Shown here in pieces: positions 1-37,479 of a DNA stretch of 37,479 nt. The position numbers and the translations under genes were made by a program. The notes below the pieces were generated by a model that was not told the origin of the DNA, ran no database searches, and saw only the letters and a program-made list of their open reading frames with translations. Within the stretch, counting starts at the first letter, position 1. Each line of letters begins with the position of its first letter. The stretch comes from Elusimicrobiota bacterium (GTDB lineage: Bacteria; Elusimicrobiota; Elusimicrobia; UBA1565; UBA9628). The DNA is taken from contig JACPFR010000038.1 of the NCBI GenBank assembly GCA_016182905.1, positions 1 to 37,479 of the forward strand, read 5' to 3'.

Positions 1-173
1 ACGATGCGCCGATGCTGCAGTACATTTAAGATCGGCGCCGAAGGCGACGATCCTGGCCGCCCCCCGCGGGGGCGGCCATTCCGTTGGGGGGCAATGCCGT
101 TGAAGCCTTTAAATCCGACTACTTGCTCACGTTCCTAGGCGATCCGCGGCGAAGCCGCGAGGCGGCCTAGGCC
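1..173 (+). other. Upstream flank with two GC-rich hairpins, no gene seen
   Basis: I see no complete gene here. A frame ending in TAA at 27-29 could be the last codons of a gene that begins before the window, but it is too short to judge. Two GC-rich hairpins follow: one near 55-77 (GGCCGCC paired with GGGCGGCC) and one at about 135-172 (CCTAGGC...GCCTAGG outside, CCGCGGC-gaa-GCCGCG inside). The second lies directly against the -35 box at 174 and could be the terminator of the upstream unit. Confidence 0.4.
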
Positions 174-201
174 TTGACAAATCCAGGGCATCTGCTATAA
201 T
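174..201 (+). promoter_or_regulatory. Strong sigma70-type promoter upstream of the tRNA array
   Basis: TTGACA (174-179) and TATAAT (196-201) are both perfect consensus boxes, with a 16-nt spacer and an extended -10 (TGC before TATAAT). The expected start is near G208, which is exactly the first base of the following stem-loop. This is the best promoter in the first 4.6 kb, and no equally good one is visible inside the array, so it is the prime candidate for driving the small RNA and, by read-through, the array. Confidence 0.9.
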
Positions 202-207
202 CACTGT

Positions 208-256
208 GTCACGGAGCGGGAGAAGTCTATCCCGCGCACCCCGTGGCTTTTTTTTT
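208..256 (+). ncRNA. 49-nt minihelix-like small RNA / promoter-proximal terminator
   Basis: Beginning at the predicted transcription start, 7 bases (208-214) pair with 241-247. One unpaired A and a 6-bp inner stem (216-221 with 230-235, 8-nt loop) follow, then nine T (248-256). This is a typical intrinsic terminator, but it starts at +1, so the product would be a roughly 49-nt stable RNA. The 7-bp outer stem plus short inner stem resembles an acceptor minihelix. It could be an abundant small RNA, an attenuator for the tRNA array, or both. There is no tRNA cloverleaf. Confidence 0.7.
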
Positions 257-454
257 GATCGAGAAGCGACCATGACCATCATATCGAGACTATCGAAACG
301 AGACCACCGCAACCCGGCGTCGTTTACGCCGTGCATGCGGGGCGTCAGCCCTTTGTCACCGCGCCTTATGCGCGGAACCGAGCAAGCTGGTCGCATGGGC
401 ATGGGAGCCCTCTCTATGTAGAGAACCTTTTCGGCCGTTCGTCTCGAAAAGCGA
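257..454 (+). other. Leader between two terminators, possible 49-codon ORF
   Basis: The stretch between the two terminators has several local hairpins: CGGCG/CGCCG near 317-333, TCTCT/AGAGA near 410-423, and CTTTTCG/CGAAAAG near 427-451. It also has an ATG at 272 with a weak GAGAAG upstream, opening 49 codons to a TAG at 419-421. The peptide is rich in Arg and Met and resembles nothing I know. GCGACCA (266-272) can pair with TGGTCGC (388-394). I cannot decide between a structured RNA, a leader peptide and plain leader. Confidence 0.35.
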
Positions 455-492
455 CCCATGCTCGAAGTTCGGAGCGTGGGTTTTTTGTTTTT
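455..492 (+). terminator. Intrinsic terminator just before the first tRNA
   Basis: A 9-bp stem (455-463 with 472-480, one G-T pair, loop GAAGTTCG) is followed by T6-G-T5 (481-492). The first tRNA begins only 2 nt later at 494. Transcription into the array from the promoter at 174 must therefore read through two terminators, or the array is transcribed from an unrecognised promoter. Anti-termination or attenuation is a reasonable inference. Confidence 0.8.
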
Positions 493-493
493 A

Positions 494-590
494 GGGCTCG
501 TGGTGTAACGGCAACACGCCGGCCTTATAAGCCGGTCAACACGCTCTCCTGATTAGAGAGTCGATGGAGGTTCGATTCCTCCCGGGCCTA
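494..590 (+). tRNA. Two-headed tRNA-Ile with two anticodon arms (UAU and GAU)
   Basis: The acceptor stem (494-500 with 583-589), D-arm (503-517, loop AACGGCA with GG) and T-arm (566-582, loop TTCGATT) are all well paired. Two complete anticodon arms lie between D- and T-arm: 519-535 (CCGGC, loop CTTATAA, anticodon TAT at 526-528) and 544-560 (CTCTC, loop CTGATTA, anticodon GAT at 551-553). Both have 5-bp stems, 7-nt loops and U33. The linker TCAACACG repeats the end of the D-arm (GCAACACG), so a 25-nt unit looks duplicated and diverged. Deleting either 25-nt unit leaves a perfect 72-nt tRNA-Ile. The two anticodons together read all three Ile codons. A73 is present and CCA is not encoded. It could be a fused pair, an intron-containing precursor, or a real two-anticodon RNA. 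Confidence 0.85.
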
Positions 591-608
591 CAGGTTCGAC
601 GTTCGCAC

Positions 609-683
609 GGCGGCCATGTTGTAAAGGCAGCAAGAGAGGCTGTGATCCTCTAGGTACCGGTTCGAATCCGGTTGGTCGCCCCA
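609..683 (+). tRNA. tRNA-His(GTG)
   Basis: This is a complete canonical cloverleaf. G at 609 is the extra G-1 typical of tRNA-His and faces C73 at 680. The acceptor is 610-616/673-679, the D-loop AAAGGCA, the anticodon GTG at 642-644 in loop CTGTGAT, and the T-loop TTCGAAT. CCA is encoded (681-683). It is one of the few array members with nothing unusual, so it probably works in translation. Confidence 0.97.
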
Positions 684-690
684 GATGTGA

Positions 691-762
691 GCCGCGGAAG
701 CTGAAAAGGCATAGCGTCCGGTTGAAAACCGGGAGGTCTCCGTTCGATTCGGAGCCGCGGCG
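691..762 (+). tRNA. tRNA-Phe(GAA)
   Basis: The cloverleaf has a perfect 7-bp acceptor (691-697/755-761), D-loop AAAAGGCA, anticodon GAA at 724-726 in loop TTGAAAA, and T-loop TTCGATT. The discriminator base is G (762), whereas tRNA-Phe normally has A73, and CCA is not encoded. It starts only 7 nt after tRNA-His, as expected of a polycistronic tRNA transcript. Confidence 0.92.
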
Positions 763-768
763 GATCTA

Positions 769-840
769 GCCGGTGAAGCTTTAGAAGATGAGCACCGGTC
801 TTTTAAACCGGGGAACCGGGAGCGTTACCCGGCGCCGGCA
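769..840 (+). tRNA. tRNA-Lys(TTT) with altered elbow (T-loop AGCGTTA)
   Basis: The acceptor (769-775/833-839), anticodon stem (795-799/807-811) and T-stem (816-820/828-832) are fully paired. The anticodon is TTT at 802-804 in loop CTTTTAA. The D-loop (around 781-790) lacks the G18G19 doublet, and the T-loop is AGCGTTA instead of TTCRANY. The stems are kept and only the tertiary-contact loops are changed, so this does not look like simple decay. A73 is present and CCA is not encoded. It is nearly a twin of the Lys(CTT) gene at 859-930. Confidence 0.85.
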
Positions 841-858
841 CGATACGAGACGCGAGAC

Positions 859-930
859 GGGCCCGAAGCTTTAGCAGATGAGCACCGGTCTCTTAAACCG
901 GGGAACCAGGCGCGATACCTGGCGGACCCA
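859..930 (+). tRNA. tRNA-Lys(CTT) with altered elbow (T-loop CGCGATA)
   Basis: The D- and anticodon arms are almost identical to those of the preceding Lys gene, with anticodon CTT at 892-894 in loop CTCTTAA. The T-stem is perfect (906-910/918-922) but the loop is CGCGATA, and the D-loop lacks GG. The acceptor has one C-A mismatch (862/926). The T-stem differs from the twin by several bases while staying paired, which argues for selection on structure. A73 is present, without encoded CCA. The same T-loop recurs in the Thr-like gene at 3337. Confidence 0.83.
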
Positions 931-1137
931 GATTTCCAGTTCTTTGACAATGTCGAGCGATATTAAAGAGCGCGACCCCCGAAGGGGGTCGACGCTGCCT
1001 CGACAACCAACTATTGAAGGGGTCCAAATTGATGCGAGGTCGCCGCGCAAGTGACGGCGCGACAACTCCGCATCGGCCGGCCGCGTCAGCGGCTCGCGGG
1101 CTTCGGCTCCCGCCCCCTTCTCGATTTTCGTCGTCAT
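931..1137 (+). other. Spacer in the tRNA array with stable hairpins
   Basis: There is no tRNA here. A perfect 8-bp hairpin lies at 973-991 (CGACCCCC-gaa-GGGGGTCG). A larger nested hairpin spans 1031-1074 (GATGCG with CGCATC outside, GTCGCCG with CGGCGCGAC inside). A TTGACA at 944-949 has no -10 box at a usable distance (TATTAA at 961 leaves only 11 nt), so I do not call a promoter. The hairpins may mark processing sites or further small RNAs. Confidence 0.4.
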
Positions 1138-1222
1138 GGTAGGGGTCCGAATGGACGAGGAGCTTCACTTGAAATGAAGTAGGCGGCCATGCCGCTTGGG
1201 GGTTCGATTCCTCTCCCTACCG
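1138..1222 (+). tRNA. tRNA-Ser(TGA)
   Basis: This is a class II tRNA with acceptor GGTAGGG/CCCTACC (1138-1144/1215-1221), a D-loop containing GG, and anticodon TGA at 1170-1172 in loop CTTGAAA. The long variable arm has GGCGGC paired to GCCGC, the T-loop is TTCGATT, and G73 is as expected for Ser. CCA is not encoded. It looks functional. Confidence 0.95.
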
Positions 1223-1232
1223 CCGATCGCGC

Positions 1233-1302
1233 AGCCTCGTGGCGTAATGAAGCGCGGGACCCTTCTAAGGTCCAAGTCCGGGTTCGACTCCCGGCGAGGC
1301 TT
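1233..1302 (+). tRNA. tRNA-Arg(TCT)
   Basis: The acceptor is AGCCTCG/CGAGGCT (1233-1239/1295-1301). Anticodon TCT lies at 1264-1266 in loop CTTCTAA with a perfect 5-bp stem, and the T-loop is TTCGACT. The D-loop is short (AATGAA) and lacks GG, the only array member with a canonical T-loop and no GG. The discriminator is T, unusual for Arg, and CCA is not encoded. Confidence 0.87.
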
Positions 1303-1310
1303 TTCGATTC

Positions 1311-1381
1311 GGGGTCGTGGTGAAACTGGATCACGGGACGCTCGCATCGTCCAGTCCCGGGGGCGGCACCCGGCGGCTCCA
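1311..1381 (+). tRNA. tRNA-Ala(CGC) with altered T-loop (GGCGGCA)
   Basis: The acceptor is GGGGTCG/CGGCTCC (1311-1317/1374-1380). The D-arm has loop AACTGGA (GG kept), and anticodon CGC lies at 1343-1345 in loop CTCGCAT. The T-stem CCGGG/CCCGG is perfect but its loop is GGCGGCA, which fits the NGCRNNA pattern of the Lys, Glu and Thr members. The usual tRNA-Ala G3-U70 pair can be drawn (G1313 with T1378). A73 is present, with CC but not A after it. Confidence 0.82.
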
Positions 1382-1388
1382 CCTTTGA

Positions 1389-1428
1389 CCGGGACTATCC
1401 TCAAGGATATTCGTGTCCGGATATTTTT
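1389..1428 (+). terminator. Terminator-like hairpin inside the array
   Basis: CCGG (1389-1392) pairs with CCGG (1417-1420), enclosing TATCCT-ca-AGGATA, followed by ATATTTTT. It could end transcripts covering the first eight tRNAs or act as a partial terminator. The stem is imperfect, so the call is moderate. Confidence 0.5.
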
Positions 1429-1429
1429 C

Positions 1430-1483
1430 GCGGGGTCATCCCCCCGCAGTCTGCCCTCGCCGGGCCGAGGACCCGGCGAGGGC
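1430..1483 (+). repeat. Two strong hairpins between tRNA-Ala and the Asp-like gene
   Basis: GCGGGG (1430-1435) pairs with CCCCGC (1442-1447). Next to it a perfect 12-bp inverted repeat (1453-1464 with 1472-1483) has loop CCGAGGA. Neither is followed by a T-run and neither forms a cloverleaf. They may be RNA processing or stabilising elements of the array transcript. Confidence 0.55.
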
Positions 1484-1501
1484 GGGGGCCGTCGGGTTTC
1501 T

Positions 1502-1577
1502 GGCTGCGAAACCGAAGAGACGAGGTGCTGGATCGTCGATCCAGTCGAAGCGGGTTCGAGTCCGACTCCCGCAGCCT
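1502..1577 (+). tRNA. Asp-like tRNA(GTC) with C33 and a disrupted T-arm
   Basis: The acceptor pairs perfectly (GGCTGCG/CGCAGCC, 1502-1508/1570-1576) and an anticodon arm is clear (CTGGA, loop TCGTCGA, TCCAG), giving anticodon GTC at 1535-1537 but with C at position 33. A canonical T-stem cannot form together with the acceptor. GCGGG could pair with CCCGC only by borrowing acceptor bases, leaving a 13-nt loop, as if six bases (CCGACT) had been inserted. The D-loop lacks GG. It is either a degenerate gene or a purposely non-canonical RNA. Confidence 0.6.
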
Positions 1578-1579
1578 TT

Positions 1580-1654
1580 GCCTTCGTGGTGAAATGGCAA
1601 TCACCTCCCGCTTCGAACGGGAAGTTCCGGGTTCAACTCCTGGCGAGGGCTCCA
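1580..1654 (+). tRNA. tRNA-Arg(TCG)
   Basis: The acceptor is GCCTTCG/CGAGGGC (1580-1586/1644-1650). The D-arm is GTGA/TCAC with GG in the loop, the anticodon TCG lies at 1613-1615 in loop CTTCGAA, and the T-loop is TTCAACT. The discriminator is T (1651) and CCA is encoded (1652-1654). It starts 2 nt after the Asp-like gene. Confidence 0.93.
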
Positions 1655-1655
1655 A

Positions 1656-1729
1656 TCCCCGGTGGCGTAACGGTAGCGTGTCTCTCCTACAAAGAGAAGG
1701 ACCTTGTTCGATTCAAGGCCGGGGAACCA
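1656..1729 (+). tRNA. tRNA-Val(TAC) with C33
   Basis: The acceptor is TCCCCGG/CCGGGGA (1656-1662/1719-1725), the D-loop AACGGTA, and the T-arm CCTTG-TTCGATT-CAAGG. CCA is encoded (1727-1729). The anticodon stem TCTCT/AGAGA is perfect and the loop is CCTACAA, so the anticodon is TAC (1688-1690) but position 33 is C rather than the nearly invariant U. Everything else looks like a working tRNA. Confidence 0.88.
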
Positions 1730-1733
1730 TTTT

Positions 1734-1825
1734 CCGGGTTAAGCGTTACGGAAGCGTACTCCCCTCGGACGGGAGAGGCGGGGGTTCGACGAACGGATGG
1801 CCTTCGGCTCCCTCAACCCAGACCA
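1734..1825 (+). tRNA. tRNA-Pro(CGG) with a 25-nt T-loop
   Basis: C1-G72 and A73, typical of bacterial tRNA-Pro, are present, and CCA is encoded at 1823-1825. The acceptor is CCGGGTT/AACCCAG (one C-A mismatch). The D-arm has GG and the anticodon is CGG at 1766-1768 in loop CTCGGAC. The T-stem GGGGG (1780-1784) pairs with CCCTC (1810-1814), but the loop is 25 nt: it begins TTCGA, then carries about 18 extra bases that can fold (GCC-TTC-GGC at 1800-1808), and ends CT. The encoded CCA fixes the 3' end, so the expansion is internal. An insertion removed by processing is conceivable, given rtcB downstream. Confidence 0.75.
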
Positions 1826-1829
1826 TATC

Positions 1830-1902
1830 GCCGATGTAGTCCAACGGCAGAGGCACCGCGGTCAGAACGCGGCTAGTGCAGGTTCGAATCCTGCTATCGG
1901 CA
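1830..1902 (+). tRNA. tRNA with Leu anticodon (CAG) on a short-variable-loop body
   Basis: The acceptor is GCCGATG/TATCGGC (1830-1836/1895-1901), the D-loop contains GG, the anticodon stem CCGCG/CGCGG has loop GTCAGAA, and the T-arm GCAGG-TTCGAAT-CCTGC is canonical. The anticodon CAG (1863-1865) would read the Leu codon CUG. Bacterial tRNA-Leu normally has a long variable arm, and here only about five bases are present. It may therefore be charged by another synthetase, or serve outside translation. A73 is present, and CCA is incomplete (ACCG). Confidence 0.85.
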
Positions 1903-1911
1903 CCGATCGAC

Positions 1912-1984
1912 GGCGGGAAGCGGTTCAGGGCAGCCGGGGAGTCTCATAAGCTCCTGATGGTGGGTTCGAGTCCCACTCCCGCTA
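1912..1984 (+). tRNA. tRNA with CAT anticodon (Met, or Ile2)
   Basis: The acceptor is GGCGGGA/TCCCGCT (1912-1918/1977-1983), the D-loop TCAGGGCA, and the anticodon stem GGAGT/GCTCC has loop CTCATAA with CAT at 1945-1947. The T-arm is GTGGG-TTCGAGT-CCCAC, with A73 and no CCA. The G-T first pair and the lack of the three G-C anticodon-stem pairs argue against initiator tRNA. It is elongator Met or a lysidine-modified Ile2 tRNA. Confidence 0.9.
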
Positions 1985-2080
1985 ATTTTCAGAATGATTC
2001 ACGTCATTCACATTCACAACTGTCGTTGACGACAGTTCGCCTGTGAACAAAGTGGATGGTCGGATTCAGAATGGATGCAC
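1985..2080 (+). other. Spacer with a perfect 9-bp hairpin
   Basis: AACTGTCGT (2018-2026) and ACGACAGTT (2029-2037) form a stem with a 2-nt loop. Flanking TTCACA (2013-2018) can pair with TGTGAA (2042-2047). The stretch is less GC-rich than its surroundings. There is no tRNA, T-run or promoter here. Confidence 0.45.
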
Positions 2081-2151
2081 ACCCCGTTCGTCTAAAAGAA
2101 GGATGTCCCGTTTTCAGCGGGAAGATGCGGTGGCAGGATCCGCACGGGGTA
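2081..2151 (+). tRNA. tRNA-Glu(TTC) with altered elbow
   Basis: The acceptor is ACCCCGT/ACGGGGT (2081-2087/2144-2150). The D-arm starts TTCGTCT as in ordinary tRNA-Glu, but its loop (AAAAGAA) lacks the GG doublet. The anticodon is TTC at 2113-2115 in loop TTTTCAG with a perfect stem. The T-stem GCGG/CCGC encloses 9 nt. With a U-U closing pair the loop is GGCAGGA, fitting the NGCRNNA pattern. CCA is not encoded. Confidence 0.82.
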
Positions 2152-2154
2152 GAC

Positions 2155-2230
2155 GGCCTCTTCGTCTAAAAAGGCAGGACGCCCGGCTCTCTACCGGGAA
2201 GCGGCGGAGCAGTACCGCCAGGGGTCACCA
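2155..2230 (+). tRNA. tRNA-Glu(CTC) with altered T-loop (AGCAGTA)
   Basis: The acceptor is GGCCTCT/AGGGGTC (2155-2161/2220-2226), followed by A73 and an encoded CCA (2228-2230). The D-loop AAAAAGGCA keeps GG. The anticodon is CTC at 2189-2191 in loop CTCTCTA. The T-stem GGCGG/CCGCC is perfect and its loop AGCAGTA belongs to the NGCRNNA class. The encoded CCA fixes the end, so the T-loop is certain. Confidence 0.85.
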
Positions 2231-2234
2231 GTTT

Positions 2235-2318
2235 GGGCTCGTGATGAAATGGAAGACATCCGCGGTCGAGAACCGCGGGCGCGAGACGCGCGTGGGGGTT
2301 CGATTCCCTCCGGGCCCA
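2235..2318 (+). tRNA. tRNA-Leu(GAG) with C33
   Basis: This is a class II tRNA with acceptor GGGCTCG/CGGGCCC (2235-2241/2311-2317), the same acceptor sequence as the two-headed Ile gene. It has a D-loop with GG, a long variable arm (GCGCG-aga-CGCGC) and T-loop TTCGATT. The anticodon stem CGCGG/CCGCG has loop TCGAGAA, so the anticodon is GAG (2268-2270) with C at position 33. A73 is present and CCA is not encoded. Confidence 0.88.
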
Positions 2319-2327
2319 GCAGATTTG

Positions 2328-2409
2328 ACGGGAGCGGCGCGCCCGCCGATGGTGAAGCGCGTACCGTGAGGATCGTCAAATGTCGGGGGTTCGACTCCCC
2401 CCTCCCGCA
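2328..2409 (+). tRNA. Degenerate tRNA-like element without a normal anticodon arm
   Basis: The acceptor (ACGGGAG/CTCCCGC with an A-C mismatch at the first pair) and a perfect canonical T-arm (GGGGG-TTCGACT-CCCCC, 2385-2401) are present. GCGC (2337-2340) can pair with GCGC (2357-2360) as a D-stem around a 16-nt loop. The 24 bases that should hold the anticodon arm do not form a 5-bp/7-nt arm. An alternative hairpin, CGAT..GGT/ACC..ATCG (2347-2375), is possible. No anticodon can be assigned. Confidence 0.6.
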
Positions 2410-2456
2410 AGGGTGTAGCTCAGGTGGTAGAGCAACGCGATCATAACGCGTCAGAC
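2409..2456 (+). pseudogene. 5' half of a tRNA-Met-like gene (CAT)
   Basis: A textbook D-arm (GCTC-AGGTGGTA-GAGC) and anticodon arm (ACGCG, loop ATCATAA, CGCGT, anticodon CAT at 2442-2444) are followed by CAGAC and a run of six A. No matching 3' acceptor or T-arm follows. The next hairpin (CTCCG/CGGAG, 2464-2479) has a 6-nt loop, and only GGG/CCC could close an acceptor. It is either a truncated tRNA or a deliberately 5'-half molecule, placed directly upstream of the slipin gene leader. Confidence 0.6.
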
Positions 2457-2604
2457 AAAAAAGCTCCGTCGTCACGGAGATCCCGCGGAAGTTCGCGACG
2501 GAAGAAGGGCTATGCGCGAGGCGAGAAGGTTCGCCGAGCCCGCCCGGAGGCCGGGGGTCGACGGCGACGACGGGGCCGATTCGAAGTGAAAACGGAAAAG
2601 AGAG
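2457..2604 (+). other. Structured leader of the slipin gene
   Basis: This stretch has a chain of hairpins: CTCCGT/ACGGAG (2464-2479), CGCG-gaagtt-CGCG (about 2484-2497), GGGCT..AGCCC enclosing GGCGA/TCGCC (about 2507-2541), and GCCG/CGGC (about 2551-2566). The ribosome binding site GAGAGG lies at 2600-2605. No -35/-10 pair is visible, so the slipin gene is probably on the array transcript. The hairpins could be remnants of further tRNA genes or processing signals. Confidence 0.4.
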
Positions 2605-2613
2605 GTGATGCGC

Positions 2614-3300
2614 ATGCTGTTCGTACGACTGCAGGTGATGGAGTACCAGAAGGCCGTCGTGTTCGCGGACGGCCGGCTGGAGAAGACGCTGGGTCCGGGC
2701 CGGTACATCCTGACCAAGTACTTCCCGCGGCGCGAGGCGTATCTGTTCGACGTGCGCCTGACGTCGCTGGCGGTGACGGGTCAGGAGATACTGACCAAGG
2801 ACAAGATGCCGGTCCGCATGAACCTGACGGCGCTGTACCGGCTGCAGGATCCGGCGAAGGCGGTGACGAAGGTCCAGGCGTACACGACGTATCTGTACGA
2901 GCAGCTGCAGCTGGCGGCTCGGGCGATCGTGGCGGACCTGACGCTGGACGAGCTGCTGGCGAAGAAGACGGCGCTGACCGACGAGCTGACGGACAAGGTC
3001 CGACCGCTCGCGGCGGAGGCCGGCCTCGAGCTGGCGTCGTGCGGCGTGAAGGACGTCGTGCTCCCGGGCGAGATCAAGAACCTGATGATCAAGTCGGTGG
3101 AGGCCGAGCAGGCGGCGAAGGCCGCGCTGATCACGGCTCGCGAGGACCTGGCGGCGACGCGGGTCCGCGCGAACACGGCCAAGCTGTACGCGGACCCGGC
3201 GATGCTCCGGCTCAAGGAGCTGGAGATCATGGCCGAGTTCGCGAAGAAGACGGGCAACACCTTCATGTTCGGCCAGGCGCCGTTCCTGAAGGCGCCGTAA
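2614..3300 (+). CDS. SPFH/Band-7 (slipin-like) protein, soluble type
   Basis: The 228-residue protein matches the SPFH/Band-7 domain of slipins: an early GRLEKTLGPGRY segment, a beta-rich middle (TSLAVTGQEILTKDKMPVRM), the Tyr/Leu-rich helix with LTLDELL, and an alanine/glutamate-rich coiled helix (AEQAAKAALITAREDLAATR) to the end. Slipins normally begin with a hydrophobic hairpin of about 30 residues. Here the SPFH domain starts within ten residues of the N-terminus, so the protein is probably cytosolic or only peripheral. SPFH proteins form ring-like oligomers and scaffolds. Placed between tRNA-like genes and rtcB, it may act as scaffold for RNA repair (inference, in line with published SPFH-RtcB linkages as I recall). 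I chose ATG 2614 because GAGG at 2602-2605 is 8 nt upstream. ATG 2608 and GTG 2605 are alternatives. Confidence 0.88.
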   Translation: MLFVRLQVMEYQKAVVFADGRLEKTLGPGRYILTKYFPRREAYLFDVRLTSLAVTGQEILTKDKMPVRMNLTALYRLQDPAKAVTKVQAYTTYLYEQLQLAARAIVADLTLDELLAKKTALTDELTDKVRPLAAEAGLELASCGVKDVVLPGEIKNLMIKSVEAEQAAKAALITAREDLAATRVRANTAKLYADPAMLRLKELEIMAEFAKKTGNTFMFGQAPFLKAP

Positions 3301-3302
3301 AG

Positions 3303-3326
3303 CCCGCCGCGGGACGCCGCGGCGGG
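3303..3326 (+). terminator. GC-rich hairpin after the slipin stop codon
   Basis: A perfect 10-bp stem (3303-3312 with 3317-3326, loop GACG) is followed only by TTCC. It may be a weak terminator, or a processing and stability element separating the slipin mRNA from the tRNA-like RNA that begins at 3337. Confidence 0.5.
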
Positions 3327-3336
3327 TTCCTCACCC

Positions 3337-3407
3337 GCCGCCATAGCTCAAAAGTAGAGCTCCCGCCTCGTAGCCGGGAGACCTCGGCGCGATACCGAGT
3401 GGCGGCT
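3337..3407 (+). tRNA. Thr-like tRNA(CGT) with altered elbow between slipin gene and rtcB
   Basis: The acceptor GCCGCCA/TGGCGGC (3337-3343/3400-3406) and D-stem GCTC/GAGC are perfect. The D-loop AAAAGTA lacks GG. The anticodon stem has four pairs plus a C-C mismatch next to loop CTCGTAG, giving anticodon CGT (3369-3371). The T-stem CTCGG/CCGAG is perfect with loop CGCGATA, identical to the Lys(CTT) gene 2.4 kb upstream. The discriminator is T and CCA is not encoded. Its position ties the altered-elbow class to the repair genes: it may be the cognate RNA of the slipin-RtcB pair. Confidence 0.8.
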
Positions 3408-3446
3408 ACGATTTTCGCCTGTTATCCTAAGAGTAAAGAGGAAGCC

Positions 3447-4619
3447 ATGCCGATCAAGAAGATCGTGGACGCGCGCGTGCCGGTGAAGATCTGGGCCGAC
3501 GACGTCGAGCCGGACGCGCTCAAGCAGCTCAAGAACATCGCCGCCCTGCCGTTCGTGTTCAAGCACGTGGCGGCGATGCCGGACGTGCACCTGGGCAAGG
3601 GCGCGACCGTCGGCTCGGTGATCGCGACCGAGAACGCCGTCGTGCCGGCCGCCGTCGGCGTGGACATCGGCTGCGGCATGTGCGCGGTGAAGCTCGAGGG
3701 CGTGACGTCCTCGCGCCTGGAAGGGAAGCTGGCGGAGCTGCGCTCCAACATCGAGCGCGCGGTCCCGGTCGGGTTCCATGAGAACCGTGACCCGGACGCT
3801 TATAGCCGGAATTGGGCGCGCTGGGCCGATTTCGGAGGGCTTCACGAGCGCGTGCAGGGGCTGAAAGGGAAGGCCCTGCGCCAACTCGGCTCGCTCGGCG
3901 GCGGGAACCACTTCATCGAGGTGTGTCTCGACTCCGCGGACGGCGTCTGGGTGATGCTCCACTCCGGCTCGCGCAACATCGGAAAGAGCCTCGCGGAGCA
4001 TCACATCGACTCGGCCAAGGGGCTGATGCGGAAGATGTTCGTGTCCCTCCCGGACCCGGACCTCGCCTACTTCGCCGCCGGGACCCCGGAGTACGACGCG
4101 TACCTGCGCGACCTGCGCTGGGCGCAGGACTACGCCCTGATGAACCGCGAGGTGATGATGGGGCGGGTCCTCGAGCAGGTAGGCCGCGCCGTCGGGGTCG
4201 AGCCGAAGGCGGAGCTGTCGGTGAACTGCCATCACAACTTCGCGGCGATGGAGCATCACTTCGGGCGCGACGTGCTCGTGACCCGCAAGGGGGCGGTGCG
4301 CGCGCGTAAGGGAGACATGGGCATCATCCCGGGCTCGATGGGGACGAAGTCCTACATCGTGCGCGGAAAGGGCGAGCCGGAGTCGTTCGACTCGTGCTCG
4401 CACGGGGCGGGACGCCGGATGTCCCGGAACGAGGCTCGGCGGCGCTTCGGGACCGCGGACCTGCGCAAGCAGACCGAGGGCGTGGAGTGCCGCAAGGACG
4501 AGGGGGTCGTCGATGAGATCCCGGCCGCCTACAAGCCGATCGAGCGGGTCATGGCGGACCAGAGCGACCTCGTCGAGATCGTCGCGGAGATCAAGCAGGT
4601 CCTCTGCGTGAAGGGCTGA
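3447..4619 (+). CDS. rtcB: RtcB RNA 3'-phosphate/5'-OH ligase
   Basis: RtcB joins RNA 2',3'-cyclic phosphate or 3'-phosphate ends to 5'-OH ends using GTP and manganese, so it reseals cleaved tRNAs. All active-site elements are visible in the 390-residue protein: D73 and C76 (VDIGCGM), N154-H155 (GGGNHFIE), H172 (LHSGSRN), H262/H263 (NCHHNF) and the guanylylated H319 (SCSHGAGR). The length is near the family norm (E. coli about 408). ATG 3447 is preceded by AGAGGAAG. The frame is open further upstream, but that stretch overlaps the slipin gene and the tRNA-like gene in another frame and is not RtcB. No archease, RtcA or RtcR is in the window. Linkage to slipin and a tRNA array points to repair of cleaved tRNAs. 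Maturation of the odd array tRNAs is an alternative. Confidence 0.97.
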   Translation: MPIKKIVDARVPVKIWADDVEPDALKQLKNIAALPFVFKHVAAMPDVHLGKGATVGSVIATENAVVPAAVGVDIGCGMCAVKLEGVTSSRLEGKLAELRSNIERAVPVGFHENRDPDAYSRNWARWADFGGLHERVQGLKGKALRQLGSLGGGNHFIEVCLDSADGVWVMLHSGSRNIGKSLAEHHIDSAKGLMRKMFVSLPDPDLAYFAAGTPEYDAYLRDLRWAQDYALMNREVMMGRVLEQVGRAVGVEPKAELSVNCHHNFAAMEHHFGRDVLVTRKGAVRARKGDMGIIPGSMGTKSYIVRGKGEPESFDSCSHGAGRRMSRNEARRRFGTADLRKQTEGVECRKDEGVVDEIPAAYKPIERVMADQSDLVEIVAEIKQVLCVKG

Positions 4620-4621
4620 CG

Positions 4622-4653
4622 CCGGACCGCGAGTATAGCCCGCGAAGTCCGGT
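4622..4653 (+). terminator. Hairpin after rtcB
   Basis: CCGGAC (4622-4627) pairs with GTCCGG (4647-4652), enclosing a GCG/CGC stem. No T-run follows, and the next promoter's -35 box begins at 4655. It is probably the end of the island transcript, but the lack of Ts makes intrinsic termination uncertain. Confidence 0.45.
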
Positions 4654-4654
4654 C

Positions 4655-4683
4655 TTGACAGGCCCCCCGCGTCCGAACACACT
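4655..4683 (+). promoter_or_regulatory. Promoter of the MltB-like gene
   Basis: A perfect TTGACA (4655-4660), a 17-nt spacer and a weak CACACT (4678-4683) lie directly upstream of the GTG start at 4689. The gap of 5 nt between -10 and start codon predicts a leaderless mRNA, a pattern repeated at many genes in this window. Confidence 0.6.
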
Positions 4684-4688
4684 ATGCC

Positions 4689-6212
4689 GTGCGCAAGAGC
4701 CGCCTCGCCTTCGCCGCCGGAGCGGCTGCCGTCGCCTTCCTCTGGTGGGCCGCGACCTCGCGCAAGCCCGCGCCGGACGCGCGGACCTTGCTCGTCGAGC
4801 GGACCGAAACGGCGCCCCGGGCGCCGCGGGTGGAGCCGGAGCCGCCCGCGCCCGCGCCGGAGACCCCGCCGGCGGAGCTCACGCCGCCGGAGCCGGTCCT
4901 CACGCAGTCGGCCCAGCGCCGCTTCTCGAGCCCGGCCTCGCAGGCCGCCGCCGGAGGCATCGCCGGCGCCGAGGCCGCGGAAGGGCCGCCCGCCGCGGGC
5001 CTCGGCGGCGGGGTGAACCTGCCGGGCGGCTACGACGCCCCGACGGCGAGCGTCGGGCGGTTCGCGCCCCCGCCGGGTCCGCGGGAGACCGCCGCCGCTC
5101 CGGGGGTCTCGCCCGCCCCGGGCGCCGGTCCGGACGCCTCTCCGGAGACCCGGGAGGCCGCGGACCGGAGGGCGGCCGCGGAAGAGGACGATGGTCCCTC
5201 CGCGGCCCAGGCGCCGGGAGACCGGAAGGTGACCGGCGCGGCCGCGGGGCTGGTCACCGCCGCGCGCGACCTCAAGTCGCGCGGCGACGCCGCCGCGATG
5301 CGGGAGAACGCGAGCCTCGAGAAGGGGCTGATGCGCCAGATCGAGGCCGACGGCAAGATGGACGCGGGGATACGCAAGGCGATCTCCGACATCCAAAGCT
5401 CGGGGCGCCCCGTCACCATGGAGGAGGTGACCGAGGCCGCGGAGGAAGTCCTTCAGGCCAACGGCCTCACGCACGACGACGTGGACCTGCCGACGGCCAT
5501 CGCCCGCGCCTCGGCACCCCCGCCCCCCGAGGTCCCGCGCGCCGCGTACCTCGACGCCGTGCGGGCCATCGTGTCCGTGCCCGCGCTCGACCCCGAGCAG
5601 AAGGTCGAGATCCAGAGGCTCGCCGACAAGCCCCCGCCCCCGCGCGCGCCGGCGCCGCGCGGGGCGCTCGACGCCTATCGCCGCCACAAGGACGTCCTCG
5701 ACAAGGCGCACAAGGACTTCGGCGTGAAGCCCGAGCACATCCTCGGCATCCTCGGCGTGGAGACGGGCTGGGGCCGCAACACGGGGAAGTATCCCCTCCC
5801 GGCGACTTTGAAGGCCATCAGCGAGCGGACGGGGCCCGACGGCCGTCCCACGAAGCAGGCGCGGCAGGCCGGCCGGGACCTCGCCGCGCTCGCCCGCCTG
5901 TCGGCCCAAGGAAACCTCGGCGGCCTGAGCCCCGGCCAGGTCCGCGGCTCCTACGCCGGGGCGATGGGCATCCCTCAATTCCTGCCCACGAGCTGGGAGG
6001 CCCTCTCCCGCTCCCCCGACGGCGGCAAGCGCGATCCCTTCGAATTCGGCGACGCCGCCTACTCCGTGGGCAACTACCTTCGGGCGCACGGCTACTCCAA
6101 GAACGTCGCCGGTTCCATCTGGGGCTACAACCACTCCCAGGAATACGTGGACAAGGTCCTGGGGCTGTCCGCCAGCGTGAAGGCGAGCCTGCCGTCCGCG
6201 CCGTCCAAGTAG
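4689..6212 (+). CDS. MltB-like lytic murein transglycosylase, long Pro/Ala-rich N-terminal region
   Basis: The C-terminal third (from about residue 330) is a GH103/MltB catalytic domain: ILGVETGWGRNTG with the catalytic Glu at about 358, GAMGIPQFLPTSWE, and WGYNHSQEYVDKVL. Such enzymes cut peptidoglycan between MurNAc and GlcNAc, making 1,6-anhydro ends. The N-terminus has a basic start and a hydrophobic stretch (LAFAAGAAAVAFLWW), a signal anchor or signal peptide, then about 150 residues rich in Pro, Ala and Glu that could span the periplasm. GTG 4689 is the start, as it follows the -10 box directly. The gene is convergent with the next, the stop codons 1 nt apart. It is 507 residues, longer than MltB (about 360) because of the linker. 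Confidence 0.9.
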   Translation: MRKSRLAFAAGAAAVAFLWWAATSRKPAPDARTLLVERTETAPRAPRVEPEPPAPAPETPPAELTPPEPVLTQSAQRRFSSPASQAAAGGIAGAEAAEGPPAAGLGGGVNLPGGYDAPTASVGRFAPPPGPRETAAAPGVSPAPGAGPDASPETREAADRRAAAEEDDGPSAAQAPGDRKVTGAAAGLVTAARDLKSRGDAAAMRENASLEKGLMRQIEADGKMDAGIRKAISDIQSSGRPVTMEEVTEAAEEVLQANGLTHDDVDLPTAIARASAPPPPEVPRAAYLDAVRAIVSVPALDPEQKVEIQRLADKPPPPRAPAPRGALDAYRRHKDVLDKAHKDFGVKPEHILGILGVETGWGRNTGKYPLPATLKAISERTGPDGRPTKQARQAGRDLAALARLSAQGNLGGLSPGQVRGSYAGAMGIPQFLPTSWEALSRSPDGGKRDPFEFGDAAYSVGNYLRAHGYSKNVAGSIWGYNHSQEYVDKVLGLSASVKASLPSAPSK

Positions 6213-6213
6213 A

Positions 6214-6768
6214 CTATTTCTTCTCGGCCGCGGGGATCGCGGGGACGGCCGGGGCCGCGGGCGCGGCGGTGCCGCCCCCGCCCATCGAGCCGCCGGACAA
6301 GCCCGCGCCCCCGTTGAGCCTGGAGAACGCGCCGGCGTTGAGGCGCGGCCGCACGAACTCCCTCTTCGCGGGCTTCGGCGCCGGCGCCGTCTCCGCGGCT
6401 TTCACGGGGGCGGGGGCGGCGGCCGCCTCGACCGGCGCATCCGCGACGGCCGGCGGCTCCGCCGAAGGCGGAGCCTGCTGGCGCATGTCGTCGTCGATCT
6501 TGAGCATGCCGATGCCCGACGCCGGCGCCGCGGCCGGGACGAGCGGCTTCGGCAGCGGCGGCGGGGCGGGCGGGGCCTCCAAGTCGCGCGCGGGGAACAG
6601 CTTGCGGTAATCCTTCGACGCCTCGGCGACCTCGGCCACGGCCTTCTGGGCGCGCCAGAAACGCCAGCCCGCCAGCACGATCATCGCGAGCAGGACCCCG
6701 AACAGGAAGACCTTCTTGGGATCCAGGGGCGGGACTTCTTCTTCGGGCTGGTCGAGGATGTTCTTCAT
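6214..6768 (-). CDS. Single-TM protein of unknown function, Ala/Pro-rich
   Basis: The 184-residue protein has a cytosolic acidic N-terminus, one membrane segment at about residues 19-38 (KVFLFGVLLAMIVLAGWRFW), then a long Ala/Pro-rich stretch and a glycine-rich C-terminal patch (RLNGGAGLSGGSMGGGG). I do not recognise a family. The layout resembles small membrane-anchored adapters of envelope machines, but there is no specific evidence. It ends next to the MltB-like gene on the other strand. Confidence 0.65.
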   Translation of the reverse strand: MKNILDQPEEEVPPLDPKKVFLFGVLLAMIVLAGWRFWRAQKAVAEVAEASKDYRKLFPARDLEAPPAPPPLPKPLVPAAAPASGIGMLKIDDDMRQQAPPSAEPPAVADAPVEAAAAPAPVKAAETAPAPKPAKREFVRPRLNAGAFSRLNGGAGLSGGSMGGGGTAAPAAPAVPAIPAAEKK

Positions 6769-6781
6769 GGCCGCAGTCTGA

Positions 6782-6787
6782 ATTATA
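6782..6787 (-). promoter_or_regulatory. -10 box (TATAAT) of the single-TM protein gene
   Basis: On the minus strand TATAAT is preceded by GGC and lies 13 nt before the ATG at 6768. The transcript would have a leader of only about six bases. No clear -35 box is visible. Confidence 0.55.
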
Positions 6788-6801
6788 GCCCCGCGGCGGG
6801 A

Positions 6802-7902
6802 TTAATCAAGGGCCGCCGCCGCCCCCCGCTCGAAGCGCGCGGCCAGCCCGCGTCGCCGCGCCTCCGGCAGGAACAGCGACCATATCCCGTTCCACGACAG
6901 CTCCAGCAGCTCCTCGGCGGAGAATCCCGCGTCCCGGGACAGCGCCTCGTACTCGTGGGCGAGGTCGATGCCGAACACGCCGGGGTCGTCGGTGCTGAGC
7001 GTCGTCAGCAGGCCTGCGTCCTTCCAGGCGCGCACCGGATGCTCCCGGTACGAGGCCACGGCGCCCGTCCTCAGGTTCGACGTGGGATTGACCTCCACGA
7101 CGATCCCCCTCCGGACGAGCTCCCGGAGCAGGTCCGGACGCTCGCGCAGGATGATCCCGTGGCCGATCCGGTCCACGCCGATCTCGAGCGCGTCCTCGAT
7201 CTCCCCTCCCCGCGGCGACTCGCCGGCGTGCGCGGTCAGACCGAGCCCCGCCGCGCGCCCGCGCCGCAGCCAGCCCCCGTACTCCGAGAGCCTCTCGTCC
7301 CCGGGGCCCGCGTCGGCCACGTCGAGCCCCACAACGCCGCGGCCCGCGTGCCGCACGGCCAGCTCCGCCATGTCCTCGTTCGCCTCGCGGTCCACGACGG
7401 AGAACGGCCGCAGCAGGCAGATGATCACGCCGCTGCTCACGCCGAAATCCTTTTCGCCTCGCGCGAGGCCGCGCAGGGCGGCCGAGAGGACCTCCTCCAT
7501 CGGGAACTCCGCGGTCCTCTGCAGCGACGGGGCGAAGCGCGCCTCGACGTGCAGTATGTTCTGCCGCGCGCAGTCGCGCAGCATCTCGTAGGCGCTCAGC
7601 TCCACGGCCTCCGCCGTGCGGAGCAGAGGGTAGTAGGCGTGAAAGGCGTCGAGCACCTCGCCGAGGCTGGCACGCGGCTGGTCCACGACGACTTTCGCGC
7701 GGATCTCCTCCGCGCTCAGGCCGCGCAGCGGCGAGCCCGGGGCGGCGTCGGCGAGCCGGCGCACCGTCTCCGGCGACAGGGCCCCGTCCAGGTGCAGATG
7801 CGTCTCGACCTTGGGCAGCTCCGCGGCCAGGCGGGCCGTCCGCTCCGGGGTCCAGCGCCCGCGCCGGGCGGACTCGCGCAGCGCGAGGGGCAGTTCGGGC
7901 AT
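6802..7902 (-). CDS. add: Adenosine deaminase family protein
   Basis: This metal-dependent amidohydrolase converts adenosine to inosine in purine salvage. Visible motifs in the 366-residue protein are THLHLDG (H35, H37 zinc ligands), HVEARFAP, LTAHAGES (catalytic region), DRIGHGI and LSTDDPGVF (zinc-binding Asp). Relatives act on adenine or on futalosine derivatives, so substrate is not certain. I chose ATG 7902 rather than an upstream TTG at 7932, because a TAAGAT box ends only 5 nt before it. There is no linked purine gene. Confidence 0.88.
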   Translation of the reverse strand: MPELPLALRESARRGRWTPERTARLAAELPKVETHLHLDGALSPETVRRLADAAPGSPLRGLSAEEIRAKVVVDQPRASLGEVLDAFHAYYPLLRTAEAVELSAYEMLRDCARQNILHVEARFAPSLQRTAEFPMEEVLSAALRGLARGEKDFGVSSGVIICLLRPFSVVDREANEDMAELAVRHAGRGVVGLDVADAGPGDERLSEYGGWLRRGRAAGLGLTAHAGESPRGGEIEDALEIGVDRIGHGIILRERPDLLRELVRRGIVVEVNPTSNLRTGAVASYREHPVRAWKDAGLLTTLSTDDPGVFGIDLAHEYEALSRDAGFSAEELLELSWNGIWSLFLPEARRRGLAARFERGAAAALD

Positions 7903-7907
7903 GCGCG

Positions 7908-7913
7908 ATCTTA
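7908..7913 (-). promoter_or_regulatory. -10 box placing the add mRNA start at its ATG
   Basis: TAAGAT on the minus strand is separated from ATG 7902 by 5 nt, so the message is probably leaderless. There is no Shine-Dalgarno sequence. Confidence 0.5.
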
Positions 7914-7964
7914 CCAATTGCGTCCGAGGCAATTTCTTTACATCTCCGATCCTCGAGGCGGAGC

Positions 7965-8016
7965 TACACTATCGATGAGAGCGGGGCCCCGACGAAAGGC
8001 CCCGTCCGGGGGGTGA
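7965..8016 (+). promoter_or_regulatory. -10 box, leader hairpin and RBS of the DUF1059 gene
   Basis: TACACT (7965-7970) is followed by a leader with a strong hairpin (GGGGCC at about 7983-7988 with GGCCCC at 7998-8003) and then GGGGGGTGAGG 2 nt before ATG 8021. This gene is leadered, unlike many neighbours. The hairpin close to the RBS could modulate translation. Confidence 0.5.
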
Positions 8017-8020
8017 GGTT

Positions 8021-8218
8021 ATGGACCGCAAAGAGCGGGTGACCATCGACTGCCGGGACTATCCCGAGACGAAATGCTCCTTGTCCTTCAGCGGAACGGA
8101 GGACGAGGTGATGGAGATCGCGGAGTATCATGCGGTCAACAAGCACGGCTTCAAGAGTGAGCCGGGCCTGAGGGATCAGTTGCGTTCGATGATCAAGCGT
8201 GAGGCGTTCTCGCGGTGA
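8021..8218 (+). CDS. DUF1059-type small protein
   Basis: The 65-residue protein fits the DUF1059 family: an early CRDY..TKCSLSFSG segment with two cysteines (about residues 11 and 19), then TEDEVMEIAEYHAVNKHGF and a C-terminal helix. DUF1059 proteins are predicted small metal-binding proteins of unknown role. The His and Cys positions are compatible with metal binding. A good Shine-Dalgarno sequence and its own promoter support it as a real gene. Confidence 0.8.
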   Translation: MDRKERVTIDCRDYPETKCSLSFSGTEDEVMEIAEYHAVNKHGFKSEPGLRDQLRSMIKREAFSR

Positions 8219-8272
8219 AGAGCCGCGAGCAGGATGCCGGCGCGGGACCCTGCCGCGTCGGCCGCGTCGCGG

Positions 8273-9046
8273 TCAGCCCTTCCTCTTGAACGCGAACGGC
8301 CCGAACGCCTGCATCACCGGCATGATCTGGAGACGATTGACGTTGACGTGCCGGGGCAGGACGGCCGACCAGTAGATCGTCTCCGCGACGTCGTCCGCCG
8401 ACAGCGGCTCGAGCCCCTTGTAGGGCGCGGCGGCCTGCGCGGCGTCGCCGTGGAAGCGCACGAGCGAGAACTCCGTCTCCGCGAGGCCGGGCTCGACGCT
8501 GGTCACGCGCACGTTGGACCCGAGCAGGTCCGCGCGCAGGTTCAGGCCGAACTGCTTGACGAACGCCTTGCTCGCGCCGTAGACGTTCCCGCCCGGATAA
8601 GGGAAATCCGCCGCCGTCGAGCCGAGCAGGATCACGTGCCCCTCGTCGCGCGCGACCATGCCGGGCAAGGTCGCCCGCACGGTGTACAGCAGGCCGTTGA
8701 TGTTGGTCGCGACCATCGTGTCCCAGTCGTCGAGACTCGCCTCGTGCGCCGGCCCGAGGCCGAGCGCCAGGCCCGCGTTGGCGACGACCACGTTGATCTT
8801 CTTGAACTCCTTGGGCAGCGCGTCCAGCGCGGCCTCGGTCTGACGGCGGTCGCGCACGTCGAACACCGACGCGCAGCAGCGCCTGCCCAGGCTCTTCTTG
8901 AGGGCCTTGAGCCGGTCCTCGCGGCGGCCCGTCGCGATCACCTTAGCGCCCTCTTTGACGAAGCGGCGGCAGACGGCCTCGCCGAAGCCGGAGGTGGCGC
9001 CGGTGACGAGCACGGTCAGGGTCCTGGGATCGAGGGAGGATTTCAT
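8273..9046 (-). CDS. Short-chain dehydrogenase, YdfG-like
   Basis: This is a classical SDR of 257 residues: TGATSGFG nucleotide-binding motif near residue 15, TGRREDRL, NAG at about 98-100, STAAD before the catalytic Y-x3-K (YGASK), and the YdfG-type C-terminus (SVEPGLAETEFS, LPRHVNVNRLQIMPV). YdfG enzymes oxidise serine and 3-hydroxy acids or reduce malonic semialdehyde with NADP, and that activity is inferred from overall similarity. A TAATAT box lies 12 nt before the ATG on the minus strand. Confidence 0.88.
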   Translation of the reverse strand: MKSSLDPRTLTVLVTGATSGFGEAVCRRFVKEGAKVIATGRREDRLKALKKSLGRRCCASVFDVRDRRQTEAALDALPKEFKKINVVVANAGLALGLGPAHEASLDDWDTMVATNINGLLYTVRATLPGMVARDEGHVILLGSTAADFPYPGGNVYGASKAFVKQFGLNLRADLLGSNVRVTSVEPGLAETEFSLVRFHGDAAQAAAPYKGLEPLSADDVAETIYWSAVLPRHVNVNRLQIMPVMQAFGPFAFKRKG

Positions 9047-9068
9047 AGAGGTGCCCGCATATTACCAA

Positions 9069-9182
9069 ATGGGACTTTTTGAGGGGCGGCGCGAAGTCTC
9101 GAGATACCACGACGCGGCCTACAGCCTCGACCCCGACGGGCACGTCCTCGCCTTCGCGACCGACGCCTGCAAGGGAAAATAA
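9069..9182 (+). pseudogene. C-terminal remnant of a VOC/glyoxalase-fold gene
   Basis: A 37-codon frame from ATG 9069 ends HDAAYSLDPDGHVLAFATDACKGK. This resembles the last strand of VOC-superfamily proteins (DPDGH is their typical motif). The rest of such a domain is missing, and the divergent SDR gene begins immediately upstream. It is probably a deletion remnant that kept its terminator. It could also be a tiny independent gene, which is less likely. Confidence 0.4.
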
Positions 9183-9214
9183 AAGGCCCCGCGGCGATGC
9201 GCCGCGGGGCCTTT
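9182..9214. terminator. Bidirectional intrinsic terminator
   Basis: A perfect 15-bp stem (9182-9196 with 9200-9214, loop ATG) has A-run and T-run flanks, so it can stop transcription from the left (VOC remnant) and from the right (peroxiredoxin gene, minus strand). Confidence 0.9.
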
Positions 9215-9230
9215 CTTTCGAGCCTTCCGA

Positions 9231-9716
9231 TTACTTGAGCTTGGCGAGCTCGGCCTCGAGCTCCTTGTAGTCGCGCTCCTTGGTGATGTCGCCCTCGACC
9301 TTCACGAAGGCCACGGTCCCGGCGGAGTTGACGAGCACGGTCGCGCGCTGAGAGATGTTGCCGCCCGGGTGGAACAGGCCGTAGGCCTTGATCGCGGCGC
9401 GGTGCATGTCGGCCAGGAGCGTGTGCTTCAGGCCCATCTGCGCCTTGTACGCCTTGTGCGACCACACGGAGTCGACAGAGATGCCGAACACCTGCGCGTA
9501 CTTCTCGTAGCGCGAAAGGTCCTGGGAGAAGCACGCGTTCTCCTTGGAGCAGGTCGGAGAGAAGTCGAGCGGATAGAAGAACAGGGCGACGGGCTTCTTG
9601 CCCTTGAACTCGGAGAGCGTCCACTCCTTCTTCTCGGAATCGGGCAGCTTGAAGTCAGGGGCGACGGCTCCGACCTTAATCGGCGTCGTCTCGGGCGCGG
9701 CGGTGGCGGTGGTCAT
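9231..9716 (-). CDS. bcp: Peroxiredoxin, BCP type
   Basis: This thioredoxin-fold peroxidase reduces H2O2 and organic peroxides. The 161-residue protein has the PLDFSPTCSKE motif, with peroxidatic Cys at 56 preceded by Pro and Thr, and a second Cys at 62 that could be the resolving residue of the BCP/PrxQ type. The N-terminal VGAVAPDFKLPDS is typical. The ribosome binding site AGGAGA is 9 nt before ATG 9716. Transcription ends at the terminator 9182-9214. Confidence 0.92.
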   Translation of the reverse strand: MTTATAAPETTPIKVGAVAPDFKLPDSEKKEWTLSEFKGKKPVALFFYPLDFSPTCSKENACFSQDLSRYEKYAQVFGISVDSVWSHKAYKAQMGLKHTLLADMHRAAIKAYGLFHPGGNISQRATVLVNSAGTVAFVKVEGDITKERDYKELEAELAKLK

Positions 9717-9739
9717 TTGTCGGTTTCTCCTGTTATCTT

Positions 9740-9804
9740 GGTGTCAGGCATTCCGCTTTTTTCACTTTGTCCGGCAAAGTGAAAAAAGCGGAATGCCTGA
9801 CACC
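9740..9804. repeat. Perfect 30-bp inverted repeat with 5-nt loop
   Basis: Positions 9740-9769 are the exact reverse complement of 9775-9804, with TCCGG between. The arms begin GGTGTCAGGCATTCCGC and contain T6/A6 runs. It sits between the end of mrp and the start of the peroxiredoxin gene, both minus strand. The motif GTGTCAGGCA-T resembles dispersed REP-like palindromes. I found no second copy in this window. It may also serve as a terminator for mrp. Confidence 0.9.
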
Positions 9805-9810
9805 ACCAGA

Positions 9811-10890
9811 TTAGGCTTTGACGAGCTTGATCTCGAGCGGCTTGACGGTCGCGTTGCGGATGCTGACCTGAGCGGCGACTTTGCGGGCGGCTTCGCGGAG
9901 AGCCTTCGCGGGAGCCGAATCGGGGTGGGACAGGACGATGGGCGTGCCGTCCTCGCTCGCCTGGCCGACCTTGGGATCGAGGGGGATGGCGCCCAGGAGG
10001 TCGATGCCCCAGTTCTTCTTGAGGGCGGCCGAGCTGCCTTCGGCGAAGATCTTGCTCTCCTTGGAGCAGTGCGGGCAGATGAAGCCGGACATGTTCTCGA
10101 TCGCGCCGAGGATGGGCACGTTGAGCTTCTTGAACATCGCCACGGCCTTGCGCACGTCGGAGAGGGCGATCGACTGCGGCGTCGTCACGATGACGGAGCC
10201 CGCGATCGGCACGGTCTGGCACAGGGTGAGCTGGACGTCGCCGGTGCCCGGCGGGAGGTCGAGGACGAGGTAGTCGAGCTCGCCCCACTTCACGTCCTTG
10301 AGGAACTGGGTGATGGCGCCGTGCAGCATCGGGCCGCGCCAGATGACCGGGGCGTCGGGGTCCATGAGGAAGCCCATGGACATGACCTTGACGCCGTGGT
10401 TCACGGCGGGCTCGATCTTGTTGTCGCCGTCGGCCATCGGCTTGTAGCCGGAGACGCCCATCATCTGCGGCTGGTTCGGGCCGTAGATGTCCGCGTCTAG
10501 AAGGCCGACCCGTGAGCCCTCCATAGACAACGCAACTGCGACGTTCGAGGCCACGGTGGACTTGCCCACGCCGCCCTTGCCGGCGGCGACGGCGATCAGG
10601 TTCTTGATGCCGGGCGGCAGGATGTTCTCGAGGCGCATGTCCTTCCTCACGGACGCGGTCATGTTGATCTTGACCGACTTGACGCCCGCGACCCTCTTGA
10701 CCGCCTCCTCCGCCTCGAGCTGCATCATGCCCTTGAGCGGACAGGCGGGGGTGGTGAGCACGTAGTCGAAGCTCACCACCCCCCCTTCCACGACGAGGTT
10801 CTGCACCATGCCGAGCGTCACGATGTCCTTGTGGAGCTCCGGCTCGATGCACGTCGACAACGCCTTCAAAACCTCGTCTTTCATGGACAT
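9811..10890 (-). CDS. mrp: Mrp/NBP35 family Fe-S cluster carrier ATPase with DUF59 domain
   Basis: The N-terminal DUF59/MIP18-like domain occupies about residues 1-85 (TPACPLKGMM). The P-loop ATPase follows, with Walker A GKGGVGKST at 104-112, LLDADIYGPN, DLPPGTGD and NMSGFICPHC with the CxxC that bridges a [4Fe-4S] cluster between two subunits. The family delivers Fe-S clusters to target proteins. ATG 10890 is chosen, with GAGGAG just upstream. ATG 10884 is an alternative. It follows glutamine synthetase by 8 nt, so the two are probably one transcript. A-type carriers are encoded about 8.5 kb further on. Confidence 0.95.
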   Translation of the reverse strand: MSMKDEVLKALSTCIEPELHKDIVTLGMVQNLVVEGGVVSFDYVLTTPACPLKGMMQLEAEEAVKRVAGVKSVKINMTASVRKDMRLENILPPGIKNLIAVAAGKGGVGKSTVASNVAVALSMEGSRVGLLDADIYGPNQPQMMGVSGYKPMADGDNKIEPAVNHGVKVMSMGFLMDPDAPVIWRGPMLHGAITQFLKDVKWGELDYLVLDLPPGTGDVQLTLCQTVPIAGSVIVTTPQSIALSDVRKAVAMFKKLNVPILGAIENMSGFICPHCSKESKIFAEGSSAALKKNWGIDLLGAIPLDPKVGQASEDGTPIVLSHPDSAPAKALREAARKVAAQVSIRNATVKPLEIKLVKA

Positions 10891-10898
10891 AAAGCTCC

Positions 10899-13076
10899 TC
10901 ACATCAGGAACAGCATCTCGCGGTACTTCGGAAGCGGCCACGTGGCGGCCGGCATCAGAAGCTCGAGCCCGTCGACCTCGACGCGGATCTTGTCGAAGTA
11001 GGGCTTGACCTTCTCGCAGTACGCGAGGGCCTTCTTCTCGACGTCGGCCTCCGCGTCGGCCTTGGCCAGCGCGGCCTGGAGATCGTCGACGCCGGTCAGC
11101 GCCCGCTCCACCTTCTCCGAGATCGAGCGCAGCAAAGACGCCTGGGCCGGCGCGTTGATGCCGTTCGACGAGAGCGAGGCCAAGGTCTTCGACAGCTCGT
11201 TCTGGTACTCGACGACGGCCGGGACGAACAGGGTCCCCGTCATCTCGAGGATCAGCTTGGCCTCGATGTCGATGTCCTTGGCGTACTTCTCGAGGAGGAT
11301 GTGGTAGCGGGAGTGCGTCTCCTCCTCGGTGAGCACGCCGAGCTTGGCGAACAGGGCGACGGACTTCTTCAGCGCGAAGCCCTTGAGGGCCGCGGGCGTG
11401 GTCTTCTGGTTCGGCAAGCCGCGCTTCTCGGCTTCCTTGACCCACTCTTCCGAGTAGTTGTTGCCCTCGAAGCAGACCGCCTTCGATTCCGCGTAGTACT
11501 GGCGCAGGACGCTCGTCACGGCTTCCTTGAGGGTCTTGCCCTTCTTGAGCGCCGCGTCGATGTCCTTCTTCGTCGCGATGAGCTGGCCCGCGACGATGGT
11601 GTTGAGGGTCGACATCGGGATGGCGTTGTTCGCGGACGCGCCGACGGCGCGGAACTCGAACTTGTTGCCGGTGAAGGCGAAGGGCGAGGTCCGGTTGCGG
11701 TCGGTGTTGTCCTTGATGACCGCCGGGATGTGGTCGATGCCCAGCGAGATCCACTGCGGGTCGGTCCCCTTCGAGGTCACGCCCTTCTCGAGGTCGTTGA
11801 GGACGCTCGTGAGCTGGGCGCCGAGGAAGATCGACATGATCGCCGGCGGGGCCTCGTTCGCGCCGAGGCGGTGGTCGTTGCCGGAGGAGGCGATCGCCGC
11901 GCGCAGCAGCAGTCCGTGCGTGTGGACGGCCTTGATGATCGAGACCAGGAAGGTCAGGAACTGCAGGTTCTCGTGCGGCGTCGCGCCCGGCGAGAGCAGG
12001 TTTTTACCGGTATCGGTCCCAAGAGACCAATTATTGTGCTTACCCGACCCGTTGACGCCCGCGAAGGGCTTCTCGTAGGTCAGCGCGGCGAGACCGTGGC
12101 GCTCCGCGACCCGCTTCATGATGTCCATGACGAGCTGGTTGTGGTCGACGGCGACGTTGGCTTCCTCGAAGACGGGGGCGCACTCGAACTGATGCGGGGC
12201 GACCTCGTTATGGCGCGTCTTCAGCGGGATGCCGAGCTTGAAGCACTCGCTCTCGAAGTCCGTCATGAAGGAGAGTACCCGGTCCTTGATGGCGCCGAAG
12301 TAATGATCCTCGAGCTGCTGGCCCTTCGGGGAGGAGGCCCCGAACAAGGTGCGGCCGGCGAGAAGGAGGTCGGGGCGCGCGTCGTAGTACTCCTTGTCGA
12401 TCAGGAAGTACTCCTGCTCGGCGCCGAGCGTCGCGACGACCTTCTTCGCGTCGCTCGAGAACAGAGACAGGACGCCGAGCGCCGCGTTGTTGAGCGCGGT
12501 GATCGAGCGCAGCAGCGGGGTCTTCGTGTCCAAAGCGTGCCCGGTGTACGAGACGAAGCAGGTCGGGATGCACAAGGTCGAGCCGGTCTCTCCCTCGAGG
12601 ATGAACGCGGGCGAGGTCGGATCCCACGCCGTGTAGCCGCGCGCCTCGAACGTCACGCGCAGGCCGCCCGACGGGAACGAGGACGCGTCCGGCTCCGCCT
12701 GGGTGAGCATCGCGCCGGTGAAGGTCTCGAGGACCTTGCCGTGGCCGGTCGGGTCGATGAACGCGTCGTGCTTCTCGGCGGTGGCGCCGGTCAGCGGCTG
12801 GAACCAGTGGCAATAGTGGGTGGCGCCCTTCTGGATCGCCCACGTCTTCATGGCCGAGGCCACGGCGTTGGCGGAGTCGAGGTCGAGGCGTTCGCCCTTC
12901 GCGGCGGCTTCCTGGACCTTGCGGAAGGTCTCCTTGGGCAGGAGAAGCTTCATCGTCTCGAGTCCGAACACGTTGCAGCCGTAGTAGTCGGAGACCTTGG
13001 GGCGGGCGGGAGCGGCGGAGCGGGACTTGGACTTGGCGGTCATCGGATTCACGGCTCCATGCTGTCTGGGGGTCAT
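10899..13076 (-). CDS. glnN: Glutamine synthetase, type III
   Basis: This ATP-dependent enzyme makes glutamine from glutamate and ammonia. The 725-residue length and motifs ([10 protein letters not shown] near the start, [65 protein letters not shown]) identify the large GSIII family found in Bacteroidetes, cyanobacteria and some other phyla rather than GSI. The start at 13076 has GGAGGG a few bases upstream. A second ATG at 13043 is possible. It is head to head with the large membrane protein gene. No GlnB/GlnK or AmtB is in the window. Confidence 0.97.
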
Positions 13077-13287
13077 CTTCCCTCCATTCGATTTTTGTTC
13101 ATGACGGATTATCCCGGGGCGACTTATATCGCCGCCTTCGGGCCTCCTCCGTCGAGAAATATCTTACGAATCTTCTCCCGGCCAAGTCCAGGGTGCCAGG
13201 GTCCTAGGCGGGTCCCAGAAATGTATGGGACATATACTCTCGGCGTCTTAGGCCTCCGGACCCGTACGGATAACAAAGCTTACGCGC

Positions 13288-13293
13288 TAGAAT
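13288..13293 (+). promoter_or_regulatory. -10 box (TAGAAT) directly before ATG 13300
   Basis: TAGAAT is followed by 6 nt and then the start codon, so transcription would start at or within a base or two of the ATG. There is no Shine-Dalgarno sequence. A GTCCC/GGGAC hairpin lies upstream at about 13214-13233. Confidence 0.55.
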
Positions 13294-13299
13294 CGGGCC

Positions 13300-16200
13300 A
13301 TGGCCAACTTCAATCGCTCATTTATCTGCCGTTTTGTCTCTTCGTTTCTCTCTCTTGTTTTGATCCAAACCGCTCCCGGCCTGAGCGTTTATGAAGCTAT
13401 CGCTCAAGTGAGAACGGCGGCCGGCACGGCCGCCGGAACCTCGAGCGGCGTGGCCCCCGTGAGAGTGGAGATGTCGTTGCCGTCCGCAAGCGCCGTCATG
13501 ACTCCGAACGCCGTTCTGGGCCTGAACGCGTCCCTGTCCGCTCCGAACGCCGTTCCGAATTTGGTTACCCCTTCCGTTGCCGTTAAGATAAATCAAGCCG
13601 CGCAAACCCCGGCCATTCCGGTCACTCCCCTTTCCTTCAAGCCCTCTACCCTTCCTGCAGCGGCGAAATCCGTTGCCGTCATCGCCGCCGAGCCCGTCGC
13701 GCTCCGCACGCCGGCCATGGCGCGGGAGTCCGCCTCCGCGCTCGTCGAGACCGGCGTTTTCTTGTCGAGGATCGCCGCCGAGAAGACCGCGCCCGCGTCG
13801 GAAGGTACGGCCACGGAATCCTCGGCCCTCTTGACCGCCTTGTCGCGTCTTTTCGACGGCTCCGTCTCTTATAAAGGAACCCTCGCCGTCCCCGCCGCCG
13901 CGTCCATCGGCGATCTTTCTCCGTCCGCGCTCGCCCCGTCGGCCCTCTCCGCCGCGTCCAAATCCGATGCCCAGCCGCCCGTTCCCTCTAATAACGAGAC
14001 CCCCTCCGCCCCCAGCCGCTCCCGCGTGAGCATCGGCCTCGGCCTCGCCGCCCTCGGCGGCGCCGCCGCCTGGTACACCTCCGCCTGGGCCGTCGCCGTT
14101 CTGGGCTCTTTCCTCGCCCCCTTCATCGCCGTCCCCGCCCTCGCCCTGACCGCCGCCTGGATCACGCTCGGGACCCTCGCCGGCTTCGCCGCCTTCTCCG
14201 TCGAGACCTGGAAGGGCTTCCCCGCGGACCTCAAGAACAGCTCCCTCTCCGCCGGCGCGATGACCTTCCGCTTCTGGGCCCGCTTCGGCCTGATCTTCGA
14301 CTCCGTCCTGCGCGGCGGCTCGACCGACGAGGCCATGAAGAGGGACCTCCCGGCGAACATCCTGAAGTACCCCGTCATCGCCTGGCTGTTCGTCCTCGCC
14401 GGCTACGTGATGTCGCCCGTCGCCTTCGTCCTCGGCGCCGCCTACCGGCTGATCGGCACGCCCTTCCTCGCGGCGTTCCGCGGGGCTCGCGAAGTCATCG
14501 TCGGCTTCCTCCCGTGGATGGCGCGCGTGTTCCGCTTCCTCGGCCGGCTCGTCGTGCGCATCTTCCCTTTCGCCGGTGGCCTCATCGTCGGCGGCCTCAA
14601 GACCGCCTTCTTCGGAGCGGCGGCGGGCGCCGCCGTCCTCGCCGGCCCGATCGGCCGCGACGCGTTCACCAGCGACTACAAGGCCGTCTCCGTCCCCGGC
14701 TGGATCGGCTACCGGCTGACGCAGCTGGCCGCGCTCGCCGCGATCCTCGTCACCGGCGCCGTCGGCGCCGTGATCGGCCTCGTCTCGAGCCCCGTGCACG
14801 TCGTGATGGGCGCCCTCGAGCTGGCCTTCAAGTGGTCCGGCCTCAGCGACAAGGGCGAGACGTTCTTCAAGCTCTGGATGAAGGCGGTCAAGAACGACGG
14901 CGGCCTCACGGCGCTGCTCGACCGCGGCTTCCCGCTCGCCGCGGAAAACCTGTCGCTCTCCGCCCGCGTGACCCGCGTGCTCAACGGGACCGCGATCTCC
15001 CTGTACACGGCGCTGTTCCTGCCTTTCGTGTCGATCGCGACCATCGTCCGCGCGTCGCGCGCTGCCTACCGCGGCGAGGACCTGCGCAGCCCGGACGGCA
15101 CCGACCGCAAGGACGAGAAGGGCTCCGAGACGCCGGTCGCGCCGCGCGCCGGAGTGGTCCTGCCCGCCGTGCTCGGCACGCTCGGCGCCGCCGCCGGCGT
15201 CGCCGCCGCCCTCTATTTCCTCGTGGCACCCCTGGCCCTGCTCGACCTCGGCATTCTCGCGGCCGCCGCCGTCATCGGCGGCGGCGCGGGCCTGGCGCTG
15301 AGCCAGCCGCAGGCGTGGTCGGGCTCGGTCTCCGGCGCGATCGCCGAGGGCTCCTTGGCCGCCAAGCAGGCCTTCGGGGGCTGGCGCGACGCCGGCGCCC
15401 GCACGGCCGCCGCCCTTCGCGGCGACGCCGTCCCGCGCGCGTCGGAATCCGTCGCGGCGCTCGCGGTCCCGACCGTGGTCGGCGCGATCGCCGCGGTCCC
15501 GTCCGCCGTCGTCGGCGCCGCGCAGGCCGCCGCCTCCAAGGCCGTCGCCGCCGCGTGGGCCGGCTTCATGGCCGTGATCACCCAGTTCCTCCCCGCCCTC
15601 AAGCGCTTCCTCAACTGGGCCGTCGAGGTCCTCAAGGACATCGTCCCGTTCGTCTTCGGCTTCGTGTTCGGCACGGTCTTCGGCGTGTTCAAGTCGGGCT
15701 GGTTCGTCGCCTCGAACCTGTTCCGCCCCGTACAGGAAATCTTCGAGCGCGAGGACAAGAACGGCACCGAGCGCCCGTCCGAGGCGCAGATCGGCGCCGG
15801 CGTGTTGATGGGCCTGACTCTCGTCGTGCCCGCGCTGGCCGCGTTCGCCGGCTCCTTCGCCGTCGGCATGATCGCCGGCATCCCCGTCGCCCTCACCCAC
15901 GGCCTCGCCCTCGGCGTGCGCTGGGCCGGCACCGGCGAGAAGTCCGAGGCCTATTTCAAGAACTGGGAGCGCCGCTCGCTCCCGAACGCGCTGAAGCGGG
16001 CCGCCGGCGTGGTCAAGATCACGCTCTCCGGAGAAGGCGCGGAGATGCCGATCTGGCGCCTGTACGTCCGTTCCGCGAGCTTCCTGCTCGCCGCGATCCC
16101 TTCCACGATCGCGCTCGTCGTCTCCGGCGGCGTCGCCTACGTCCGCAGCCTCGCCGACGCGAAGCGGGCCGAGTCCAAACCCGAAGCCGCGCCCGCGTCG

Positions 16201-17538
16201 TCCGAGGAGTCGGCCGCGACTCCTTCCGATAAAGCCGAGCAGAAGCCCGTCGGCAAGCCTCCGGTGTGGCTCGCCGCCCTGACCGGCGCGCTCGGCCTCG
16301 CCGCCGGCATCTACGCCGCGATCGCGTTCGGCGCGCCTCTGCTCGCCGCTCTCGCGGGCTGGAAGCTGTGGCTCGCCGCGGCGGCCGTCTACGCCGCGGT
16401 CCCCGTCCTCGGCCTGTCCGCCGGCTTGGCCGTGTCCCAACCCGTGCTGTGGACGCGCCTGGTCCCGAGCGTCGTCGACCACGCGAAAGCCGGCTTCGGC
16501 CGCTCGCTCGGCTACTGGACCGCGGCCGGCAAGGCCGTCGGCCTGGCTCCGCTCTACGCGATCCCCGGCGCCGTCCTCGGCGCCGTCTGGGGCGTCGCGG
16601 GCGCCGTCTTCGGCGTCGCCGCCGCGGGCGCCGTCGCCGCCTACGAGGGCGCGCGTCAGGTCGTCTACGAGATCCTGCCCTTCCTGCGCACCGCCTTCGA
16701 GACCTTGATGAAGGTGATCCGCCGCGTCGTGCCCTTCGCGTTCGGCCTGCTCGCCGGCCTCGTGTCGGGCGTCGTCGGCTCGGCCGCCTTCGGCGCGCTG
16801 CTGCTCGGCCGCCCGTACTTCAAGCACGTCGTCGCCGACGACTTCAAGCACGCGGGGGCCCTGGGCTTCCTCGGCAACCTGCTGCTCAAGGCCGTCGCCC
16901 TCGTCCTCGGCGTCGCGTTCGGCCTGGTCGGGGTCGTCGCCGGCGTGCTCGCCGCGCTGCCTTACGCGCTGACGGCGTCGGTCTCCTTGGCGTTCCGCTT
17001 CGCCGAGATCGGCGGGCCGGTCCAGAAGTTCTTCGACCACTGGACCTACGGCGCCCTGCGCGCCGAGATGCAGCGCCTCAACCAGCTGACCGACCGCTTC
17101 CAGTTCCCCGAGGGCTCGGCCGCCGTCTCCGACGGCTGGATCCGCATGGCCAACATCCTCCCCGCCACCATCGCCGCGGCGTTCGCGGCGACGATCGCGG
17201 GCTGGGTCGGCTGGTTCCGCAGCCTCGTCGCGGCCTATCGCTCCGCGAAGAGCGGCGGCCCGATCCCCGAGCCGGTCGTCGACCAGGACGCCCAGCGCCG
17301 CTGGGACCGCGCCTGGCGCTCCTCGAAGAAGACCGCCCTGTCGTTCTTCGCGTGGGGCGTCGCCGGCGCGGTGATCGGCCTCGGCATCATGCTCGCCACC
17401 TCGTGGACGCCCCTCGGCCTCGCCGGGTGGCTCCTCGTCGGCGCGCTGGCCGGAGCCGGCGTGCTCGGCGCGCTGACCTTGGCCGCGGCGATCGCCGCCG
17501 TCGCGCTGCTCTACTGGATCGGCGGCCAGCTGCGCTGA
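13300..17538 (+). CDS. Giant secreted/membrane protein with three ~361-residue repeats
   Basis: The 1,412-residue protein has an N-terminal signal peptide (cleavage probably after YEAIAQ, about residue 36), a low-complexity Ala/Pro/Ser/Val stretch to about residue 240 with the motif LFDGS, then a long Ala/Gly-rich region full of hydrophobic segments. Three repeats can be recognised from FLPWMARVFRFL (403), FLPALKRFLNW (763) and ILPFLRTAFETL (1125). Each is followed by a PF-FG hydrophobic segment, two or three more membrane-like segments and an F-K-x-W-like motif (FFKLW, YFKNW, FFDHW). The C-terminus has a further hydrophobic pair. I do not recognise a family. Glycine-rich hydrophobic segments and a cleavable leader suggest an envelope protein. 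Start at ATG 13300 from the -10 position. Confidence 0.85.
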   Translation: MANFNRSFICRFVSSFLSLVLIQTAPGLSVYEAIAQVRTAAGTAAGTSSGVAPVRVEMSLPSASAVMTPNAVLGLNASLSAPNAVPNLVTPSVAVKINQAAQTPAIPVTPLSFKPSTLPAAAKSVAVIAAEPVALRTPAMARESASALVETGVFLSRIAAEKTAPASEGTATESSALLTALSRLFDGSVSYKGTLAVPAAASIGDLSPSALAPSALSAASKSDAQPPVPSNNETPSAPSRSRVSIGLGLAALGGAAAWYTSAWAVAVLGSFLAPFIAVPALALTAAWITLGTLAGFAAFSVETWKGFPADLKNSSLSAGAMTFRFWARFGLIFDSVLRGGSTDEAMKRDLPANILKYPVIAWLFVLAGYVMSPVAFVLGAAYRLIGTPFLAAFRGAREVIVGFLPWMARVFRFLGRLVVRIFPFAGGLIVGGLKTAFFGAAAGAAVLAGPIGRDAFTSDYKAVSVPGWIGYRLTQLAALAAILVTGAVGAVIGLVSSPVHVVMGALELAFKWSGLSDKGETFFKLWMKAVKNDGGLTALLDRGFPLAAENLSLSARVTRVLNGTAISLYTALFLPFVSIATIVRASRAAYRGEDLRSPDGTDRKDEKGSETPVAPRAGVVLPAVLGTLGAAAGVAAALYFLVAPLALLDLGILAAAAVIGGGAGLALSQPQAWSGSVSGAIAEGSLAAKQAFGGWRDAGARTAAALRGDAVPRASESVAALAVPTVVGAIAAVPSAVVGAAQAAASKAVAAAWAGFMAVITQFLPALKRFLNWAVEVLKDIVPFVFGFVFGTVFGVFKSGWFVASNLFRPVQEIFEREDKNGTERPSEAQIGAGVLMGLTLVVPALAAFAGSFAVGMIAGIPVALTHGLALGVRWAGTGEKSEAYFKNWERRSLPNALKRAAGVVKITLSGEGAEMPIWRLYVRSASFLLAAIPSTIALVVSGGVAYVRSLADAKRAESKPEAAPASSEESAATPSDKAEQKPVGKPPVWLAALTGALGLAAGIYAAIAFGAPLLAALAGWKLWLAAAAVYAAVPVLGLSAGLAVSQPVLWTRLVPSVVDHAKAGFGRSLGYWTAAGKAVGLAPLYAIPGAVLGAVWGVAGAVFGVAAAGAVAAYEGARQVVYEILPFLRTAFETLMKVIRRVVPFAFGLLAGLVSGVVGSAAFGALLLGRPYFKHVVADDFKHAGALGFLGNLLLKAVALVLGVAFGLVGVVAGVLAALPYALTASVSLAFRFAEIGGPVQKFFDHWTYGALRAEMQRLNQLTDRFQFPEGSAAVSDGWIRMANILPATIAAAFAATIAGWVGWFRSLVAAYRSAKSGGPIPEPVVDQDAQRRWDRAWRSSKKTALSFFAWGVAGAVIGLGIMLATSWTPLGLAGWLLVGALAGAGVLGALTLAAAIAAVALLYWIGGQLR

Positions 17539-17542
17539 CGCG

Positions 17543-18037
17543 GTGTTCGTCTTCGGCCACGCCGGCCTGACGGTCGCGGCCGTCCGCGCCGTCGACCGGG
17601 ACGTCGATCTGCGCTGGGCGGTCCTGCTGGCGTGGGCCCCTGACCTCATCGACAAGCCGGTGCGGCACCTTTTTCCGGCCCTCGTCTCGCACAACACGCG
17701 CGGCTTCGGCCACACGACGGCGTTCTCGCTGCTCGTGCTGGCGGCGCTGCTCCTCTGGAAGCGGCGGCCGAGGTCGGCCGTCGTGCTGTGGGGCTGCTAT
17801 GCCGGCCATTTCCTGCTCGACAGCATGTGGCTCCACCCCAGCCCCGCCGTCCTGCTGTGGCCCCTGCTCGGCGGCTTTCCGCCGCCCGTGCGCGGGCCTG
17901 TCATAAGCTGGCTCACCCTGTGGAACGTCGCCGGCGAGATCGCCGGCCTGGCCGTCCTCCACCGCCTGGCGAAGCGCTACGGCCTGCTCGAGCGGACGCG
18001 CCTGCTCGCCTACCTGAGGTCAGGGCGCTTGGCGTGA
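17543..18037 (+). CDS. Small membrane protein, YdjM/DUF457-like (putative metal-dependent hydrolase)
   Basis: The 164-residue protein has about four membrane segments and scattered polar motifs: GHAGLT near the N-terminus, APDLIDKP at about 31-38, GFGHT at about 54-58 and GHFLLDS at about 88-94. His and Asp in these positions are typical of the YdjM/DUF457 group of inner-membrane metal-dependent hydrolase-like proteins. The GTG start at 17543 is 4 nt after the previous stop, suggesting coupling. Function is unknown. Confidence 0.7.
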   Translation: MFVFGHAGLTVAAVRAVDRDVDLRWAVLLAWAPDLIDKPVRHLFPALVSHNTRGFGHTTAFSLLVLAALLLWKRRPRSAVVLWGCYAGHFLLDSMWLHPSPAVLLWPLLGGFPPPVRGPVISWLTLWNVAGEIAGLAVLHRLAKRYGLLERTRLLAYLRSGRLA

Positions 18038-18559
18038 CCTCGACCGGGCCGTCAGGCTCGTGTAGATCCAGGCCGTCAGCAGACCGAAGGCGAGATGCGC
18101 GATGAGCGCCCCCGGGCCGCGCGCCGAGACGAACCACGGGAAGATCCCCGAGATCAGGTGATAGTTCACGAAGTAGAGCGCCGTGCCGAACACCGCTCCC
18201 ACTTCGAGAGCGCGCGGCATCTCCAGCCCGTGGATCATCGCCGCCAGCAAGCGCGCGTAGAGCAGCGACAGCGGGATGTGCACCGCGGCCGCGGCGAAGA
18301 ACACGAGCGCGGTGAACGGCGTGCCGTCCGACAGGACGAACTCGCCGAGCGCGATCGAGGCGAGGCGGCGCACCGCCTCGGTGGCTCCTCCGGAGCCGAA
18401 GACCAGCCCGATGAAGGTCTGGATCAGGATGAAGGCCGCGCCGGCTCCAAGGCCGGCCCAGCCGGAGGCGCCCCAGTCCAAGCCGGGCGGCTCGGCGACG
18501 GGCGGACGCGGGCGCGGAACGCGCTGGTACGGTCTCTGCAAGGTGCGGGGATGATGCAT
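18020..18559 (-). CDS. Membrane protein of unknown function, four TM segments
   Basis: The 179-residue protein has a proline- and arginine-rich N-terminus of about 30 residues, then hydrophobic segments at about 36-54, 80-105, 118-140 and 150-167. I do not recognise the family. The gene overlaps the 3' end of the preceding plus-strand gene by 18 nt in convergent orientation. Confidence 0.6.
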   Translation of the reverse strand: MHHPRTLQRPYQRVPRPRPPVAEPPGLDWGASGWAGLGAGAAFILIQTFIGLVFGSGGATEAVRRLASIALGEFVLSDGTPFTALVFFAAAAVHIPLSLLYARLLAAMIHGLEMPRALEVGAVFGTALYFVNYHLISGIFPWFVSARGPGALIAHLAFGLLTAWIYTSLTARSRSRQAP

Positions 18560-18658
18560 GGAGGCTCCGTGCGTCGCTAAGGCCAGTGTAGCCCGCGGCG
18601 ACGCGCGTCCGCCATCAAATCCCCGTCAAGTTTACGCCCGGACGGGACTTCGCCGGGG

Positions 18659-19297
18659 CTACTTCCCGAGCTTGTCGGTCTCGGCCAGGTCCCCGAGGCC
18701 CTGCACGCCCCCGTCGATCGCGAAGTGGTTCGCGTATTCGAGCCCGACCGTGCTCGGCACCGCGTCGGCGGGCGCCTGTCCGAAGGCGACGGTCACCGTC
18801 TTGCCCGGCTCCACGAGGACGGTCTTGCCCTGGGCCGTCACCGCCACGACATGGCCGAAGCCCGCGTAGGCGGCGCTCTGGTCCGCCTTGTCGGACTTGC
18901 CCCAGAACAAGGTCCCGCGCACCGCCGCGACCGCCGCGGGCGTGCGCACCTTGAAAGACTGCCCCGGCTCGAGGCCCTTCTTCAGGCCGATCAGGAACTC
19001 CCCGAACTTGACCGCCAAGGTCGTGCGCCGCGGCGAGCCTTGAAGGGTCAGCAGCGACTCCTCGCGCAGGAGAACGGCGCCGCGATCCCCCAAGATCAGA
19101 TGCGCGACGCCGCCCTTGCCGACGCGGACCGTGTCGCCGTACAGGAGCTGCTCTCCCCCCTTGGCCTTGACGAAGCGCTCCGCTCCGCCGGCCAGGATCG
19201 AGACCGGGCCGGAGACCAGAGCCAAAGACGCGTCCTGCGCGGCGGCGGGCAAGACGAGGACGGCGACCGCGACGACGAAAAAGGCGAATCCCTTCAT
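18659..19297 (-). CDS. Secreted FecR-domain protein
   Basis: A signal peptide (residues 1-20, ending LPAAAQ) precedes a FecR-like domain: LVSGPVSILAGG..FVKAKGGEQLLYGDTVRVGKGGVAHLILGDRGAVLLREES, then SFKVRTPAAVAAVRGTLFWG, the classical FecR signature. Outside iron-uptake operons such proteins are envelope proteins of unknown role. No anti-sigma part or linked sigma factor is seen. AAGGAG lies 7 nt before the ATG. It is divergent from the A-type Fe-S carrier genes, with which it shares an 86-bp control region. Confidence 0.85.
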   Translation of the reverse strand: MKGFAFFVVAVAVLVLPAAAQDASLALVSGPVSILAGGAERFVKAKGGEQLLYGDTVRVGKGGVAHLILGDRGAVLLREESLLTLQGSPRRTTLAVKFGEFLIGLKKGLEPGQSFKVRTPAAVAAVRGTLFWGKSDKADQSAAYAGFGHVVAVTAQGKTVLVEPGKTVTVAFGQAPADAVPSTVGLEYANHFAIDGGVQGLGDLAETDKLGK

Positions 19298-19308
19298 GAT
19301 GTCTCTCC

Positions 19309-19337
19309 TTGACTCGGACCCTTCTTAAGCTTATACT
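19309..19337 (+). promoter_or_regulatory. Promoter of the tandem A-type carrier genes
   Basis: TTGACT (19309-19314), a 17-nt spacer and TATACT (19332-19337) form a good sigma70-type promoter. The start is near 19344, giving a leader of about 40 nt with AGGAG at 19375-19379 before ATG 19384. Confidence 0.8.
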
Positions 19338-19340
19338 GTA

Positions 19341-19364
19341 TATACGACCATTTTAGTCGGGTTT
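19341..19364 (+). promoter_or_regulatory. Putative Fe-S responsive operator (IscR/Rrf2-like dyad)
   Basis: CGAC (19345-19348) and GTCG (19356-19359) form a dyad around an A/T core, within ATACGACC-ATTTTAGTCGGG. This resembles the E. coli IscR type-1 site (GACT...AGTC core with A/T centre). It overlaps the transcription start, so binding would repress. The call rests on resemblance and on the Fe-S genes downstream. No IscR gene is in the window. Confidence 0.4.
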
Positions 19365-19383
19365 CAATCACCTAGGAGAGACC

Positions 19384-19707
19384 ATGCTCACCATCACGCC
19401 GAAAGCCGCCGAGAAGATCACCGATTTCATCAAGTCCGAGGAGACCGCGCACGGCAAGTCCCTCCGCCTGAGCGTGGCCGAGTCCGGCTGCGCCGGCTAC
19501 GAGTACCGCATCGGCTTCGACGACAAGAAGCCCGCCGACAAGATCCTCCCCCAGGCCGGCTTCGACGTCATCGTCGACGAGGCGAGCCTCAAGTTCATCG
19601 CCGACGCGACGATCGACTACGCCGAGGACGAGACCAGCTCCGGCTTCCGCATCAAGAACCCTCTCGAGAAGGGCTCCTGCGGCTGCGGCAAGTCCAAGCA
19701 GTTCTGA
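19384..19707 (+). CDS. A-type iron-sulfur carrier (HesB/IscA family), first copy
   Basis: The 107-residue protein has the three family cysteines: C36 (ESGCAGYEY) and C99/C101 (GSCGCGK). A-type carriers receive clusters and pass them to apoproteins. Start ATG 19384 has AGGAGA 5 nt upstream. A second paralogue follows after 5 nt, so the two are co-transcribed. Whether this copy is IscA-, SufA- or ErpA-like cannot be decided by eye. Confidence 0.95.
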   Translation: MLTITPKAAEKITDFIKSEETAHGKSLRLSVAESGCAGYEYRIGFDDKKPADKILPQAGFDVIVDEASLKFIADATIDYAEDETSSGFRIKNPLEKGSCGCGKSKQF

Positions 19708-19712
19708 TCGAC

Positions 19713-20033
19713 ATGGTCACCTTGACCGAGCGCGCCGCCAAGAAGATCGTCGCCCTGGCCTCCAAGAAAGGCCTGCAGCCGGTCCTGCGCGTGAAGGTCG
19801 GCTCCGGCGGGTGCTCGGGCATGAGCTACGAGTTCGTCGTCGCCGACGAGATCGCCGCCGGCGACCTCGTGCACGAGGCGTTCGGCGCGAAGACCGTCGT
19901 GGACCCGAAGGCGGACTTCTTCATCGGCGGATCGCAGGTCGACTACGAGGAGACCTTGATGAAGTCGGGGTTCACCGTCAAGAACCCGCAGGCGACCTCG
20001 ACTTGCTCCTGCGGCAAGTCCTTCTCGACCTGA
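19713..20033 (+). CDS. A-type iron-sulfur carrier (HesB/IscA family), second copy
   Basis: The 106-residue paralogue has C34 (SGGCSGMSYEF) and C98/C100 (TCSCGK). It is only moderately similar to the first copy (differing in most positions outside the cysteine motifs), so the duplication is old, and the pair may form a heteromer as in some ErpA-IscA systems (inference). The ATG lies 5 nt after the first gene's stop, without a good Shine-Dalgarno sequence, suggesting translational coupling. Confidence 0.93.
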   Translation: MVTLTERAAKKIVALASKKGLQPVLRVKVGSGGCSGMSYEFVVADEIAAGDLVHEAFGAKTVVDPKADFFIGGSQVDYEETLMKSGFTVKNPQATSTCSCGKSFST

Positions 20034-20037
20034 GCCC

Positions 20038-21309
20038 CTAGGACTGCAGCTTGGGGTCGCCGAGGTACTTGATCCCGCGCGTCAGCCAGACGTCGAGATG
20101 GTCGACGCGGCCGTCGCCGTTGCGGTCGCCGAGGCCCATGGCCAGCTTCTTGCTGAACTGGACCCGGCCGACGGCCTCCGACGACTTCGCCAGCACGGAG
20201 TTCCTCCCCGTCTTGTCGATCTCCGTGCCCGGGCCGGGGATGACCACGAGCGACTTCCCGCCGTCGCGGATCTCGTAGGAGCCCCCGGGGCCGCCGACGT
20301 AGTCGGCGAACCGGTTCACGTCGATCTCCTGCTCCGCGGCGAACCGCGCGACGTGCCGCAGCAGCCCGGGGCCGCGGTTGTAGGCGAGGTCGCCCAGGAA
20401 CTCGACGACGCGCGGGTTGCTCGGCAGCGCCAGGCCGGCGCCCGCGAAGCGCCGCGCGATCTCCCGGTCCGTCTGCGCCCGGAGCAGGCCTCCGAAGACG
20501 ATGTTCGTGATGGTATCGTTCTCGACGTTCCTCTCGCCGGCGTAGGCGGCCGCGTGGACCCGCTCGATCTGCATGATGCCCGAGGCCGCGGGGTTCGACG
20601 GGACCGTCTGGCGCAGGCCCGACTCGGTCTTCGCCATGTACTTGAGGAAATCGGGCCGTATGCCGAACTCCTGTCCGGCCAGCGCGAAGGCCTGGTCGAT
20701 CTGCCGCGTCGTCAGGGCCGTCGAGTTGCCCGGAACGGAGAGCTTGGCGTGGATCCTCTCCGACAGGCGCATGTACTCGGCCTTGGTCTCGGGCAGCTTC
20801 CGGTCCGGGTCGAGGACCGTCTTGCCCTGGTCGAGCAGGCGGCGGACCCTGTCGTCGAAGGCCTTGCCCGCGAACTGCGCCGTCTCGAACAAGGCGCCGG
20901 CGGCGATGGCCTCCTTCGCCTGGGCGCGGAACGCCGCCCAGTTCGCCGCGCCCTCGGCGCTGAGCTTGCCGTCCGCGGCGGACTGGTCGAGGGCCCGCTC
21001 GAGGAGCGGGTAAGCGGCCTCGACGGCCGCGGCGCGCCGCTCGCGCGTCGGCAGGGCGCGGATGCGGGCCTCCTCGGCGCGGATCTCGGCGAACAGGGCG
21101 GGGTCCTTGGCCGAGAGCTCGTCGACGAGCTCCACGACCACGTCCTCGAACCGCTTCGTCGGCACGAGGGTGGGCTTGGGCGCGGCGACCGGGGCCGGGA
21201 CGAGACCGAGAAGGGAGTCCGGCAGGACGGCCAACGCGGACCCGGCGGAGCCGTGCGCGGGAAGCGACAGTCCGATCAAGGCGGCGGCCAGCGGCGCGGA
21301 AAGACGCAT
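20038..21309 (-). CDS. SLT-type lytic transglycosylase with C-terminal EF-hand
   Basis: A signal peptide (about residues 1-22) and a helical region of about 180 residues precede an SLT goose-lysozyme-like domain: FGIRPDFLKYMAKTESG with catalytic Glu 229, AASGIMQIE at 241-249 and LAYNRGPG at 308-315. At the C-terminus D395-R-N-G-D-G-R-V-D-H-L-D406 is a complete EF-hand loop, as in dockerin-like or calcium-binding extensions. Peptidoglycan cleavage may thus be calcium dependent (inference). The start at 21309 follows a TAGACT box by 6 nt. It is convergent with the second carrier gene. Confidence 0.88.
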   Translation of the reverse strand: MRLSAPLAAALIGLSLPAHGSAGSALAVLPDSLLGLVPAPVAAPKPTLVPTKRFEDVVVELVDELSAKDPALFAEIRAEEARIRALPTRERRAAAVEAAYPLLERALDQSAADGKLSAEGAANWAAFRAQAKEAIAAGALFETAQFAGKAFDDRVRRLLDQGKTVLDPDRKLPETKAEYMRLSERIHAKLSVPGNSTALTTRQIDQAFALAGQEFGIRPDFLKYMAKTESGLRQTVPSNPAASGIMQIERVHAAAYAGERNVENDTITNIVFGGLLRAQTDREIARRFAGAGLALPSNPRVVEFLGDLAYNRGPGLLRHVARFAAEQEIDVNRFADYVGGPGGSYEIRDGGKSLVVIPGPGTEIDKTGRNSVLAKSSEAVGRVQFSKKLAMGLGDRNGDGRVDHLDVWLTRGIKYLGDPKLQS

Positions 21310-21408
21310 GACTACAGTCTAGGCGCTCCGCCGTCGAGACGGCAGGTTCGGAAGACGCAGGAGCGCCTCGACAATGGGCCCAAGGGGAGGCGGGTCCTTT
21401 GGCGCCGC

Positions 21409-21822
21409 CTACAGGCGGTAGAGCATCCCGTACACGATGACGCCCGTGACGGACACATAGAGCCAGACCGGGAAGGCCCAGCGCGCGGCGCGGCGATGCT
21501 CCTCGAACCGGCCCTTGGCCGCGAGGAAAAGCGTCCGCAGGATCAGGGGCAGGACCACGACCGCGAGAACGGTGTGGGTCAGCAGGATCGTCAGATACAC
21601 GGTCCGGATGGTCCCCGTCTTCTGGAAGCGCACCGAGCCCACGTGGAAGTGATACCACAGGTAGCAGGCCAGGAACAAAGCCGAGCACAGGAAGGCCGCG
21701 ACCATGGTCCAGCGATGCGCCTCGCGGCGGCCCGTCTTGATCAGCGCCCAACCGGTCAGAAGCAGGACGGCGCAGGTCGCGTTGAGCGAGGCGTTCAGCG
21801 CCGGGAACGAGGACAGCTCCAC
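21409..21822 (-). CDS. DUF420 family membrane protein (YozB-like)
   Basis: The 137-residue protein has four hydrophobic segments and the conserved polar features of DUF420 (LNATCAVLLLTGW, RREAHRW, LACYLWYHFHVGSVRFQ, LTHTVLAVVVLPL). DUF420/YozB proteins are linked to cytochrome oxidase genes and may assist copper or haem insertion, known only by association. Here it follows a GIY-YIG-like gene with no gap and lies two genes after a haem-binding chlorite-dismutase-family gene. Confidence 0.85.
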   Translation of the reverse strand: MELSSFPALNASLNATCAVLLLTGWALIKTGRREAHRWTMVAAFLCSALFLACYLWYHFHVGSVRFQKTGTIRTVYLTILLTHTVLAVVVLPLILRTLFLAAKGRFEEHRRAARWAFPVWLYVSVTGVIVYGMLYRL

Positions 21823-22227
21823 CTAGTCGACTTCCTCGACTTCGACGGACGCGTGCCTGCCCGACGACGGCGCGGGGCCGGTGTTGAAGCGGGGCTTGTG
21901 CTTGGCGACGAAGGCGCCGGCGATGTCCTTGAGCTCGTCGACGTCCGCGATGTCGGCGGAGGCGACGTAGTCGAAGTACACGTCCTTCGCGGCGGCGAAG
22001 AGCTGGTCGGCGGTCGGCGCGGCCTTGTTGTCCATGTGCGCGGCGAGCGCCTCGTACACCGAGCCGGTCAGCGCGACGCCGACGAACAGCACCTGCGGGT
22101 TGCGCTGCTCGTCGAAGGTCACGAACTCGTACACGCCGGGCTTGTGCGGGGCGTGGGACGGCAGGGCGTCCGGCTTGAAGCGGAAGCAGCGTTCGGACAT
22201 CGCGATGCGGAATTTTCGGGCGGCCAT
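21823..22227 (-). CDS. Degenerate GIY-YIG-fold protein
   Basis: The 134-residue protein contains KPGVYEFVTFDEQ followed by VLFVGVALTGSVYEALAAHM, which reads like GIY-YIG with GVY and FVG in place of GIY and YIG. The region with the catalytic Arg (usually R-L..H) has YEALAAH, so the Arg is missing and nuclease activity is doubtful. The rest is acidic. AGGAG lies about 8 nt before ATG 22227. It is 11 nt after the chlorite-dismutase-family gene and 0 nt before DUF420, so it is one operon. Confidence 0.65.
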   Translation of the reverse strand: MAARKFRIAMSERCFRFKPDALPSHAPHKPGVYEFVTFDEQRNPQVLFVGVALTGSVYEALAAHMDNKAAPTADQLFAAAKDVYFDYVASADIADVDELKDIAGAFVAKHKPRFNTGPAPSSGRHASVEVEEVD

Positions 22228-22238
22228 GCTCGGTCTCC

Positions 22239-23000
22239 TTACGCCTTCTGCGGGGTGCGCCAGATCGCGCGGCCGACGAAGAACGGGCCGAGGTTCTGGA
22301 TGTACTGGGAGGTCTGCACGGTCGGGCGCATCGTCTCGACGAGCTGCGAGAGCGGCGTGAGGTCCTTGCCGATGAGGCCGATGACGAAGTCGTTGTCGTT
22401 CTTGTCGAGGCCGTGGCAGGCCAGGCGGATGTCGGAGGCGGCGCCGATGTCGCCGAACTGGCGTCCTATGACGCCGTGCTCCTTGAGGATCTGCCCCTGC
22501 TCGGCCTTCGACAGGCGCGAGAACGCGCCGGTGCGGCGCAGCGGATACCAGACCGCCCACGGCGTCGCGGGGTCCATCGCCATGCGGCGCGGGCGGTGGA
22601 GGAGCCAGTCCTCGAGCTTCGGCTCGTAGCCGCTCGCGTAGGTGCGGCCGAGCATGGAGAACTCCCGCTTGACCTCGAGGTCCTTGAACGGCCCGGACGC
22701 GAGGTCGCGGCGGAGCTTGGTGACGAACAGCTCGGGCGTCTCGGTCATCGCGAGCACGGCGACGCCGGTCGGGTCGTTGAGCTCCTCGTAGAGGACGCAG
22801 TCCACGCCGCAGCCGATGAGGCCGTTGATCAGGAGCTGGGCGTCGCGGCACCCGCTGAACGCGGTCAGCTGCATGTACAGGCGCTTGTCGGAGAGCTGAG
22901 GCTGGCCGTCCTTCATGCCGCCTTTCTCGCGCAGGTCGAGGGCGGGAGCGGCGGCTTCGGGCGCGGGCTGGGACGACGGAGGCTGGTGCGGGTGGCTCAT
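22239..23000 (-). CDS. Chlorite dismutase-family haem protein (ChdC/HemQ-like)
   Basis: After about 35 Pro/Ala-rich residues, the protein shows the family's two ferredoxin-like halves: KRLYMQLTAFSGCRDAQLL in the first, and WAVWYPLRRTGAFSRLSKAEQGQILKEHGVIGRQF in the second. The His in KEHG is the likely proximal haem ligand, and MRPTVQTSQYIQNLGPFFVG closes the domain. In Gram-positive and related bacteria this fold is coproheme decarboxylase; other members are chlorite dismutases or DyP-like peroxidases. Which one is not decidable here, and no other haem gene is in the window. Confidence 0.85.
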   Translation of the reverse strand: MSHPHQPPSSQPAPEAAAPALDLREKGGMKDGQPQLSDKRLYMQLTAFSGCRDAQLLINGLIGCGVDCVLYEELNDPTGVAVLAMTETPELFVTKLRRDLASGPFKDLEVKREFSMLGRTYASGYEPKLEDWLLHRPRRMAMDPATPWAVWYPLRRTGAFSRLSKAEQGQILKEHGVIGRQFGDIGAASDIRLACHGLDKNDNDFVIGLIGKDLTPLSQLVETMRPTVQTSQYIQNLGPFFVGRAIWRTPQKA

Positions 23001-23009
23001 GAAGTGAGT

Positions 23010-23735
23010 CTACTTCTTCCCGTCGCGGCGTGTCGAGGCTTCGTCCTTGTCGAGCTTCGCAAGCGCGGCCTTCGCGTCGGCCTCGACGGAGGAGTCCCTC
23101 GGAGCGAGGGACAGCGCGCGCTTCCATTCGACCCGGGCCTTCTCCAGGTCGCCCTTCTGGTAGTGGATGAGCCCCGAGAAGTAGGTCTGCAGGGCCAGGT
23201 GCTCGTCCTTCTTCTCGGCGCCGGTCTTCAGGCTCTTCGGGGCCGCGTCCCCCGTCTGCGGCGCCGTCCCGTACAGGACGGCGAGCTTCTCGAGGCCCGC
23301 CGTCGCGTCCTTGGCGACGTCCGAGCCGGCGGGCGCCAGCGCCTTCGCCTTGTGCCAGGCCTCCCGCGCCTTCTCGTAGTCCCCCTTCTGGTAATAGACC
23401 ACGCCCTCCAGGTACGCCTGGTTGGCCTCGGGATGCGGCGGCGCCGCGGTGACGGCCTCCTCGGGCCCCGCCGCGGCGGCCCTCGGCGCGCCCGCGTCGA
23501 GCACGCTCAGCCCGAACTCGCAGAAATCGTGCTTCTCGTCGAGCTCGCGGCAGGCGGCCCACTCGCGGCGCGCGTCGTCGGCGCGGCCGCCCCGGAAATG
23601 GTCGTAGCCGGCGAGGAAATGGACGTCGGCGCGGGAACGCGCGTCGGGAGAGGCGGGCGCGTCCGAGGCGCGGGCGCTGGGCAGCAGGGAGGCGGCGGCG
23701 AAGGCGGCGAGGACGACGAGGGCGGCTCGGATCAT
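23010..23735 (-). CDS. Secreted TPR-repeat protein
   Basis: A signal peptide (residues 1-23) is followed by at least three TPR-like units: ADVHFLAGYDHFRGGRADDARREW, EANQAYLEGVVYYQKGDYEKAREAW and LQTYFSGLIHYQKGDLEKARVEW. TPRs bind partner proteins. Start ATG 23735 lies 6 nt after a TACCCT box. It is first in the minus-strand group with the haem protein, GIY-YIG-like and DUF420 genes (10-11 nt spacings). Confidence 0.82.
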   Translation of the reverse strand: MIRAALVVLAAFAAASLLPSARASDAPASPDARSRADVHFLAGYDHFRGGRADDARREWAACRELDEKHDFCEFGLSVLDAGAPRAAAAGPEEAVTAAPPHPEANQAYLEGVVYYQKGDYEKAREAWHKAKALAPAGSDVAKDATAGLEKLAVLYGTAPQTGDAAPKSLKTGAEKKDEHLALQTYFSGLIHYQKGDLEKARVEWKRALSLAPRDSSVEADAKAALAKLDKDEASTRRDGKK

Positions 23736-23776
23736 GACGTCAGGGTAGCTTCCCCGGCGTTACGGATTCAAGTCGC

Positions 23777-24358
23777 TCAGTTGAGGAGCTTGTCGATCTC
23801 GCCGACGAGGTCGCTCATGTCGAACGGCTTCTGCAGGAACTTGTCGCAGTTCTTCGACAGGAAGTCCTGCTGGGACCCGCTGAGCTTCTTGCCGGAGATC
23901 GCGACGATCTTCATCGCCTTCGTCGCGGGGTTCGACTTGAGGATCTGACAGACCTGGAAGCCGTCCATCACGGGCATCATGAGGTCCACGACGAGCAGGT
24001 GCGGGAGCTTCTTGCCGACGATGACGAGCGCGTCGACGGGGTTGTTGGCGACCTGCACGGAGTAGCGGTCCTTGTACTTGGTGAAGCCCTTCTCGAGCAG
24101 CCGCGTCATCATCGGCTCGTCGTCGAGTATGAGGACCTGCTTGTGCGGGTCCTCGATGTTCGACGGGATCGGCATGTCGTACTTCTTCATGAACACGATG
24201 AGCTCGGAGAGCGGGATGCGGCGGTGGCCGCCGGGGGTGACGCGGGCCTTGAGCTTGCCCTTGTTGACCCAATTGATGACGGTCGTGTGGAACACGCCGC
24301 ACAGACGCGCGACCTCGAACGTCGTGAACGTCTTCTCGCCGAATTCTCCAGTGGTCAT
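23777..24358 (-). CDS. Response regulator with N-terminal MerR/BldC-type helix-turn-helix
   Basis: Residues 10-60 form a MerR/excisionase-like helix-turn-helix (FTTFEVARLCGVFHTTVINW, ending in PGGHRRIPLSEL). Residues 74-193 form a receiver domain with D79/D80, phosphoacceptor D125 (LLVVDLMMPVMDG), S155 and K177 (FLQKPF). In most response regulators the receiver comes first, so the order here is inverted. No histidine kinase is nearby, so it is an orphan. The ATG at 24358 follows TAGTAT by 7 nt, so it is leaderless. Confidence 0.9.
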   Translation of the reverse strand: MTTGEFGEKTFTTFEVARLCGVFHTTVINWVNKGKLKARVTPGGHRRIPLSELIVFMKKYDMPIPSNIEDPHKQVLILDDEPMMTRLLEKGFTKYKDRYSVQVANNPVDALVIVGKKLPHLLVVDLMMPVMDGFQVCQILKSNPATKAMKIVAISGKKLSGSQQDFLSKNCDKFLQKPFDMSDLVGEIDKLLN

Positions 24359-24445
24359 ATCATGGATACTAATACTTTTGACCCCGGGGCTCAATAGTTC
24401 TTTCGGCCCATGACGGCGCATTACTTTCCGCCCATACTCATCGGG

Positions 24446-25597
24446 ATGAGAACCGTCCCGCTCGCGCCGGCGCTGGCCCTCCTCCTGGCGCTCCCCGCCG
24501 GCGCCCAGGTCCGGGCCGGCCGCGTCATCCCGCTGCCGGCGTCGGCGGCCTCGGCCTCGATCCACCCGGCCCTGCTCTCCCCGGACGGCCCGGGAGGCGG
24601 CCCCCTGGCCGGCCTCCTCGCCGACGGAGCCGCGCGGATCGCCGCGGCCGCGCGCGCGCCGTCGCCCGGCCCCGCCCCCGCCGCCGCGGTCCTGAAGGCC
24701 ATGGCCGCCGGCGACCCGGCCGAGCGCGCCGCCGCGTCCGTGCTGGCGCGCGCCCTCTCCGACACCCGCGAGACCGCCGCTCTGCTCATCCGCGTCCCCG
24801 CTTTGGCCGGCACCGACATCCCCTCCCTCGCCGCGCGCCGCACTCCGCTCGGCGACGCGGCCGGGCTCGCCCGGGCCGCCCGCCTCGACGCCTCCGTCTC
24901 CTTTCTGTTCGACGGCCGCGTCGCCGGGACCGTGGAGCCGCCCGAGGGAGCGGTCCTCGAGGGCGAGGATCTTCTCTGGCGGGGCGAACTGACGCCCGCT
25001 CTCGGACGAGGCTTCTTCGGAGTGGTCCACCCCCATCCCTCCGTCGAGGGCGCCATCGTCAAGACCGATCTGCCGCGCAAGCTCGGCGCGCTCGGCGAGC
25101 CCGCGGAGATGGGACGCTGGCGCATGGAGAAGGACCGGAACGCCGCGCTCGCCGCCGCGAGCATCGGAGCCGGGCCGCGAATCCTCGGCTCGGGGACGGT
25201 GGACGGCCGTCCCGCCCTCGTCAAGGAGCGGATCTACGGCGACACCGTCGAGCGCATGCTCGAGGACGACGCCTTCGGCTCCGAGGAGCACGGTCTGCTC
25301 CAGGACCTGTTCCTGCGCATCGCCCGCTCCGGCTTCTCCTTCGTCGATCCGCGCCCCGGCAACGTGATGATCGGCCGGACTATGGCGGACCCGGTCCGGC
25401 GCGCCTACCTCGTCGACGGCGGGGAAGCCTTCACCCCGCGGGCTCAAGCGACCGTCATCGACCGTCTGGAGCGGCTGTTCGGCGTCCTGCGCGAGCTCAC
25501 TCATCAGGACCATCTGCTCAAGCGCTTCGACAAGGTCCACTTCGCCGCTCCCGTGCCGCCCGACGAGGGCATGCCGGGAGTGATGAAGAAGCCCTAG
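24446..25597 (+). CDS. Secreted protein kinase-like protein
   Basis: The signal peptide (residues 1-19, LALLLALPAGAQ) is followed by an Ala/Pro-rich region with the motif LFDGR. The C-terminal half reads like a kinase fold: glycine loop L186-G-R-G-F-F-G-V-V, K206 in AIVKT, E-RN-A helix, hinge-like VKERIYGDTVE, catalytic-loop-like D301-P-R-P-G-N306 and metal-binding VDGGE (D324). It resembles the aminoglycoside-phosphotransferase/lipopolysaccharide-kinase type more than Ser/Thr kinases. A kinase in the envelope is unusual. Start ATG 24446 lies 7 nt after CATACT. An upstream ATG at 24410 is less likely. Confidence 0.65.
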   Translation: MRTVPLAPALALLLALPAGAQVRAGRVIPLPASAASASIHPALLSPDGPGGGPLAGLLADGAARIAAAARAPSPGPAPAAAVLKAMAAGDPAERAAASVLARALSDTRETAALLIRVPALAGTDIPSLAARRTPLGDAAGLARAARLDASVSFLFDGRVAGTVEPPEGAVLEGEDLLWRGELTPALGRGFFGVVHPHPSVEGAIVKTDLPRKLGALGEPAEMGRWRMEKDRNAALAAASIGAGPRILGSGTVDGRPALVKERIYGDTVERMLEDDAFGSEEHGLLQDLFLRIARSGFSFVDPRPGNVMIGRTMADPVRRAYLVDGGEAFTPRAQATVIDRLERLFGVLRELTHQDHLLKRFDKVHFAAPVPPDEGMPGVMKKP

Positions 25598-25606
25598 ATA
25601 TTTCTG

Positions 25607-25612
25607 TATAAT
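25607..25612 (+). promoter_or_regulatory. -10 box (TATAAT) of tRNA-Cys
   Basis: A perfect TATAAT lies 9 nt before the tRNA 5' end, so processing would remove only two or three bases. The -35 region is poor. Confidence 0.65.
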
Positions 25613-25621
25613 CCCCTTGAC

Positions 25622-25698
25622 GGTGCGATACCCAAGTGGTCCAAGGGGATGGTCTGCAAAACCATTATTCGCGGGTTCGAATCCCGCTCGCACCTCCA
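25622..25698 (+). tRNA. tRNA-Cys(GCA)
   Basis: This is a fully canonical cloverleaf: acceptor GGTGCGA/TCGCACC (25622-25628/25688-25694), D-loop with GG, anticodon GCA at 25656-25658 in loop CTGCAAA, T-arm GCGGG-TTCGAAT-CCCGC, U73 as expected for Cys, and encoded CCA. It serves as an internal control: the same genome uses ordinary tRNA loops outside the array at 494-3407. Confidence 0.98.
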
Positions 25699-25718
25699 GT
25701 TTAGGCGTTCTTCGACGA

Positions 25719-25767
25719 GGGACAATCCCGCGGCTTCGTTCGCGATCGCGGTCGATTGTCCCTTTTT
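25719..25767 (+). terminator. Terminator of tRNA-Cys
   Basis: GGGACAATC (25719-25727) pairs with GATTGTCCC (25754-25762) around a GC-rich loop and is followed by TTTTT (25763-25767). Confidence 0.8.
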
Positions 25768-25838
25768 GTTCCAAGCGTCTAGGCCCTTCGCTCGCGCCGC
25801 CGGGCCTTTCGCCTCATGACACTGACGCCGATCATAGG

Positions 25839-25844
25839 TATTCT
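25839..25844 (+). promoter_or_regulatory. -10 box of the alpha/beta hydrolase gene
   Basis: TATTCT is separated by 6 nt from ATG 25851, predicting a leaderless mRNA. Confidence 0.5.
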
Positions 25845-25850
25845 TAACGC

Positions 25851-27170
25851 ATGCTCGCGATCGCCCTCGTCTTGTCCTCCGTCTCCGCCGCCGCCGTCGT
25901 GCGCCTGCCCGCGGCCCCGACGTCGCTCGCGCCCGCCGCGCCGGTCGCCGCGCCGTCCTCCCTGTCCGCCGGCCTCTCCCCGGCGTTCGTCCCGGCGCCG
26001 GTCGCCGCCGCCTCACTGAGCGTCCTTCCCGCGGCTTCGGCGCCTGCCGCGCCCGGTCTTGCGGCGCCCGCCGCCGCGGCCCCCGCGGCGGCCGCCCCCG
26101 GCGACGCCTTCCTCGGAGGCTGGCGCGAGACCCCGGTCGCCAGCGCGGCGGACGGCACGCCTCTCCATTTCGAGACGCGCGGACCCGTCCAGGCCGCCGC
26201 GCCCGCCCTTTTCGTCGGCGGGCTCACGATGGCGGACAGCCTGCGCCCCCTGGCCGACGCCCGCCCGCGCCGGGCCCAGGCCTACCTGCGCCTGCGCGGG
26301 CACCCGCCGAGCGGCTGGGTCCGGGGGGCGGACGTGCTCGACGCCGACGCGCGCGATCTGGCGCGCGCCGTGATCGAGACCGCCGCGCGCTTCCGCTCCA
26401 AGGGCGTGACGCTCGTCCTGCACTCCTATGCCGGACTCGCCTTCCAGCGCATGGTCCAGCTCGAGGCCGACCCCGAGGTCGATCGAGCCCTCGCGCTCCT
26501 TTCCCGCGGGCGCGTGGACCTCGTCACCACCACCAGCCGCCGAGCGGGCGACCCCGGCTCCTGGGGTCCGGACTATCAGGCCGCCGCGCAGGCGCTGTCC
26601 GCGGCGACCGGCTGGCTGGACTCCGTCGACGCGCAGACGCGCGCGTTCCAGGACGCCGCGCGCTGGAACCCGCTGCTGGCGCCCGTCTCCACCATCGGGG
26701 GCGCCGCGTGGGAGGAGACGCGAGCGCGGGCGTTCGCGGCCGCGGTGCAGCCTTTCCTCGACACGGCGCGCCCGCACCTCGAGCACGGCTGGTCTTCCTC
26801 CCGGCCCGGCACGCGGGAGACGCTGCAGGCCCGCGCGCGCGAGGACGCCCGGCATCCGGACTGGAACGAGGCGATCCTGAGGCGCTCGCTGGCGGTGGGA
26901 CGGCTCGACTTCACTCCCGCGGACGCGCAGCGTCTGCGCGCGCGCGGCGTCCGCCTGCTCGTCGTCGTCGCCGACCAAGACCAGCTCCTGACCTGGCCGG
27001 TCCGCCGGCTGCTCCTCGAGGCGCTCGGCATCCCGTCCCCGGCGGCCGAGCCGCCGGCCGGCGCCGAGCTGTCGGATCCGTCCGGCCTGTTCGTCGCTCG
27101 GATCGTCTCCGGCGACCACTACCTGCCCGTCAAGGACCCCGGCGGTCTCGCCGCCGCGCTGTCGCTCTAG
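25851..27170 (+). CDS. Secreted alpha/beta-hydrolase-like protein
   Basis: A short signal peptide (residues 1-15) and about 80 Ala/Pro/Val-rich residues precede a hydrolase-like domain: FVGGLTMADSLRPLAD (oxyanion region), VTLVLHSYAGLAFQ with nucleophile S192 in H-S-Y-A-G, VVVADQDQLLTWPV with candidate Asp 375 or 377, and SGDHYLPVKD with H423. The S-D-H order and spacing fit the fold. The second Gly of the usual GxSxG elbow is present and the first is His. The substrate is unknown. Confidence 0.75.
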   Translation: MLAIALVLSSVSAAAVVRLPAAPTSLAPAAPVAAPSSLSAGLSPAFVPAPVAAASLSVLPAASAPAAPGLAAPAAAAPAAAAPGDAFLGGWRETPVASAADGTPLHFETRGPVQAAAPALFVGGLTMADSLRPLADARPRRAQAYLRLRGHPPSGWVRGADVLDADARDLARAVIETAARFRSKGVTLVLHSYAGLAFQRMVQLEADPEVDRALALLSRGRVDLVTTTSRRAGDPGSWGPDYQAAAQALSAATGWLDSVDAQTRAFQDAARWNPLLAPVSTIGGAAWEETRARAFAAAVQPFLDTARPHLEHGWSSSRPGTRETLQARAREDARHPDWNEAILRRSLAVGRLDFTPADAQRLRARGVRLLVVVADQDQLLTWPVRRLLLEALGIPSPAAEPPAGAELSDPSGLFVARIVSGDHYLPVKDPGGLAAALSL

Positions 27171-27180
27171 AAGGCCCCGG

Positions 27181-28281
27181 CTAGTAGACGATCCCTTTCT
27201 TCGCGGCCTGCGCCTTCAACGCGTCCACCAGGCGCGTGTCGAAGGAATCCGCGCGCCTCGCCCCCGACTGCTTCTTCAGCCAGGAGGCGCGCCGCGCGGC
27301 CAGCCCGTCCATCTCGCTCTTGAGCTTTTTCCGCTCCGCGGAGATCTCCTGAAGACGGGCCTCGCGCTTCTCCGCGGGGATCTCGCGCAGGGCGTCGGGC
27401 AGCTCGTCGGCCTTCACGTCCTTGAGCGCCACGCGGTTCTCGGCGACGGCCGCCGCCAGGTCGGACTCGGAGTCGAAGCCCTTGCGCGCCTTGTACTCGG
27501 CACGCTCCGCCGCGGCCGGCGCCGACGCCATGCCGCGCACCGACGCCGCGAGCAGCCCCGCCGCGCCCGCCGCGGCCTTGCCCCGGCCGAACGCCAGCCC
27601 CGTGCCCTCGAGCTTGGCCGACAAGGACGCCATCCGGTCGTCGAACGGGGTCGACACCGCGATCATGCCGCCGTCCTGGGGCACCGGAAGCAGCCGGCCC
27701 TCTCCCATCCGGGCGATATGGTCGAAGGCGACGGCCGCCTGGCCGTCGGTCCCGCACTGCACGGAGTTGACGATCAGGCCGCGGCGCACCGCCTTCTGCA
27801 TCACGGCGGCGAGCGTCGGCGCCTCGGGGTAGTTCTCGTGCGGGGGCGCGTCGCCGACCAGGTAGACGACCTTGAAGGTCTTGGGGTCCGCGCTCCAGGA
27901 GATCTTCGTCGCCGCGTCGTCGAGCGCCGCGATCACGTGCTCCGGCGTGTCCCCGCCGCCCTCGGCGGACAAAGTCATCAGGTCCTTGTACGTGTTGTCG
28001 AGGTTCTCGGACAGGTCGAAGACCTTGGTGACGTAGGAATCGCCTTTGTCCTTGAACGCGACCAGGCCCATCTTCACCCGCGGGGCCGGGCGGCCCTTCG
28101 AGATCTCGTTGGCGATGGCCCAGATGCGCTGCTTGGCGCCCTCGATGAGCCCGCTCATGCTCGAAGTGGTGTCGATGACGAACACGACCTCGACGCTGGG
28201 CCGGGCGGCGGTCTCCGCCGCTCCGGCAAAAGAAACGGCGGCCAGAAGGGCCGCCGCGACGAGTCCGAATCGAGTTTTCAT
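27181..28281 (-). CDS. Secreted VWA-domain protein
   Basis: A signal peptide (residues 1-20, ending AGAAE) is followed by a von Willebrand A domain with a complete MIDAS: VFVIDTTSSMSG (DxTxS), the Thr in GGGDTPEH and the Asp in YLVGDAPPHE. After about residue 220 come Ala-rich and charged coiled segments (RLQEISAERKKLKSEMDGL). VWA domains bind proteins through a metal ion. The start at 28281 has AGGAAA upstream, and the frame continues further upstream without supporting features. Confidence 0.85.
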   Translation of the reverse strand: MKTRFGLVAAALLAAVSFAGAAETAARPSVEVVFVIDTTSSMSGLIEGAKQRIWAIANEISKGRPAPRVKMGLVAFKDKGDSYVTKVFDLSENLDNTYKDLMTLSAEGGGDTPEHVIAALDDAATKISWSADPKTFKVVYLVGDAPPHENYPEAPTLAAVMQKAVRRGLIVNSVQCGTDGQAAVAFDHIARMGEGRLLPVPQDGGMIAVSTPFDDRMASLSAKLEGTGLAFGRGKAAAGAAGLLAASVRGMASAPAAAERAEYKARKGFDSESDLAAAVAENRVALKDVKADELPDALREIPAEKREARLQEISAERKKLKSEMDGLAARRASWLKKQSGARRADSFDTRLVDALKAQAAKKGIVY

Positions 28282-28421
28282 TTTCCTGCCTCCCCCGGCG
28301 CTAAGCCGTTGTCGCTGGGACCCGGGCCCGGCGGAGATGTTCCCTAGGCCCAATTCCTGAGGCGTAATGGGTCATCGGTCCCAAGGATAACCAGACTATG
28401 ACCGCTATCATCTCCCTATAT

Positions 28422-31400
28422 ATGAAGACGCTCAGCGCCTCGCTTGCGTTGCTTTTGACTTTACAGCCGTTCGCGCAAGCGCAAGTGATCGGGACACGCG
28501 CCGGTCAAGCGTCGTTGGTCCCGAGCATCAGCCTCCCCTCCCTGAATTCCGGTCTTTCCTTGAATACTCCCTCCGTTGCCGTTCAAAATCCGTCGTCGTC
28601 GCTGTCTCCGTCACTCGCCGTCCCTTCCCTCGCCCCCTCTCTATCTGTCATCATGCCCGCCGCAGTCGCCGCCCGGCCCGTCGCCCCGGCAGCCGTCAAA
28701 GCCATGGAACCCATCAAGCCCGCTCTCGCTTTGCCCATCCTCCAGTCCGCCGCCGCGACGCCCGACCAACCCGAGGCCTCGGGCCGCGCTTTCGACGGTG
28801 AAGCCGCGAAGCGGCCCGCGGACGACGCGCTCCCCGTGCCCGCGTCAGGCGCGGAGTCCGCGGCTCCGAGTCTTGCTCTTCCAGTGAAGACCTTCACCCT
28901 CGCGAACGGTCTCAAGGTCGTGGTGCACACCGACAAAACGAGCCCCGTCGTCGCCGTCTCCATCACCTACAAGGTCGGCTCCCAGAACGAGACCCCCGGC
29001 CTCTCCGGCTTCGCCCACCTCTTCGAGCACCTGATGGCCCAGGGCACGAAGTCCCTCAAGCCGCGCGAGATCTCCCACCTCATCGAGTCCAACGGCGGCG
29101 TGCGCAACGCCTACACGATGCGCTCCAACACGACCTATCATTCCGTGGTGCCCAAGAGCGCGCTGAAGACCGTCCTCTGGGCCGAGGCGGAGCGCATGTC
29201 CACCCTCGACGTGGACGACCGCGCGCTCGCCCTCGAGAAGCAGGTCGTGCTCGAGGAGATGCGCCTGCGCTACATCAACTCCGCCTACGCGAAGGCCCGG
29301 GACGCGGGCATGGCCGAGACCGCGTTCGGAAAATGGGAGAACCAGCACACGACGATCGGCGAGGCCGAGGACGTGCGCAACGCCCGTCTTTCGGACGTCC
29401 GCGCCTTCTACCTCGCGCACTACGCCCCGAACAACGCGGTGCTCTCCTTGGCCGGCGACGTCACCGAGGCCGAGGCCCGCGAGCTCGCGGAGCGCTTCTT
29501 CGGCCCCCTCGCGCCGCGCGAGATCGCCCCCGCCCCCGACCTGAACGAGCCGCGCATGACCGGCGAGACCCGCCGCGTGATCGACGATAAGTTCGCCAAG
29601 GTCCCCCTGCTGATGACGGCCTGGAACGCCCCCGCCCGCGGCACCAAGGACTACTGGGCGCTGACCGTGCTCGGCGAGATCCTGGGCGCCGGCGAGGACA
29701 GCCCGCTGTACCGCACCCTCGTCAAGGACGCCAAGGTCGCCCTCACCGTGAACACCAATTTCCCGTGGTGGACCGGCCCGTTCAACCCCGGCGGCCCGGA
29801 CCTGTTCGGCCTGATGGCCTCGCTCAAGCCCGGAGCCGGCGTGGACGCGGTGCTGAGCCTGACCGACGCGGTGCTCGCGAAGATGGCCGCCGAGGGCCCG
29901 ACCCCGGAGCAGCTCGCCGCCGCGAAGACGACGATGGAGCTCTCCTGGACGAAGGACCTCGAGCAGCTCATCGACCGCGCCAAGACCATGGGCTCCTACG
30001 CCGCGATGGTCGGCGACCCGCAGGACCTGTCGCGCGACTTCGCCCAGCTGATGTCGATCACCGCGTCCGACATCAAGGCCGCCCTCAACGAGTGGATCGT
30101 CGGAAAAGGCCGCGCCGTCGTCGAGGCCCGCCCGGCGCCGGAGCTGGCGCTGGCGGCCGACGTCCCGACGCCGAAGGTCCCCGAGCAGAAGCCCCGGCCC
30201 GAGGGCGACCCGCGCCCCGAGATCGACGCCCAGCGCCCCGCGCAGGTGCCGGCGCTCGAGCGCTTCACCCTCTCCAACGGCCTGAAGGTCGTGTTCACGC
30301 GCGACTCGCGCCTGCCCCTGCTCGAGGCGCGCCTGTCCATCCCCGCGGGACGCACCGCCGAGCGCGCCGGCGAGGACGGCCTGTCCGCCGCCGTGTCCGA
30401 GCTGCTCCTGCAGGGCGCCGAGGGCAAGGACGCCCGCGCCCTGTCCGCCGCTTTCGCGGCGCTGGGCTGGAAGCTCGACGTGGGCCGCGGCCTCGAGAGC
30501 CTGAACGTCGACGCCGCGGGCCTGTCGCGCAACGCCGCTTCCTTCTTTAAGGAGCTGGCCCTCGTGCTCTCCAAGCCCACCTTCCCCGAGGACGAGGTCT
30601 CCCTCTGGAAGGAGAACAAGGTCTCGGAGATGGCCATCCAGCGCTCCAAGCCCGACTTCATGGCCTCCGAGCGCATGAAGGCGGAGCTGTTCGGCGCGCA
30701 TCCGTACGGGCGCCCCGCGCTCAGCGACGCCCAGATCGAAGCCATCACGCGCGAGAAGACCGCCGCGTTCGCGCGCCGCGCCCTGGCCGCGAACGGAGCC
30801 ACCTTGGTGCTCGCCGGCGACGCCGACCCGGTCAAGCTCCGCGCCGACCTCGAGGCCGCCTTCGCCGGCTGGAAGGGCGCGTCGGCCCTCATCGAAACGC
30901 CCTCGTTGCCCGCGCCCGGGGACGCGCGCCTCGCCCTCGTCGACCGCCCCGGCTCCAAGCAGGCCAACCTGACGGTCTCGCAGATGATCGCGCTCGCGCC
31001 GACCGACCCCGACTACCTCGCCTTCCTGGTGATGAACCAGATCCTCGGCGGGTCGGCCACCTCGCGCCTGTTCGTGAACCTGCGCGTGGACAAGGGCTAC
31101 ACCTACGGCGCCTACTCCCGCCCGCAGATCCTCGAGAAGGGCGTGCTGTGGACCGCCTCGGCCGAGGTGCGCAACGAGGTCGCCGCCCCCGCCTTGGCCG
31201 AGATGCGCAAGGAGATCGCCGGGATGCGCGACGGCCTCGTCGCCGAGGCTACGCTCGGCGCGGTCAAGCGCTACCTCGCCGGCCTGTTCCTGCTGAAGCT
31301 GTCCTCGATCGACTACTCCGCCGACTCGCTGGCCGCCTACGAGCGCAACAAGCAGTCGGCCGAGCGCGAGCTGGAGTCCTACCTCGAGCGCCTCGACGCC

Positions 31401-31511
31401 CTGACCCCCGAGGACATCCGCCGGGTCGCCCGGAAGTACCTCGACCCGTCGAAGATGGTCACCGTCGCCGTCGGCGACGAGGCCGCCCTGCGCCCCGCGC
31501 TGAAGCCTTGA
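28422..31511 (+). CDS. M16 family (insulinase-like) zinc peptidase, two-lobed, secreted
   Basis: The signal peptide ends at AQAQ (about residue 21). A Ser/Pro/Val-rich leader to about 150 contains the motif RAFDGE. The first M16 domain has the inverted zinc motif H199-L-F-E202-H203 and EKQVVLEEMRL with the third ligand. A proline-rich linker (about 580-610) leads to a second M16 lobe (ERFTLSNGLKVVFTRDS) without the zinc motif but with the conserved RVDKGYTYGAYS substrate-binding segment. This makes a full clamshell in one chain of 1,029 residues. Such peptidases degrade unfolded peptides in the envelope. I chose ATG 28422 because it opens the signal peptide directly, with TATCAT 10 nt upstream. 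ATG 28398 is in frame. Confidence 0.93.
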   Translation: MKTLSASLALLLTLQPFAQAQVIGTRAGQASLVPSISLPSLNSGLSLNTPSVAVQNPSSSLSPSLAVPSLAPSLSVIMPAAVAARPVAPAAVKAMEPIKPALALPILQSAAATPDQPEASGRAFDGEAAKRPADDALPVPASGAESAAPSLALPVKTFTLANGLKVVVHTDKTSPVVAVSITYKVGSQNETPGLSGFAHLFEHLMAQGTKSLKPREISHLIESNGGVRNAYTMRSNTTYHSVVPKSALKTVLWAEAERMSTLDVDDRALALEKQVVLEEMRLRYINSAYAKARDAGMAETAFGKWENQHTTIGEAEDVRNARLSDVRAFYLAHYAPNNAVLSLAGDVTEAEARELAERFFGPLAPREIAPAPDLNEPRMTGETRRVIDDKFAKVPLLMTAWNAPARGTKDYWALTVLGEILGAGEDSPLYRTLVKDAKVALTVNTNFPWWTGPFNPGGPDLFGLMASLKPGAGVDAVLSLTDAVLAKMAAEGPTPEQLAAAKTTMELSWTKDLEQLIDRAKTMGSYAAMVGDPQDLSRDFAQLMSITASDIKAALNEWIVGKGRAVVEARPAPELALAADVPTPKVPEQKPRPEGDPRPEIDAQRPAQVPALERFTLSNGLKVVFTRDSRLPLLEARLSIPAGRTAERAGEDGLSAAVSELLLQGAEGKDARALSAAFAALGWKLDVGRGLESLNVDAAGLSRNAASFFKELALVLSKPTFPEDEVSLWKENKVSEMAIQRSKPDFMASERMKAELFGAHPYGRPALSDAQIEAITREKTAAFARRALAANGATLVLAGDADPVKLRADLEAAFAGWKGASALIETPSLPAPGDARLALVDRPGSKQANLTVSQMIALAPTDPDYLAFLVMNQILGGSATSRLFVNLRVDKGYTYGAYSRPQILEKGVLWTASAEVRNEVAAPALAEMRKEIAGMRDGLVAEATLGAVKRYLAGLFLLKLSSIDYSADSLAAYERNKQSAERELESYLERLDALTPEDIRRVARKYLDPSKMVTVAVGDEAALRPALKP

Positions 31512-31528
31512 AGCCCCGCCGCGCGTCC

Positions 31529-31572
31529 GGACCATAGGGCCTATTAAATAATAGGTCTAAAGTCCTTTTTTT
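31529..31572 (+). terminator. Intrinsic terminator after the M16 peptidase gene
   Basis: GGAC (31529-31532) pairs with GTCC (31562-31565), enclosing CCTATT-aaat-AATAGG. Seven T follow (31566-31572). Confidence 0.85.
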
Positions 31573-31635
31573 GCTTGACTCATCACCAAGCCTTTGCTGA
31601 AATCCGGCTGTAGCATCCTGGTGAGGAGGTATCAA

Positions 31636-32613
31636 ATGAAGAGACTCATGGTTACGGCGGTCGCGATCGCGGCCGCCCTGCGCCTGGCCGTCCCGGCCTT
31701 CGCGCAAGTCGACGGGCAGGTCATCTACGGCTCCGACGACCGCATCGATCTGTACCAGACCGAGAACGCGAAGCTGCGCTCGATGGCCGACTCGACGGTG
31801 GCCCTCGTGCAGGCCGGCTCGGTCAAGTCCGAGGGCGCGACGTCGCGCCTGGACACCGAGCCCTACGGCACGGGCAACGGCCTCTGCAAGGACGAGCCCT
31901 TCTACGACCAGGTCACCGCCGCCTTCTGCTCGGGCTCGCTCGTAGCGCCGGACATCATCATGACGGCCGGCCACTGCATCACCTCCGACTCCTCCTGCGC
32001 CAACACGAAGTTCGTGTTCGGCTTCGCGGTCAAGGAGAAGGGCAAGATGCCGACCTCCGTCGCGACCAAGGACGTCTACGGCTGCAAGCAGCTGCTCGGC
32101 CGCGAGCAGGTCAACGACGGCGCCGACTGGGCGCTGATCAAGCTCGACCGCGCGGTGAGCGGCCACGCGCCCCTCAAGCTGAACCAGACCGGCGTGATCG
32201 CCAACAAGACCCCGATCGTCGTCATCGGCCACCCGGCCGGCCTGCCGACGAAGATCGCCGGAGGCTCGGAGGTCCGCGACAACTCGAAGAACGGCTACTT
32301 CGTGGCCAACCTCGACACGTACGGCGGCAACTCCGGCTCGGCGGTCTTCAACGCCAGGACCGGCCTCATCGAGGGCATCCTGGTCCGCGGCGAGACCGAC
32401 TACGTGTACCGCGGCTCCTGCCGCGTCTCCAACGTCTGCACCTCGGACGGCTGCCGCGGCGAGGACGTGACCAAGATCAACGAGGTCACGGCCAAGCTCC
32501 CCGGCGCCCGCCATCGCGGCCGCGTGGCCGAGATGGGACCGTCGTTCGCGTCTTTGCTCCAGTCGATCGGCGCGGCCGGCGACACCGCCTCCGTCCAGTC
32601 GTCGAGGCCCTAA
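31636..32613 (+). CDS. Secreted trypsin-like (S1) serine peptidase
   Basis: The signal peptide is residues 1-23 (AVPAFAQ). The catalytic triad is visible: H113 in MTAGHC, D164 in DWALIKLD and S233 in GGNSGSAV, within a V8/trypsin-type fold. Several Cys (for example in GLCKDE, AFCSGS, HCI, SSC, YGCKQ) suggest disulfides in the envelope or outside the cell. The 325-residue protein has GAGGAGGT 8 nt before the ATG, one of the best ribosome binding sites here. It lies after the M16 gene behind its own terminator, so it is a separate unit. Confidence 0.92.
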   Translation: MKRLMVTAVAIAAALRLAVPAFAQVDGQVIYGSDDRIDLYQTENAKLRSMADSTVALVQAGSVKSEGATSRLDTEPYGTGNGLCKDEPFYDQVTAAFCSGSLVAPDIIMTAGHCITSDSSCANTKFVFGFAVKEKGKMPTSVATKDVYGCKQLLGREQVNDGADWALIKLDRAVSGHAPLKLNQTGVIANKTPIVVIGHPAGLPTKIAGGSEVRDNSKNGYFVANLDTYGGNSGSAVFNARTGLIEGILVRGETDYVYRGSCRVSNVCTSDGCRGEDVTKINEVTAKLPGARHRGRVAEMGPSFASLLQSIGAAGDTASVQSSRP

Positions 32614-32635
32614 CATTCCGCTCGGACCCGAGTCG

Positions 32636-32669
32636 CCGCTTCCAGCCTTGCGCGCAAGGCTGGAAGCGG
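32636..32669. repeat. Perfect 16-bp palindrome at the MEMO1-like gene start
   Basis: Positions 32636-32651 are the reverse complement of 32654-32669, with 2 nt between. It lies between the S1 peptidase gene and the MEMO1-like gene, and the possible TTG start at 32648 is inside it. It may be a terminator without a T-run, or it may control translation of the downstream gene by folding over the start. Confidence 0.8.
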
Positions 32670-33880
32670 TGCCGGCCGAGGAGGACGGCAAGCCGGTCTT
32701 CGTCCTCCGCGACCTCGAGGAGCTGACCGAGAAGCCGCTCGCGCTGTCGGGCGGCGGCATGCTCCTCGCCTCTCTCCTCGACGGCAGCCGCACCGCCGCG
32801 CAGGTGCGCGAGGAATTCCTCCAGACCGCCGGTGCCGAGCTCGAGGTAGCGGTCATATTGGGCCTCGTCAACGCCTTGGACGAGGCCGGCTATCTCGAGA
32901 CCCCGGCCGTCGCCGAGAAGCGGGAGAAGGCCCTCGAGCATTTCCGCGGCAACCCGAAGCGCCCGGCCATGTTCGCCGGCACGTCCTATCCGGCGGAGTC
33001 CCTCCCGCTCGACGCGAAGCTCGGGACCCTCTTCACCGGCGAGCGCGGCCCCGGCAAGCTCAAGAGCGAGTCTCCCGCGAAGGCCGCGCCGCTGGGCCTG
33101 GTCGCCCCCCACATCGATTTCACCCGCGGCGGCCCCGCCTACGCCTGGGCCTACCAGGCGCTGTCGGAGCGCAAGGCGCCCGACGTCGTCGTGGCCCTCG
33201 GCGTCGCGCACGCCTCGCCGAACTCCCCCTGGGTGTTCACGCCCAAGGCCTACGAGACGCCGTTCGGCCCGATGGACATCGACGACGAGCTGTACGCGAA
33301 GCTGTCGACCCAGGTCTGGTACGAGCCCCGCGCCGACGAATGGGCGCACAAGCACGAGCACTCCCTCGAGTTCCAGGCCGTCTGGCTCAAGTACCTCTGG
33401 CGCGAGAAGACCCCGAAATGGGTGCCGATCCTCGTCTCGACCTTCGAGCGCTTCTCCCCCGACGAGGCGCCCTCGAAGATCCCCACGATCGAGAAGGGCA
33501 TCAAGGACCTCGGCGCCGTCCTCAAGGCCGAGATCGCGAAAGGCCGCTCGGTGACCATCGTGTGCGGCATCGACCTGGCCCACGTCGGCCCGCGCTTCGG
33601 CGACGACCTGGAGCTCACCCCCGAGCTCGAGAAGAAGATCGAATCCGAGGACCGCCAGTCCCTCGTCGACGCGATGGCCCTCGACGCCGACGGCTTCTAC
33701 AAGTCCGTCGTGGCCGACGGCCACTGGCGCAAGGTGTGCGGCCTGTCGGCCCTGTACACCGGCCTGCGCCTGATGAAGATGATCGGGGCGACCCAGCCCG
33801 GGCGCCTCCTCGCCTACGGCCAGGCGCCCGACCCCGCGGGCGGCATCGTGTCCTTCGCGTCCGCGATCTACGACAAGTGA
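32669..33880 (+). CDS. MEMO1-family protein with N-terminal PqqD-like domain
   Basis: The main part (from about residue 95) is a MEMO1/AmmeMemoRadiSam system protein B domain: KRPAMFAGTSYP, LVAPHIDFTRGG, VALGVAHASPNSPWVFTPKAYETPFG, HKHEHSLEFQAVWLKY and VCGIDLAHVGPRF, with the conserved His/Cys positions of this extradiol-dioxygenase-like fold. About 90 residues ahead look like a PqqD/RRE-type winged helix (LLDGSRTAAQVREEFL...LVNALDEAGYLET), hinting at peptide recognition. In many genomes MEMO is found with AMMECR1 and a radical-SAM protein; neither is in this window. GTG 32669 lies just after a palindrome. TTG 32648 inside it is an alternative start. Confidence 0.88.
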   Translation: MPAEEDGKPVFVLRDLEELTEKPLALSGGGMLLASLLDGSRTAAQVREEFLQTAGAELEVAVILGLVNALDEAGYLETPAVAEKREKALEHFRGNPKRPAMFAGTSYPAESLPLDAKLGTLFTGERGPGKLKSESPAKAAPLGLVAPHIDFTRGGPAYAWAYQALSERKAPDVVVALGVAHASPNSPWVFTPKAYETPFGPMDIDDELYAKLSTQVWYEPRADEWAHKHEHSLEFQAVWLKYLWREKTPKWVPILVSTFERFSPDEAPSKIPTIEKGIKDLGAVLKAEIAKGRSVTIVCGIDLAHVGPRFGDDLELTPELEKKIESEDRQSLVDAMALDADGFYKSVVADGHWRKVCGLSALYTGLRLMKMIGATQPGRLLAYGQAPDPAGGIVSFASAIYDK

Positions 33881-34005
33881 ACGGCCAACGGCAAAGGCCC
33901 CTGTTCCCAATCTGCGTCAAGACCGGTTTCCCCGGTCCTTGCGCATAAAAACTACGCCTTCGGGCGCGATCTATACCACGATCGCTGACTGTCCTCTAAG
34001 GATAG
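33881..34005. other. Convergent intergenic region with three hairpins
   Basis: It contains a hairpin built from TGCG..AAGACCGG and CCGGTCCTT..CGCA (about 33913-33945), GCGATC/GATCGC (about 33966-33984), and CTGACTGTCC/GGATAGTCAG (33985-34009), the last overlapping the stop codon of the minus-strand gene. They probably terminate both converging transcripts. Confidence 0.5.
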
Positions 34006-34491
34006 TCAGTTGATCAGGAAGTCGGCGACGAGCCAGGCGGCCATGAAGAGCGCGAGCCCGAGGCGCAGGATCGTGCCGACGAGCATGCCCAGGCCCGCGC
34101 CGACGCCCGCCTTGAGGGCGTCGTTGAGCGCCTTGCGGTCGAAGAGCATCTCGCAGATGACCGCGCCCGCGACGCCGCCGAAGAGGAGGCCGAGCGGGCC
34201 GAAGAACAGCCCGACGGCGGCGCCGACGCCGGCGCCGAGCATGGCCCAGCGGCCGCCGCCGAAGCGCTGGACGCCGAACACCCCGCAGGCCGCGTCCACC
34301 ACGACGGTCAGCGCGGCGAGGACGGCCAGCGCGGCGATCGTCCACAGCGAGACCCAGCCCGGGAGCAGCCAGCGATGGAGGACCGCGGCGACGAGGATCA
34401 GCGGCGCTCCGGGCAAGGCGGGCAGGACCGAGCCCGCGACACCGGCGAGCATCAGCAGAGCCGCCAATATCCAGACGATCTCAGGCGTCAT
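34006..34491 (-). CDS. DUF456 family membrane protein
   Basis: The 161-residue protein has glycine-rich hydrophobic segments matching DUF456: LLMLAGVAGSVLPALPGAPLIL near the N-terminus and GAGVGAAVGLFFGPLGLLFGGVAGAVICEMLFDRKALNDALKAGVGAGLGMLVGT. The family function is unknown. Its ATG overlaps the stop codon of the upstream gene (ATGA), so the two are translationally coupled. Confidence 0.88.
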   Translation of the reverse strand: MTPEIVWILAALLMLAGVAGSVLPALPGAPLILVAAVLHRWLLPGWVSLWTIAALAVLAALTVVVDAACGVFGVQRFGGGRWAMLGAGVGAAVGLFFGPLGLLFGGVAGAVICEMLFDRKALNDALKAGVGAGLGMLVGTILRLGLALFMAAWLVADFLIN

Positions 34492-35015
34492 TTGAGTCCC
34501 TCCCGGAGCAGGCGCACGCCGAAGGACAGGAACAGGACGATCATGCCGCGCGAGCAGAAGTCCGCGACGCGCTCGCCCAACGGGCGCGGCGCCTCGGCGT
34601 CGAGGAGCTCCCCGTCGAGGAAGCGGGGCGCGCGCTTGCGGTGCAGCCAGGCGTTGACGGCCAGGACCAGCCCGCAGACCGTGAAGAAGATCCCGCCGAA
34701 CAGGGCCTCGCGCCCGGCGCCGCGCCCGGCGAACGGGGCGCGGCCCGTCGCGGCGAGGACGAGCAGGACGAGCCCGGCCCCGGCGAAGAAGACCCCGCCC
34801 GCGCGGTAGGCGAGCACGAGGCGGCGGCGGCGCGGCTCCTCGTCGCGGACGGGCTCGGGGGCGCCGACGGCGGCGCGCCACTGGCGTTCCCAGGAGAGCG
34901 CGTCCTCGGCGCTGCGGCGGGCGCCGGCGGCCAGGGAGACGCCCATCAAGGAGAAGAGGGCGCCGGCGAAAGCCGTCCATTCACGGGCGAGATCGATCAA
35001 TCCTTGTTGAACCAC
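34488..35015 (-). CDS. Membrane protein of unknown function
   Basis: The 175-residue protein has hydrophobic segments at about 14-30, 68-88, 104-122 and 155-170, separated by arginine-rich loops. I do not recognise a family. The GTG start at 35015 lies inside the 3' end of the GDT1-like gene (19-nt overlap), and its stop overlaps the DUF456 start. The three genes are thus a tightly coupled operon. Confidence 0.65.
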   Translation of the reverse strand: MVQQGLIDLAREWTAFAGALFSLMGVSLAAGARRSAEDALSWERQWRAAVGAPEPVRDEEPRRRRLVLAYRAGGVFFAGAGLVLLVLAATGRAPFAGRGAGREALFGGIFFTVCGLVLAVNAWLHRKRAPRFLDGELLDAEAPRPLGERVADFCSRGMIVLFLSFGVRLLREGLK

Positions 35016-35269
35016 ATGAACACGCCGATGCCGACGAACAGCAGGGCCGCGCCGCGGCGGATGTAGACCTCGGGGACGACGCGCACGATGCCCTCGCCGA
35101 AGACGACGCCGAGGCCGGTCACGGCCGCCAGGGCGGCGGTGCCGCCCAGGAACACCGACAGCGGCTGCTTGGTCGAGGCGGAGAGGTTCACCGCGGCGAG
35201 CTGGGTCTTGTCGCCCATCTCGGCGAGGAAAAGGGTCACGAAGGTCGTCGCGAAGACTTTGAAGTCCAT
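34997..35269 (-). CDS. Half-size GDT1/TMEM165 family (UPF0016) cation transporter
   Basis: The 90-residue protein carries one copy of the family signature E-x-G-D-K-T (LAEMGDKTQLA, about residues 16-26) with three hydrophobic segments. Full-length members have two such halves and export Mn2+ or exchange Ca2+/H+. Single-repeat forms act as homo- or heterodimers. No second half is visible nearby, so a homodimer is likely. It is first in its operon, 7 nt after the PLD gene stop. Confidence 0.88.
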   Translation of the reverse strand: MDFKVFATTFVTLFLAEMGDKTQLAAVNLSASTKQPLSVFLGGTAALAAVTGLGVVFGEGIVRVVPEVYIRRGAALLFVGIGVFMWFNKD

Positions 35270-35276
35270 CCCGCGA

Positions 35277-36467
35277 TTATAAGCTTTTCGGGGCGGGAAG
35301 TTCCTCGGGGGCGGGCGCGTGGCCCTGCGCCCAGACCGCGGCGAACTCGCCGCCGAACGCGGCGACCTCGCCCGGGAAAGTCGTGAACAGGTCGTTCTCG
35401 AAGTTGTACAGCTCGGCGTTCTGGGAGAAGTTGTAGGAGCCGCTCATCAGCATGGCGCCGTCGAAGAGCGCGTACTTGTGGTGCATGGCGCCCGTGCCGT
35501 CGCGCCCGGAGCTCAGGCGCAGGCCCACGCCGGCGTTCGACAGGGAGAGCATCGCCTGGGAGCGGCGGGACTGGGAGGAGTCCCCGACGACGCGCACGAC
35601 GACCCCCCGGGCCTTGGCCGCGGCCAGCGCGTCGGCCACTCGCTGGGCGTAGAAGCTGAAGATAAGGACGTCGATGGTCCGCTTCGAGCGGCCGATCGCG
35701 TCGACGAGCAGGTCCTCGACCCCGCCCTGCGGCGAGAAGGCGTAGCGCGGGTACTTGCCGCCCGCGAAGGAGACGGGCTTGAGGGGGTCGGCGGGCGGGG
35801 CGCCGACGCCGCCCTTGGAGAGCCCCCACATCCAGGTCCAGTTCCGGGTGAAGCCCTCGATGAGGGCCTTGTCCGTCTTGAAGACGGCGTTCTCGAAGTT
35901 CTTGGTGTCGGCCGCCCGCGTCCAGTTGAAGGAGCCGGTCATCAGGAGCGCGCCGTCGAAGACGGCGAACTTGTGGTGCATGATGCCGTACGAGCCGCCG
36001 CCGTTGAGCAGCTTGATCGGCACGCCCGCGTCGACGAGCGCCTGGTACTCCGCGGAAGGCCCGGAGCCGGCCCCGGGCGCGGCGGGCTTGGTGTGGCCCT
36101 CGTCGTAGATCATGCGGACGTCGACGCCGCGGGCCTTGGCGCGCAGGAGGGCGTCGGCGACCTCGCTCAGGCGCAGGTCGTAGATCGCGAGGAGCAAGGT
36201 CTTGTCGGTGCGGTCGATGGCGGCGACCAAGGACTCGGGTATGCGGTCGCTGCGGCTGAACTGGACGCCCTTGATCGACAGGCCCTTGAACGAGACGACC
36301 GGGACCGCCGGGATCGCGGCGAACGCGGGGAAGGAGGGAGCCGGAGGAGGGAGCGCCGGCAGCAGGGGAACGGGGAACGCGGAAGTCCAGGAGGCATCGG
36401 GAAGGCCCGCCCGAGACGGCGAACCCGCGGCCAGCAGGAGGGCGAGGGCGCCTCCCAATATCTTCAC
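35277..36467 (-). CDS. Secreted phospholipase D-family protein with two HKD motifs
   Basis: The signal peptide is residues 1-20 (GGALALLLAAGSPSRA). Two complete HxKx4D motifs are present: H164-K166-D171 (MHHKFAVFDG, then GSFNW) and H329-K331-D336 (MHHKYALFDG, then GSYNF). This is the cardiolipin-synthase/endonuclease-like PLD class. The export signal suggests a secreted nuclease or phospholipase. The GTG start at 36467 follows TATCCT by 6 nt. It is 396 residues, and nothing is missing. Confidence 0.93.
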   Translation of the reverse strand: MKILGGALALLLAAGSPSRAGLPDASWTSAFPVPLLPALPPPAPSFPAFAAIPAVPVVSFKGLSIKGVQFSRSDRIPESLVAAIDRTDKTLLLAIYDLRLSEVADALLRAKARGVDVRMIYDEGHTKPAAPGAGSGPSAEYQALVDAGVPIKLLNGGGSYGIMHHKFAVFDGALLMTGSFNWTRAADTKNFENAVFKTDKALIEGFTRNWTWMWGLSKGGVGAPPADPLKPVSFAGGKYPRYAFSPQGGVEDLLVDAIGRSKRTIDVLIFSFYAQRVADALAAAKARGVVVRVVGDSSQSRRSQAMLSLSNAGVGLRLSSGRDGTGAMHHKYALFDGAMLMSGSYNFSQNAELYNFENDLFTTFPGEVAAFGGEFAAVWAQGHAPAPEELPAPKSL

Positions 36468-36473
36468 ACCGCG

Positions 36474-36582
36474 AGGATAGGCCTTTCCTCATGGGCCCGC
36501 ATGGGCCGCAGGGCCCACGCCATCCCGGGTCTAAAGACCTACCCTCCCCCGTCTGGACGGACGCCGATAGGACTGCTAGGAT
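36474..36582. promoter_or_regulatory. Divergent leaderless promoters between PLD and GIY-YIG genes
   Basis: On the minus strand TATCCT (36474-36479) is 6 nt from the GTG at 36467. On the plus strand TAGGAT (36577-36582), preceded by TGC, is 7 nt from the GTG at 36590. Both predict messages beginning at the start codon. Confidence 0.5.
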
Positions 36583-36589
36583 TGAGACG

Positions 36590-37479
36590 GTGAAGACCCC
36601 GAGGGAGTGGTCCGTGTACCTGGTGCGCTGCGCCGACAAGAGCCTGTACACCGGGATCGCCAAGGACGTCAAGGCGCGCGTCGCCGCCCACAACCTGGGC
36701 AAGGGCGCGGCGTACACGCGCAGCCGCAAGCCGGTCCGCCTCGTCTACCATCGCAACGGGCTGACCCGCTCGTCCGCGCTGATCGAGGAGGCCCGGATCA
36801 AGGCCCTCGAGCGGACCGAGAAGCTCGCCTTCCTCAAGCAGGCGGGCAAGGCCGCCGGACGCGCCGCCGCCGCCGTGGCCCTGCTGTGGGCGCTCGCCGC
36901 CCCTGCGCGCGCGATCCCGGTGTTCAATAAGGAAAACGGGATCAGCCTGTCGTCGGCGACCCCGCAGGCGTTCACCGGCGAGAACACGGTCGCCGGCGGC
37001 GCCTACACCAACCTGCGCATGTACTACCTCCCCGCGATCTCGAGCGGCGCGCCCCACGCGAGCTCCGGCACGGCGATCCTGTCGGCGACCTCGACCGACG
37101 GCGTGACCTGGGTCAAGGAGACCGGCATCCGCGTGGACACGAACACCGTGCCCTCGGTGTCGGCCAGCTCGATCACGGGCGCGGCGATCCAGCCGCTGAC
37201 GGGCGGGGGCTTTCGCATGCTGTACTCGATCGTATCGACGACGGGCTCCTTCCGCGTCCACAGCGCGACCTCGGCCGACGGCCTGGCCTGGGCGAACGAG
37301 ACGGCCGAGGTGGTCAACGGCTCGAACACCTACGTCGGCGTGCCGCGCCTCGTCGTCCTCACCTCGGGCGACTGGCGGATGTACTACACGCGAGACTTCA
37401 ACGGCGGCGACGACCTCCCCGACCGGCGGATCTTCACCGCCCTCTCCACCGACCAGGGTGCCACCTGGGGCGCCTCCTC
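36590..37479 (+). CDS. GIY-YIG domain fused to signal peptide and BNR-like secreted region (partial, runs off window)
   Basis: One uninterrupted frame of 296 codons runs to the window edge. Residues 6-80 are a UvrC/YhbQ-type GIY-YIG domain (WSVYLVRCADKSLYTGIAKDV, R-x3-H, LIEEARIKAL with Glu). Directly after it comes a signal-peptide-like stretch: positive residues GKAAGR, hydrophobic AAAAVALLWALAA, then APARA before IPVFNKENG. The remainder has repeated S-x-D-G-x-x-W motifs (STDGVTWVKE, SADGLAWANE, STDQGATWGA), typical of BNR/sialidase-like beta-propellers. A cytosolic nuclease joined to an exported propeller is unexpected. An internal GTG (36876) would start at the hydrophobic part but has no ribosome binding site. 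The 3' end is missing. Confidence 0.7.
   Translation, partial: MKTPREWSVYLVRCADKSLYTGIAKDVKARVAAHNLGKGAAYTRSRKPVRLVYHRNGLTRSSALIEEARIKALERTEKLAFLKQAGKAAGRAAAAVALLWALAAPARAIPVFNKENGISLSSATPQAFTGENTVAGGAYTNLRMYYLPAISSGAPHASSGTAILSATSTDGVTWVKETGIRVDTNTVPSVSASSITGAAIQPLTGGGFRMLYSIVSTTGSFRVHSATSADGLAWANETAEVVNGSNTYVGVPRLVVLTSGDWRMYYTRDFNGGDDLPDRRIFTALSTDQGATWGAS

Follow-up and report, generated by a model that had tools for sequence, protein, structure and literature searches.

Isoleucine tRNA genes with two anticodon arms in Elusimicrobia, other bacteria and phages

We have found that the tRNA gene at positions 494-590 of an Elusimicrobia contig is a real and overlooked kind of isoleucine tRNA gene, one with two anticodon arms, and that this two-arm architecture is old and widespread. 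The window, by which we mean the whole stretch of DNA analysed, is an entire 37,479-bp contig of a 4.0-Mb genome in 63 contigs. An earlier note, made from the sequence of the window, had proposed two genuine anticodon arms here, UAU and then GAU, and the match to the Rfam tRNA model, the homologues and the covariation in both arms bear this out. The parts of the gene are as follows; the percentages come from an alignment of 19 sequences of the window's type (type I, see below) that was fitted to the proposed structure, which favours that structure.

494-590, forward strand: two-headed tRNA-Ile gene, 97 nt, CCA not encoded (Rfam RF00005, 59.4 bits; covariance model R1, 116.3 bits)
494-500, forward strand: acceptor stem 5' strand, partner 583-589 (7 pairs; helix 1, 99.2% of alignment cells paired)
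503-506, forward strand: D-stem 5' strand GUGU, the complement of both 514-517 and 539-542 (covariation)
512-536, forward strand: unit 1, 25 nt, consisting of the D-loop end, the D-stem 3' strand ACAC (514-517) and arm 1 (sequence)
519-535, forward strand: anticodon arm 1, loop CUUAUAA, anticodon UAU at 526-528, with U33 and A37 (helix 3, 93.7% paired)
537-561, forward strand: unit 2, 25 nt, consisting of a repeat of CAACACGC and arm 2 (sequence)
539-542, forward strand: the D-stem 3' strand ACAC a second time (in the homologues it covaries with 503-506)
544-560, forward strand: anticodon arm 2, loop CUGAUUA, GAU at 551-553, with U37 and C29-G41 (helix 4, 95.7% paired)
566-582, forward strand: T arm, loop UUCGAUU (helix 5, 97.9% paired)
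583-590, forward strand: acceptor stem 3' strand and discriminator A73 at 590 (Rfam tRNA model)

Both anticodon arms are fully paired, with 5-bp stems and 7-nt loops (CCGGC-CUUAUAA-GCCGG and CUCUC-CUGAUUA-GAGAG); the D stem pairs 503-506 with 514-517, and the 7-bp acceptor stem (494-500/583-589) has G1-U72. The duplication of a 25-nt unit that had been read from the sequence is there, and CAACACGC is the shared start of 512-536 and 537-561. The canonical cloverleaf has one anticodon arm and this gene has two covarying ones: the Rfam model gives the gene a score of 59.4 bits (E 1.5e-10), above its gathering threshold of 29, with the second arm as a 27-nt insertion, and ARAGORN calls no tRNA at 494-590. 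Isoleucine identity bases are present as A73 and C4-G69, together with C29-G41, GAU and A38 in arm 2, but the gene has G12-C23 and U37. Read from the sequence, removal of either 25-nt unit leaves a perfect cloverleaf, as had been claimed; this is true of the window but not of the family as a whole. It is possible that a fusion of two genes was the remote origin of the architecture.

A DNA search for the window gene took in 58 related genomes, and bacterial relatives are now known from five other Elusimicrobia MAGs, one Eremiobacterota MAG (L058) and one Blastocatellia MAG (L062). The gene of G003 is identical to that of the window, that of G043 has a compensated stem (CUCGC/GCGAG), that of G027 has the loop CUGAUAA, that of G035 has a different D arm, and that of G007, with loops CUUAUGA and CUGGUGA, has GGU instead of GAU as its second anticodon. 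The covariance search of related genomes that had been suggested as a check, run with a model (R1) built from five Elusimicrobia homologues, finds two-headed genes in 6 of 56 genomes of the order, at 100-116 bits, with every other tRNA at about 54 bits or less, a gap that chance does not come near to explaining. No further two-headed gene was found among 341 genomes of the phylum with strict filters that may miss weak cases, a class-wide search around the Eremiobacterota MAG (117 genomes) returned the known gene only, and none was found in 5,426 E. coli genomes. A two-loop DNA pattern run over 84,980 species genomes returned L058 and L062 as real members; its matches in Latescibacterota (L059 and L065) are due to chance, since the tRNA model does not match them.

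The architecture is also found in viruses. Two-headed genes occur in many IMG/VR contigs, several of them 345-533 kb long, to which the two-loop pattern also led, and BLAST with one viral gene led to the cultured phages PhiM1 of Pectobacterium, WD615, Pylo and River4 of Vibrio, KP13-26 of Klebsiella, and ESCO41 and ETEP102 of E. coli, to which a second query added BEK6, CEB_EC3a, Opt-719, Opt-79, 12VC501, Arno162, Wc4 and others. Gene finders miss or mislabel these genes: a few are annotated in the phage records, as plain tRNA-Ile, and most are unannotated. In PhiM1 the two-headed gene is the sole tRNA of the phage, and since its relative Nobby has no such gene at the corresponding place, the gene, its CCA and a few bases constitute a discrete insertion. 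Our main set holds 74 distinct two-headed genes, with A73 in 73 and CCA encoded in 59. A loop-agnostic search for two-headed tRNAs for other amino acids returned only mis-scans and apparent class II tRNAs, and we found no description of the family in the open-access literature, most subscription journals lying outside the scope of that search.

Covariation argues strongly that both anticodon arms are maintained by compensatory change. In the alignment, which its fitting to the proposed structure favours, 93.7% of cells are paired in the arm 1 helix and 95.7% in the arm 2 helix, against 38-51% for the whole structure in slid controls, and changes on both sides are seen in four of the five pairs of arm 1 and in all five of arm 2. 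This supports divergence of the two stems under selection for pairing, as the earlier note had supposed. An alternative D pairing, of the 5' strand with the copy in the linker, has moderate support, weaker than that for the arms: 77.8% of cells are paired (26-60% in slid controls), the covariation score is 0.371 against 0.245 in shuffles, with 2 of 500 shuffles scoring as high, and a test in which linkers were permuted among D strands puts Watson-Crick pairing at p 0.004. By nearest-neighbour energies, form B of the window tRNA is about 3 kcal/mol less stable than form A. Pairing between the loops of the two arms can be set aside, since UUAU/AUAA suits CAGAUAA loops and fails on the CUGAUUA of the window.

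The 74 genes fall into two types. Type I (21 genes, the window included) has a normal D stem adjoining arm 1; in type II (53 genes) the D region reads UUGCUAAURUUGG and the D-stem 3' strand, AAGC, stands in the linker beside arm 2, which makes the D loop the place where arm 1 is inserted. One type II gene, L112, has a compensated change from G10-C25 to U10-A25. Linkers between the arms are 5-11 nt long. Of 17 distinct type I linkers, nine repeat the D-stem 3' strand with matching changes (GUGU with ACAC, GCUU with AAGC, GCUC with GAGC, GUUU with AAAC) and eight do not; a doubtful gene, L186 (arm 2 loop CAGAUCG), is counted among the 21 but was excluded from the linker and C29-G41 tests. With the repeated strand lying ahead of arm 2 and covarying, the window and about half of its subgroup could use one arm or the other as the anticodon arm.

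The loops of the two arms keep different features. Because the first search patterns had selected both loops, we turned to sets in which at most one of the two was fixed. In a set fixed on the D loop and T arm only, arm 1 has UAU, U33 and A37, and arm 2 has GAU with A33, in 38 of 38 distinct genes; in a set fixed on arm 1 and the T arm only, arm 2 has GAU in 45 of 45. Constraint therefore acts on the GAU of arm 2 while U33, which the anticodon turn requires, has not been preserved there. Across the family arm 1 always has U33, UAU and a purine at 37. Arm 2 usually has A38, has U33 in only 5 of 74 genes (the window is one of the five), and in type I has a pyrimidine at 37 in 16 of 21 genes, U in 15. 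The earlier claim that each loop has U33 and a purine-rich 3' side thus holds in the window as to U33 in both arms and fails as to arm 2, where 37 is U and not a purine. The commonest arm 2 loop in enterobacterial and Vibrio phages is CAGAUAA, which differs from the CUGAUAA of E. coli tRNA-Ile1 at U33 only.

The identity set of bacterial tRNA-Ile comprises A73, C4-G69, U12-A23, C29-G41, G34, A35, U36, A37 and A38, with t6A37 a strong determinant for bacterial-type IleRS and C29-G41 a minor one in E. coli (PMC9976931). The C29-G41 pair was never used for selection and so provides an independent test: it is present in 24 of 36 distinct arms 2 and 4 of 42 distinct arms 1 (p 1e-7, a value that serves only as a guide and is overstated, because the sequences are related). 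Cultured gammaproteobacterial phages at first yielded five distinct genes, and in all five the pair is present in arm 2 and absent from arm 1. Single-headed UAU tRNAs are common in viral contigs of the same collection (86 distinct genes in the first 120 matches listed), and 39 of these 86 have C29-G41; there one arm must do both jobs.

These patterns lead us to suggest that the two jobs of an anticodon arm may be divided, arm 1 decoding AUA and arm 2 serving as a handle for IleRS. We hold this reading tentatively and would stop short of calling it probable; we favour it because arm 2 carries most of the anticodon-arm identity, arm 1 has what the ribosome needs, and C29-G41 is split between them. 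Arm 1, with U33, UAU and a purine at 37, would be the decoding arm, and arm 2, with GAU, usually A38, and C29-G41, would present the bases that bacterial isoleucyl-tRNA synthetase reads without being built for decoding, so that the host IleRS, for which UAU would be a poor anticodon, could charge the tRNA by way of arm 2. Most bacteria otherwise have no UAU anticodon (PMC8007984), and E. coli IleRS does not charge tRNA-Ile2 with an unmodified C34 (PMC11938285). We infer from sequence that the two-headed tRNA would be transcribed and charged, would switch between forms and would decode AUA. Against a division of labour stands the U37 in arm 2 of the window and of most type I genes, which conflicts with the need of IleRS for t6A37. 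Further weak points are that the bacterial hosts searched have TilS and that PhiM1 does not use AUA more than its relative Nobby (figures below). The idea that UAU tRNAs must be two-headed is rejected, single-headed ones being common in viral contigs; two heads are thus not always needed, and UAU can somewhere be charged without arm 2.

The window and about half of its subgroup might switch between two forms, one for charging with arm 2 as the anticodon arm and one for decoding with arm 1 in that place, since the D-stem 3' strand is present twice. It is somewhat unlikely, in our judgement, that the tRNA has two states in this full sense, IleRS reading GAU in one fold and, once the D-stem partner is exchanged, the ribosome reading AUA through UAU in the other. 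Such a switch cannot be general, because about half of type I lacks the D-strand repeat and type II would have a normal D stem in the charging form only. If true, it would be a third bacterial solution to AUA, besides lysidine-type modification and a UAU-adapted IleRS.

An unlikely alternative, though the one that we weighed most seriously, is that the tRNA is nuclease bait or a nuclease-resistant substitute, offering two Ile-type loops, or surviving by means of altered ones, and so protecting translation during infection. Phages are reported to have tRNAs whose altered anticodon loops let them escape defences that target tRNAs (PMC10264068), and the gene occurs in phages and in tRNA arrays, which have been called putative anti-defence systems (PMC12803027); the window gene is near the RNA-repair gene rtcB, and an arm 2 that has lost U33 could stop a nuclease from acting. 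PhiM1, with the two-headed gene as its only tRNA, does not use AUA more: the codon makes up 11.4% of its isoleucine codons and 14.9% of those of Nobby, which lacks the tRNA, so codon compensation in PhiM1 is rejected. On the other hand, complete acceptor, D and T arms, A73 and an encoded CCA point to charging, which bait would not need, and protection from nucleases predicts neither the fixed order of UAU and GAU nor the C29-G41 split.

It is distinctly unlikely that arm 2 is just a structural element, a long variable arm of an unusual kind whose GAU is a remnant of duplication. In several type I genes (L108, L127, L095 and L207) the linker has no copy of the D strand, so that arm 2 can only be an extra arm, but GAU is kept in all of the 45 and all of the 38 unselected genes while the stem sequence changes freely.

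Highly doubtful is the proposal that a pre-tRNA loses one 25-nt unit to become a UAU or a GAU tRNA by alternative splicing, perhaps with RtcB. Removal of either unit from the window gene leaves a perfect cloverleaf, and rtcB lies 2.9 kb downstream, on the same strand, as the earlier note had stated. In a PF01139 search of 11 genomes or records, however, rtcB adjoins the two-headed gene only in the window and, as a truncated remnant, in G007; the search found no RtcB in G003, in the Eremiobacterota MAG or in the viral records, and in others the gene lies elsewhere, the MAGs and contigs being incomplete. We therefore reject RtcB as an obligatory partner, and splicing with it is unsupported as a general mechanism. 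A type II tRNA without arm 2 would moreover have no normal D stem, and without arm 1 would be left with a GAU arm with A33. We know of no bacterial enzymes that would make the cuts for such a splice.

It is very improbable that both arms decode and that the tRNA so reads every isoleucine codon. The window arm 2 does have U33 and GAU, and both D-stem pairings are possible there at the energy difference given above, but arm 2 has no U33 in 69 of 74 genes and usually no purine at 37 in type I, that of G007 is GGU, and some phages carry a separate single-headed tRNA-Ile(GAU). The suggestion in the earlier note that the two arms together read AUA, AUC and AUU is thus without support. An assembly error, such as had been envisaged at 519-560, or a decayed pseudogene is hardly conceivable: the gene is on a MAG contig and escapes ARAGORN, but independent MAGs, viral contigs and cultured phage genomes in number share its architecture, with compensatory stem changes.

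To return to a division of labour between the arms, the family can be set beside several known tRNAs. Arm 2 shares G34, A35 and U36, and often C29-G41, with bacterial tRNA-Ile(GAU), and the gene shares A73 with this tRNA and with the lysidine-bearing tRNA-Ile2(CAU), but it adds a complete UAU arm, and arm 2 usually lacks U33 and in type I usually lacks A37. Single-headed tRNA-Ile(UAU) occurs in Mycoplasma mobile and Lactobacillus plantarum (PMC9976931, PMC11938285) and in many phages, the phage form having the same CUUAUAA loop as arm 1; all of these have one arm, whereas the two-headed genes have a GAU arm in addition and have largely lost C29-G41 from arm 1. Class II tRNAs (Leu, Ser, Tyr) likewise have an extra hairpin between the anticodon and T arms, but in place of Leu/Ser/Tyr identity and a hairpin close to the anticodon stem we find Ile-type anticodons, a 5-bp stem with a conserved 7-nt GAU loop, and a linker of 5-11 nt in which roughly half of type I has the D strand repeated; type II has arm 1 within the D loop. 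A chloroplast tRNA-Ser(GCU) has been described in the same words, as having 'two anticodon arms' (PMC10228390), but that is a long tRNA-Ser in an alternative fold, and the part of the description available to us has no duplicated unit or conserved second anticodon. The usual assumption in tRNA biology is that one anticodon arm satisfies both synthetase and ribosome, and a widespread family that shares out these requirements between two arms, half to each, would show the roles to be separable within one natural tRNA. The two-headed tRNA would also provide a direct test of how AUA can be read as isoleucine without lysidine, one open to immediate use because the gene is present in cultured E. coli phages.

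In the window the two-headed gene opens a dense run of about 16 tRNA genes (494-2409), a bacterial tRNA array unit, with the following neighbours.

610-2409, forward strand: rest of the array, with tRNAs for His, Phe, Lys, Lys, Ser, Arg, Arg, Cys, Leu, Met/Ile2 (CAU), Glu, Glu, Leu and others (ARAGORN, Rfam, sequence)
2605-3300, forward strand: slipin/SPFH (Band_7) protein gene beside the array (Pfam PF01145, E 2.2e-29)
3447-4619, forward strand: rtcB RNA ligase gene, given here as context for the window tRNA (Pfam PF01139, E 1.4e-127)

The array units of Mycobacterium and the trn operon of Anabaena are similarly dense runs of unusual tRNAs, but we found no two-headed tRNA described there. The trn repressor of Anabaena represses rtcB as well, and the genes raised in its mutant include one for a slipin (PMC10272220). 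Array tRNAs at 769-840, 859-930, 2085-2156, 2160-2228 and 3337-3407 (two Lys, two Glu and one further tRNA whose anticodon is probably CGU) lack the TTCGA motif in their T loops, which read AGCGUUA, CGCGAUA, AGCAGUA and UGGCAGGAU, which is probably why ARAGORN misses them. An Asp-type tRNA at about 1505-1577 has the loop UCGUCGA, with C33 replacing U33, and the array ends (2410-2460) in an apparently truncated tRNA with acceptor, D and CAU anticodon arms and no T arm.

We also made several minor observations in the other genomes. Some contigs that carry a two-headed gene also have single-headed phage tRNA-Ile(GAU) genes with C33 and the loop CCGAUAA (L147/L148, 1229-1304; L070, 39-109). The records of Pseudomonas phage PsgS01F (L250) and E. 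coli phage UALMA_PCEc3 (L243), both of 44,679 bp and with the same tRNA, are perhaps one genome under two names. An unannotated tRNA-like sequence of about 120 nt with a very long middle part lies at about 521-650 of L242, from Salmonella phage Seszw_1, with similar matches in about 65 Salmonella phage records, and a 532-kb IMG/VR contig (L067) has two tRNA genes (3372-3473 and 12516-12645) with intron-like insertions of about 30-60 nt in the anticodon arm. The truncated rtcB that follows the array of G007 (L022, 1885-2118) corresponds to the last fifth of the family profile only, and in the array of G043 a bacterial class A RNase P RNA lies between tRNA genes (L023, 978-1304, reverse strand, 121.6 bits).
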